DNA of 40,198 bases, from assembly GCA_028701335.1 (NCBI GenBank), contig JAQVQY010000008.1:1-40198 (forward strand). The letters are read 5' to 3'. The notes under the pieces are model-generated. The model worked only from the letters and a program-made list of their open reading frames with translations. It was not told the DNA's origin and did no database searches. The DNA comes from Eubacteriales bacterium. Its GTDB lineage: Bacteria > Bacillota > Clostridia > Christensenellales > Aristaeellaceae. Every line of letters starts with the position of its first letter. Position 1 is the stretch's first letter. The position numbers and the translations under genes were made by a program. Shown one piece after another: positions 1 through 40,198 of the stretch.

Positions 1-153
1 CCATCATTTGTTCTAACAGCATCCTGCGGATCTGTCAAGTTTTGCTGAATAGAAGGCCCGTTTTTCATATGCTCAGGCACTAAAACCCTGTGATACACCC
101 AGCAATTCATAGAACGGCGCGCCAAAGGATGAAGGGCCATTCAGGGAGCATTC

Positions 154-183
154 TTTACATCCGTTTACCCCGTATGCTATACT
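154..183 (+). promoter_or_regulatory. Predicted promoter of murA operon
   Basis: A TTTACA -35 box and a TATACT -10 box are separated by 18 bases. A TG just before the -10 makes it an extended -10 promoter. It ends about 30 bases upstream of murA. The 150 bases before it contain no gene that I can support. The same GTATGCTAT core recurs in the predicted parA-operon promoter. Confidence 0.6.
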
Positions 184-214
184 TTGGCCAACGATTTAGG
201 AGGTCAAGCGGCGG

Positions 215-1510
215 ATGCCTGAGTACAAACTGGTGATAGACGGCGGCCGGGAATTAAGGGGCGAGACGCTCGTTTCCGGCGGCAAGAACACCTCACTGGC
301 GGTTGTTCCCGCGGCGCTGTTGGCCGACAGCCCCTGCATTATCGAGAACCTCCCGGCTATCGAAGATATCCGGGTTTTATATCGTATATTGAAGTCCCTG
401 GGCGCCAGGGTGGACTGGCGGCCGGAACAAAAACTGATGACCATCGACCCCGGCGGGGTTACTTCCCTGACGGTGCCCTTCAACTACAGCCAGCGGATGC
501 GCGCCAGCTACTACATGATGGGCGCGCTGCTTGGCCGCTACGGGCGGGCGGAGGTGGGCTACCCCGGCGGGTGCGACCTGGGCAGCCGGCCCATCGACCA
601 GCACTTGAAGGGCTTCAAGGCCCTGGGCGCCACCATCCGGGATGAGAACGGCATGCTGGTGCTGGAGGGCAAGCTGAAGGGCGCCCATGTCAACTTTGAC
701 ATGGTGACCGTGGGCGGCACCATCAACGTGATGCTGGCGGCGGCCCGCGCTGAGGGCGACAGCATCCTCACCAACTGCGCCCGGGAGCCCCACATCGTTG
801 ACACCGCCAACTTCCTAAACCGCATCGGCGCCCGCATCAGGGGCGCGGGGACGGACACCATCCGCATCCGGGGCGCCGCGAAAATGGGCGGGGGCAACTA
901 TACCGTCATCCCTGACCAGATCGAGACCGGCACCCTGATGATCGCCGCCGCCGCCACCCGGGGGGACGTCACGCTGCGCGGCTGCATTCCCACCCACATG
1001 GAAGCGCTGACGGCAAAGCTTCTGGAGATGGGCGTCATGGTCACCAGCCGGGACGACGTCATCACCGTCAACCTGCGCCAGGGCCACCGGGCGATCCGTA
1101 TCTCCACCCAGGAGTATCCGGGCTTCCCCACGGACCTGCAGCAGCCCATGAGCGCGCTGCTGACCAAGGCGCTGGGCACCAGCGAAGTAATTGAAAATAT
1201 TTTTGAGTCCCGGTTCAAGCACCTGGACGAGATGCGCAAGATGGGCGCCAAGTCGGTTATCAACGGCCGCCTGGCCCTCATCGAGGGCGTGCCGGAACTC
1301 CACGGCGCCCCGGTCTGGGCGCCTGACCTCCGGGGCGGCGCGGCCCTGGTAATAGCCGGGCTTATGGCCCAGGGCATCACCGAGGTCTACAACCCGGTAA
1401 CCATCGCCCGGGGCTATGACCACCTGGAGAGCAAACTGACTGACCTGGGGGCCAAAATCAGCCGTGCTCCCCTTGAACCGGAGGAAAACGGCAATGCAAA
1501 CTGCCTTTGA
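215..1510 (+). CDS. murA: UDP-N-acetylglucosamine 1-carboxyvinyltransferase (MurA)
   Basis: This cytoplasmic enzyme makes the first committed step of peptidoglycan synthesis, transferring enolpyruvate from PEP to UDP-GlcNAc. The 431-residue length is normal for the EPSP-synthase-like two-domain fold. Near the start is a GGKN motif typical of MurA. The loop GGCDLGSRPIDQH carries the Cys that reacts with PEP and fosfomycin, so the enzyme should be fosfomycin-sensitive (inference). An AGGAGG ribosome site lies 11 bases before the ATG. The 3' end overlaps the next gene by 17 bases, which suggests translational coupling. Bacillota often carry two paralogues (MurA/MurZ); which one this is cannot be told here. 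Confidence 0.95.
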   Translation: MPEYKLVIDGGRELRGETLVSGGKNTSLAVVPAALLADSPCIIENLPAIEDIRVLYRILKSLGARVDWRPEQKLMTIDPGGVTSLTVPFNYSQRMRASYYMMGALLGRYGRAEVGYPGGCDLGSRPIDQHLKGFKALGATIRDENGMLVLEGKLKGAHVNFDMVTVGGTINVMLAAARAEGDSILTNCAREPHIVDTANFLNRIGARIRGAGTDTIRIRGAAKMGGGNYTVIPDQIETGTLMIAAAATRGDVTLRGCIPTHMEALTAKLLEMGVMVTSRDDVITVNLRQGHRAIRISTQEYPGFPTDLQQPMSALLTKALGTSEVIENIFESRFKHLDEMRKMGAKSVINGRLALIEGVPELHGAPVWAPDLRGGAALVIAGLMAQGITEVYNPVTIARGYDHLESKLTDLGAKISRAPLEPEENGNANCL

Positions 1511-2021
1511 ACGCCTGGGGCTGCGCCCGGACGCCGATGAAGCTGCCATCCGCAACGCCTACCGGAGGCTGGTAAAAACCTGCCATCCGGACAGTTTTTC
1601 AGACCCTGAGGAGCAGAAGGCCGGGCAGAAGGAGCTGATCTCCATCAACCTGGCCTATGCCCAGTGCCTGAAGACCGTGGAATCCCGCCACACCCCTTCC
1701 CCCGCCCTGCCGGTGGCCCAGGCTAAATACTGGGCCAAAAGCCTGCTTGAGCGCAAGCAGTATGGCATGGCGCTGTTCCAGCTGGGGCGCTCTGAGGACA
1801 AGGACGCCGAGTGGCACGCGCTTCAGGGAGAGGCGCTCATGGGGCTTAAGGACTATCTGGGCGCCCACCAGGCCTGGCGCGCCGCGGTGCGCGCTGAACC
1901 TGATAACTTAAGCTACCGCCGGGAGGCCTTGGCGGCGGAAATGGCGCTGAAGCGTTCCCGCACCCTGCACGGCAGGCTGGCCGGGAGGGCCCGCTCCCTG
2001 TTTGCCAAAGGCGATGACTGA
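1494..2021 (+). CDS. J-domain (DnaJ-like) protein
   Basis: The N-terminal ~60 residues form a J-domain, with an AYRRLVKTCHPDSF segment holding the HPD tripeptide that stimulates DnaK ATPase. The rest (about residues 75-150) is helical and TPR-like, with alternating Ala/Leu/Trp positions. There is no Gly/Phe region or zinc-finger, so this is a specialised type C J-protein rather than DnaJ itself. I chose the ATG at 1494 because GGAGG precedes it and the J-domain starts immediately after; the ORF-track GTG at 1464 lies inside murA without a good site. The length from 1494 is 175 aa. Its client is unknown. Confidence 0.8.
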   Translation: MQTAFERLGLRPDADEAAIRNAYRRLVKTCHPDSFSDPEEQKAGQKELISINLAYAQCLKTVESRHTPSPALPVAQAKYWAKSLLERKQYGMALFQLGRSEDKDAEWHALQGEALMGLKDYLGAHQAWRAAVRAEPDNLSYRREALAAEMALKRSRTLHGRLAGRARSLFAKGDD

Positions 2022-2038
2022 TTTTTATTGGCTCTTTG

Positions 2039-2554
2039 ATGCATGAATACCAACTGATCAGAAGCAAACGCCGCACCCTGGCCCTTGAGGTAACGCCCGA
2101 AGGACGGGTCATCGCGCGCGCGCCAAAGGGACTGCCCAAGGCGGAAATTGACCGCTTTGTGGCAGGCAAGGCAGAGTGGCTCAGGAAGCACCTGGCCAGG
2201 CGCAGGCCCAAGCCCCGGGAAATAGGCCCCCTGGAGGAAGCGGCGCTTAGGGAGAAGGCCGGGGCCATATTGCCGGGCCTGGTGACGCGCTACGCGGCGC
2301 AGCTTAAAGTCCAGCCCCGGTATGTAACAATCACCGGCGCCCAAAAGCGCTTTGGCAGCTGCAATATGAAGGGCGGGCTGTGCTTCTCCTGGCGCCTGAT
2401 GCGCTATCCGCTTCCCGCCATTGAATACGTGGCCGCCCATGAGGTGGCGCACCTGAAGCAGCTGAACCATTCCGCCGCCTTTTATCAGGTGCTTTTAGCC
2501 CTCATGCCTGACTACAAGGTTCGCGCCGCCCTTTTGAAACAGCCGCCTGACTGA
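2039..2554 (+). CDS. YgjP-like zinc metallopeptidase (DUF45/WLM-type)
   Basis: The protein has 171 residues from the ATG at 2039. The N-terminus has the conserved RSKRRTLALEV start of the YgjP family. The C-terminal half carries KRFGSCNMKG, WRLMRYP and the metal-binding AAHEVAHLKQLNHS, an HExxH with the downstream NHS typical of the family. It is predicted to be a cytoplasmic zinc protease or protease-like protein; related YgjP/SprT-type proteins have been tied to proteolysis and DNA-protein processing, but no substrate can be inferred here. The TTG at 2036 in the ORF track is directly followed by the ATG. The upstream Shine-Dalgarno is weak, so translation may depend on the J-domain gene 17 bases upstream. 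Confidence 0.85.
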   Translation: MHEYQLIRSKRRTLALEVTPEGRVIARAPKGLPKAEIDRFVAGKAEWLRKHLARRRPKPREIGPLEEAALREKAGAILPGLVTRYAAQLKVQPRYVTITGAQKRFGSCNMKGGLCFSWRLMRYPLPAIEYVAAHEVAHLKQLNHSAAFYQVLLALMPDYKVRAALLKQPPD

Positions 2555-2568
2555 CTTTGGAGGAGTCC

Positions 2569-3417
2569 ATGCAGCAATATACCATCCTGGAGAAAACGCC
2601 CCTGTCCGGCAACGCCAGCCGCATGGTGGTTTCAGCCCCCCTGGTGGCCCGCAAGGCCCAGGCGGGCCAGTTTATCATCCTGCGCGCCGGGGAAAATTCC
2701 GAGCGCATTCCCCTAACCATCCACGATCAGGACCGGGAGAAGGGCACGGTGAGCGTGGTCTACCAGGTGGTGGGCGCCGGCACCATGGAGCTTGACACCT
2801 TGAACGCGGGTGACCGCCTGCATGATTTCGTGGGCCCCCTGGGGAGGGAAACAGCCACCCAGGGCATCAAAAAGGCCTGCGTGGTGGGGGGCGGCGTGGG
2901 CTGCGCCATCGCTTTCCCCGTGGCCCGCAAGCTCCATGACCAGGGGAGCGTGGTGCACAGCATCATCGGCTTTAGAAGCAAGGACCTGGTCTTTATGGAA
3001 AAGGAGTTCCAGTCCGTCAGCGATAAGCTGATGGTGATGACCGATGACGGCTCCTACGGCAGCCGCGGCCTGGTGACCCAGGCGCTGGAGGGCCTCATCA
3101 AAGAGGGCCACCAGTATGACGAGGTGATCGCCATCGGCCCCCTGGTGATGATGAAGTTCGTAAGCCAGCTCACTAAAAAATACGGTGTGAAGACCACCGT
3201 GTCCATGAACCCCATCATGGTGGACGGCACGGGCATGTGCGGCGGCTGCCGGCTGACCGTGGGCGGCCAGGTGAAGTTCGCCTGTGTGGACGGGCCGGAC
3301 TTTGACGGCCACCAGGTGGACTTTGACGAGGTGATCAGCCGCAACCGCATCTATGAGGAGTTTGAGAAGCGGGAGCGGGAGGAAGCCTGCTTCCTGCTTC
3401 AGCAGGGGGAAGAATAA
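2569..3417 (+). CDS. nfnA: NfnA: ferredoxin:NADP oxidoreductase subunit alpha (sulfide dehydrogenase-like)
   Basis: This is the FAD- and [2Fe-2S]-containing small subunit of the electron-bifurcating NADH-dependent reduced ferredoxin:NADP+ oxidoreductase. The 282-residue length fits. An N-terminal FAD-binding barrel is followed by an NAD-binding domain (GGGVGCAIAFPVARK). The C-terminus has MCGGCRLTVGG plus a further Cys in VKFACVDGP, the iron-sulfur ligands. The segment DFDGHQVDFDEVISR is a hallmark of this subfamily rather than of dihydroorotate dehydrogenase PyrK. The ATG at 2569 follows GGAGG by five bases. The stop codon directly abuts the ATG of nfnB, so the two subunits are co-translated. 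Confidence 0.88.
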   Translation: MQQYTILEKTPLSGNASRMVVSAPLVARKAQAGQFIILRAGENSERIPLTIHDQDREKGTVSVVYQVVGAGTMELDTLNAGDRLHDFVGPLGRETATQGIKKACVVGGGVGCAIAFPVARKLHDQGSVVHSIIGFRSKDLVFMEKEFQSVSDKLMVMTDDGSYGSRGLVTQALEGLIKEGHQYDEVIAIGPLVMMKFVSQLTKKYGVKTTVSMNPIMVDGTGMCGGCRLTVGGQVKFACVDGPDFDGHQVDFDEVISRNRIYEEFEKREREEACFLLQQGEE

Positions 3418-4815
3418 ATGGCGCGCAACCTGTCCAAAACCAAGGTGCCCATGCCGGTCCAGGACCCCCACACCCGCGGCCGCAACTTCACCGAGGTGGC
3501 CCTGGGCTACACCCAGGAGATGGCGGTGGAGGAGGCCAGGCGCTGCCTTGACTGCAAACACAAGCCCTGTGTGGCCGGCTGCCCGGTGGCCATTGATATC
3601 CCCGCCTTTATCGGGGAAATCGCTGAGGGCCGTTTTGAGGAGTCATTCCGGGTACTAAACGAAGCCAGCGCCCTGCCCGCGGTGTGCGGCCGCGTCTGTC
3701 CCCAGGAGACCCAGTGCGAGCAGCGCTGCGTCAGGGGCTTAAAGGGGGAGCCGGTGGCCATCGGCCGCCTGGAGCGCTTCGCCGCGGACTGGCACCGGGA
3801 GCACGCCTGCGCCCTGCCGGCCAAACCCGTCCCCAACGGCCGCAAGGTGGCGGTGGTGGGCGCGGGCCCCGGCGGCCTGACGGCGGCCGGAGAGCTGGCC
3901 CGGATGGGCTACGCCGTCACGGTGTTTGAAGCGCTGCATTTGCCGGGGGGTGTCCTGTCCTACGGCATCCCTGAATTCCGCCTGCCCAAGGACATCGTGA
4001 TGGCGGAGGTGAACGCCCTTATCAGCCTGGGCGTTGAGGTGATGCTCAATACCGTCATCGGCAAGACCCTCACCATCGACGAGCTGCTGGAATACGGCTT
4101 TAAAGCCGTGTTTATCGCCTCAGGCGCGGGGCTGCCCCGCTTCATGGGCATCCCCGGGGAGTCCCTGAAGGGTGTCTACTCCGCCAATGAGTACCTGACC
4201 CGCATCAACTTAATGAAGGCCTATGAAGAGAACAGCCTCACCCCTATCCTGCGCGGCCGCCATGTGGCGGTGGTGGGCGGGGGCAACGTGGCCATGGACG
4301 CCGCCCGCTGCGCCAAGCGGCTGGGGGCCGGCGATGTGTCCATCATCTACCGCCGGGGCTTTGAAGAGCTGCCCGCCCGCCGGGAGGAGGTCCACCACGC
4401 CCGGGAGGAGGGCATCGCCTTCCACTTCCAGACCAACCCGGTGCAGATCCTGGGGGATGAGCGGGGCTGGGTCAGGGCGCTGGAGTGCATCAAAATGTCC
4501 CTTGGGGTGCCGGACGCCTCCGGCCGCCGCCGCCCGATCGGGCAGCCCGGCAGCAACTATGAGCTGGCCGCCGACGTGGTCATCATGGCGCTGGGCACCT
4601 CCTCCAACCCCCTGATCCGCCTCACCACCCCCGGCCTTGAGACCGACAAATGGGGCGGCATCGTGGTGGACGGCCAGGACGGCCTCACTTCACGGGAGAA
4701 GGTCTACGCCGGGGGCGACGTGGTCACCGGCTCCGCCACCGTCATCCTGGCCATGGGCGCCGGGAAGGACGCGGCCAGGGCCATTGACCGGATGATCATG
4801 GAGAAAAGCGAATAG
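3418..4815 (+). CDS. nfnB: NfnB: ferredoxin:NADP oxidoreductase subunit beta (glutamate-synthase small-subunit-like)
   Basis: The large subunit has 465 residues. N-terminal cysteines in CLDCKHKPCVAGCPVAIDIP and CGRVCPQETQCEQRC would hold two [4Fe-4S] clusters. They are followed by an FAD-binding GAGPGGLTAAGELARMG segment and an NADPH-binding GGGNVAMDAARCAKRLGAG segment. The same fold occurs in the GltD subunit of glutamate synthase, but the abutting NfnA partner and absence of a GltB gene support the bifurcating Nfn complex, which balances NADH, NADPH and ferredoxin in anaerobes. It is the last gene of the murA-to-nfnB run. Confidence 0.88.
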   Translation: MARNLSKTKVPMPVQDPHTRGRNFTEVALGYTQEMAVEEARRCLDCKHKPCVAGCPVAIDIPAFIGEIAEGRFEESFRVLNEASALPAVCGRVCPQETQCEQRCVRGLKGEPVAIGRLERFAADWHREHACALPAKPVPNGRKVAVVGAGPGGLTAAGELARMGYAVTVFEALHLPGGVLSYGIPEFRLPKDIVMAEVNALISLGVEVMLNTVIGKTLTIDELLEYGFKAVFIASGAGLPRFMGIPGESLKGVYSANEYLTRINLMKAYEENSLTPILRGRHVAVVGGGNVAMDAARCAKRLGAGDVSIIYRRGFEELPARREEVHHAREEGIAFHFQTNPVQILGDERGWVRALECIKMSLGVPDASGRRRPIGQPGSNYELAADVVIMALGTSSNPLIRLTTPGLETDKWGGIVVDGQDGLTSREKVYAGGDVVTGSATVILAMGAGKDAARAIDRMIMEKSE

Positions 4816-5371
4816 CGCCCGGGGCGCGCTTGCATGACGACGGGGTAAAGCGAACCCCGCAGGGGCCTGAAAGCCACTTATCGGCTTTTATCGGCTACTA
4901 TCCGCTTGTCCGTTCAGACAGAATGAAAAGGCTGAAACACATTGATTTCACTGGTTTTTTAGTCCCTTAAAGGACTTAGTGGAGTATTTGGCTGGGGGGG
5001 TCGCGTGTGTAAATATAAAGGCCTGTGGAGAGCCCCATGCAGTCTATGCTGCCCGGCGGAGCGGATGAAACCCCCATCAGGGGAGTTTGCCCCAGGCAAA
5101 GAGGTCCTTCATTGTATGGGAGGAGCCCCCGCAGCCAGTCCATCATACTATCCTGATATTATATATTATTATTATTTATTTTTATATATTATTAGAATGG
5201 CTTTCCCTGAACCGCCTCCCTGGGGGCACTTTTTTTCAAACACGCGGGGGTACCAGACAAAAGAGACAGTAAGTGTTCTTGAAGCTCATATTCGTTGATA
5301 TTGCTGGGGAAACAAGGGGGGACATACCGCCTGAATCCCTAAGCGATATGTCCCCGATAAGTAGCGATAAG
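4816..5371. other. Intergenic boundary region with several hairpins and an AT-rich run
   Basis: There is no supportable gene in these 556 bases. A possible weak nfnB terminator is AAAGCC/GGCTTT at 4870-4888. Other inverted repeats are AAACCCC/GGGGAGTTT (5068-5088), the overlapping TTTGCC/GGCAAA (5086-5100) and a perfect 9-bp GGGGACATA/TATGTCCCC pair (5318-5326 and 5347-5355). The last lies just downstream of the DUF3987 gene on the minus strand and may help to end its transcript. A run of about 40 almost pure A/T bases (5155-5195) breaks the GC-rich surroundings. This is the left junction between the housekeeping block and the replication-like module. Confidence 0.5.
5318..5355. repeat. Inverted repeat GGGGACATA/TATGTCCCC
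   Basis: Two perfect 9-base arms are separated by 20 bases, immediately 3' of the DUF3987 stop on the minus strand. There is no clear T-run, so it is a structural or processing hairpin rather than a textbook terminator. Confidence 0.5.
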
Positions 5372-6853
5372 TCAGCGTTTCAGGATATCCGGGTGCAAAA
5401 GCACCATGGGCTTGGGCGGCCTACCCATAACGTTTTTGCGCTCCTCGTGGTAAAACCGAACCATGCCCAGCTGGGCCAGTTCATCAAGCGCCTTCTCAGT
5501 CTCCTGCGCGCGGGAAAAGCGCTTCCGGTTTTTAAGCCCCGCCCGCACCGAGGCTGTGCTCACCCGCCTTTCCCCACGGCGGGCCAGGTACCTGAGCATC
5601 TCCTCAGCCTCCTGGCTCAGCTCGTTCACCCCGCACAGCGCCTTCATGCTGTCCGCAAACCACCGGATCTGCCGGATGGCCCCCCGCATCACGTGCTCCC
5701 GGATGGCAAGGCCACTGAAGTCGATCAGCGCCATCAGCCCCGCCAAGCGCAGGGTGTTCCCGGCCAGCTTGCCCTCCCAGCCGCCGCCCAGGCCGCGCAG
5801 GTCGCCCCCGGGGCAGGAACGCCGCTCGATCTCCCGAGCCCAGTCCTCCCAGGCCTCCCGGGCGCCCTCATCGGGCTTCAGGGCAAAGGGCATGGAGATG
5901 GACAGGATGGACTTGACCCGCCTGTGGTATTTGGCCGCCAGCTCCTCATCCATCGGCGGGCCCACCACCAGGCGCCGGCCGATCATGCTCTCAGGCTCCG
6001 CTAAGAGGAAGCGAGCCACGGTGCCCCGCTGGCGCATCTGCTGGTCATTGATGAAGGCCTCCAGCACCTCCGTCTGCACCGCCAGGCACACGGACAGCGC
6101 CGCCTTTTCGATCTTCACCGGCGGCCGGCCGATGCGGGACACGGACACCGGCTCCCCGGAGTAGCCCTGGAGCACCGCGTCCAGGTTGGCGGGGCCCTGG
6201 GCGTAGCAGCCCGCCATCACCGAGAGCAGCGCGCCCTCCGCCGAGATGACCGCCATGCGACCCCCGTTCCTGGCCATGGCCTGGCCCAGGGCCTCAGGCG
6301 TGGCGTCGGTGACGATCAACTCATAGGGCTTGGTTTCGGGCAGTTCATGAAGGACCTCCGCCAGCCTGGCGGCCTCCTTCTCATCCCCCTTCTGCTGGGC
6401 TTTCTTAAGGGCGATCTCCCGGGCCTCCCGGAAGACCGCTTCCTGCCGGATGACGGGCGCGCGGCGCTCGTTCTCCTCCCGCTCATAGTCATGAGGGGGC
6501 TGGGTCAGAAGCCTTAAGCAAGGGCTTTTCCTTTCAGACGGGTCGGCGCCCACGGCGATGTAGAGCTGGACAGGCTCCTCATAGCCCCCGCCCATGTCCA
6601 CCTGGACGCGGCCCACGGCGGCGGCGGACAGGGTGCCGATCAGGAAGCAAGCGGCCATAGCCGGGGATACCTGAAGGCTTTTGGCGGCCTCCAGGGCTAT
6701 GCGGTGGCCCAGCTCCGGCATGGCGTCCAGGGGATAGGGGCCAACGGCGGGCCGCTCCAGGCTCCCCCAGGGGGCTTCCGGTTCCGAGTTCAGGAGGGCC
6801 TGGGCCTCCGGGGTGTCAAGCAATTGTTCATACATTTCCAGTTCTGTGGTCAA
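5372..6853 (-). CDS. DUF3987 (YfjI-like) replication-associated protein
   Basis: This 493-residue protein matches the DUF3987 family, which occurs in phages, plasmids and satellite islands next to primases. It carries the family's VGADPSERKSP stretch (a P-loop-like GxPSxxKSP), then a charged helical segment and a long C-terminal region with a winged-helix-like end. Its biochemical role is not established; an ATP-dependent replication or helicase-like function is usually presumed. The start is TTG at 6853, preceded by AAAGGAGAG. The primase lies 23 bases upstream, so the two form one operon. The low-efficiency TTG start, also used by the primase, suggests deliberately low expression (inference). 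Confidence 0.75.
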   Translation of the reverse strand: MTTELEMYEQLLDTPEAQALLNSEPEAPWGSLERPAVGPYPLDAMPELGHRIALEAAKSLQVSPAMAACFLIGTLSAAAVGRVQVDMGGGYEEPVQLYIAVGADPSERKSPCLRLLTQPPHDYEREENERRAPVIRQEAVFREAREIALKKAQQKGDEKEAARLAEVLHELPETKPYELIVTDATPEALGQAMARNGGRMAVISAEGALLSVMAGCYAQGPANLDAVLQGYSGEPVSVSRIGRPPVKIEKAALSVCLAVQTEVLEAFINDQQMRQRGTVARFLLAEPESMIGRRLVVGPPMDEELAAKYHRRVKSILSISMPFALKPDEGAREAWEDWAREIERRSCPGGDLRGLGGGWEGKLAGNTLRLAGLMALIDFSGLAIREHVMRGAIRQIRWFADSMKALCGVNELSQEAEEMLRYLARRGERRVSTASVRAGLKNRKRFSRAQETEKALDELAQLGMVRFYHEERKNVMGRPPKPMVLLHPDILKR

Positions 6854-6876
6854 TGGGTCTCTCCTTTCGATGTGGG

Positions 6877-7413
6877 TTATTGTGTTTCCTGTGCCATGGC
6901 GGCCTGAAGCCGCTCTTTGGGGTCAAGCCGCGTGAGGGTGTCCAGCCGGAGTTCGGCGGCGGCGCGCCGGGCCAGCGCCTGACAAAAGGCCGTTGTGCCG
7001 GGGACAAAGGCGGCCATCATCTCCTCCGCCTCCCGCGTCTCCCGGCAGGCCAGGTCCCACTGGGTGCTGTACCATTGGTCCGCCCGGGCCCTGAGCTTCA
7101 GCGCCCTCCCTCTTTGGGCGGCCCTTAAGTCCGGGGGCGGAACCGGCCTGCCTTCCGCCAGCAGCCGCGCCGCCTGGAGCGGGGTGATGCCCCGGAGGGC
7201 TGACAACAGTGCCACCGCGTCCCCGCCCCGGCCGCAGCCAAAGCAGTGCCAACGGCCCTTTTCGTCAAACATGATCGAGGGCGTCTTTTCCCCGTGGAGC
7301 GGGCAGTTGGCCCAGTGGCGGCTGCCCCTTGGTTTCAGCTCAAGCCCCTCCCCCCGCGCCGCTTCCATGGCCGGGATCCCCCGGCAGCGCTCAAACACCG
7401 ACAGCTCCTTCAA
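6877..7413 (-). CDS. CHC2 zinc-finger primase-like protein
   Basis: The protein has 178 residues. It contains a DnaG-type zinc-binding domain, CPLHGEKTPSIMF followed by WHCFGCGRGGDAVALL, i.e. a C-H-C-C ligand set. The TOPRIM catalytic domain of full primases is absent; the C-terminus is a helical tail. It probably supplies DNA recognition for replication initiation together with the DUF3987 partner. The ORF track extends to 7614, but a very strong AAAGGAGGTGA site lies eight bases before a TTG at 7413, and the zinc finger begins shortly after, so I place the start there. Sequence between 7414 and 7614 holds repeats and a terminator instead of coding DNA. Confidence 0.75.
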   Translation of the reverse strand: MKELSVFERCRGIPAMEAARGEGLELKPRGSRHWANCPLHGEKTPSIMFDEKGRWHCFGCGRGGDAVALLSALRGITPLQAARLLAEGRPVPPPDLRAAQRGRALKLRARADQWYSTQWDLACRETREAEEMMAAFVPGTTAFCQALARRAAAELRLDTLTRLDPKERLQAAMAQETQ

Positions 7414-7459
7414 AAAAAGATCACCTCCTTTCGGTGGTGACCGTACCGCATGAGGCAAC

Positions 7460-7507
7460 TGACATGTAATGACATGTTGACTGACATCAACTGACATGGG
7501 GTGACAT
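7460..7507. repeat. Five phased TGACAT repeats (iteron- or operator-like)
   Basis: TGACAT occurs at 7460, 7470, 7482, 7492 and 7502, with steps of 10, 12, 10 and 10 bases, all in the same orientation. The array lies between the upstream operon's terminator and the primase ribosome site, which is where either the promoter of the primase operon or a replication origin would be. Near-helical spacing suggests one face of the DNA is bound by an oligomer of one protein. Confidence 0.7.
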
Positions 7508-7729
7508 GGTGGCAAGATGAAAAGCCCACCGCGATGGTGGGCTCTGCTGTGAGACGTGACTCCAATATGGAAAAGTGATATCATCCCAAACCATGGCGTC
7601 CCCACTGGCAACAATCAGTTCAGCGATAAAAAACTCATCCGCCTATGGCGCGTACTCCGACTCCTTCGCCAACGCGGCGCATTCATCACCGGTTAAGCCA
7701 ATGGATACCTTATTCGTTAGTTTGGTCCT
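7487..7729 (-). pseudogene. Possible decayed small gene
   Basis: One minus-strand frame stays open from about 7729 to 7487 except for a single TAG near 7676. It reads plausibly as protein (for example IGLTGDECAALAKE, then ADEFFIAELIVASGDAM). No start codon is in frame: the nearest ATG (7733) lies in a neighbouring frame and gives only seven codons. The final third runs through the terminator, so the end may be artefactual. I do not recognise it. It would sit just after the 101-residue gene in the same operon. Confidence 0.3.
7519..7543 (-). terminator. Rho-independent terminator
   Basis: On the minus strand an 8-bp AGCCCACC/GGTGGGCT stem with a five-base loop is followed by TTTT. It closes the small-gene operon that starts at 8911 and separates it from the primase operon. 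Confidence 0.75.
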
Positions 7730-7743
7730 TCATAGTACCAGCA

Positions 7744-8049
7744 TCAACGGCTTCTGTAATCCGCGAAATTGGCCAGCCATTCCGGAACGCGATTACCATA
7801 GCCCCGCTGTTTCAAAAAGCTTGCGAGGGCGTTAAAGGTGGTCAATATCTTCCAACGGGGATGCGGATCGCGGGAATCCCCAATATGGCTGCCTACAAAA
7901 ACTCCCTCCATCAGGTATGACGCTCTGTTGTCCCTCAGAAACAGATAAAGGAGGTGGTCGTCAGCGATGAACGGGTAGTGGTGATTTTTCTCCTCAGGCA
8001 ACTTCGTCACAATCTTGTCCCAATCATACTCCATCCAGTCAATTTCCAT
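7744..8049 (-). CDS. Hypothetical protein, 101 aa
   Basis: The ATG at 8049 follows AAGGAGGG by five bases, a better start than the ORF-track start at 8139. The protein is acidic and aromatic at the N-terminus (EIDWMEYDWDKIV), with no membrane segment, signal peptide or known motif that I can see. It could be a small immunity- or anti-defence-like protein, but nothing in the sequence decides this. It is the third gene of a minus-strand set of small accessory genes (8911, 8529, 8049). Confidence 0.6.
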   Translation of the reverse strand: MEIDWMEYDWDKIVTKLPEEKNHHYPFIADDHLLYLFLRDNRASYLMEGVFVGSHIGDSRDPHPRWKILTTFNALASFLKQRGYGNRVPEWLANFADYRSR

Positions 8050-8202
8050 AAAATCCCTCCTTATTTCGTTTGAAATGCCTGAATGAAAAACAGGACATGT
8101 TGGCGGGCAGATCATCGATCCGCCTTTTATTGGCAGCATTTTAAGTGGTCATTCGTTATTTGCCGATTAATGTGCTCATCAATTGACAACTATTTGATGC
8201 GT

Positions 8203-8529
8203 TTACTCCCCGGACAGTTCGATTCCCTCTCCCCGCTCCATCTTTTCAATCAATGTCTTCAGGCCCTTGAGAGGTTTGGTCAGCGCTTTAACATTTACGT
8301 CTGTCCGGTATTCTTCCAGCGCGTCATAGACTTCCCGGAGGTCATCCACGGAGATTTCACCCTCGTCATCATACAGGGCATCCTCCAGGGGCTGGTAGAT
8401 GCCATAGAAGGAGTTGGCAGGGTGGCACTTCATCGCGGCGTTCAGATTGCTGGAGCGGAAAGGCACGGTGCCCATGAACATCCCATCGGTGATGGCGTTG
8501 AGCTGGGCGATGACTGATCGTAGGGTCAT
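8203..8529 (-). CDS. Hypothetical protein, 108 aa
   Basis: The family is unrecognised. It is soluble and acidic, with predicted helices, and contains GIYQPLEDALYDDEGEISVDD-type acidic stretches in the middle. The ATG at 8529 is preceded by AGCAGG. An in-frame ATG at 8568, only 11 bases after the previous gene's stop, is the alternative start and would add 13 residues. About 150 bases without a gene separate it from the 101-residue gene downstream. Confidence 0.6.
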   Translation of the reverse strand: MTLRSVIAQLNAITDGMFMGTVPFRSSNLNAAMKCHPANSFYGIYQPLEDALYDDEGEISVDDLREVYDALEEYRTDVNVKALTKPLKGLKTLIEKMERGEGIELSGE

Positions 8530-8578
8530 TTTTTTACCTGCTTTCAATAAATATTCTAAGTCCGCCATACAAGAATTA

Positions 8579-8911
8579 TTATATATTATAGGTTTTGATA
8601 TTCGACTCAATGAACTCTATTTCAGCGTTACTTAATTTATATTTCAAATATAATTCCTTGTCAGTCCAGCTCTTTGAAAAATCTTGAATAGGTACGAACT
8701 CGTATGCCGATGGAGAAAGCATTTGTGTGTAACTCTTTATCGCCACCAGCATCCTGAAAATCTTACTAATACAATAAGTAACCAATTTTTTCGCTTCTAC
8801 TTCCATCATCTGAGCGCACAGCCATTCCAACATGTTGAGCATCGGGTCTTCCATCCCCATAAACCGGAATAGCATACTTTGGAAATTCGTGGTATCCTTG
8901 CCTTGAGCCAT
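8579..8911 (-). CDS. Small protein resembling the C-terminal tail of Eco57I-type restriction-methylase proteins
   Basis: The ATG at 8911 follows AAGGAGGA. The first ~50 residues are Met-rich and unrecognised. The last ~60 contain YEFVPIQDFSKSWTDKELY and AEIEFIESNIK, which resemble from memory the extreme C-terminus (PLQDFSKxWTDEELYxKYxLTxEE) of large Eco57I/type IIG-like restriction-modification proteins. All catalytic methylase and nuclease parts are missing. It may be a stand-alone domain, an antirestriction decoy or a remnant given a new start. The good ribosome site argues it is translated. Confidence 0.55.
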   Translation of the reverse strand: MAQGKDTTNFQSMLFRFMGMEDPMLNMLEWLCAQMMEVEAKKLVTYCISKIFRMLVAIKSYTQMLSPSAYEFVPIQDFSKSWTDKELYLKYKLSNAEIEFIESNIKTYNI

Positions 8912-8946
8912 TGGTTCTCCTCCTTGTGAATGTCTTAGCAACATCA

Positions 8947-8975
8947 ATTGTAGCGGAGTCCCAGTGGCTTGCCCA
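8947..8975 (-). promoter_or_regulatory. Predicted promoter of the small-gene operon
   Basis: On the minus strand TGGGCA and TACAAT are 17 bases apart, about 35 bases upstream of the ATG at 8911. The -10 is good and the -35 is partial. Confidence 0.4.
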
Positions 8976-9097
8976 TATCCTTTCATCCTGGGCTAAGTTG
9001 CGAACATTAGTGTACTCTATCGGTCATTCAGGTGGTCATTGGCAATGGGTCTGGCTGCCTGTAAGCGGGGAAACGCATTTTTCAGCAGGCCCTATAT

Positions 9098-9135
9098 GAA
9101 AAAGGCGGGTTCGGCTTTTCGCAAAACCCGCCTTT
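9098..9135 (-). terminator. Terminator of the minus-strand sugar ABC operon
   Basis: An AAAGGCGGGTT/AACCCGCCTTT stem with a loop of about 13 bases is followed by TTTTT on the minus strand. It lies 46 bases after the binding-protein stop. It may also act weakly on the plus strand. Confidence 0.85.
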
Positions 9136-9180
9136 GACCGTTATTATAAGGATCGCATCAAGTCCTGCTAAGAATAATAA

Positions 9181-10128
9181 TTATTTCTTCAGTTTTGCCA
9201 AGAATTCGGCCGCATTTTCAGGTGTGCAAACATCACCGCCGACTTTGATCCAGCTTTCAACGGACTCCCCGTCCAGATACGCTTTTACCGCCTCAATTAC
9301 GCCTGATCCCTGGCCTGGAAGATCCTGGTTGAGCGTAGCGCTGATTTGCCCGTCAAGGACTGCCTGCAAACCTTCAGGCGCACCGTCAAATCCTGAGATC
9401 AGCATTTCTCCTTCACGGCCGGCTGCTGAGATCGCATTGTATGCGCCGATCGCCATTTCATCATTAAGAGCGATTACGAGGTCGATTTCGGAATATTTGA
9501 CAAGGAAACTTTCCATGATCTCCTGCGCGTTCGCACGGGAAAATTTCCCTTCCTGGCTGTCAAGGAGCACAACGCGATCGTCTTCAGCAATGGCTGCTTC
9601 GATTCCGGCGATGCGGTCCAGTGTTGTTTGGCCAGTCCGGTTTCCGTCAATGATAATCAGGTTAATTTTTTCCAGGTCGCTGAGTTTTCCAAACATGTAC
9701 TGGGCAATATCGTAACCGCCTTTTTCATTGCCCACGCCGACAAAGGTCACAATATCTTCAGGGTTTTTCACAAATGCGCGTGTATTCGTGGTAAAAACGG
9801 GGATACCGGCCTCAAGGGCTTTTTCTATGGCGGGGACGATTCCGGCGGAGTCGACAGGCGCAATGCAAATTGCATCAACCTGCTTTTCGATTGCGTCAAG
9901 CATGGCATTGTACTGCTCATCGGCGTTTTGTGTTTCCAGAGGCGAGTTTTCAGTTACTTTAACACCGATTTTTTCACCGGCCGCGATTGCGGCAGAAGCA
10001 AGGTAACGCCAGCCAGCTGAGGTATTGTCTTTGAGGATCAGAGTAACTTCATATTCCGCGGCATTCACACTTACGACACCGGCGACCAGCAAGGCCGCAA
10101 CCAACAGGTAACCCAGGAATCTTTTCAT
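9181..10128 (-). CDS. Carbohydrate ABC transporter substrate-binding protein (RbsB-like)
   Basis: This is a periplasmic-binding-protein type 1 (Peripla_BP_4) family protein of 315 residues, like ribose/galactose binding proteins. The signal peptide MKRFLGYLLVAALLVAGVV is followed by an Ala-x-Ala-like cleavage site (SVNAAEYE) and no lipobox Cys, so it should be released rather than lipid-anchored. Family segments include DAICIAPVDSAGIVPAIEKA, VGVGNEKGG and AIGAYNAISAAG. I chose the ATG at 10128 because GAGGAGG precedes it and the signal peptide begins there; the ORF track adds 48 residues. It is the last gene of its operon, which is unusual because the binding protein is normally first and most expressed. 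The ligand cannot be read from sequence. Confidence 0.88.
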   Translation of the reverse strand: MKRFLGYLLVAALLVAGVVSVNAAEYEVTLILKDNTSAGWRYLASAAIAAGEKIGVKVTENSPLETQNADEQYNAMLDAIEKQVDAICIAPVDSAGIVPAIEKALEAGIPVFTTNTRAFVKNPEDIVTFVGVGNEKGGYDIAQYMFGKLSDLEKINLIIIDGNRTGQTTLDRIAGIEAAIAEDDRVVLLDSQEGKFSRANAQEIMESFLVKYSEIDLVIALNDEMAIGAYNAISAAGREGEMLISGFDGAPEGLQAVLDGQISATLNQDLPGQGSGVIEAVKAYLDGESVESWIKVGGDVCTPENAAEFLAKLKK

Positions 10129-10177
10129 AGTAGAACCTCCTCGACATAATATATACTCTCTGCATAAGCAGAAAATA

Positions 10178-11137
10178 TCAGGTTTTTCTAACAGACGCGT
10201 TCCGGTCAACCAAAACGGAAAGGATAATAACCACTCCGCTGATACCGACTTGCCAATTTGAATCAACCCCAAGCAGGGTCATGCCATTGGAAACCAGGGT
10301 AAGAATAAGCGCGCCGATAACGACCCCTAATACGTTGCCGTTCCCGCCCCGGAAGGAGATGCCCCCGATTGCAGCGGCGGCAATTGCTGTCTGCGCAAAT
10401 TCGGCGCCGATGGTCGGCTCAGCCGCATTGAGTCGAGAGGTATATACGATCCCGGCAATCCCGGCGATTAGACTTGATAGAACATAGGTCGTGATTAATG
10501 TTTTGTTGACTGGGATTCCGGAATACCTGGCACTTTCCCTGTTGGAACCAACTGCATAAACCCGGTAGCCAAAGGTGGTCTTGTTTAATGTGAAGCTGAT
10601 GATCAGAAGCAGAATTACGGCGATGATAATGGGCATGGGAATTCCGAATAATTGCCCTCCTCCTATAAACCTGAAATCTTCTGTGAAGTTACTGTAAACA
10701 AGACCGCTTGTCAGCAGATAGGCTAAACCCCGCACTATCTGTTGCACACCGAACGTGGCCAGAAAGGGTGGCAAGTGCAGGAAAACGATGCAAAAGCCAT
10801 TGACAAGACCTATAAGGATGCTGACAGCAAGCATGCCTGTTATCCCCATAATCATTGAGGCAGTCGATTGGCCAACCTGAAAAAACTTGCCAAAGAGGAT
10901 CGAGGTAAGCGCAATTGTAGCGCCTATTGACAGGTCAATGCCGCCGACCAACATGCACAGCGCAACGCCAATAGCCATCATTAAAGTGAGTGAAGTAATT
11001 CTAAGCACATTGATTATGTTTGCCGCACTGGCAAAGGAAGGAGAAACAATCACCAGGGAAAGGAAAATAATTGCCAAAGCTGTCAGCCTTGAAAGTGTAT
11101 CCAATCGCGGCTTAAGCAATCCCCAGTATTTTTTCAT
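10178..11137 (-). CDS. Sugar ABC transporter permease (RbsC-like) 1b
   Basis: This is a 319-residue membrane protein of the BPD_transp_2 family with about 8-10 hydrophobic segments. It shows the family pattern: LVGGIDLSIGATIALT near residue 70, an NGFCIVFLHLPPFLATFG loop, the YAVGSNRESARYSGIPV cytoplasmic segment and GGISFRGGNGNVLG near the C-terminus. It forms the heterodimeric channel with the other permease. Its ATG overlaps the TGA of the preceding permease (ATGA), with a GGAG site inside that gene, so translation is coupled. Confidence 0.9.
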   Translation of the reverse strand: MKKYWGLLKPRLDTLSRLTALAIIFLSLVIVSPSFASAANIINVLRITSLTLMMAIGVALCMLVGGIDLSIGATIALTSILFGKFFQVGQSTASMIMGITGMLAVSILIGLVNGFCIVFLHLPPFLATFGVQQIVRGLAYLLTSGLVYSNFTEDFRFIGGGQLFGIPMPIIIAVILLLIISFTLNKTTFGYRVYAVGSNRESARYSGIPVNKTLITTYVLSSLIAGIAGIVYTSRLNAAEPTIGAEFAQTAIAAAAIGGISFRGGNGNVLGVVIGALILTLVSNGMTLLGVDSNWQVGISGVVIILSVLVDRNASVRKT

Positions 11138-12180
11138 ACGAATCTCCTGCGGTTTCTCAAGGTATCAACTGATACAACTGCTATAAGAACACATCCAATA
11201 GCTATCATCTGGATAGAATTGGACATCCCAATCATATTAAAGCCATTTTTCATGACAGAGATAATCAGAGCGCCTATGAGTGTGCGTCCCGGTGTACTTC
11301 GGCCGCCCGACATGGCTGCACCTCCAACGACTGCAGCAGCAATCCCGTCAAACTCCAGACCAAGCCCGTTTTGCGCGCTGGCAGACGTCAGCCTCGAGGT
11401 GAAGATGATGCCTGTAAAGGCCGCAATCATGCCTCCGTAGAGAAAAACCCTGTATCGGGTAAGCACGGTATTGATTCCGGATAATGCCGCCGACTCATTA
11501 TTTCCTCCGATAGCGTAGACATATGTTCCGAAGCGCGTTTTTTTCATGACGAAACTGAAGAAGATATACAACAGCAGCATAATAATCATGCTTATAGGCA
11601 ACAAACCAATGGAGCGCCGTCCTATCTGTACATTCAGCAGGGAACCGTTGCCTATGAACTCAAATAACGGGAGTCCATTAATGCGGATTGTTGTCCCGCC
11701 TGCAATCACACGGGAGAAAGTTTCGCAAATTTTATACATACCAAGGGTTACAATGAAAGAGGGGATCTTTGTGCGGGCAAGAATCAGCCCGTTCATGCTT
11801 CCGATGGCTGCCCCTGCGGCAATTGCCGCAGTTACTGCGATGAGAAGAAGGAAAACCGGATTATTATTGCGAATCTGGCTGAACAGCGGGATGTCCCAGG
11901 TTAGAATTTTGGCGGTGATCATACCCGAAAGGGACACAATACCACCCAATGAGAGGTCTACGCCGGTTGAACAGATTGCCAGGTAGGAAGCCAGGGCAAC
12001 TATCCCTACGCCGCTTGAACACTGCACAATCACATTCATGATATTTGATACGGTAAAATACTTGTCTGATAATAAAGAAAAAAACAGAATCATTCCAAAT
12101 AGCAGGAAAACCGTGGCCGGTACTTTATGATAGTAGTGAGCAAGGGTTTCCCTTCTGCTCCGCAATGATTGGCTATTCAC
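11134..12180 (-). CDS. Sugar ABC transporter permease (RbsC-like) 1a
   Basis: This 348-residue inner-membrane permease pairs with the 319-residue permease. Visible family motifs are CSTGVDLSLGGIVSLSG, NGLILARTKIPSFIVTLG, YAIGGNNESAALSGI and VVGGAAMSGG. It uses a GTG start at 12180, preceded by AGGAGGGG and overlapping the ATPase stop (GTGA). Two distinct permeases rather than a homodimer is seen in several CUT2-like subgroups. Confidence 0.9.
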   Translation of the reverse strand: MNSQSLRSRRETLAHYYHKVPATVFLLFGMILFFSLLSDKYFTVSNIMNVIVQCSSGVGIVALASYLAICSTGVDLSLGGIVSLSGMITAKILTWDIPLFSQIRNNNPVFLLLIAVTAAIAAGAAIGSMNGLILARTKIPSFIVTLGMYKICETFSRVIAGGTTIRINGLPLFEFIGNGSLLNVQIGRRSIGLLPISMIIMLLLYIFFSFVMKKTRFGTYVYAIGGNNESAALSGINTVLTRYRVFLYGGMIAAFTGIIFTSRLTSASAQNGLGLEFDGIAAAVVGGAAMSGGRSTPGRTLIGALIISVMKNGFNMIGMSNSIQMIAIGCVLIAVVSVDTLRNRRRFV

Positions 12181-13694
12181 GCGACTACCCCTCCTGCTGC
12201 AAAGGCGATTATCTCCTCCTGTGTCACATGGCTGTCCTTGAACTCTTTGACTATTCGCCCTTCCCTCATCACGTATATCCGGTCAGCGATGGTCAGCAGT
12301 TCAGGCAGGTCTGATGAAATGACCAGGATTCCCTTCCCATTCCTGGCCAGGTCATCAATAAGGAAATGAATCTCCTCTTTCGCGCCTACATCAACCCCCC
12401 TGGTTGGCTCATCAAATATCAGAAAATCCGATTCTGTCGCAAGCCACTTGGCGAGTACGACTTTTTGCTGATTTCCGCCAGACAGGTTACTCACATTGCG
12501 CTTGGTATCGGGAGTGATAATCCGAAGACGCTTGCGGTAGTTTTCCGCAATATCTTTTTCCTTTTTCCTCCTGACAATTCCCATCGGGAACAGCATGCTT
12601 AACGCTGCATGTACAATATTTGTCCTAATAGGAAGATTGAGCGAAAGGCCTTGCTCTTTCCGGTTTTCCGGAAGAAATCCGGCTTTTCTCATCACGCACT
12701 TGCCGGGTGAACTTTTTTCTAATTCCCTGCCAAAAAGCGCAATATAACCTTTGCTGCGGCGCTTGATGCCGAAAATTGTCTGGGCAAGTTCCGTTCTGCC
12801 CGAGCCGACAAGCCCGGCAATGCCAACGATTTCGCCTCGGCGGACGTTAATGGAGATATCCTGGAGCAGTTTTCTGTCCCAGAGGCCCCGCACCTCCAAT
12901 GCCATGCTTTCCTGAACCGTGTTCTCCTCTCGGATTCTTTCCCGTTGAATCTCCCTGCCGACCATTAATCGTATCAACTCGTCCATGCTTGCCTCGCTCA
13001 CAAGCCTGGTTCCCACAGTCTGTCCATCGCGCAATACGGTTATCCGATCTCCAATTTTGTACACTTCATGCAATCTGTGCGAGATGTAGATTATTGAGAC
13101 ACCACGTGCCTTCAGCCTGAAGATGGTGTCAAATAATGTGTTGATTTCGTTTTCACTTAATGTCGCAGTCGGTTCATCCATGATAAGGATTTCCGAATCA
13201 AACGACAACGCTTTCGCCAGTTCAACAAGCTGCTGATGAGCTACGCCAAGCAACTCGACTTTATCCGTGGCGGAAATTCCAGTGTTCAGGGAGTCAAGGA
13301 TCGCTTGTGCATCTGCGTTGAGCTTCTTGCGGTCCAAAACACCCCTGCTGGAAACGGGCTCTCTTCCCAGGAAAATGTTCTGCGCAACAGTAAGGTTGGG
13401 AACCAGATTGAACTCCTGAAAAATAATTGCGATACGTGCAAGTTGCGCATCTCTCGTATTTTGAAATTCCACTTTTTTGCCGTTGAGGTAGATTTCTCCG
13501 CTGTCCTGCTGATAAACGCCTGACAGCACTTTCATGAGCGTAGACTTGCCGGCACCATTTTCACCGATCAAAACGTGGACTTCACCCTTACACAAGTCAA
13601 ACGATACATTATCCAGAGCTTTAACTCCCGGAAACTCCTTACAGACATTTTGTACTTTCAGGAACGGCTCAACCGCCTTCTCAGTATTTTCCAT
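12177..13694 (-). CDS. Sugar ABC transporter ATP-binding protein (RbsA/MglA-like), system 1
   Basis: This 505-residue protein has two fused nucleotide-binding domains, as in CUT2 importers. Domain 1 has Walker A GENGAGKST, Walker B ILIMDEPTATLS and an H-loop ISHRLHE. Domain 2 has the usual degenerate P-loop GLVGSGRTEL, a signature LSGGNQQKVVLAKWL and an intact Walker B LIFDEPTRGVDVG. It powers the two permeases downstream. It starts 16 bases after the M24 gene stop with only a weak ribosome site, so translation may re-initiate from that gene. Confidence 0.93.
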   Translation of the reverse strand: MENTEKAVEPFLKVQNVCKEFPGVKALDNVSFDLCKGEVHVLIGENGAGKSTLMKVLSGVYQQDSGEIYLNGKKVEFQNTRDAQLARIAIIFQEFNLVPNLTVAQNIFLGREPVSSRGVLDRKKLNADAQAILDSLNTGISATDKVELLGVAHQQLVELAKALSFDSEILIMDEPTATLSENEINTLFDTIFRLKARGVSIIYISHRLHEVYKIGDRITVLRDGQTVGTRLVSEASMDELIRLMVGREIQRERIREENTVQESMALEVRGLWDRKLLQDISINVRRGEIVGIAGLVGSGRTELAQTIFGIKRRSKGYIALFGRELEKSSPGKCVMRKAGFLPENRKEQGLSLNLPIRTNIVHAALSMLFPMGIVRRKKEKDIAENYRKRLRIITPDTKRNVSNLSGGNQQKVVLAKWLATESDFLIFDEPTRGVDVGAKEEIHFLIDDLARNGKGILVISSDLPELLTIADRIYVMREGRIVKEFKDSHVTQEEIIAFAAGGVVA

Positions 13695-13710
13695 ACGCTT
13701 CAGATGAATG

Positions 13711-14862
13711 CTATATCACTTCGAGCATTCCGGGGCGTGAGTACTGAACACCATTTATTGTAGCCCTTATCTCCGGGAATGTGACCGGATATGTGATGAA
13801 CATCGGGCCACGCTCTGTGACAATGAATCCATCCTCTGTCTTGGTTCCAGTAATGGATGGGTTGTAGCCATAACATTGGTTCAGGCGCACCACCTCATGA
13901 GAAGAAGGGGCAATCAGATAGAAGCCATTCGTGTAGCTTTGGGGCCCTCCCTGATGGTGCAGTCTCCACATATCCGGATACCCCGCGATTTCGTACAGTT
14001 TCTTTGACAACTCAAGGATCTGCAAATCATCCACTCCTGGTTTTGTTGCGTCAGCCATAAGGTTCTCAATTTCAACCGTCTGCTCATACTGTGCTTTTAG
14101 TTCCTCTGGCGCCTTGCCAAAGTATGCCATTCGTGTAATTTTTGTAATCAAGCCTTTATAACGCGCGTTACATGATATCATAAGGTATTTTTCGAGCTTT
14201 TTGCTGGTGGGAACAGGATGGCGGTGATCATATATGCGTTGATCGGTAGCGACCAGGAAGAGTACCGGCTCAAGCCCTTCCTTCCACATTTCTTCTGCCA
14301 AGCCTCCGGCAATCGCGATCTCCGTATCGCCTGGACGTATGCTTGGGATAAATCCTTCAATAACGCGTGAAAAAGTCTTGCCGAGATGAAGATATCGGGC
14401 GATTTCATTGACACACAATACCTTTTGGCGGTTTAAAATGATCGGATTTGCATCCACTGCTCCCGGAAGCGGGACGTCTGATGCCAAACTCCCATTCCCA
14501 AGCAAACGCTGCAGTTGCCCGGTGGTCTCATCCTCATACCAGTTAAACGTAATGGGTTCAAACCCCAACTCCTCCAGCATTTCTTCTTCCTTCATGCGTT
14601 TTTCCTCGATATTGTTGCAGAAGAAAAATAATTTGCTGTCTGTTACCAGAATCGCACAGACGCCGTCTTCCTTATACCGCGTCACGATATTATCTCCGCC
14701 TGCAGTAAGCCAGGCAAAGTTCTCAGACTTCCTGATATAAACCGCTTTCCAATCTTCCCGCGCCATGTCTGCGCGAAGAAGCCGGACTTTTTTGTCAATC
14801 TCTGCACGCCTTCCGGAAATCGTGTTATCCATAATATACTGATCACGCATCATATTTTTCAT
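13711..14862 (-). CDS. M24 (aminopeptidase P/creatinase-fold) family protein lacking metal ligands
   Basis: The 383 residues comprise an N-terminal creatinase-like domain (to about 175) and a C-terminal pita-bread M24 domain. Where metal-dependent M24 enzymes have Asp...Asp, this protein has ISCNARYKGLITKITR, so both Asp positions are replaced (Ser and Lys). A His remains in RLHHQGG and a Glu in IVTERGP. That fits a metal-free hydrolase like creatinase, or a non-catalytic protein. It lies in the operon between an isomerase and a sugar transporter, so a role in processing the imported compound is plausible. Met 1 (14862) is very close to the GGAAAGG site; Met 4 or 5 may be the true start. Confidence 0.8.
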   Translation of the reverse strand: MKNMMRDQYIMDNTISGRRAEIDKKVRLLRADMAREDWKAVYIRKSENFAWLTAGGDNIVTRYKEDGVCAILVTDSKLFFFCNNIEEKRMKEEEMLEELGFEPITFNWYEDETTGQLQRLLGNGSLASDVPLPGAVDANPIILNRQKVLCVNEIARYLHLGKTFSRVIEGFIPSIRPGDTEIAIAGGLAEEMWKEGLEPVLFLVATDQRIYDHRHPVPTSKKLEKYLMISCNARYKGLITKITRMAYFGKAPEELKAQYEQTVEIENLMADATKPGVDDLQILELSKKLYEIAGYPDMWRLHHQGGPQSYTNGFYLIAPSSHEVVRLNQCYGYNPSITGTKTEDGFIVTERGPMFITYPVTFPEIRATINGVQYSRPGMLEVI

Positions 14863-14873
14863 TTCCTTTCCAA

Positions 14874-15662
14874 TTACTTTAACATTGTTAATACTTCGGC
14901 GATCACTTCTTCATCCGGCTTTCCTGAAGGAGAGAACTCAAAGCCGACAATCCCTGAATAGCCGGTATCTTTTAGCGCTTTGATAATGTTGGCATAGTTT
15001 AGTTCGCCGGTCCCTGGCTGGTGGCGCCCAGGCACGTCAGCAATATGGAAGTGACCGAAATATTTGGCGTTAGCCTTAATAGTTTCAATGATATTGCCTT
15101 CCATTATCTGCATGTGATAGGCATCGTAAAGCAACTTGACGGACGGGCTTCCAACAGCCCGGATTATTTCCACCCCCTCCGCCGTGGAGGACAAAGAGTA
15201 ACCCGCGTGATCCACAATTGTATTGAGTGGTTCAATTACCAGCGTCACCTCCGCCTCTTCCGCTATGGGAGCAAGCTCATGGAGTACAGAAATGGTATTC
15301 TCCCTCATTTCCGATGGGGAAATCAAATATTGATGAGGCTTTACGCTCCGGTCTTCCTGCATGATATCCGACATGCAAAATACGGCTTTCGCCTTAAGCC
15401 TCGATGCGAGCACGATTGATTTTTTCAAGTCCTCTATGTAAATATCCCTGTCATTCTTGTCGACCATAACTCCGCGGATGCTGCCTTGAAAGGATGCGAT
15501 TTTGATCTGCGCTTCTTCTGCTGCACGCTCAATGGCATCAACATCCTTGCCAGCCCAATCCCAGAACTCCACATAGTCGAATCCCGCTTCTTTTGCTTTC
15601 TTGAATCGATCCAAAAAATGTTCCTTTAGAAAAATCATCTCAATGCAACACGAGAATTCCAT
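14874..15662 (-). CDS. Hydroxypyruvate isomerase-like TIM-barrel sugar isomerase/epimerase
   Basis: The protein has 262 residues of the AP-endonuclease-2-like TIM barrel found in Hyi, xylose isomerase-like and IolE/IolI enzymes. The metal site Glu-Asp-His-Glu is readable as VIEPLNT, LLYDAYHMQ, HIADVPGRHQPGTGE and GFEFSPSG. The GRHQPGTGELNY element is typical of the Hyi subgroup. It would isomerise or epimerise a small hydroxy-keto acid or sugar derivative in the cytoplasm. It is the first gene of the minus-strand operon, with AGGTGA before the ATG at 15662, and it is followed by the M24 gene after only 11 bases. The exact substrate is unknown. Confidence 0.8.
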   Translation of the reverse strand: MEFSCCIEMIFLKEHFLDRFKKAKEAGFDYVEFWDWAGKDVDAIERAAEEAQIKIASFQGSIRGVMVDKNDRDIYIEDLKKSIVLASRLKAKAVFCMSDIMQEDRSVKPHQYLISPSEMRENTISVLHELAPIAEEAEVTLVIEPLNTIVDHAGYSLSSTAEGVEIIRAVGSPSVKLLYDAYHMQIMEGNIIETIKANAKYFGHFHIADVPGRHQPGTGELNYANIIKALKDTGYSGIVGFEFSPSGKPDEEVIAEVLTMLK

Positions 15663-15768
15663 AACTTCACCTACTCTTTAGTTTTCACATCCAGCGTATT
15701 CACTTCTTCTCAATTCGTTCTGCGTGACGGGCTTCCAATGATATATGAGAAGAAATGCTAATAACGAG

Positions 15769-15798
15769 ACTATACCGTGTCTATTCAGGCGTTGTCAA
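15769..15798 (-). promoter_or_regulatory. Predicted promoter of the minus-strand sugar operon
   Basis: On the minus strand a perfect TTGACA and a TATAGT are 18 bases apart, leaving an untranslated leader of about 100 bases before the isomerase gene. Confidence 0.7.
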
Positions 15799-16163
15799 GT
15801 GCTGTGGATGCTTTTTGTTTATTTGGTGATTTATCCAGTCGCATGAATATTATTATGATGTATTTGTGAAGCCGATACTGTGTTCCATCAATTGGATGAC
15901 GAAATCCGGCAAATACAACTGGAGCAAAATTTTACGTGTATATCGAAAACGGGCACGCGATATTGAAACCGGAATTCCCGTTTTCCCAAGAAATCACCGG
16001 GTTTTTATCGTTCTCCTCTATATCTTGTTGGCTGGAGCCTCCCCATGATTTTACGGAGCATGTAAGTACGCAAAACTCACAGCAGAAAAGCGGTTTCCTG
16101 CAATTATTTTATGCATTTCGATTAATAATTATAGGATTATATAACACAAATAACATTCTGCTG

Positions 16164-16192
16164 TTGACAAAGGGAATTTGATAGGATATTGT
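16164..16192 (+). promoter_or_regulatory. Predicted promoter of the plus-strand sugar operon
   Basis: A perfect TTGACA is followed after 17 bases by TATTGT. It lies about 90 bases upstream of the binding-protein ATG. Confidence 0.55.
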
Positions 16193-16246
16193 AACAATCG
16201 ACAGAATGCAAAAACGCGGGACCGATAACATGTTCAATCCGAACTC

Positions 16247-16264
16247 AATTGGCGGATGCCAATT
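16247..16264. promoter_or_regulatory. Palindrome AATTGGC-4-GCCAATT, possible operator
   Basis: Perfect 7-base arms with a 4-base centre lie between the predicted transcription start and the AGGAGG site of the binding-protein gene. It could be a repressor operator or, in RNA, a small hairpin just before the ribosome site. Confidence 0.45.
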
Positions 16265-16284
16265 AGTAAATAGGAGGGAAAATC

Positions 16285-17286
16285 ATGAAAAGACTCGTCG
16301 TTATCCTTATCGCCGGTGTGATTCTGCTGGGTATGTCCTCTGGGTTCGCTGAGAACGATCCCTTTATCCAGGACATGGTGATCGCGCACTTGCCAAAAAC
16401 CGTCGGTGGCGCTTGGTTTACCCGCATGTACCAGGGGTTTGGCCAATACTCGGGAATGTCTGGTTCGGAAACATTCCAAATTGGCCCGAGCACAGGTGAT
16501 GCTGCTGCCCACAACGCAAACGTACAGGACCTTGTTGCCCAGGGTGTGGACGCTATCTGTGTCGTGCCATACGCGCCGGAGCAAATTGACGCTGAACTCG
16601 GCAAAGCACGCGCTGAAGGAACCATCGTTATTTCCAATGAAGGGACCAAGCTTCAGAATATTGATTATGATCTGGAAGCTTTCGATAATACGAAGTTTGG
16701 TCAAGGTGCTGCTGAACTCCTTGGCGAAGGCATGGGAGGCAAGGGTTCAATCATCGTTTTTGTCGGCAGCCTGGGCTCGACTGCCCATATGTCTTGGGCA
16801 AACAGCATAGTGGATACGATCCAAGCCAAATATCCAGATATCCAAGTGGCGAATAAAGACGGTGTCTTCATCGAAACCGGCAACAACGCTGCCAACTCAT
16901 ATGAGAAGGCCAAGGAAGCATTAAAAGCCTATCCGGAAGCCACCGGAATCTTCTGCCCATCAGCAACGGATACTCCATCTATCGCCCGTGCTATTCAGGA
17001 AGCTGGGTTGACGAACCAAATCACTTACGTTGCTGTCGGACTTCCCAACGCCGTACGCACTTATGTAAAGAGCGGAGACCTGGATGTAGTGGTATGCTGG
17101 GATCCAGCGGATGTTGGTTTGGCAATGTGCAAACTTGCTGCGGCGGCAAAATCAGGCTACGAAGTAAAAACAGGTGATGATCTTGGGGTGTTTGGATTCA
17201 ATAACGTAATAGTAGAGGGCAAAGTGGTTATGGGGTCCGAATGGCGTGTTCTCACGGCTGCGGAAATTGACGATTTTAACTACTAA
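16285..17286 (+). CDS. Sugar ABC transporter substrate-binding protein (RhaS/LsrB-like)
   Basis: This 333-residue type 1 periplasmic binding protein is closest in feel to the rhamnose/autoinducer-2 (RhaS, LsrB) branch: AHLPKTVGGAWFTRMYQGF near the N-terminus, GVDAICVVPYAPEQI, and VYVA-like ITYVAVGLPNAVR. The signal peptide is MKRLVVILIAGVILLGMSS with cleavage near GFAEN and no lipobox Cys. AGGAGG lies eight bases before the ATG. It is the first gene of the plus-strand operon and is followed by a strong hairpin, which fits higher expression than the transporter genes. The ligand is unknown. Confidence 0.87.
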   Translation: MKRLVVILIAGVILLGMSSGFAENDPFIQDMVIAHLPKTVGGAWFTRMYQGFGQYSGMSGSETFQIGPSTGDAAAHNANVQDLVAQGVDAICVVPYAPEQIDAELGKARAEGTIVISNEGTKLQNIDYDLEAFDNTKFGQGAAELLGEGMGGKGSIIVFVGSLGSTAHMSWANSIVDTIQAKYPDIQVANKDGVFIETGNNAANSYEKAKEALKAYPEATGIFCPSATDTPSIARAIQEAGLTNQITYVAVGLPNAVRTYVKSGDLDVVVCWDPADVGLAMCKLAAAAKSGYEVKTGDDLGVFGFNNVIVEGKVVMGSEWRVLTAAEIDDFNY

Positions 17287-17349
17287 TGTCGCGTAATGTT
17301 GGGACAATAATGGTGCTTCTGAAGATCTGTTTACAGACGATATGATATT

Positions 17350-17390
17350 GGGAGATGCGGATAAAAAGCATTATCCGCATCTCCCTTATT
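17350..17390 (+). terminator. Strong intra-operon hairpin after the binding-protein gene
   Basis: Perfect 15-bp arms (GGGAGATGCGGATAA and its complement) with a 6-base loop are followed by TTATTGTTGTT, 30 bases before the ATPase gene. The weak T-run suggests partial termination or mRNA 3'-end protection, the usual way to get more binding protein than transporter. Confidence 0.75.
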
Positions 17391-17419
17391 GTTGTTGGAT
17401 TCAGGCGAGGTAAAGAACT

Positions 17420-18919
17420 ATGGCTGATAAACTTGTTGAGCTAAAGACGATCAATAAAATGTTCTCCGGGGTCAGTGTTCTTAAAAATGTTGATCTCTCA
17501 GTTTATGCTGGAGAAGTGCTCTGTTTGGTGGGCGAAAATGGCAGCGGGAAATCCACTCTCATCAAAATCATCTCAGGGGTTTATCCCTATGAAGGCGGAG
17601 AATTATACCTTGCCGGAAAGCATTTCGCCAAGCCAACTCCCACCCAGTCAATTAACGAGGGTATTCAGGTTATTTACCAGGATTTTTCTGTGTTCTCCAA
17701 TCTGACAGTTGCGGAAAATATTGCCATGAGCAGTAACATCCAAAACAAGAAAAAGATAGTCAATTGGCGTAGAAATCATAAAATTGCCTCAGAAGCTCTC
17801 AAGAAAATTGACGTTAAGATGGATCTTGAAGCCGAGCTTGCCTCCTTGTCGGTCGCGCAAAAGCAGATTGTGGCGATTTCGCGCGCAATATCCCAAAAAG
17901 CGAAGCTGATTATAATGGATGAACCAACAACCGCTTTGACCCGCAAGGAAATAGACCGTCTGTTTGAAATAATTCGCGGTTTGAAAGCGCAAGGCATTGC
18001 GATCATTTTCGTTAGTCATAAACTGGATGAAGTTTTCGAGATTTGCGACAGAATAGCGGTTATTCGAAGCGGTGAAATTGTAGTGGATCTTCCAGTGGAA
18101 GAGTTCCCTCGTGACAAACTCGTCTATTATATGATTGGCAAGGATATACAGGAGGAATGTTTTGCCTGCAGCCCATCCGCTGAAAATCCAATGATTCGGG
18201 TCAACAATATATCCCGCAGAGGCGAATTTCGAAATGTCAGCTTTTCTGTCCGCCCTGGCGAAATTTTGGCAATAACCGGTCAACTCGGATCCGGAAGGAC
18301 AGAGCTTGCGTTATCTCTTTTTGGGATTAATCCCATACAATCCGGAGAAATTTTCATTCAGGGGAAAAAAGTAAAGATAAAAAACCAAAGGGAAGCCCGG
18401 AAATTGGGCATCGCATATCTTCCTGAAGACAGACTATCAGAAGGTCTATACATGAATCGCTCGCTGGGTGATAACTTCTCATCAGTTATTATCAGTCAGC
18501 TTAAAAACAGGTTTGGAATTATCAAGAACGCGGTATTGGAATCAAATTCCAATTATTGGATAGAGAAACTTGGCATGACACGAAAACGGTACACCACACC
18601 TGCATCGGATTTCTCCGGAGGAAATCAGCAGCGCATTGTCCTGGGAAAGTGGCTTGCGACAAGCCCGAAGATTTTCGTTCTCAACGGCCCAACGGTTGGG
18701 GTGGATGTAAAGTCAAAAAGCGAAATTCACGCAGTTATAAAAGATTTGGCTGCGCAAGGGATGGCCGTAATTATTATATCTGACGATATCGGCGAAATAC
18801 TGTCTACGTCAAGTAAAGTAATTGTCATGCGTGACCATCATATTATTTTTGAAGGAAATACATGTGACATCAGCCACCAGGAGTTGAACGCGCAAATTCT
18901 GTCCAGTCAGGCAAACTGA
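17420..18919 (+). CDS. Sugar ABC transporter ATP-binding protein, system 2, with degenerate second domain
   Basis: This is a 499-residue tandem nucleotide-binding protein. Domain 1 is complete: Walker A GENGSGKST, Walker B LIIMDEPTTAL, H-loop VSHKLDEV, with a non-standard signature LSVAQKQ. Domain 2 keeps the signature SGGNQQRIVLGKWL but its Walker B reads FVLNGPTVGVDV, so the Asp and catalytic Glu of the usual LDEPT are Asn and Gly, and the switch His is Asp (IISDD). Domain 2 is therefore likely unable to hydrolyse ATP, giving an asymmetric motor. It starts 134 bases after the binding-protein stop. Confidence 0.9.
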   Translation: MADKLVELKTINKMFSGVSVLKNVDLSVYAGEVLCLVGENGSGKSTLIKIISGVYPYEGGELYLAGKHFAKPTPTQSINEGIQVIYQDFSVFSNLTVAENIAMSSNIQNKKKIVNWRRNHKIASEALKKIDVKMDLEAELASLSVAQKQIVAISRAISQKAKLIIMDEPTTALTRKEIDRLFEIIRGLKAQGIAIIFVSHKLDEVFEICDRIAVIRSGEIVVDLPVEEFPRDKLVYYMIGKDIQEECFACSPSAENPMIRVNNISRRGEFRNVSFSVRPGEILAITGQLGSGRTELALSLFGINPIQSGEIFIQGKKVKIKNQREARKLGIAYLPEDRLSEGLYMNRSLGDNFSSVIISQLKNRFGIIKNAVLESNSNYWIEKLGMTRKRYTTPASDFSGGNQQRIVLGKWLATSPKIFVLNGPTVGVDVKSKSEIHAVIKDLAAQGMAVIIISDDIGEILSTSSKVIVMRDHHIIFEGNTCDISHQELNAQILSSQAN

Positions 18920-18987
18920 ATCGCAATGTCCGCCAAGCGGTGTTCCTGGAATCCTGCCTGCCTGCAGATATCTTTAAAGAGGTAAAA

Positions 18988-19998
18988 ATGATTAAGCGTA
19001 TTGTCCTGAAGAATGAATTTTTGTCGTTGTCGATGATACTCCTGTTTGGAATCATCTTCGGCATTGCCAACCCAACTTTTTTAAGCCTAATCAACATATT
19101 GGATCTCTTGAAAATGTGCGTAAAACCAGCAATTTTCGCATGTGGAGTTATGATTGTCCTGATCAGTGGCGGCATTGACATGAGTTTTCTTTGGATTGGC
19201 ATGTTTTCTGCCTATTCTACATCGAAACTATTCTCAATTGTGCAGGCAAATGGGACAATTGTCCCTTTTGCTGTCATCTTGCTTGTCAGCATGTTTATCG
19301 GCGCCCTGCTGGGGAGCATTAATTCATTGTTGGTATCGAAGTTCAGAATTCCGGTTTTCATCGCGACACTGAGCTCAGCAAACATCTTTATGGGTATCAT
19401 GTTTCAGTTTGTCGGTAGCGAATATATTTTCCCGGAACAAATGCCCCAATCGATGATTGAATTTTCCAATAAATTGCTTTTCAGTTTTCCTTCACAAGGC
19501 GGCACTTTGGTTGGGCTGCATGTTTCAGTATTATATGCCATTGCCGCCCTTCTGATAACGCATCTTGTCATGCGTTACACAATGATGGGACGCAGCGTAT
19601 ATGCCCTGGGCGGAGATGCTTCCTCCGCGGAGCGGGTGGGATTCAGCCTGATAAAAACCAACTTGTTTGTTTTCATGATGGCCGGTCTAATTGCCGGCCT
19701 CGCCGGTGCAATTGCCATTAGTAATATTCAGGTTGCAAATCCCTATGATTTCCAAGGGCAGGAGCTGACTGTAACCGCTGCTGTCATTATCGGCGGCACA
19801 AGAGTGACCGGCGGGAAGGGAAGTGTTTTGGGAGTCGCATTGGGAGTATTGCTTACAAATTTGATATCTCAAAATCTGATTCTGGTGGGCGTACCTCCTG
19901 AATACAACAAGTTTGTGTTTGGCCTCCTGATAATATTCGCGACAATCGTGCAGGCTGTACAAGAGCGGGCACGGAAAGCCTTGTATCGGGGCTTATAA
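18988..19998 (+). CDS. Sugar ABC transporter permease 2a
   Basis: This is a 336-residue BPD_transp_2 permease with many hydrophobic helices. Motifs include ISGGIDMSFLWIGMFSAY, INSLLVSKFRIPVFIATLSS, YALGGDASSAERVGF and IIGGTRVTGGKGSVLG. I use the ATG at 18988, which follows AAAGAGG, instead of the ORF-track start at 18940 that adds a hydrophilic extension with no ribosome site. It is followed after 11 bases by its partner permease. Confidence 0.88.
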   Translation: MIKRIVLKNEFLSLSMILLFGIIFGIANPTFLSLINILDLLKMCVKPAIFACGVMIVLISGGIDMSFLWIGMFSAYSTSKLFSIVQANGTIVPFAVILLVSMFIGALLGSINSLLVSKFRIPVFIATLSSANIFMGIMFQFVGSEYIFPEQMPQSMIEFSNKLLFSFPSQGGTLVGLHVSVLYAIAALLITHLVMRYTMMGRSVYALGGDASSAERVGFSLIKTNLFVFMMAGLIAGLAGAIAISNIQVANPYDFQGQELTVTAAVIIGGTRVTGGKGSVLGVALGVLLTNLISQNLILVGVPPEYNKFVFGLLIIFATIVQAVQERARKALYRGL

Positions 19999-20009
19999 AG
20001 AGGGGAATT

Positions 20010-21068
20010 ATGATGAGAATTATCCGAAAAATTGACAATAAAACGCTGCAACTGGCGGTGATATGTGTTGTTTTATTCACCGTGATGGCATTTATCAGGC
20101 CGAAGTTCACCAGCAGCGCGAATATCTACTCCATGATGATGCAGATTGGCACATCAGGATTGTTTGCGGTCTGTATCGCGATTGTGTATCTTTCACGAGG
20201 TATTGACTTGTCAATAATCAGCATCGCAAACTTAGTCGGCATTATATGCGGTGTTATCTTTCGGACGGCACTTAATGAATCTTCTTCTGATGCGGAAGTA
20301 ACGGGTGTTATTCTTTTATGTGTGCTCATCGGCATCTTTATCGGAATGCTTTGCGGTTTCATTAATGGACTGCTAATCGCTGAACTTGGTATTTTCCCCA
20401 TCCTGGTCACATTGGCAACTCAAAACATTTTTATGGGGATATCCATGATTATCACACAGGGCCGTGCTGAAACGGATATTCCCAAGTCCCTGATCCAGTT
20501 TGCGGACTCAAGTATTCTCAGTATTGGGGATTTCCGGGGCATCCCAATTATATTGCTTTTGTTTCTTGCCATATATGTTTCCTTATCCGTCATCGTTCAC
20601 AAAACGCCTTTCGGATTCAAGCTTCAATGGCATGGATCCAACAGCCGGGTCTCCTTCTTCAATGCGATTGACAACAAGAGGGTAATTTATACGACTTATA
20701 TTTTGAGTGGCGCTGTGGCTGCGGTCGGTGGCCTAATTATTACGGGGCGTACAGGCTCTGCCAAAGCAGATTATGGTGGCAACGCTGTTTTCCAAGCCTT
20801 GCTTACATGCGTATTGGCGGGTATCAGCCCTCTTGGAGGACGGGGCAAAGTATATAACCTTATCCTGTCATTAATGGCACTCCAGTTTCTGAGCACGGGT
20901 TTTAATATGCTTCGCATCAGCCCGCTTATCAGGGACTCGCTTTATGGCTTTTTGCTTGTTTTCTCTATTATCATGGAGTATTTGATTGAGAAGAGAAGGG
21001 TTAATATGCTGAACAAAAAGACAATGTTGACAGAGAGAATGACTGCATCGAGATACACGCGATCGTGA
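20010..21068 (+). CDS. Sugar ABC transporter permease 2b
   Basis: This 352-residue second channel subunit has LSRGIDLSIISIANL, NGLLIAELGIFPILVTLATQN, HGSNSRVSFFNAI and AGISPLGGRGKVYN in the family order. AGAGGGG precedes the ATG. The C-terminal ~25 residues are basic and unlike the rest, possibly extended by loss of an earlier stop. It is the last intact gene of the plus-strand operon, and no clear terminator follows. No metabolic enzyme accompanies system 2, in contrast to system 1. Confidence 0.88.
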   Translation: MMRIIRKIDNKTLQLAVICVVLFTVMAFIRPKFTSSANIYSMMMQIGTSGLFAVCIAIVYLSRGIDLSIISIANLVGIICGVIFRTALNESSSDAEVTGVILLCVLIGIFIGMLCGFINGLLIAELGIFPILVTLATQNIFMGISMIITQGRAETDIPKSLIQFADSSILSIGDFRGIPIILLLFLAIYVSLSVIVHKTPFGFKLQWHGSNSRVSFFNAIDNKRVIYTTYILSGAVAAVGGLIITGRTGSAKADYGGNAVFQALLTCVLAGISPLGGRGKVYNLILSLMALQFLSTGFNMLRISPLIRDSLYGFLLVFSIIMEYLIEKRRVNMLNKKTMLTERMTASRYTRS

Positions 21069-21389
21069 ACGTTTATACGTGTCAACATATTGAAATGGTG
21101 GCTTTTCGTCTTATCATCTGAAATCGACAGGAAATCACGTCCAAGATTCGTTTCCACCATGAGTTTGCAAATTTTTATTCTTTCCCAGCGGCACTTCTGG
21201 CACAGGAGATACTGTGAACATAAACTGTTGCCGCCTTCTTCCACGCTGATGCTTTTTTTACAGCAGTCGAATTGGCGTGATAATCTTTGGAAATGAAACA
21301 GAATTGGATGATAAATCAAATGCTCCCCTGATTGCGCCGGATATTTACTACATTGATTCTTTTCACAAGAGATAGAACAATATGATTAA
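21069..21389. other. A/T-rich region without a supportable gene
   Basis: Short frames on both strands (for example minus 20942-21319 and plus 21090-21296) lack ribosome sites and recognisable motifs, and the longest one runs into the permease gene. It looks like decayed DNA at the right margin of the sugar island. Confidence 0.5.
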
Positions 21390-21787
21390 ATGAACTATGT
21401 TCTCATGAAATTACAAATGAAACACCGGTATCATTGTCATAATGCACCCTTTGGAAAGCATCCTCAGTTGGACAGCAACCACATCTTCTGTGATGAGGCT
21501 GGGTTTGTATATATTGTCGACCCGAAAATAACGCCAGTTGCATTCATATTTCCAGGGATAAAGAAATAATTTCCATTTTCATTAAAAAAGCAATTATGTG
21601 TGATGACTCATTTGTTCTTAACGATTTTGATGAACAAGATGCATGGCAAAAAGCAGATATCAATCGCTTCTTCTGGGATAGAGAACCCCAATGTCTCAGC
21701 TTTGTCCGGAGTGAGGAGGCAACGGCAGACCAGATACCGATAAATAGAGCTATTGGAATATTTACTGGATTAGAGCCCGATGCATAA
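21390..21787 (+). pseudogene. Frameshifted gene of unknown family
   Basis: One frame runs from ATG 21390 (or 21417) to a TAA at 21567 and contains HIFCDEAGFVYIVDPK. A second frame takes over exactly there (DKEIISIFIKKAIMCDD) and runs to 21787. Joined across a one-base shift near 21558 (the CCAGGGA run) they give a coherent acidic/aromatic protein of about 130 residues. I do not recognise the family. The ORF track shows only the second half. It is followed at 21789-21809 by a CACTTCC/GGAAGTG hairpin. Confidence 0.5.
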
Positions 21788-21890
21788 ACACTTCCTCAAA
21801 TGGGAAGTGCCTCTCAGTATGGCGCCAAGCCCAACAAAGCAGTTCACCCTGGCACAACAGCTTCTTGGCAGTCTGCCGATTCCTGCCCCT

Positions 21891-23777
21891 CTATTCAATC
21901 ACCTGGATAAAGTCACACAGCCATTCCATCTCCAGGATGTCGTAGGGCTTCAGGTCGTTGTTTTCCCAGACGCGCAGGATGCCGTCCTGGTCCCTGATGG
22001 GGCCGTGGAAGGGGTTGAAGTGGCCGCGGCCGATAGCGTCCCGGAGGTATTTCAGCAGATTTTCCCCCTGGGTGTTCAGGTCCTTTCCCAACAGGAAGCG
22101 CAGGACGCCGGCGCCGAGACCCCACCAGAGGCCGGCCACCGAGGGGTCGCCCTGGTCGATGATGCGCAGGATGTCCAGGCTGCCATTCAGGTAACTGCGG
22201 ACAATCTCCGTGTAGTACTGGCCCCAGTCCCACTGGGGGGCCGCCAGGTACTGCACCAGCTCGCCCCGCTCATTGAGCCGGCCTACGAGGCTGAAGACAT
22301 GCTCCGGCATTTCCACCCGCATAGCCCCCTTCACCAGGGGGGTATAGGCTGCGTCCGCCCCTAAAGACGCCGCAGCCTGAAGGCCCTGGATGCTGGTCTC
22401 AGGCTCATCGGGCAAAACACCCCGCCACACCAGGAGCACCTGGGCCTCGGGCCTTACGGACCTGACCCCCAGGCCAAAGGCGTTGATGTCCGCCGTGTGG
22501 CGGCGGTAGGTGATACGCGGGGTGATGTAGGCGATGCGCCCCGTGCGGGTGGCCATGCCGGCCGCCGCCCCGCAGAGGAACATGGGCTCATAATAGCGGC
22601 CATAGTAGGTGCTCACCCGGCGGTCCTGGCGCGCGCGGGAGTAAACCAGGGTGAGGCAGTCCGGGTGCTCCAGGGCAAAGCGCAGCGCCGGCAGGGTGAG
22701 GGTGGAGGCGGTGATGAGCAAGAGCTCAGCCCCTGATGCCTCTTCATTGAGCCTGTCATAGACGTTCTCGGGCGTGAGATTGTCCACAAAGCTGGACATG
22801 ACCTGTTCCCCAAAGGCTTCCTGCATCACCCGGCGGCCCGCCTCGTGGGCGCCCAGCCAGTTGTCCTCCTCACGGCCCGTGGCATAGGCGAACACCACCC
22901 GCGCGCTCCTGCGCTGGCTGAAAAGGCGGCTGATCAGCCCCGGGGCGGCCGGCTCCGCGGGGCTTAATACCAGCTCCGGCTCCGCCTCCGGCTGGCTCAG
23001 GAGCTCCATCTGCGGGGCCAGGAGGTCGATGCGCTCTTTCACCTGGCTGATGACCACGCCCTCCGGCAGGCCGTAAATCCTTAAATATTCCAAAAAGGCG
23101 TCCCCCAGGGGCAGGGGGCGCCGGGCCTGGCCGTAAGCCGCCTCAAACTGGAGGTACATGGCGTTGAAGTTGACATCCACCGGCAGCCCCCGGCGGATGA
23201 GCCGGGCCTCAATGCGGCTGAGCTGCTCATATTTTTGTTTGCTGGAAAGCTGAATGTTCTTAAACAGGCCCTTCTTGTCATAGCTCAGGTAGGCGTAGTA
23301 CACGGCGGTGTCCGGGTCGCCCTCGTCCAGCTGTGGCACCACCCGGGTGATCTCCGCCTGCACGGTGGGCGCGTCAAAGTACTTGAGGATGCTGACCCGC
23401 TTGTTGCCCTCCACCACATAGTAGCGCCAGAGGTATTCGTAGACCTGGATGGGATCCCGCAGGCCTTCTGACATATGGATGGCGCAGAGGCTGATCCACT
23501 TGGAGGCGAACTCGCTGAGCGGCGGGTGCAGGGGCATGAAATTGTCCGCGAAGGAGCGGGCGCGGGAGGTCGTGTAGGTGCCCGCCACCCGGCTTAGGGA
23601 TATCTCCCGCTGGGGCTGCTTCATGTACGCCACGGGATGGGTATCCCCGGTGATATCGTCCAGCGCCGCCAGATAGCCCCGCTGGCCCCGGGCGATCCGG
23701 GCGCTCAACTCTCTCTGCCCCAGGCGATTGGCCCGGTCATAATTAAACCGGGCTTGCTGGTTAAACCTGGCTTCCAT
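21891..23777 (-). CDS. Cytosolic ParB-like/BMP (PnrA-type) fusion protein
   Basis: The protein has 628 residues and no signal peptide. The N-terminal third contains DPIQVYEYLWRYYVVEGNKR followed by VSILKYFDAP, the ParB/sulfiredoxin-fold EGNKR motif. After a linker (about 280) the C-terminal ~340 residues resemble Bmp/PnrA-like nucleoside-binding proteins: VVFAYATGREEDNWLGAHEAG, YYEPMFLCGAAAGMATRTGRIAYI, LGADAAYTPL. BMP domains are normally lipoprotein receptors, so a cytosolic copy fused to a ParB-like domain suggests an intracellular nucleoside/nucleotide sensor. I chose the ATG at 23777 for its GGGGAGGG site; it overlaps the phosphoesterase gene by 17 bases. It is the last gene of the par operon. 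Confidence 0.75.
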   Translation of the reverse strand: MEARFNQQARFNYDRANRLGQRELSARIARGQRGYLAALDDITGDTHPVAYMKQPQREISLSRVAGTYTTSRARSFADNFMPLHPPLSEFASKWISLCAIHMSEGLRDPIQVYEYLWRYYVVEGNKRVSILKYFDAPTVQAEITRVVPQLDEGDPDTAVYYAYLSYDKKGLFKNIQLSSKQKYEQLSRIEARLIRRGLPVDVNFNAMYLQFEAAYGQARRPLPLGDAFLEYLRIYGLPEGVVISQVKERIDLLAPQMELLSQPEAEPELVLSPAEPAAPGLISRLFSQRRSARVVFAYATGREEDNWLGAHEAGRRVMQEAFGEQVMSSFVDNLTPENVYDRLNEEASGAELLLITASTLTLPALRFALEHPDCLTLVYSRARQDRRVSTYYGRYYEPMFLCGAAAGMATRTGRIAYITPRITYRRHTADINAFGLGVRSVRPEAQVLLVWRGVLPDEPETSIQGLQAAASLGADAAYTPLVKGAMRVEMPEHVFSLVGRLNERGELVQYLAAPQWDWGQYYTEIVRSYLNGSLDILRIIDQGDPSVAGLWWGLGAGVLRFLLGKDLNTQGENLLKYLRDAIGRGHFNPFHGPIRDQDGILRVWENNDLKPYDILEMEWLCDFIQVIE

Positions 23778-24444
23778 AGGCCCTCCCCCAGTCATAGCGG
23801 GTCTTGATGTAACTCAGGCGCTTCCTGCGCCCCGGCTTTTCAAACTGAAGGTCCAGCACCTGATAGCCAAAGGCGTTGATAATCACGGTGTTGTCGTATT
23901 GGATCTCCCGGGGAGCCGCCGGGCCATAGTTGGTATGAACATGGCCATGGAAATGGTATTTGGGGCCAAACAAATCAATCAGCGCCCGGTAGGCCTTAAA
24001 ACCCTGGTGAAAGGCGCCGCTTATGTCCCCCAGGCCCCTGGCCGGGACGTGGGTCACCAGCACATCAAAGCCGCCGTGGAAACTGATCTCAGGCAGGCGG
24101 CGGGTAATCTGGCGCGCCGCGTCCCGCTCGGAATAGTGGAAGGGCTTGGGGCTGGAAGCCAGCGCCCCGCCAAAGCCGATGAAGCGGATGCCCCTGAAGA
24201 CCTGCATCCTTTCCTCCAGGTTATCACAACCCTCCGGCGGGTGCTGGAGGAAGTGGCCGTCATGGTTGCCGTGGACATAGAAAAGCGGGGCCGCCACCAT
24301 GGTGGTGAGAAAGGAGAGGTAACTGGCCTTCAGATCCCCGCAGGCGATGATTACGTCCACGCCGCGGAAGGCCTGGCGGTCAAAAAAATCCCAGATAAAG
24401 CGGCTTTCCTCATCCGCCACCACCAGCGCCCGCAGCTTAACCAT
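23761..24444 (-). CDS. Calcineurin-like metallophosphoesterase
   Basis: The protein has 227 residues with the family's motifs in order: ADEES (where Asp-x-His is usual, here Asp-Glu-Glu), CGDLKASYLSF, HGNHDGHF, THVPARG and FHGHVHTNYG. The first His ligand is replaced by Glu, while the remaining dinuclear-metal ligands are present. It is probably a cytoplasmic phosphodiesterase or phosphatase with an unknown substrate. It lies 16 bases downstream of parB, and its end overlaps the BMP-fusion start, so the phosphoesterase and a putative nucleoside sensor are made together. Confidence 0.85.
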   Translation of the reverse strand: MVKLRALVVADEESRFIWDFFDRQAFRGVDVIIACGDLKASYLSFLTTMVAAPLFYVHGNHDGHFLQHPPEGCDNLEERMQVFRGIRFIGFGGALASSPKPFHYSERDAARQITRRLPEISFHGGFDVLVTHVPARGLGDISGAFHQGFKAYRALIDLFGPKYHFHGHVHTNYGPAAPREIQYDNTVIINAFGYQVLDLQFEKPGRRKRLSYIKTRYDWGRAYGSQV

Positions 24445-24460
24445 AATAATTTATACCCTG

Positions 24461-25294
24461 CTAAGAGAGCAGGCGCTCCACAGCGTCATAAAGATGCTCC
24501 AGCTCCTCAAAAGAGCCGTAGGAAAGGACCACTTTGCCCTTTTTCATGCTGCCCTTGATGGCGGCGCGCACGCCCAGCGCTTCCCTGATCCGCTCCTCAA
24601 AGGCGGCCAGCTCAGGCTCAGGGGCGGCCTTTGGCAAGGGCTTCCCGGCGGGCCTGCTTAACGCCTCCAGGGCGCGCACACTCAATCCCTCCGCCGCAGC
24701 GCGCCGGGCAAGTGCCAGCTGCCGGGCCTCATCCCTGATGCCGGCCAGCACCCGGCCGTGCCCCTCGCTTAACGCGTTTGCGAGGATCATCTCCTGAACG
24801 GGCGCGCTTAATTTCAGCAGCCTCAGCAGATTGGCCACCGCGGGGCGGGATTTGCCCAAAAGCTCCGCGGCTTCTTCCTGGGTGTAGCCGCCCTCGTCCA
24901 TCAGTTTCCTCACAGCGTGGGCGGATTCCATGGGGTTCAGGTCTTCCCGCTGGAGGTTTTCAATCAGGGCGGCCAGGCCGCGCTCCCGGGGTGTAAGCTG
25001 GCGCACCAGGGCGGGGATGGTCCTAAGCCCCGCCATCATCCCGGCCCGGAAACGCCGCTCCCCGGCGATGATCCGGTAGCGCTCCCCCGCCCGCTCCACC
25101 AGAATGGGCTGAAGCAGCCCCACCTGGCGAATGGAGGCGGCCAGTTCCTCAAGCCCCTCTTTGCCAAACGCGCGGCGGGGCTGATTCGGGTCCGGATCAA
25201 GCAGGGCAATGGCGATCTCCTGCACCTGGGCGCTGGGCGCCTCCGGCCCAAACAGGGCGTCCAACCCCCGGCCCAGGGCGGCTTTCTTCTTCAT
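24461..25294 (-). CDS. parB: Chromosome-partitioning protein ParB (Spo0J)
   Basis: This 277-residue CTP-dependent DNA-sliding clamp loads at parS sites for chromosome segregation. The N-terminal ParB domain has DPNQPRRAF and the CTP-binding GERRFRAG. The middle carries a helix-turn-helix ([20 protein letters not shown]). The C-terminal dimerisation region has [19 protein letters not shown]. The start overlaps the parA stop (ATGA). I found no TGTTTCACGTGAAACA-like parS in the window. Confidence 0.94.
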
Positions 25295-26052
25295 GGGCTG
25301 TTCCTCTGAATAATTTCCCGGGCCAATTGCCGGTAGGCCACGGCGCCGGCGCTGCGCGGGTCATACTCGTGGATGGGCTGGCCGTGGCTGGGCGCCTCCC
25401 CCAGGCGCACGCTGCGGGGTATGACGGTGGAAAACACGCTGCCCCGGAAATGTTTCTTCACTTCATCAGCCACCTGAAGCGAAAGATTGGTTCGCCCGTC
25501 AAACATGGTGAGCGCCACGCCCTCAAGCACCAGCCCCGGATTTAAGCTCCGCTGCACCCGGGAAACGGTGTTCATGAGCGCCGTTACCCCTTCCAGGGCG
25601 TAATACTCGCACTGGATGGGAACCAGCACGCTGTCACCAGCGCTCAGGGCGTTGATGGTCAAAAGCCCCAGGGAGGGCGGGCAGTCGATCAGCGCGTAAT
25701 CAAAATGGCCCTTGACGGGATGCAGCGCCTCACGCAAGCGGAACTCCCGCCTTTCCATCCCCACCAGCTCCACCTCGGCCGCGGCCAGGCGGATATCGCT
25801 GGGCAGGAGGGAGAGGCCTTTGACATGGCTCTTCACCACGGCCTCCCCAAGGGGAAGCCCGTTGATCAGCACTTCGTAACTGGTCTTCTGCCCGGGGGTG
25901 ACTCCCAGGCCGCTGGTGGCGTTGCCCTGGGGGTCCACATCACAAAGCAGGACCTTCAGCCCCTCATCCGCCAGCATGGCGGCCAGGCTCACAGCGGTGG
26001 TGGTCTTCCCCACCCCGCCTTTCTGGTTGGCAACCGCGATTATCTTGCCCAT
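25291..26052 (-). CDS. parA: Chromosome-partitioning ATPase ParA (Soj)
   Basis: This 253-residue Walker-type ATPase has the deviant P-loop [15 protein letters not shown], the [13 protein letters not shown] motif and [12 protein letters not shown]. The short N-terminus without a DNA-binding extension indicates the chromosomal Soj type, not a plasmid type Ia ParA. It acts with ParB on origin segregation. It starts 16 bases after the preceding small gene and overlaps parB by four bases. Confidence 0.95.
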
Positions 26053-26068
26053 TCTTCTCCTACATCCT

Positions 26069-26551
26069 TCAGCTGTCTATCCAGCCCCGCCACCGAAACG
26101 GTGGGTGGCTGCCAGTGACCAGTCGCTTTAAAGTGGCGGTCTCCTCCGGCGGCTGCATGTCCCGGTATAAAAGATACAGCGCCCGTAGCGCCGAGAGGCT
26201 GGTGGACCGCATGGAATACGTGCGGATCATGGCCTGGTTTTGGGCGTTCCTGGGCAGCGCCTCAAACAGGAGGTAGAGAAGCTCGTCGGCCATCAAGGTA
26301 AAATCGTCCATCCTCAGGCGCACCATTTGGCCATTGTCCATTTCAAGGGACAGCTTGCCCGCCGTCTCCTCCCGCACCTGCATGAACAGCAGGTTGTCCA
26401 GCTGAAACGCCAGGTCCTTCAGGCCGCCTTTTTCCGGGCGGAAGCCCATCAGGCGAAGCGCCAGGGCCTCCATCAGGGCGGCGTTGCGGGCGACAAACGC
26501 GCCCCCCAGCCAGGGGCGCAGGATTTGCGCTACCCGACGGACAGCGGCCAT
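26069..26551 (-). CDS. Hypothetical protein, first gene of the par operon
   Basis: The protein has 160 residues and is mostly helical. It is basic at the N-terminus and has a repeated [15 protein letters not shown] and [13 protein letters not shown] character, with no membrane helix or known motif. AGGAGGG precedes the ATG. Its position, 16 bases ahead of parA and directly behind the operon promoter, suggests a link to chromosome segregation or to the nucleoid, but I do not recognise the family. Confidence 0.7.
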
Positions 26552-26592
26552 GCCCCCACCCTCCTGTTGATTCCTTCCTATTCCGCCACATT

Positions 26593-26621
26593 AAGATAGC
26601 ATACGAGCCCCCGTTTGTAAA
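26593..26621 (-). promoter_or_regulatory. Predicted promoter of the par operon
   Basis: On the minus strand TTTACA and TATCTT are 17 bases apart, with a TG one base before the -10, about 40 bases ahead of the 160-residue gene. It shares GTATGCTAT with the murA promoter. Confidence 0.55.
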
Positions 26622-26632
26622 CGAAGCGGCGG

Positions 26633-26661
26633 TTGTGCGTGGGGCCCTGATATGGTAGAGT
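26633..26661 (+). promoter_or_regulatory. Possible promoter of hflKC
   Basis: TTGTGC and TAGAGT are 17 bases apart, ending 24 bases before the hflK start. Both boxes match only partly. It is divergent from the par promoter. Confidence 0.3.
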
Positions 26662-26684
26662 GAAACGGAAAAGGAGGCCACCAT

Positions 26685-27644
26685 ATGGCAAAAAAACACG
26701 GCAAAACCGCGGTCTGGCTCATCATCCTGGCGCTGGCAGCCGCCCTTATCCTGGGCGGGCTTTACCGGGTGGGCCAGGGCGAGCAGGCCCTGGTGATCAC
26801 CTTTGGCCAGGTGACCGACACCAACGGTCCGGGCCTGTACTGGCGCATGCCAGGGGTCCAGCGGGTGATTTCCCGCAGCGTCACCAACATCCACAACGTT
26901 GAATACGGCTACCGCACCGCCATCGCCGGTACCAGCCGCTCGGCGGCTGAGTATACGGACGTGGAGAGCGAGTCCGTCATGCTCACCAATGACAACAGTA
27001 TCGTGCAGCTGGAGGCTATCTACCAATACACCATCCGGGACGTAAGGCAATACCTCTTTGACGTGGAGGACCCGGAGAGCACCATGCACCTGGCTTTTGA
27101 GGCTATCCTCCGGCGCAACATCCAGAACCGCTCACTGGACGACGCCCTGCTTGACAAGGACACCATTGAGCAGGAAGTCCTGCCGGATTTCCAGGCTCTG
27201 ATTGACTCCTACGACATGGGGGTAAAAGTGCACGGTGTGCACATCCAGAACATCACCGTGCCAACAGAGGTCATCGCCAACTATGAGGATGTGAACAACG
27301 CCAAGAACGAGATGACAAGGAGGCTGGATGAGGCTCAGCAGTACGAGAACCAGGTGCTTCCCCTGGCCCGCTCCAAGGCCTATGAGTTGACCCAGCAGGC
27401 CCTGGCCTATGAGGTGGATGTGATTGCGGAGGCGGAAGCCGAAACCGCTGTGTTTGACGCCGTGCTCACCCAGTACAGGGCCCAGGAGGACACCGCCAAA
27501 AGCCGCATGGTGATCGAGACCCTGGAGGACATCCTGGGCGGCGCCGGGCGCATCGTGGTGGTGGACGAGGGCGGCGGGGTGCTTCAGCACCTGGACATCG
27601 GGCAGATGCCCTCCGGCACGGATGGCCAGGAGGAGGGTGAATGA
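26685..27644 (+). CDS. hflK: SPFH/band-7 protein HflK-like
   Basis: This 319-residue membrane protein has one N-terminal transmembrane helix (VWLIILALAAALILGGLY) followed by an SPFH domain that begins VGQGEQALVITFGQV. It continues with DNSIVQLEAIYQYTIRD and a long C-terminal coiled coil rich in Glu/Ala. With HflC it forms a cage around the FtsH protease and modulates membrane-protein turnover. AGGAGG lies eight bases before the ATG. The gene overlaps hflC by four bases. The long Gln/Gly-rich N-terminal region of proteobacterial HflK is missing here. Confidence 0.88.
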   Translation: MAKKHGKTAVWLIILALAAALILGGLYRVGQGEQALVITFGQVTDTNGPGLYWRMPGVQRVISRSVTNIHNVEYGYRTAIAGTSRSAAEYTDVESESVMLTNDNSIVQLEAIYQYTIRDVRQYLFDVEDPESTMHLAFEAILRRNIQNRSLDDALLDKDTIEQEVLPDFQALIDSYDMGVKVHGVHIQNITVPTEVIANYEDVNNAKNEMTRRLDEAQQYENQVLPLARSKAYELTQQALAYEVDVIAEAEAETAVFDAVLTQYRAQEDTAKSRMVIETLEDILGGAGRIVVVDEGGGVLQHLDIGQMPSGTDGQEEGE

Positions 27645-28711
27645 GCATGGATTACAATAACAACAACCAGTACAACTGGAGCCGCCCCCAGCCCCAGCCT
27701 CCCAAAGAGCCCAACCCGGCGGTGGAGTCCCTGAAGAAATTCGCCAAAAAGAACACCCGGTCCCTGGTGATTTTTGTGATTCTGCTGATCGTGGCCCTGG
27801 TGCTGTTTAACGAGTCCTTCTTCATCGTCAACGAGGCCGAGCAGGCGGTGGTCAGCCGCTTTGGCGTGATCAAGTCCATCATCCTGGATGACAAGAATGA
27901 CTTCCATGAAAGGTTTTCTGACCGGCTAGCCGGGGAAATCACCGGAAACGGCGAGGTGGTGATACGCCGGGGCAGCGGCCTTCACATGAAGGTGCCCTTT
28001 ATTGACAAAGTGGAGAAATACCCCTCCCTTCTGTTCAACTACACCTCCAATTCGGAAACAGTCAACACCAGCGAGAAAAAGCAGTACAACATCACCACCT
28101 ACGCCCAGTGGCGCATCGCCGACCCGGCGCTGTTCAGCCTGAAGCTGGGCAATGAGTTAAACGCTGAAAACCAGCTGGACAACCTGATCCACCCCGTCAT
28201 CGTCCAGGCCATCAACCGCCTGCTGGCCGAAGATTTTATCTCCAACAAGGACGCCCTCAACCAGGCGCTCATCACCGGGCGGAATACGGTGAACCGGGAG
28301 ATGGTCATCCGGGGCATTGAGGTAACGGACATCCAGGTGCACCGCACCATCCTCCCCCAGGCCAACGTGGAGACCACCTACGACCGCATGAAGGCTGACC
28401 GGGCCAAGGTGGCCCAGCAGCTCCGCAGCGAAGGGGATGAGCAGTACCGCATGAAGGTGGCCGACGCCGACCTTCAGGCCGCCCGCTTTGAGGCTGACGC
28501 AGTGCGCGCCGCCGGGGAAACCCGCGCAAGGGCTGATGCCGCCGCCATGGTGATCTATAATGAGGCCTATAAGGCCGACCCGGCGTTCTACCGCTTCTGG
28601 CGCTCCCTCCAAGCGCTGAAGGGCAGCTTTGGCAACAACAGCACCCCGGTCCTAAGCCAGGATCACCCGCTGTGGAAGCAGCTGGTGGGTTGGGGCCTGG
28701 GCAGTCAATAA
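27641..28711 (+). CDS. hflC: SPFH/band-7 protein HflC-like
   Basis: The protein has 356 residues. After an Asn/Gln/Pro-rich cytosolic N-terminus a single transmembrane helix (SLVIFVILLIVALVLF) leads into the SPFH domain (VNEAEQAVVSRFGVI, GLHMKVPFIDKVEKYPSLL). The C-terminal part has the HflC-type EADAVRAAGETRARADA coiled coil and YNEAYKADPAFYRFWRSL. It is translationally coupled to hflK and is followed by a terminator. FtsH itself is not in the window. Confidence 0.88.
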   Translation: MSMDYNNNNQYNWSRPQPQPPKEPNPAVESLKKFAKKNTRSLVIFVILLIVALVLFNESFFIVNEAEQAVVSRFGVIKSIILDDKNDFHERFSDRLAGEITGNGEVVIRRGSGLHMKVPFIDKVEKYPSLLFNYTSNSETVNTSEKKQYNITTYAQWRIADPALFSLKLGNELNAENQLDNLIHPVIVQAINRLLAEDFISNKDALNQALITGRNTVNREMVIRGIEVTDIQVHRTILPQANVETTYDRMKADRAKVAQQLRSEGDEQYRMKVADADLQAARFEADAVRAAGETRARADAAAMVIYNEAYKADPAFYRFWRSLQALKGSFGNNSTPVLSQDHPLWKQLVGWGLGSQ

Positions 28712-28727
28712 GGGGAAACATCAAGTG

Positions 28728-28764
28728 GAGCGCGCAGGATCAGCCCGGCGCGCTCTTTTCTTTG
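28728..28764 (+). terminator. Terminator of hflKC
   Basis: A GAGCGCGC/GCGCGCTC stem with a 12-base loop is followed by TTTTCTTT, 17 bases after the hflC stop. Confidence 0.85.
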
Positions 28765-28827
28765 CGCTGGCTGAATATAGCGGGTATGATGAGGTGGTTG
28801 CCAGGAAACGAACGGGAGGGAAACAAG

Positions 28828-30003
28828 GTGCCTTCACATACCATTGTCATCATCGGCAGCTCCATCGCGGGGCTGTCCGCCGCCGAGGCCGCAAGGGAAA
28901 AGGATCCGGATTGCCGGATCATCATCCTGTCGGAGGACAGCCATCTTCCCTATTTCCGCCAGCGCCTGTGTGAGGTGCTGCATAACCGGGAGCAGGCCGG
29001 GAAGCTTTATATACATCCGGAAGACTGGTATCAGGAGCAGGGCTTTGACCTACGCCTGAATGAAAAGGTCACACGCGTCCTGCCGGCAGAAAAAGCAGTA
29101 ATGCTTGGAAGCGGGGAGCGCGTCCCCTATGACAGCCTGATTCTTGCCAGCGGAAGCTATTCCTTCCTGCCGCCCACCAAGGGCTTTGACCTGACCGGCG
29201 TGGAAACGCTGTGGACAATGGAGGACGCGTTAAGGATCGAAAGCCGCATCGGCCGCGCCAAGCGCTCCATCGTCATTGGCGGCGGCGTTCTGGGCCTGGA
29301 GGCGGCCTACGCCCTGCACCAGCGGGGCCTGGAAAGCCGGATTCTGGAGCGCCTGCCCCGGCTGATGATGCGCCAGCTGGATGAGCGCTCGGCCGAGCTC
29401 TTCACCGCCCTGGTGGAGCACGAAGGCACCCATGTGGCCACCCAGGCTTATATCAGGGAAATCATCGCGGATGATGAGGGCCGGGCGGCCGGCATGCGCC
29501 TGGAGGACGGGAGTGAATTCCCAGCGGACCTGATTTTAGTTTCAGCCGGGGTAAGGGCAAACACGGAGTTTCTGTCCGGCACCGGCGTGGAGGTGGACCG
29601 GATGGTCCTGGTTGACCACCAAATGCGCACCAACGTCCCCGGCATTTTTGCCGCTGGGGACTGTGCCATGATGGACCAGCGCTGGTACGGCCTGTGGATG
29701 ATCGCCAGGCAGCAGGGCGCCGTCGCGGACGAAAACGCCGCGGGCGGCAGCAAGGAATATGTGATGCCGGTGCCGCCTTATATGGTAAAGACCATGGGCA
29801 CTCAGATCGCTTCCGCCGGCACCATTGAGGAAGCCAACCTCTCACCTGAAGCGCTGGAGCAGCTGCACCGGGACATCGAGGAGAACAGCGGCCTCTTCCA
29901 GTACGCCAAGCGGCTCTATGTGGGCGATACCTTAAGCGGCTTCATCCTCATGGGGGACACCAAGGCGTTTTCCAGCCTGCACAAACAGCTGGGGAAAGAG
30001 TAA
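28828..30003 (+). CDS. NAD(P)/FAD-dependent oxidoreductase (rubredoxin/nitrite-reductase-like)
   Basis: The protein has 391 residues from a GTG start at 28828, chosen because GGGAGGG lies seven bases before it and the FAD-binding fold begins at once (IVIIGSSIAGLSAAEAAREK). A second dinucleotide fold has IGGGVLGLEAAYALHQRG, and the FAD-binding end motif is IFAAGDCAMMD. This is the class of rubredoxin:NAD oxidoreductase and the NirB N-terminus, transferring electrons between NAD(P)H and a small redox protein. No rubredoxin domain or partner is present. The ORF-track start (28672) lies inside hflC and across a terminator, so it is wrong. Confidence 0.82.
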   Translation: MPSHTIVIIGSSIAGLSAAEAAREKDPDCRIIILSEDSHLPYFRQRLCEVLHNREQAGKLYIHPEDWYQEQGFDLRLNEKVTRVLPAEKAVMLGSGERVPYDSLILASGSYSFLPPTKGFDLTGVETLWTMEDALRIESRIGRAKRSIVIGGGVLGLEAAYALHQRGLESRILERLPRLMMRQLDERSAELFTALVEHEGTHVATQAYIREIIADDEGRAAGMRLEDGSEFPADLILVSAGVRANTEFLSGTGVEVDRMVLVDHQMRTNVPGIFAAGDCAMMDQRWYGLWMIARQQGAVADENAAGGSKEYVMPVPPYMVKTMGTQIASAGTIEEANLSPEALEQLHRDIEENSGLFQYAKRLYVGDTLSGFILMGDTKAFSSLHKQLGKE

Positions 30004-30007
30004 ACAA

Positions 30008-30060
30008 AATCCCCTGGCCTGGACTGCTCATCAGCCCGGGCCAGGGGATTGTGTTTTCTT
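30008..30060. terminator. Bidirectional terminator between convergent genes
   Basis: A 12-bp AATCCCCTGGCC/GGCCAGGGGATT stem is followed by GTGTTTTCTTTT on the plus strand and TTTG on the minus strand. It ends the oxidoreductase gene and the ABC exporter operon. Confidence 0.85.
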
Positions 30061-30780
30061 TTACGCGCTTTGCTCTTCAGGGCCCTTTGCCAGCTGATTG
30101 GGGAGGTCAAGGAAGATCCTGCCGTCTTTGATCTCAATAATGCGGTCGGCCTTCTGGGCAATGCGTCGGTCGTGGGTGATGATGAGGAAAGTGGTTTTGA
30201 ATCGCTCGTTGATGTCCCTGAGGATGTCATAGACCACCTCGGTGGAGTCGGAGTCCAGGTTGCCGGTGGGTTCATCCGCAAGCACGATCCGTGGATTGTT
30301 GATCAGCGCCCGGGCGATGGATGTGCGCTGCTGCTGGCCGCCGGACATCTTGGCGGCATTGTTATTCTGCACCCGCTCAAGGCCCATCAGCCGCATCAGT
30401 TCCCCGGCGCGGCCCATCGCTTCGGCCGTGACACGGCCATCCCGGATGCGGGCGGGCATGAGCACATTCTCAAGCGCCGTGAACTCCGGCAGGAGATAGT
30501 GGAACTGGAACACGAAGCCTATGGTCTCATTGCGCAGGCGTGCCAGGGCGCTCTTTGTCATCCTGGTGGTTTGGGTGCCGTTGATGGCAACACTGCCGCT
30601 GGTTGGCCGGTCCAGGGTGCCGATGATGTTAAGGAGCGTGCTTTTGCCGGAACCCGAGGCGCCAATGATGGATGTGAAGGACTGGTCTTGGATGTCCAGG
30701 TTCACATCGGTCAATACCTGCGTTTTGATTTCGCTGCCGTAAATTTTGTTGATGCCTTTCAGGCTGATGACATTATCCAT
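30061..30780 (-). CDS. ABC transporter ATP-binding protein (LolD/MacB-type)
   Basis: The protein has 239 residues. Walker A is GASGSGKST, the Q-loop region VFQFHYLLPEFTALENV, the signature MSGGQQQRTSIARAL, Walker B IVLADEPTGNLD and the switch ITHDRRIAQKAD. The LDRPTSG and FHYLLPEFTA features are typical of the LolD/MacB/FtsE group, which drives lipoprotein release, peptide export or mechanotransmission rather than import. The start overlaps the permease gene by eight bases, so the two are one exporter. Confidence 0.92.
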   Translation of the reverse strand: MDNVISLKGINKIYGSEIKTQVLTDVNLDIQDQSFTSIIGASGSGKSTLLNIIGTLDRPTSGSVAINGTQTTRMTKSALARLRNETIGFVFQFHYLLPEFTALENVLMPARIRDGRVTAEAMGRAGELMRLMGLERVQNNNAAKMSGGQQQRTSIARALINNPRIVLADEPTGNLDSDSTEVVYDILRDINERFKTTFLIITHDRRIAQKADRIIEIKDGRIFLDLPNQLAKGPEEQSA

Positions 30781-31930
30781 TTTTGATGACCTCCATGGGG
30801 TCCAGCCTGGCCGAGCGTCGGGCAGGGATGAGGGAAGCGAGAGTGGCCGAAGCCACCGCCACCAGCGCCGAGATAATGATGAACTGGGGGTCCACCAGGA
30901 GCGCTATCACCGGCGTGCCGTCAGGGTTCAGGGCAAAGCGGGTAAACGCGTAAGTCAGCCCCAGCCCCAGAGCCACGCCCAGGATGGCGCCCGCGATGCC
31001 CAGCAGGAAGCCTTCCACCAGGAAAATGAGGCTGGCCGCCCCATCCCTGATGCCCATGGCCTTTAAGATGCCCAGCTGCTTGCTCTTTTGCATCACTGAG
31101 ATAGCCAGGACGCTTGCGATAGCCAGCACCACGCTTACAAGCACGAAAACCTGGATCATAAGGCTGGAGACGCTCTGGCCGTTAAGGCCGCTTAAGAGCT
31201 GCTCATTTTGCGCCTTCCAGTTGTCAACCTTCAGGTTCTCCGGCAGGATCCCCCCCATCTTCAAAGCGATTTCATCCGCCAAAAACGGATCCTCCGCCTG
31301 CATCTCAATGGCGGAGGCCACATCCCCATAACCAAAGGCCGCCTGCACCAGGGCAATATCCGCCAGCACCCAGCGGCTGTTGAGCGCCGCGGTTTTCAGG
31401 TCATAAATGCCGGACACGCTCACATCCCGCGTGCTTCCCCGGGGCGTTGCAAGGGTGACGGTGTCCATCTCACTGATACCTGCCTCCTGGGCCAAATTGA
31501 GCCCCAGGACCACCTGGCCTTCCCCTGGCAGAGCGCCGCCTGAGACCAGCGCTTCCGTCAGCCGGTAGATACCATCGGCGTTGCGGGAAGCGAAGCCCCG
31601 AAGCAGGATTGGGTAATCGTCTTGGCCGACCCTCAGGAATCCCGATGCGTCCAGCACCGGAGAAACCAGCTTCACACCAAGGCCCGCTCCCTCAAGGGAA
31701 GCCGCCACGCTTTGGTAATCCTCCACAAAGTCTCCCCGGTCCCTGGCAGTAACAGTCAGCTGGGTGTTGCGGCCAATCGCGCTATCCACCAGCTCCACCT
31801 GCAAGCCGCTGATCAGGGACCCAATGAACACCTGCACTGACACCCCCACCGCGATGCCAATGGCGATGAGGAGGGACTGGCCTTTGGAGGCGGTAAGGAA
31901 GCGCCAGGCAATCTTGAAAGCGGTTTTCAT
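30773..31930 (-). CDS. FtsX-like ABC permease (LolC/MacB-type)
   Basis: The 385 residues hold one N-terminal transmembrane helix (SLLIAIGIAVGVSVQVFIG), a large extracytoplasmic MacB-like domain (about 45-250) and three C-terminal helices of the FtsX domain (VFVLVSVVLAIASVLAISVM, then two more), ending in ARRSARLDPMEVIK. A homodimer with the ATPase is expected. The start overlaps the cobalamin-binding gene by four bases (ATGA). Confidence 0.88.
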   Translation of the reverse strand: MKTAFKIAWRFLTASKGQSLLIAIGIAVGVSVQVFIGSLISGLQVELVDSAIGRNTQLTVTARDRGDFVEDYQSVAASLEGAGLGVKLVSPVLDASGFLRVGQDDYPILLRGFASRNADGIYRLTEALVSGGALPGEGQVVLGLNLAQEAGISEMDTVTLATPRGSTRDVSVSGIYDLKTAALNSRWVLADIALVQAAFGYGDVASAIEMQAEDPFLADEIALKMGGILPENLKVDNWKAQNEQLLSGLNGQSVSSLMIQVFVLVSVVLAIASVLAISVMQKSKQLGILKAMGIRDGAASLIFLVEGFLLGIAGAILGVALGLGLTYAFTRFALNPDGTPVIALLVDPQFIIISALVAVASATLASLIPARRSARLDPMEVIKNG

Positions 31931-32589
31931 TTGGCCACCTCCGCCAGCTTCTTTACATCCACAAAGGTGTTGAGCATACCATCCGCCTGGAAATCCGCGG
32001 CGCTCTTCCCGGTGTGTTTGAGCGCGCTTCCGGCCAGATAAACCTTCAATCCGGGTTTTGCCGCCTTAAGCGCCTGGATGGTCGCGGGCAGCTGCGCCAG
32101 ATTCAGATAATTGGTAACGCTCAGGACCACGATATCAGGCTGGATAGTTCCAGCCGCATGAAGGAGGGTGCCCCTGGGGGTGTTGCAGCCAATGTAAGCC
32201 GTATCGAAGCCCAGGATGCGGAAAAAATCAGCGCCCATCCTGATCCCGATTTCGTGATATTCCTCCTCAGGGCAGGCCAGCATCACACGCCGGCCACTTC
32301 CGGGCTTGCCGGAATGTTCGCGCTGAGAGAGAACATAAGGCCAGCTGGCGCCCATCACCGCCTGAACAATGGCGGACTGGATGTGCTCCTGCCAGATGCG
32401 CGCGTCCTCCTGGGCCCTGGGCACCTCAATGCGGTTAAGGGCGGGCGCCAAAATACCCTCATACAGTTCGGGTACATCGCGCTTCCCTTCGCTAAGAAGA
32501 GAGAGCGCGTACGCGACGGCATTCTCCAGGTCGCGTGCTTCAAGGTGAGCGGTAAACCGGGCAAGGTAATCCTTGACTGTGTCAGCCAT
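31927..32589 (-). CDS. Cobalamin (B12)-binding domain protein
   Basis: The protein has 220 residues. An N-terminal helical cap (to about 90, with WQEHIQSAIVQAVMG) is followed by a Rossmann-like B12-binding domain: ACPEEEYHEIGIRMGADFFR, GFDTAYIGCNTPRG, PDIVVLSVTNYLNLAQLP and LAGSAL. The EYHEIG segment holds the His that ligates cobalt in CarH- and methyltransferase-type domains. No MerR DNA-binding domain or catalytic partner is attached, so this looks like a stand-alone sensor or carrier. It is the first gene of the exporter operon, with a strong promoter upstream, which raises the idea of a B12- or light-responsive exporter (inference). Confidence 0.8.
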   Translation of the reverse strand: MADTVKDYLARFTAHLEARDLENAVAYALSLLSEGKRDVPELYEGILAPALNRIEVPRAQEDARIWQEHIQSAIVQAVMGASWPYVLSQREHSGKPGSGRRVMLACPEEEYHEIGIRMGADFFRILGFDTAYIGCNTPRGTLLHAAGTIQPDIVVLSVTNYLNLAQLPATIQALKAAKPGLKVYLAGSALKHTGKSAADFQADGMLNTFVDVKKLAEVAK

Positions 32590-32651
32590 GTGGTTCTCCT
32601 TCTGCTATTCCGGGCTGCGAAATACGGTCTCACGGAAAGGCAAGTGGCTTT

Positions 32652-32679
32652 ATTATATTTATGCCAGGGAAGAAGTCAA
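32652..32679 (-). promoter_or_regulatory. Predicted promoter of the B12-binding/ABC exporter operon
   Basis: On the minus strand TTGACT and a perfect TATAAT are 16 bases apart, about 60 bases ahead of the B12-binding gene. Confidence 0.7.
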
Positions 32680-32749
32680 TGTGATTGTTTGCGTCCAACC
32701 ATCATGTATGGCAAATCCGTGAGAACCGCACGGAAAAATGGGAACAGGA

Positions 32750-33985
32750 TTACGGAACTGGAGAAGCGCTTGCCATAGGCGCAGATGAGTCCATCCGTTT
32801 GGGCAATATACGGGCGCTGGCAATAAAAATCAGGATCGTCAGCACACCGGAAACGGCGAACCACCGGTTCACGCCAATAACATCGGCAAAGGCGCCGGAG
32901 AGTATCAGCCCCATGGGCATCGCGATCAGCTCTATGCTGGAAGTAAGCGAAAGCACCCTTCCCAGGTAATCGTGCGCAATGCGGGTCTGGTAAATGGCTG
33001 TTTGCACGCCGTGATAGAAGGGGCTGGCCATCCCCATGATAAGGGACAGGCCGATAAAAACCGGAAGCCCTGAAGCGGGAAGGAGGCCGGTCATCAACAC
33101 ACAGGCTCCATACGCGCCAATTGAAAGGATAATGGCGTTCACCTGCTTGATTTTGCCGCCTATAACCCCCAATAGGAAGGAGCCCGCCAGCATCCCCAGG
33201 GAGAAAACGACCTCAACGGTTCCGCTTTCCGCGATGCCGCCGCCAAACCAGGTCATCGTAATCAGTGGATACAGCGTGCCAATGGGAAAGTAAATGAACG
33301 CATAGAGGCTGCTGATAACCAGAAGCGCCCACAGGCCCGGCTCCCTTCTTAAAACCCGGAATCCTTCTTTCGCTTCCCGGAGCACCGGCAAGCGGCCGGA
33401 CGGCTTTCCCTTTCCCCTGTCCGGGATTTTCACAAAGGTTAATACCACAACGGCCAGCAGCGCCCCTGCCACATCCAATAGAACAATGACATTCAAATCC
33501 CAAATGGTGAACAGCAGCGCGGCAAGCGCCGGGCTGACAACCAGGGACAGCGACTCGAAACTATGCGCGAAACCGGCATACCGCGTCAGCTGGTCCCTGG
33601 GCACGATCGTGGGCGTGACCGCTTTAAGCGCGGGAGAGTGGAAAGCTGCGCCAATGGAACGGAAGAACAGCACCACAAAAATCAGCCAGATGGGAATTTC
33701 CCCAAATATTCCGATGATAACAAGCACCATGCCAGCCAGCGCAATCCCTGCGTCCGAGAGGATCATGACAGTTTTATGTTTGTAACGGTCGATGTAGACA
33801 CCGATAAACAGGCCCAATACCACCTGGGGGAGGAATCCGATAAGCGTGGCCAGGGAAAGGAGCGCAGCGGATCCGGTTTTTTGCGTGATATACCAGACAA
33901 TCGCGATCTGGAGGACGGAACTGGTCAAAACGGAAACAGCCTGGCCCGACCAGATGGCGATAAAGGTGTGCCGCCAGTTTCGCAT
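32750..33985 (-). CDS. MFS transporter (macrolide-efflux/DHA3-like)
   Basis: This 411-residue major facilitator has about 12 transmembrane segments. The N-terminal RNWRHTFIAIWSGQAVSVLTSS and FIGVYIDRYKHKTVMILSD (motif A) plus FFRSIGAAFHSPALKAVTPTI are typical of the DHA3 drug exporters (MefA-like, EntS-like). The substrate is unknown and a resistance role is not proved. GTG at 33991 and ATG at 33985 are both possible starts; the ATG has better spacing from the AAGGGGGG site. The stop lies about 70 bases before the promoter of the next minus operon. Confidence 0.87.
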   Translation of the reverse strand: MRNWRHTFIAIWSGQAVSVLTSSVLQIAIVWYITQKTGSAALLSLATLIGFLPQVVLGLFIGVYIDRYKHKTVMILSDAGIALAGMVLVIIGIFGEIPIWLIFVVLFFRSIGAAFHSPALKAVTPTIVPRDQLTRYAGFAHSFESLSLVVSPALAALLFTIWDLNVIVLLDVAGALLAVVVLTFVKIPDRGKGKPSGRLPVLREAKEGFRVLRREPGLWALLVISSLYAFIYFPIGTLYPLITMTWFGGGIAESGTVEVVFSLGMLAGSFLLGVIGGKIKQVNAIILSIGAYGACVLMTGLLPASGLPVFIGLSLIMGMASPFYHGVQTAIYQTRIAHDYLGRVLSLTSSIELIAMPMGLILSGAFADVIGVNRWFAVSGVLTILIFIASARILPKRMDSSAPMASASPVP

Positions 33986-34038
33986 TTTCACAGCCCCCCT
34001 TCCTTGCTCGCATAGTTGATTTGCATGGATTCAACAGC

Positions 34039-34079
34039 ATAACCTCATATGTTATACCTGAAAAAACCGCTGGTTACAA
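34039..34079 (-). promoter_or_regulatory. Predicted MFS promoter with an overlapping palindrome
   Basis: On the minus strand TTGTAA (34074-34079) and TATAAC (34051-34056) are 17 bases apart. An ATAAC-7-GTTAT inverted repeat (34039-34055) covers the -10 and start point, a common position for a MarR/TetR-type operator. No regulator gene is adjacent. Confidence 0.5.
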
Positions 34080-34196
34080 CGCCACGGCCTGTCGGCAAAG
34101 CTCCAACCAAAAGGGCTGGGACTTATTGGGACAGTCCAAAGCCTTTATATGAAAATACTTGGAGGGAGAAAGCAAAACCACCGGAGGATGCTTGCG

Positions 34197-34679
34197 TTAA
34201 AGCAGGCGCACCTCAACGCCCCGTTCTTTGGCGTGGGCGATGGTGTCCTCCGTTCCGCCGGGCGCCCCGTCATACACCGCGATGACCAGCTGGGCATGGT
34301 CCACCATCCACTGGTCCCGCTTCTGGTAGACCCCCGGGCTGTAGGCGGGGCTTACGCTGATCACCTGATTGGCTTTTTCAGCGACATTGGCAAACCGCTT
34401 CTTCCAGGCCGCGCGCCAGCGGCGCTCACAGCCAGGATAGGGAAGCGCCGCGATGAGCTTCAGGCCGGGGTGCCGCTCCTTTAGTTTCAGGACGATTTCC
34501 CCGGCCCAGATGTCCACCCCCTGGGCCATGCCGGTGATGAAGGTGGTGAAGCCATCGGACAACGCCCTCTTGATTTCAGCCTCAAGGAGACGAAGAATCT
34601 CAGACTCTTCCCGCTTCAGCTTCTCCGGCCGGTGGCCGGTGAAACAACAGATGCCGGACCGGGCTTCAGGCTTTTCCAT
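34197..34679 (-). CDS. SLOG-domain protein (DUF1273/YpsA-like)
   Basis: The protein has 160 residues. ICCFTGHRPEKL at the N-terminus, FITGMAQGVDIWAGEIVLKL in the middle and AYDGAPGGTEDTIAHA-like VIAVYDGAPGG near the end are hallmarks of the DUF1273/YpsA branch of the SLOG superfamily, proposed to bind nucleotides or NAD-derived ligands. The role is uncertain: YpsA is linked to cell division in Bacilli, and other SLOG proteins act in defence or stress. The ATG at 34679 is used; GTG at 34682 overlaps it and is equally possible given the GGAGG 10-13 bases upstream. Confidence 0.8.
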   Translation of the reverse strand: MEKPEARSGICCFTGHRPEKLKREESEILRLLEAEIKRALSDGFTTFITGMAQGVDIWAGEIVLKLKERHPGLKLIAALPYPGCERRWRAAWKKRFANVAEKANQVISVSPAYSPGVYQKRDQWMVDHAQLVIAVYDGAPGGTEDTIAHAKERGVEVRLL

Positions 34680-34721
34680 CACAGGCTTTTTACCTCCGTA
34701 GTCACTAATACCGGACAACAT

Positions 34722-34931
34722 GTGGCCAGCTTTACAGAAATCTCAATACTATTCTCCGGTTAATGTCAGCCGCTTGTCACGGAGCGCGGCTTCCTGCGGT
34801 GTTGGAAACATCACCAACTGGCCTTCCGGCACCTGCCGGACGAAGGGCGGCGGCCGACGAAAAATGGCCGCCGATGATGCTCCAGCGGTCTCCGGGCAGA
34901 GAGAGGAGCTCTGTCATGCCCCTGACCGCTG
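34722..34931. other. Short intergenic stretch without a gene
   Basis: No gene, terminator or repeat is clear here. Frames on both strands that cross it (34720-35061 plus, 34777-35316 minus) look like shadows of the small minus-strand gene. Confidence 0.4.
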
Positions 34932-35333
34932 TCATGTTCGTGGGTTTCGCCAGCCATACGCGTCTTCGGAAGCGCGGACCACCAGCGGCTGGGGCGTGGG
35001 CTCCTCCAACTCCCTGATTACACGGCAATCGAACTGCACACTGGGACGGGCCAGGCGGTAAACAAGCGTGTCCCTCGCGGGCAAACCCATGTCTTTGGGC
35101 GCAACTACCCATATGGGTGCTGTGCTTTTCGTGCGGTTTGTGCTGTGCTTGACCGCCTTTTGTCCCCCGGTCCGCCTGATTGGAACAAAAGACGGCTGTT
35201 TTACATCCTTCATTTCCCCTGCGGATACGATGGCCTTGTGCAGGTCCAAAAGCATCGCGTCCCGGCTGATGCGGATATGCCGGAGATACCATCTCCCTGC
35301 GCCGCGGAAATGGCATATGAGCTCATTTGGCAT
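34932..35333 (-). CDS. Small protein resembling pRiA4b ORF-3/IS1096-type domain, possibly decayed
   Basis: The protein has 133 residues, with a good GGGGAGG site seven bases before the ATG. Residues ~10-37 (YLRHIRISRDAMLLDLHKAI) and ~88-118 (LVYRLARPSVQFDCRVIREL) resemble the start and the 'FDYGDxWxFxCRVLxEL' part of pRiA4b ORF-3-like proteins, recalled from memory. The middle is basic and unlike the family, and the C-terminus stops abruptly after VVRASEDAYG, so indels may have scrambled or truncated it. The function of the family is unknown. Confidence 0.45.
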   Translation of the reverse strand: MPNELICHFRGAGRWYLRHIRISRDAMLLDLHKAIVSAGEMKDVKQPSFVPIRRTGGQKAVKHSTNRTKSTAPIWVVAPKDMGLPARDTLVYRLARPSVQFDCRVIRELEEPTPQPLVVRASEDAYGWRNPRT

Positions 35334-35416
35334 CCTCCCCTGTAAGTTGACGTGGAATCCTTATTCCGGGGGCTTGTGACAGCCTATCACGCGTGGAATA
35401 AATCCGCCAATACCGC

Positions 35417-35445
35417 TTGACAAACTATATTGTGCGTCATATAGT
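35417..35445 (+). promoter_or_regulatory. padR promoter with overlapping palindromic operator
   Basis: Perfect TTGACA and TATAGT are 17 bases apart. The palindrome ACTATAT-8-ATATAGT (35424-35445) fills the spacer and -10. An ATAT-N8-ATAT layout resembles PadR-family operators (ATGT-N8-ACAT in the classic case), so autorepression is likely. Confidence 0.75.
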
Positions 35446-35467
35446 ATTGCCCAAAGGAGGTGATGGC

Positions 35468-35824
35468 ATGGACCCGCAGCTCAAACGGGGGCTGACCGAT
35501 GCCTGCGTGCTGGCGCTCTTAAGCCGGAGCGACTCCTATGGCTACAAGCTGGTGAAGGACGCGGCGGAACTAATGCCGCTCTCGGACTCCACCCTCTACC
35601 CGGTGCTGCGCCGGCTGGAGGAGGCCGGAGCGCTCGCCGTTTACAGCCAGGAGCACGCCGGGAGGCTGAGACGATATTACCGTATCACACCCCAGGGCCG
35701 CGCCCAGCTTGCCAGCTTCGCCCGGGAATGGGAGTCCCTGGGCAAGGTGTACGCCTTTATCCGGCAGATGGAAGAGGAAAACAGAAACCACCTAAACAAG
35801 GAGGCGGAACCCTATGAAACGTGA
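35468..35824 (+). CDS. PadR-family transcriptional regulator
   Basis: This 118-residue winged-helix repressor has LKRGLTDACVLALLSRSDSYGYKL, then DSTLYPVLRRLEEAGAL and RRYYRITPQGRAQL, the standard PadR order, with a short C-terminal dimerisation helix. I place the start at ATG 35468 behind AAAGGAGGTGA; the ORF-track start at 35417 is inside the promoter. It overlaps the next gene by 11 bases, the usual partnership in Bacillota where PadR controls a DUF1700/DUF4097 protein linked to envelope stress. Confidence 0.92.
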   Translation: MDPQLKRGLTDACVLALLSRSDSYGYKLVKDAAELMPLSDSTLYPVLRRLEEAGALAVYSQEHAGRLRRYYRITPQGRAQLASFAREWESLGKVYAFIRQMEEENRNHLNKEAEPYET

Positions 35825-36812
35825 GGAATACCTGAAAGATTTGAAGCTGAAACTGGAGCAGGATGACTTCGCTCAGGTGGAGGAGGCCATCACCTACTTT
35901 AACGACCTCCTGGAAGACCGTATGGCGGATGAAGGCATGGACGAGGACGCCGCCGTGGCCTCCATGGAACCGGTAGACAAGGTGGCAGCCCAATTGCGGG
36001 AAGGCCCGGAAAAAGGTCAGGCAGGCGCGGAGGCTGAATCCATCAGGCCCGGCGTACGCGAAATCACCGCCCGGGCGGATCAGGTCCGGAGCGTTTATGT
36101 GCGGGACCGAAACATGCGCCTTACCGTCATTGGGGAAGAACGGGAGGACATCCTGATACGCCACCCGGAGAGCGAAAAAGTACGCTACCAGTTCAGCCTT
36201 CAGGACGGCACCCTCTCCCTCATCCGGGAGCAGCTGCCCCTCACCTGGCAGCTGTTCACGCTGGACGGCCTTTCCCGGGAGATGTGGGAAGTTACCCTGC
36301 GCGTGCCCCGGGAGATGGCTGCGGGAATGGACCTGCGCACCTCAAACGCCAAACTCACCTTGGAAAACTTCAGCTGCTGGGGAGGCATTACAGCGGCCGC
36401 CAGCAACGCGGCGCTGAGCCTTGCCAATACACATGCCAAAAGCATGGCGCTGAAAACCAGCAACGGCACCCTGGCGCTAAGCGGTGTGTCCGCCCAGCTG
36501 GAAATAAAAGCCGCCACCAGCAACGCCCGGCTCCAGGCCAAGGGCGCCTCATCCCCCATCCTGAACCTCAAGACCAGCAACGCCTCCATTGCGGTGGAGG
36601 CAATCAAGAGCAATGACATCACCCTCACCACCTCCAACGGCGCCATCAAAGGCGAGCTTCCAGGCCAAATGGCGGACTGGTCCATTACATCCCGCACCAG
36701 CAACGGCAAAAACTCCCTGCCTCCCCTGACCACAGGCGGCGGCAAGCGCCTGTCCGCCCACACCAGCAACGCCGGCATCTCGCTTGGGTTCACGGGTGGC
36801 GCGGCGGAGTAG
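35814..36812 (+). CDS. DUF1700/DUF4097 protein with TSN-repeat beta-helix
   Basis: The protein has 332 residues. An N-terminal ~65-residue DUF1700-type helical segment (EEYLKDLKLKLEQ...ITYFNDLLED) is followed by a DUF4097 'putative adhesin' region (about 85-330). That region carries at least eight repeats of a TSNA/TSNG turn about 18-22 residues apart, as in a right-handed beta-helix. There is no signal peptide or membrane helix, so despite the family name it should be cytoplasmic or exported by other means. It is co-translated with the PadR regulator. Confidence 0.85.
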   Translation: MKREEYLKDLKLKLEQDDFAQVEEAITYFNDLLEDRMADEGMDEDAAVASMEPVDKVAAQLREGPEKGQAGAEAESIRPGVREITARADQVRSVYVRDRNMRLTVIGEEREDILIRHPESEKVRYQFSLQDGTLSLIREQLPLTWQLFTLDGLSREMWEVTLRVPREMAAGMDLRTSNAKLTLENFSCWGGITAAASNAALSLANTHAKSMALKTSNGTLALSGVSAQLEIKAATSNARLQAKGASSPILNLKTSNASIAVEAIKSNDITLTTSNGAIKGELPGQMADWSITSRTSNGKNSLPPLTTGGGKRLSAHTSNAGISLGFTGGAAE

Positions 36813-36850
36813 CCTGCTGCCAGCCCTGCCCATGTTCCCAATCGTTTTCA

Positions 36851-36880
36851 TTGACAAAGCCGATGTTTTACGCCTATAAT
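36851..36880 (+). promoter_or_regulatory. tRNA-Leu promoter
   Basis: Perfect TTGACA and TATAAT are 18 bases apart, with the -10 ending 16 bases before the mature tRNA. Confidence 0.85.
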
Positions 36881-36896
36881 ACGCCACACCATCCAT

Positions 36897-36982
36897 GCCG
36901 GTGTGGTGGAATGGCAGACGCGACGGACTCAAAATCCGTTGGTAGCGATACCGTGTCGGTTCAAGTCCGACCACCGGCACCA
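36897..36982 (+). tRNA. tRNA-Leu (anticodon CAA)
   Basis: The 7-bp acceptor GCCGGTG/CACCGGC, the anticodon arm ACGGA-CTCAAAA-TCCGT (anticodon CAA, reading UUG), a class II long variable arm (GGTAGCGATACC) and the T arm GTCGG-TTCAAGT-CCGAC are all present. The 3' CCA is encoded. Confidence 0.96.
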
Positions 36983-36985
36983 CGT

Positions 36986-37021
36986 CATCGCGGACTTCGC
37001 TTAGTTCGCGATGGCTTTTTC
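36986..37021 (+). terminator. Terminator of tRNA-Leu
   Basis: A CATCGCG/CGCGATG stem with a 14-base loop is followed by GCTTTTT, right after the CCA end. Confidence 0.8.
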
Positions 37022-37403
37022 AAAGTCGCCTCTCACACGCTCCGTTGCTCCTCCTTATCCGCCAAAACTCGCGGGCTTTGGCGGAGTGGGACGAGGCAGA
37101 CAATGTGGCCAGAGAATGAGGCAAGCGGAACACAGATATCCATTGGATGTAGCCTGTCGAAACAATCCTGCATTGGATGGAAAGATCTCCCATCAACCTT
37201 CGCCCGGCATGCTATCTCTGGGGTATGTATCCTGATAATCTTAGGAATTTGACTATCATTTCTTCTTGGTTTTCCAAGAATAAACAAATTTGAATACATC
37301 GGTTTGACTCCGTTTCATAAAAGCAACGAGTGAATGAGGCTGACTATGTGAGCTTTATCGAAAACCAGTTATGAAGTGTGTTTAACTTCCTAATACAAAA
37401 GCC
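37022..37403. other. Region between tRNA-Leu and the insertion sequence, no gene seen
   Basis: Only short frames without ribosome sites occur. A 9-bp TCCGCCAAA/TTTGGCGGA hairpin lies at about 37057-37084. The sequence turns A/T-rich towards the insertion sequence. It may be a remnant of earlier insertions behind the tRNA, but I see no attachment-site repeat of the tRNA end. Confidence 0.4.
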
Positions 37404-37407
37404 TGGA
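37404..37407. repeat. Target-site duplication TGGA (left)
   Basis: TGGA directly precedes the TGT end of the insertion sequence and recurs at 38873-38876. Confidence 0.65.
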
Positions 37408-37413
37408 TGTCCG

Positions 37414-37457
37414 GGTTCAAGACATAGTTAAGTAAAAAGGTTCAAGACATGGTTAAG
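37414..37457 (+). repeat. Left-end paired transposase-binding-like repeats
   Basis: GGTTCAAGACATAGTTAAG (37414-37432) and GGTTCAAGACATGGTTAAG (37439-37457) differ by one base and are 25 bases apart. They match the inverted pair at the right end. Confidence 0.8.
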
Positions 37458-37497
37458 TCCATCAGGGTAAAAAGTGGTCGAAAGCGAGGTGACCACA

Positions 37498-37908
37498 ATG
37501 CCATGGAAGGAGACCAGTGTCATGGACCAAAGAGCGGAATTCATCCGGGAGATGCTAAAGGGGGAACGGCCCTTCAAACACTTATGCCAGGCATATGGCA
37601 TTAGTGAGAACACTGGCTACAAGTGGAAGGAGCGCTTCACTCAGGAAGGGATCAAGGGTCTATCGGACAGGTCCCGGACGCCGCATCACTCGCCTGCAGG
37701 ATTACCTGAGAATACCGTGCTTGAGATCATACGCCTCAAGAACCAGTATCCCTGCTGGGGACCCAAGAAAATAAGGGTGCTCTATCAACGGGAGCATGGT
37801 CAGAAGGATTTGCCCTCTGAAAGCAGTTTCAAACGGGTTCTGGATAAGGCAGGAATGAAAAAAAACAAAAGGTCCGTTCTACCGTACCAATCAGTCCCAG
37901 CGCACTGA
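37498..37908 (+). CDS. IS481-like transposase, N-terminal part (zero frame)
   Basis: The protein has 136 residues. The ATG at 37498 follows GAGGTGA; the ORF-track GTG at 37474 has no such site. It holds a helix-turn-helix (AYGISENTGYKWKERF) and the IS481 N-terminal region (GIKGLSDRSRTPHHSP, NQYPCWGPKKIRVLY). It ends at a TGA shortly after ATGAAAAAAAACAAAAGG. That contains the heptamer A AAA AAC in phase at 37860-37866, where a -1 shift enters the integrase frame. Confidence 0.8.
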   Translation: MPWKETSVMDQRAEFIREMLKGERPFKHLCQAYGISENTGYKWKERFTQEGIKGLSDRSRTPHHSPAGLPENTVLEIIRLKNQYPCWGPKKIRVLYQREHGQKDLPSESSFKRVLDKAGMKKNKRSVLPYQSVPAH

Positions 37909-38666
37909 GGCAATACATCCAGGCCAAGGAAATCAATGATGTTTGGGCGCTGGATTTCAAGGGGTGGTGGCGTTCCTCAGGCGAGCTGTGCGAGCCGTTC
38001 ACTGTCAGGGACATGGAGAGCCGCTTCATGCTGGAAACCCGTCTCATGCGGAGCAAGAAAGTGGCAGCGGTCAAAGCGGTCATGCAGGAAGTGTTCTACA
38101 AGTATGGTCTTCCAAAGGTCATCCGCAGCGACAACGGAACGCCTTTCTGCGCCACCCACGGTACCTTGACGCTGACAAAACTCTCCGCCTGGTGGATGAG
38201 CCTGGGCATTCTCCCTGACCGGACAGACCCCGGTTCTCCGGGCCAGAACGGATCTTTGGAACGGGTGCATGCGGACATTGCGCGGGAAGTACAGGGGCTG
38301 GTGCAGGGCGGCATTGATGCAAACCAGGAGGCTTTGAATGTCTGGCGGGACGCATACAACCAAGTCAGGCCTAACGAGGCATTGGGGATGCGGACCCCAG
38401 CGGAAATCTACCGGCCCTCCCCGCGAAAGTATACGGGTGATTATGATGAACTCGACTATCCACCAGGTTACCACCCTCGCAAGGTATTCCAAACAGGACT
38501 CATCTCCTACCGAAACACTCAAATCATGATAACAACTGCTCTGAGCGGCTACATGGTTGGATTGCGTGAAACACAAAGCGAGCTGCTGGAACTCTACTTC
38601 GGGGAGTTTATGTTGGGTTTTGTTGATCCGCGGGGGGCTTGCTTCATACCGCTGGAGAAACTATGA
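37866..38666 (+). CDS. IS481-like transposase, integrase-core part (-1 frame)
   Basis: Reading in the -1 frame from codon CAA at 37866 restores a normal IS481 transposase: VWALDFKGWW (first Asp), VIRSDNGTPF (second Asp) and NGSLERVHADIARE (Glu), the DDE triad. The joined product would be about 389 residues. There is no good start codon or ribosome site of its own before the first Asp; the ORF-track Met at 38013 lies after it and would give an inactive protein. So this part is made by frameshift, or the gene is broken by a one-base change. Confidence 0.75.
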   Translation, partial: QKVRSTVPISPSALRQYIQAKEINDVWALDFKGWWRSSGELCEPFTVRDMESRFMLETRLMRSKKVAAVKAVMQEVFYKYGLPKVIRSDNGTPFCATHGTLTLTKLSAWWMSLGILPDRTDPGSPGQNGSLERVHADIAREVQGLVQGGIDANQEALNVWRDAYNQVRPNEALGMRTPAEIYRPSPRKYTGDYDELDYPPGYHPRKVFQTGLISYRNTQIMITTALSGYMVGLRETQSELLELYFGEFMLGFVDPRGACFIPLEKL

Positions 38667-38728
38667 TGGTTCAGGCCAGTTTTGGTTCAGTGATGTTTGC
38701 TCGGCGCAGCCAGTTGTTGCCTGGAGTG

Positions 38729-38809
38729 GCTTAGCCCGTCTGCCAGAGGGGAGGCTACGCCTCCCCTACCCCCGGAGTAACCCGCAGTTACTCCCCCACA
38801 AGGCTAAGC
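38729..38809 (+). other. Predicted three-way-junction structure in the IS 3' segment
   Basis: An outer stem GCTTAGCC (38729-38736)/GGCTAAGC (38802-38809) encloses two perfect 8-bp hairpins: GGGGAGGC-TAC-GCCTCCCC (38748-38766) and GGAGTAAC-CCGCA-GTTACTCC (38774-38794). It lies between the transposase stop and the right-end repeats, where nothing is coded. Confidence 0.65.
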
Positions 38810-38823
38810 TTTCGATCTCAGGA

Positions 38824-38866
38824 TTGAACCATGTCCTGACCCTAAATGCTTAACCATGTCCTGATT
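38824..38866 (-). repeat. Right-end paired transposase-binding-like repeats
   Basis: On the minus strand AATCAGGACATGGTTAAG (38849-38866) and GGTCAGGACATGGTTCAA (38824-38841) are spaced 25 bases, mirroring the left end. Confidence 0.75.
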
Positions 38867-38872
38867 TGTACA

Positions 38873-38876
38873 TGGA
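38873..38876. repeat. Target-site duplication TGGA (right)
   Basis: TGGA directly follows the ACA end of the insertion sequence and matches 37404-37407. Confidence 0.65.
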
Positions 38877-39281
38877 ATTTCCGCTTTCCGAAAATAACGT
38901 ACTGCATATGACACTGTCCAACATAAGATGCTTATGACTACTATCTTGGGATTGATAATGCTTGCGCTACGCAAAAACCCTATTGAATTTCCCACATCAT
39001 CTTGCGGTGAACAATACTCAGCCGGCAACTGTTGCCAATGCCCTCCCATGCGGTTGGTCATAACGCTTTTCCGCTAAAATCTGCAGGCCATCGCGGCACG
39101 GGACTGGAATAAAATAATAACGACACAACATACGCCAAAAAACCGGGGCAAGCGCTCCCCCGCTTGCTCCGGCCAAATCATTCCCGTCAGCGGTTCCTAA
39201 AGAACTGCCCTTCGCCTTCAGCAGATCAACGGTACACAGACCAACCAGCTAAAACCCAAGCCACCGCCACGCTTCGCCCGG
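38877..39281. other. Region between the insertion sequence and the phosphodiesterase gene
   Basis: No gene is supportable in these 405 bases. The minus frame 38804-39061 overlaps the IS end and has no ribosome site. The only clear element is the minus-facing terminator at 39137-39172. Confidence 0.5.
39137..39172 (-). terminator. Minus-strand terminator without an obvious gene
   Basis: A CCGGGGCAAGCG/CGCTTGCTCCGG stem (one wobble pair) is followed on the minus strand by TTTTTT. No minus-strand gene that it could serve is seen between it and the right end; it may be left from a lost gene. Confidence 0.7.
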
Positions 39282-39311
39282 TTGTTTAAACGCCTCATAA
39301 TGGCGTACAAT
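39282..39311 (+). promoter_or_regulatory. Possible promoter of the phosphodiesterase gene
   Basis: TTGTTT and TACAAT are 18 bases apart, ending 34 bases before the ATG at 39345. Confidence 0.5.
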
Positions 39312-39344
39312 ACGTGCGGAATCTTCGCGAAAGAAGGATTTGGG

Positions 39345-39977
39345 ATGCCAAAGACCCTGATCTGCGCCCACGCCGGCGCTGAGAATACCCAGCCCAACAC
39401 CCTGGAAAGCCTGGCACTGCTTTTCTCCTGCGGGGCGGACCTGGCGGAGGTGGACCTGCGGGCGGATGCCCACGGAGGGCTTATTCTCTGCCATGACAGG
39501 CCGAAGAAGGATGAGGAGCATCCCACCTTCACGGAAGCGCTGCGCTTGCTTAAGCAGACGCCAAACGCGCGCCTGAACCTGGATGTGAAGGAGCCAGGGG
39601 TGATTTTTCCGGCCTGGGAGGCGGCCCAAAAGCGGGGCCTTGAAGGCCGGATCATCTTCACCGGGGATGTGAGCCAGGAGGAGGCGGATGAAGCCCAAAA
39701 GGCGGGGCTGCCGCTGTGGATCAACCAATACCGCCTGCCCGTGAGCCAATGGCGCCGGGCCCACCTCACCGCCCGGGAGCGGGGCTTTGCCATGCTCAAC
39801 ATCGACTGGCGCGGACTGAATGAGGAGATGCTTGAGGATGACCCGGCCCGCCTGTCGGTGTGGACGGTGGATGAGGAGGAGAAACTCAGGGAGCTGCTGG
39901 CCCTTGGCGTGGGCAGCATCACCACCCGGGAGCCGGCCCTGGCGTTAAGGCTCCGCCGGGAAATCCAGGGCGAATAA
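39345..39977 (+). CDS. Glycerophosphodiester phosphodiesterase family protein
   Basis: This 210-residue TIM-barrel enzyme of the GDPD family hydrolyses glycerophosphodiesters to glycerol-3-phosphate and an alcohol. The motifs are CAHAGAENTQPNTLES (here His-Ala-Gly, with Ala in place of the usual Arg of the His-Arg-Gly motif), AEVDLRADAHGGLILCHD and the barrel end SVWTVDEEEKLREL. There is no signal peptide, so it is cytoplasmic. I chose the ATG at 39345 with AAGAAGGA upstream; the ORF-track start at 39282 overlaps the promoter. Confidence 0.85.
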   Translation: MPKTLICAHAGAENTQPNTLESLALLFSCGADLAEVDLRADAHGGLILCHDRPKKDEEHPTFTEALRLLKQTPNARLNLDVKEPGVIFPAWEAAQKRGLEGRIIFTGDVSQEEADEAQKAGLPLWINQYRLPVSQWRRAHLTARERGFAMLNIDWRGLNEEMLEDDPARLSVWTVDEEEKLRELLALGVGSITTREPALALRLRREIQGE

Positions 39978-40127
39978 AAAAGACCGCCGAATGGGCGGGG
40001 CATATGGCGTGGGGCGCTTAGCCTTTCACATGGATCACAGGATAACCAAGCCATGCCAGGATGTCTTTTTTTAACATAATAGTCCCGTCTGTCAGCTGGA
40101 TGTTCCGTAGGAGGGGGCCGGAAGATG
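39978..40127. other. Intergenic region at the right edge
   Basis: No gene is supportable. A small CCGCC/GGCGG hairpin around 39984-39998 is followed by a T-run on the minus strand (39979-39984), a possible second minus-facing terminator. A 19-codon minus frame (MLKKDILAWLGYPVIHVKG) is too short to call. Confidence 0.35.
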
Positions 40128-40169
40128 AAAAAGGGCGGGGAGGGCAGCCTTGGGCTGCGTCCTCCCCGC
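40128..40169 (-). terminator. Strong minus-strand terminator of a gene beyond the window
   Basis: On the minus strand GCGGGGAGG/CCTCCCCGC plus an inner GCAGCC/GGCTGC stem is followed by CCTTTTT. Its orientation implies a minus-strand gene ending in or just right of 40170-40198. Confidence 0.8.
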
Positions 40170-40198
40170 GGGCATGGCTGTGGGATTCAGGCGCTTAT

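Follow-up and report, generated by a model that had tools for sequence, protein, structure and literature searches.

An M24-fold protein family of bacterial sugar operons as a proposed metal-free aldose mutarotase that alternates with GalM in some gal operons

M24 metallopeptidases are defined by a set of five metal ligands, Asp-Asp-His-Glu-Glu. Prolidase (Xaa-Pro dipeptidase, MEROPS M24; PDB 4fkc, 1wy2, 1pv9, 3q6d) shows the pita-bread fold over its full length, and the same two-domain fold is found in creatinase (creatine amidinohydrolase; PDB 1kp0, 1chm, 7yto), which is metal-free and provides a precedent for catalysis by His and Glu in this architecture. A further non-peptidase catabolic enzyme of the same fold is the ectoine hydrolase EutD/DoeA (PDB 6twj, 6twk). 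The interconversion of sugar anomers is, by contrast, the reaction of GalM (aldose 1-epimerase, PF01263), a beta-sandwich protein unrelated in sequence that acts through its own His and Glu. In the literature that we searched, no paper tied M24 proteins to mutarotation or reported M24 genes in gal or xyl operons; the fold and the reaction type are each known, and it is their pairing, proposed here, that is undescribed there. Candidate sulfoquinovose (SQ) mutarotases that are not homologous to the one known from Herbaspirillum have been mentioned (PMC11659671), and SftX/DUF4867, a cupin of sulfoquinovose operons, was credited on the basis of its context with a putative role as mutarotase of a sugar or ketose and then showed no mutarotase activity when tested (PMC11968277). 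Like the family described below, SftX/DUF4867 is an uncharacterised protein of different fold to which operon context has lent a mutarotase role, and its case shows that context alone can mislead.

The window analysed here, a stretch of 40,198 nucleotides from a Eubacteriales bacterium, encodes a protein of 383 residues whose family is annotated in public records as M24 family metallopeptidase or aminopeptidase P. Peptidase_M24 (PF00557) is its sole Pfam match (41.7 bits, cut-off 23). AlphaFold2 predicted a pita-bread fold with high confidence (pLDDT 95.9, pTM 0.93), and the nearest solved folds in Foldseek were prolidase (TM 0.76) and creatinase (TM 0.71–0.73), with EutD/DoeA at about 0.69. 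The gene is real and of M24 fold, and the resemblance to creatinase put forward in the sequence-only reading is borne out at the level of structure. At the level of sequence the relationships are distant, with 15–19% identity to prolidases, about 15–16% to creatinase and 14–16% to EutD/DoeA, and a search of solved structures returned none close (best E 1.8e-5, prolidases). Among the NCBIfam and Pfam matches there was no creatinase-specific model, the shared N-terminal domain PF01321 being found in 49 of 80 family members, and the operons that house the family are those of plain sugars, not of creatine. The ectoine hydrolase models TIGR02993 and NF038259 left the window protein unmatched and hit three and two of the 80 members, respectively (best E 3.7e-5 and 1.3e-4). 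All 80 members of alignment A4 matched PF00557, and PF01263 matched neither the window protein nor any of them, so that a likeness to GalM would be one of analogy, not homology.

To compare the ligand positions, we aligned an 80-sequence family profile with prolidases by HMMER and HHalign, and used a MAFFT alignment as well. HMMER and HHalign agreed that the first Asp column is occupied by a shortened loop or a non-acidic residue, and the second by Lys in the window protein and by Ser, Ala or Asn in its relatives. The segment that bears both Asp ligands in prolidases (ISCNARYKGLITKITR) contains neither here, and positions 231–233 and 241 are never Asp in the 80-sequence alignment, in agreement with the original observation that both had been replaced. 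The accompanying claim that the His and one Glu remain stood for the last Glu of the metal site, which both profile methods identify as E343. The first Glu, that of the EPG motif, is lost, either to N334 or in a five-residue deletion depending on the alignment, and the His differs by method: HHalign pairs the invariant His of HHQGG with the non-ligand His of the prolidase HxxGH motif, HMMER places the neighbouring His of HHQGG on that same residue, both put Pro, Ala, Gly or similar in the metal-His column, and the MAFFT alignment would permit H303 as the metal His. H215 of the RHP motif, also retained, is a different His and aligns with a conserved non-ligand His of prolidases. Judged from these alignments, one of the five ligands is surely kept and two are possibly kept, and the window protein falls short of the full set. 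What the family shares with prolidase is this non-ligand His, a TR motif and the last Glu, whereas it lacks the two Asp and the first Glu, probably lacks the metal His as well, has an invariant set of its own (W51, W108, HHQGG, WNP and GxKxED) and resides in sugar operons.

Because these ligands are missing throughout the family, with the Asp pair and the first Glu absent from all 80 relatives, we rule out a metallopeptidase identity, as the sequence-only reading had anticipated. The automatic annotation would fit a metal-dependent Xaa-Pro peptidase that lies in a sugar operon by happenstance; given the missing ligands, and a canonical prolidase encoded separately in the same genome (L001), this is highly improbable. 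Recent decay of a prolidase in a metagenome-like draft genome was likewise dismissed, the substitutions being common to relatives across phyla. The window's genome (G000) holds three further M24-fold genes without the Asp pair (VQLSLGAKYSGYCGNMCR, VQLNLSAKIDGYSAAIG, VHLGVAPKCDGLNACQR; L003 1444-2625 (-), L004 985-2163 (+) and L005 1105-2442 (-)). One adjoins a sugar-binding protein gene, another a deacetylase-like ORF, and the third has ORFs on both sides that were named by eye as sugar-amine-type; the three look like other non-peptidase M24 groups.

Of 399 genomes sampled over the window's phylum, 53 hold relatives of the window gene; others are plasmid-borne, in Thermus, Pantoea, cyanobacteria and haloarchaea. 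A contig scan of species-representative genomes, with alignment A3 as the query and the stretch W-N-P-x-x-x-G-x-K as the search pattern, yielded at least 587 confirmed family loci, which among the matches listed span Chloroflexota, Armatimonadota, Planctomycetota, Bacillota, Bacteroidota, Latescibacterota, Actinomycetota and others. Across 80 members, 21 residues are invariant: W51, E86, W108, D129, R214, H215, G237, R244, Y290, G294, W299, H303, Q304, G305, G306, N334, P335, G339, K341, E343 and D344. The invariance of N-P, G and K was partly selected by the search pattern, outside which E343 and D344 lie. The window protein keeps all 21, and the result was repeated on alignment A4. Since the Asp-ligand positions are Asp in 0/80 members and these 21 others never vary, the loss of the Asp pair is not a matter of chance. 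The same conservation bears on whether the family might be a non-catalytic sugar sensor or scaffold, a pseudoenzyme like Spt16 or Ebp1. The metal site is indeed gone, and the peptidase-like domains of Spt16 are recognisable by fold in Foldseek, but some 21 polar, aromatic and glycine positions held invariant over many phyla argue against such a role, as do partner genes that vary widely and a profile search that found no added DNA-binding domain in members of A4; we regard a pseudoenzyme as unlikely. Long ORFs at L059, L072, L108 and L074 were taken as over-extended reading frames, not fusions.

In the window, the gene lies second in an operon ordered TIM-barrel isomerase, M24, ATPase, permease, permease, binding protein, with successive spacings of an 11-bp gap, a 16-bp gap and two 4-bp overlaps (Table 1). 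That it sits within a sugar-import operon with a CUT2 importer therefore holds: a double ATPase, BPD_transp_2 permeases and a Peripla_BP_4 protein are all present. The ATPase scored about 520 bits against GguA/AraG/RbsA-type models, under their cut-offs, and the start of the binding protein was placed at the ATG of MKRFLGYLL, the onset of a signal peptide. For the first gene, described earlier as Hyi-like, the superfamily assignment is sound, but the exact name hydroxypyruvate isomerase is ruled out by a TIGR03234 score of 174.6 bits against an equivalog cut-off of 353.45.

Table 1. Features of the sugar-import operon and of its M24-fold gene, in window coordinates
Feature	Position	Strand	Basis
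Sugar-binding protein	9181..10128	-	PF13407, 170.3 bits
CUT2 permease 2	10178..11137	-	PF02653, 141.7 bits
CUT2 permease 1	11134..12180	-	PF02653, 119.6 bits
CUT2-type sugar ABC transporter, double ATPase	12177..13694	-	PF00005, two stretches
M24-fold protein, metal site lost, 383 aa; proposed aldose mutarotase	13711..14862	-	ORF and PF00557
N334-P335...K341-T-E343-D344; N, P, K, E and D invariant; E343 is the surely kept ligand position	13831..13863	-	
H303-Q304-G305-G306 of HHQGG, invariant in 80/80, aligned with the prolidase HxxGH stretch	13945..13956	-	
ISCNARYKGLITKITR, residues 229-244; prolidase segment of both Asp ligands, neither present	14131..14178	-	Alignments
R214-H215 of the RHP motif, invariant in 80/80; candidate acid/base	14218..14223	-	80-sequence and prolidase alignments
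TIM-barrel sugar isomerase/epimerase (AP_endonuc_2 superfamily, hydroxypyruvate-isomerase-like), first gene of the operon	14874..15662	-	PF01261, 157.9 bits
Promoter-like site TTGACA-18-TATAGT upstream of the operon, 11/12 matches	15769..15798	-	Consensus match only

About 620 bp from this operon, a second and divergent CUT2 importer (16285-21068 (+)) comprises a RhaS/LsrB-like binding protein, a double ATPase and two permeases, with a strong terminator-like hairpin between its binding-protein and ATPase genes (17350-17385). Downstream of the operon, a DUF3987 protein and a primase-like CHC2 zinc-finger protein (5372-7614 (-)) are typical of an integrated mobile element.

The window protein also departs from its family in places. 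Gly replaces R313 and Tyr replaces W333, residues that are each conserved in 79 of the 80 members; in addition, Ser stands for the near-invariant G309, and relatives of 47–48% identity retain R313. With these departures, the substrate or activity of this particular copy may have shifted. Its genome contains two GalM genes, which together with the changes at R313 and W333 makes a shift in its own role conceivable, and the M24 copy lies outside any gal operon.

We examined the surroundings of the family by clustering neighbour genes and then identifying the clusters by profile. In Thermus the family gene accompanies xylA-xylB; at L172 it accompanies araB-araD-araA behind a CUT2 importer, as it does at L160 by the same neighbour clusters; and at L173 it accompanies galK, galT, galE and a GH42 beta-galactosidase. 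The galE and M24 genes overlap by 4 bp in two different groups (L173 and L075). Elsewhere the neighbours are the hexuronate genes KduI/UxaA/UxaB/UxaE with a TRAP transporter, Gfo/Idh oxidoreductases with tripartite transporters, and isomerases akin to SftI, the sulfoquinovose isomerase (536 bits, short of the cut-off of 700), together with glycerol kinase and GlpABC-like genes. The last combination, an SftI-like isomerase, the M24 gene and GlpK/GlpABC-like genes, recurs at L065, L090, L092, L081 and similar loci, in some cases with an aldehyde ferredoxin oxidoreductase-like gene, and possibly represents a pathway, so far undescribed, for sulfoquinovose or a deoxysugar. Of the genes within 2 kb of a family gene, 17% encode core sugar enzymes, as do about 3% of those beyond 6 kb. 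Sixty of 141 loci have such an enzyme in the same gene run, and in about half of the 141 the run contains nothing recognised as a sugar gene. With the family gene left aside, the one step missing from the xyl, ara and gal pathways is the switch between anomers. In the gal case, GH42 is a retaining beta-galactosidase that releases beta-galactose, and GalK takes the alpha anomer.

These surroundings speak against the uptake and breakdown of a nitrogen-containing sugar or small amide, which had been suggested for the window operon: the family is found in plain-aldose operons (xylA-xylB, araB-araD-araA, galK-galT-GH42-galE) and with hexuronate genes, and it trades places with GalM. The corresponding enzyme would be a creatinase-like metal-free hydrolase of the C-N bond in a nitrogen-containing sugar derivative or small amide. 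Creatinase and EutD offer this chemistry in the same fold (TM about 0.7), and a 48%-identical relative (L045) adjoins an amidohydrolase-family gene. The completeness of the plain-aldose operons, the alternation with GalM in gal operons and the scarcity of ectoine-hydrolase matches (3/80 members, none better than E 3.7e-5) nevertheless make this quite unlikely for the family. For the window's own branch, the amidohydrolase neighbour of L045 leaves room for a nitrogenous sugar, which may be its substrate. At that locus (7153-11432) the M24 gene is flanked on one side by the amidohydrolase-family gene and on the other by a gene of 440 aa that matches no Pfam model; an Fe-ADH, TIM-barrel isomerases and a GntR regulator are also present, and the locus offers a clue to what the window's subgroup acts on.

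The exchange with GalM was analysed in the Bacillales family of Bacillus sp. NTK071, represented by 15 genomes, whose gal operon (LacI-galK-galT-GH42-galE) is otherwise the same with or without the M24 gene. Ten genomes carry the M24 gene; all ten have galK in the same neighbourhood and none has a canonical GalM, two of them holding a weak PF01263 paralogue (93 bits) of another kind. All three galK-positive genomes that lack the M24 gene possess a canonical GalM, and the two galK-negative genomes have neither gene. Among galK-positive genomes of this family, the alternation is significant (Fisher p = 0.0035). In most of the ten genomes the M24 gene directly follows galE, and in G712 the order is galE-M24-galK-galT. 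A tree of concatenated gal-operon proteins places the three M24-less genomes on three separate branches, with M24-bearing groups in between. G720, one of the three, retains a scar of the deletion: after galE, 11 codons from the start of the M24 gene and a stretch from its C-terminal part survive, and the middle is gone. GalM of the three M24-less genomes is encoded outside the gal operon, at two unrelated positions. In a second family, the two genes exchange in the same slot, galK-galE-galT-GalM in G565 corresponding to galK-galE-galT-M24 in G436. Overall, GalM occurs within about 10 kb of a family gene in only 2 of 142 loci (L109 around 7900 (+) and L135 3983 (+)).

On a wider scale the relationship depends on the sample. 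Across the window's phylum, 7 of 20 galK-positive genomes with the family carry GalM, as against 74 of 98 that lack the family (p = 0.0009), but with each taxonomic family contributing a single count per state the comparison becomes 7/13 versus 28/39 (p = 0.31). In the class of Pelolinea (Anaerolineae-type; 140 genomes) GalM was not excluded, being found in 6 of 29 genomes with the family and 19 of 111 without. Nearly all genomes of this class have galK and few have GalM, and the family loci examined there are mostly tied to other sugars. Many galK-positive genomes of this class have neither gene, and hence a mutarotase is dispensable in them. The Bacillales and same-slot data also bear on a role in sugar-damage repair, in which glycosylamines, early glycation products or lactones of sugars that arise during aldose uptake would be hydrolysed. 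Such a role would equally account for the link to many different sugars and would draw on the C-N chemistry known in this fold from creatinase and EutD. It leaves unexplained both the same-slot exchange with GalM and the all-or-none GalM pattern of one family, and we consider it improbable.

Taken together, aldose operons that are complete but for mutarotation, the alternation with GalM in two families and an invariant residue set containing His and Glu lead us to propose that the family is a metal-free aldose mutarotase that replaces GalM and comparable enzymes by non-orthologous displacement, a reading to which we assign a probability of roughly 0.6. In the proposed mechanism, the metal-free pocket would open and re-close the sugar ring by general acid-base catalysis, acting on the anomeric hydroxyl and the ring oxygen. 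Candidate catalytic residues are H215, H303 and E343, with N334, K341 and Q304, and the conserved W51, E86, R89, W108 and D129 of the N-terminal half might contribute to sugar binding, perhaps from the other subunit of a dimer, as in creatinase. In the window, the M24 protein would provide the TIM-barrel isomerase with the imported sugar in the correct anomeric form.

Whether the family amounts to a new fold class of mutarotase serving gal, ara, xyl, hexuronate and sulfoquinovose-type operons, with GalM displaced repeatedly, we hold to be an even bet. At least 587 loci in species-representative genomes carry the gene under a misleading peptidase label, and the Bacillales gal operons constitute a natural experiment on its exchange. 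If the proposal is true, a missing mutarotase step would be filled in many sugar pathways by a fold new to that activity, a peptidase and amidinohydrolase fold having been turned to carbohydrate anomerisation, and the loss of the metal site in the M24 superfamily would open the way to sugar chemistry besides C-N cleavage.
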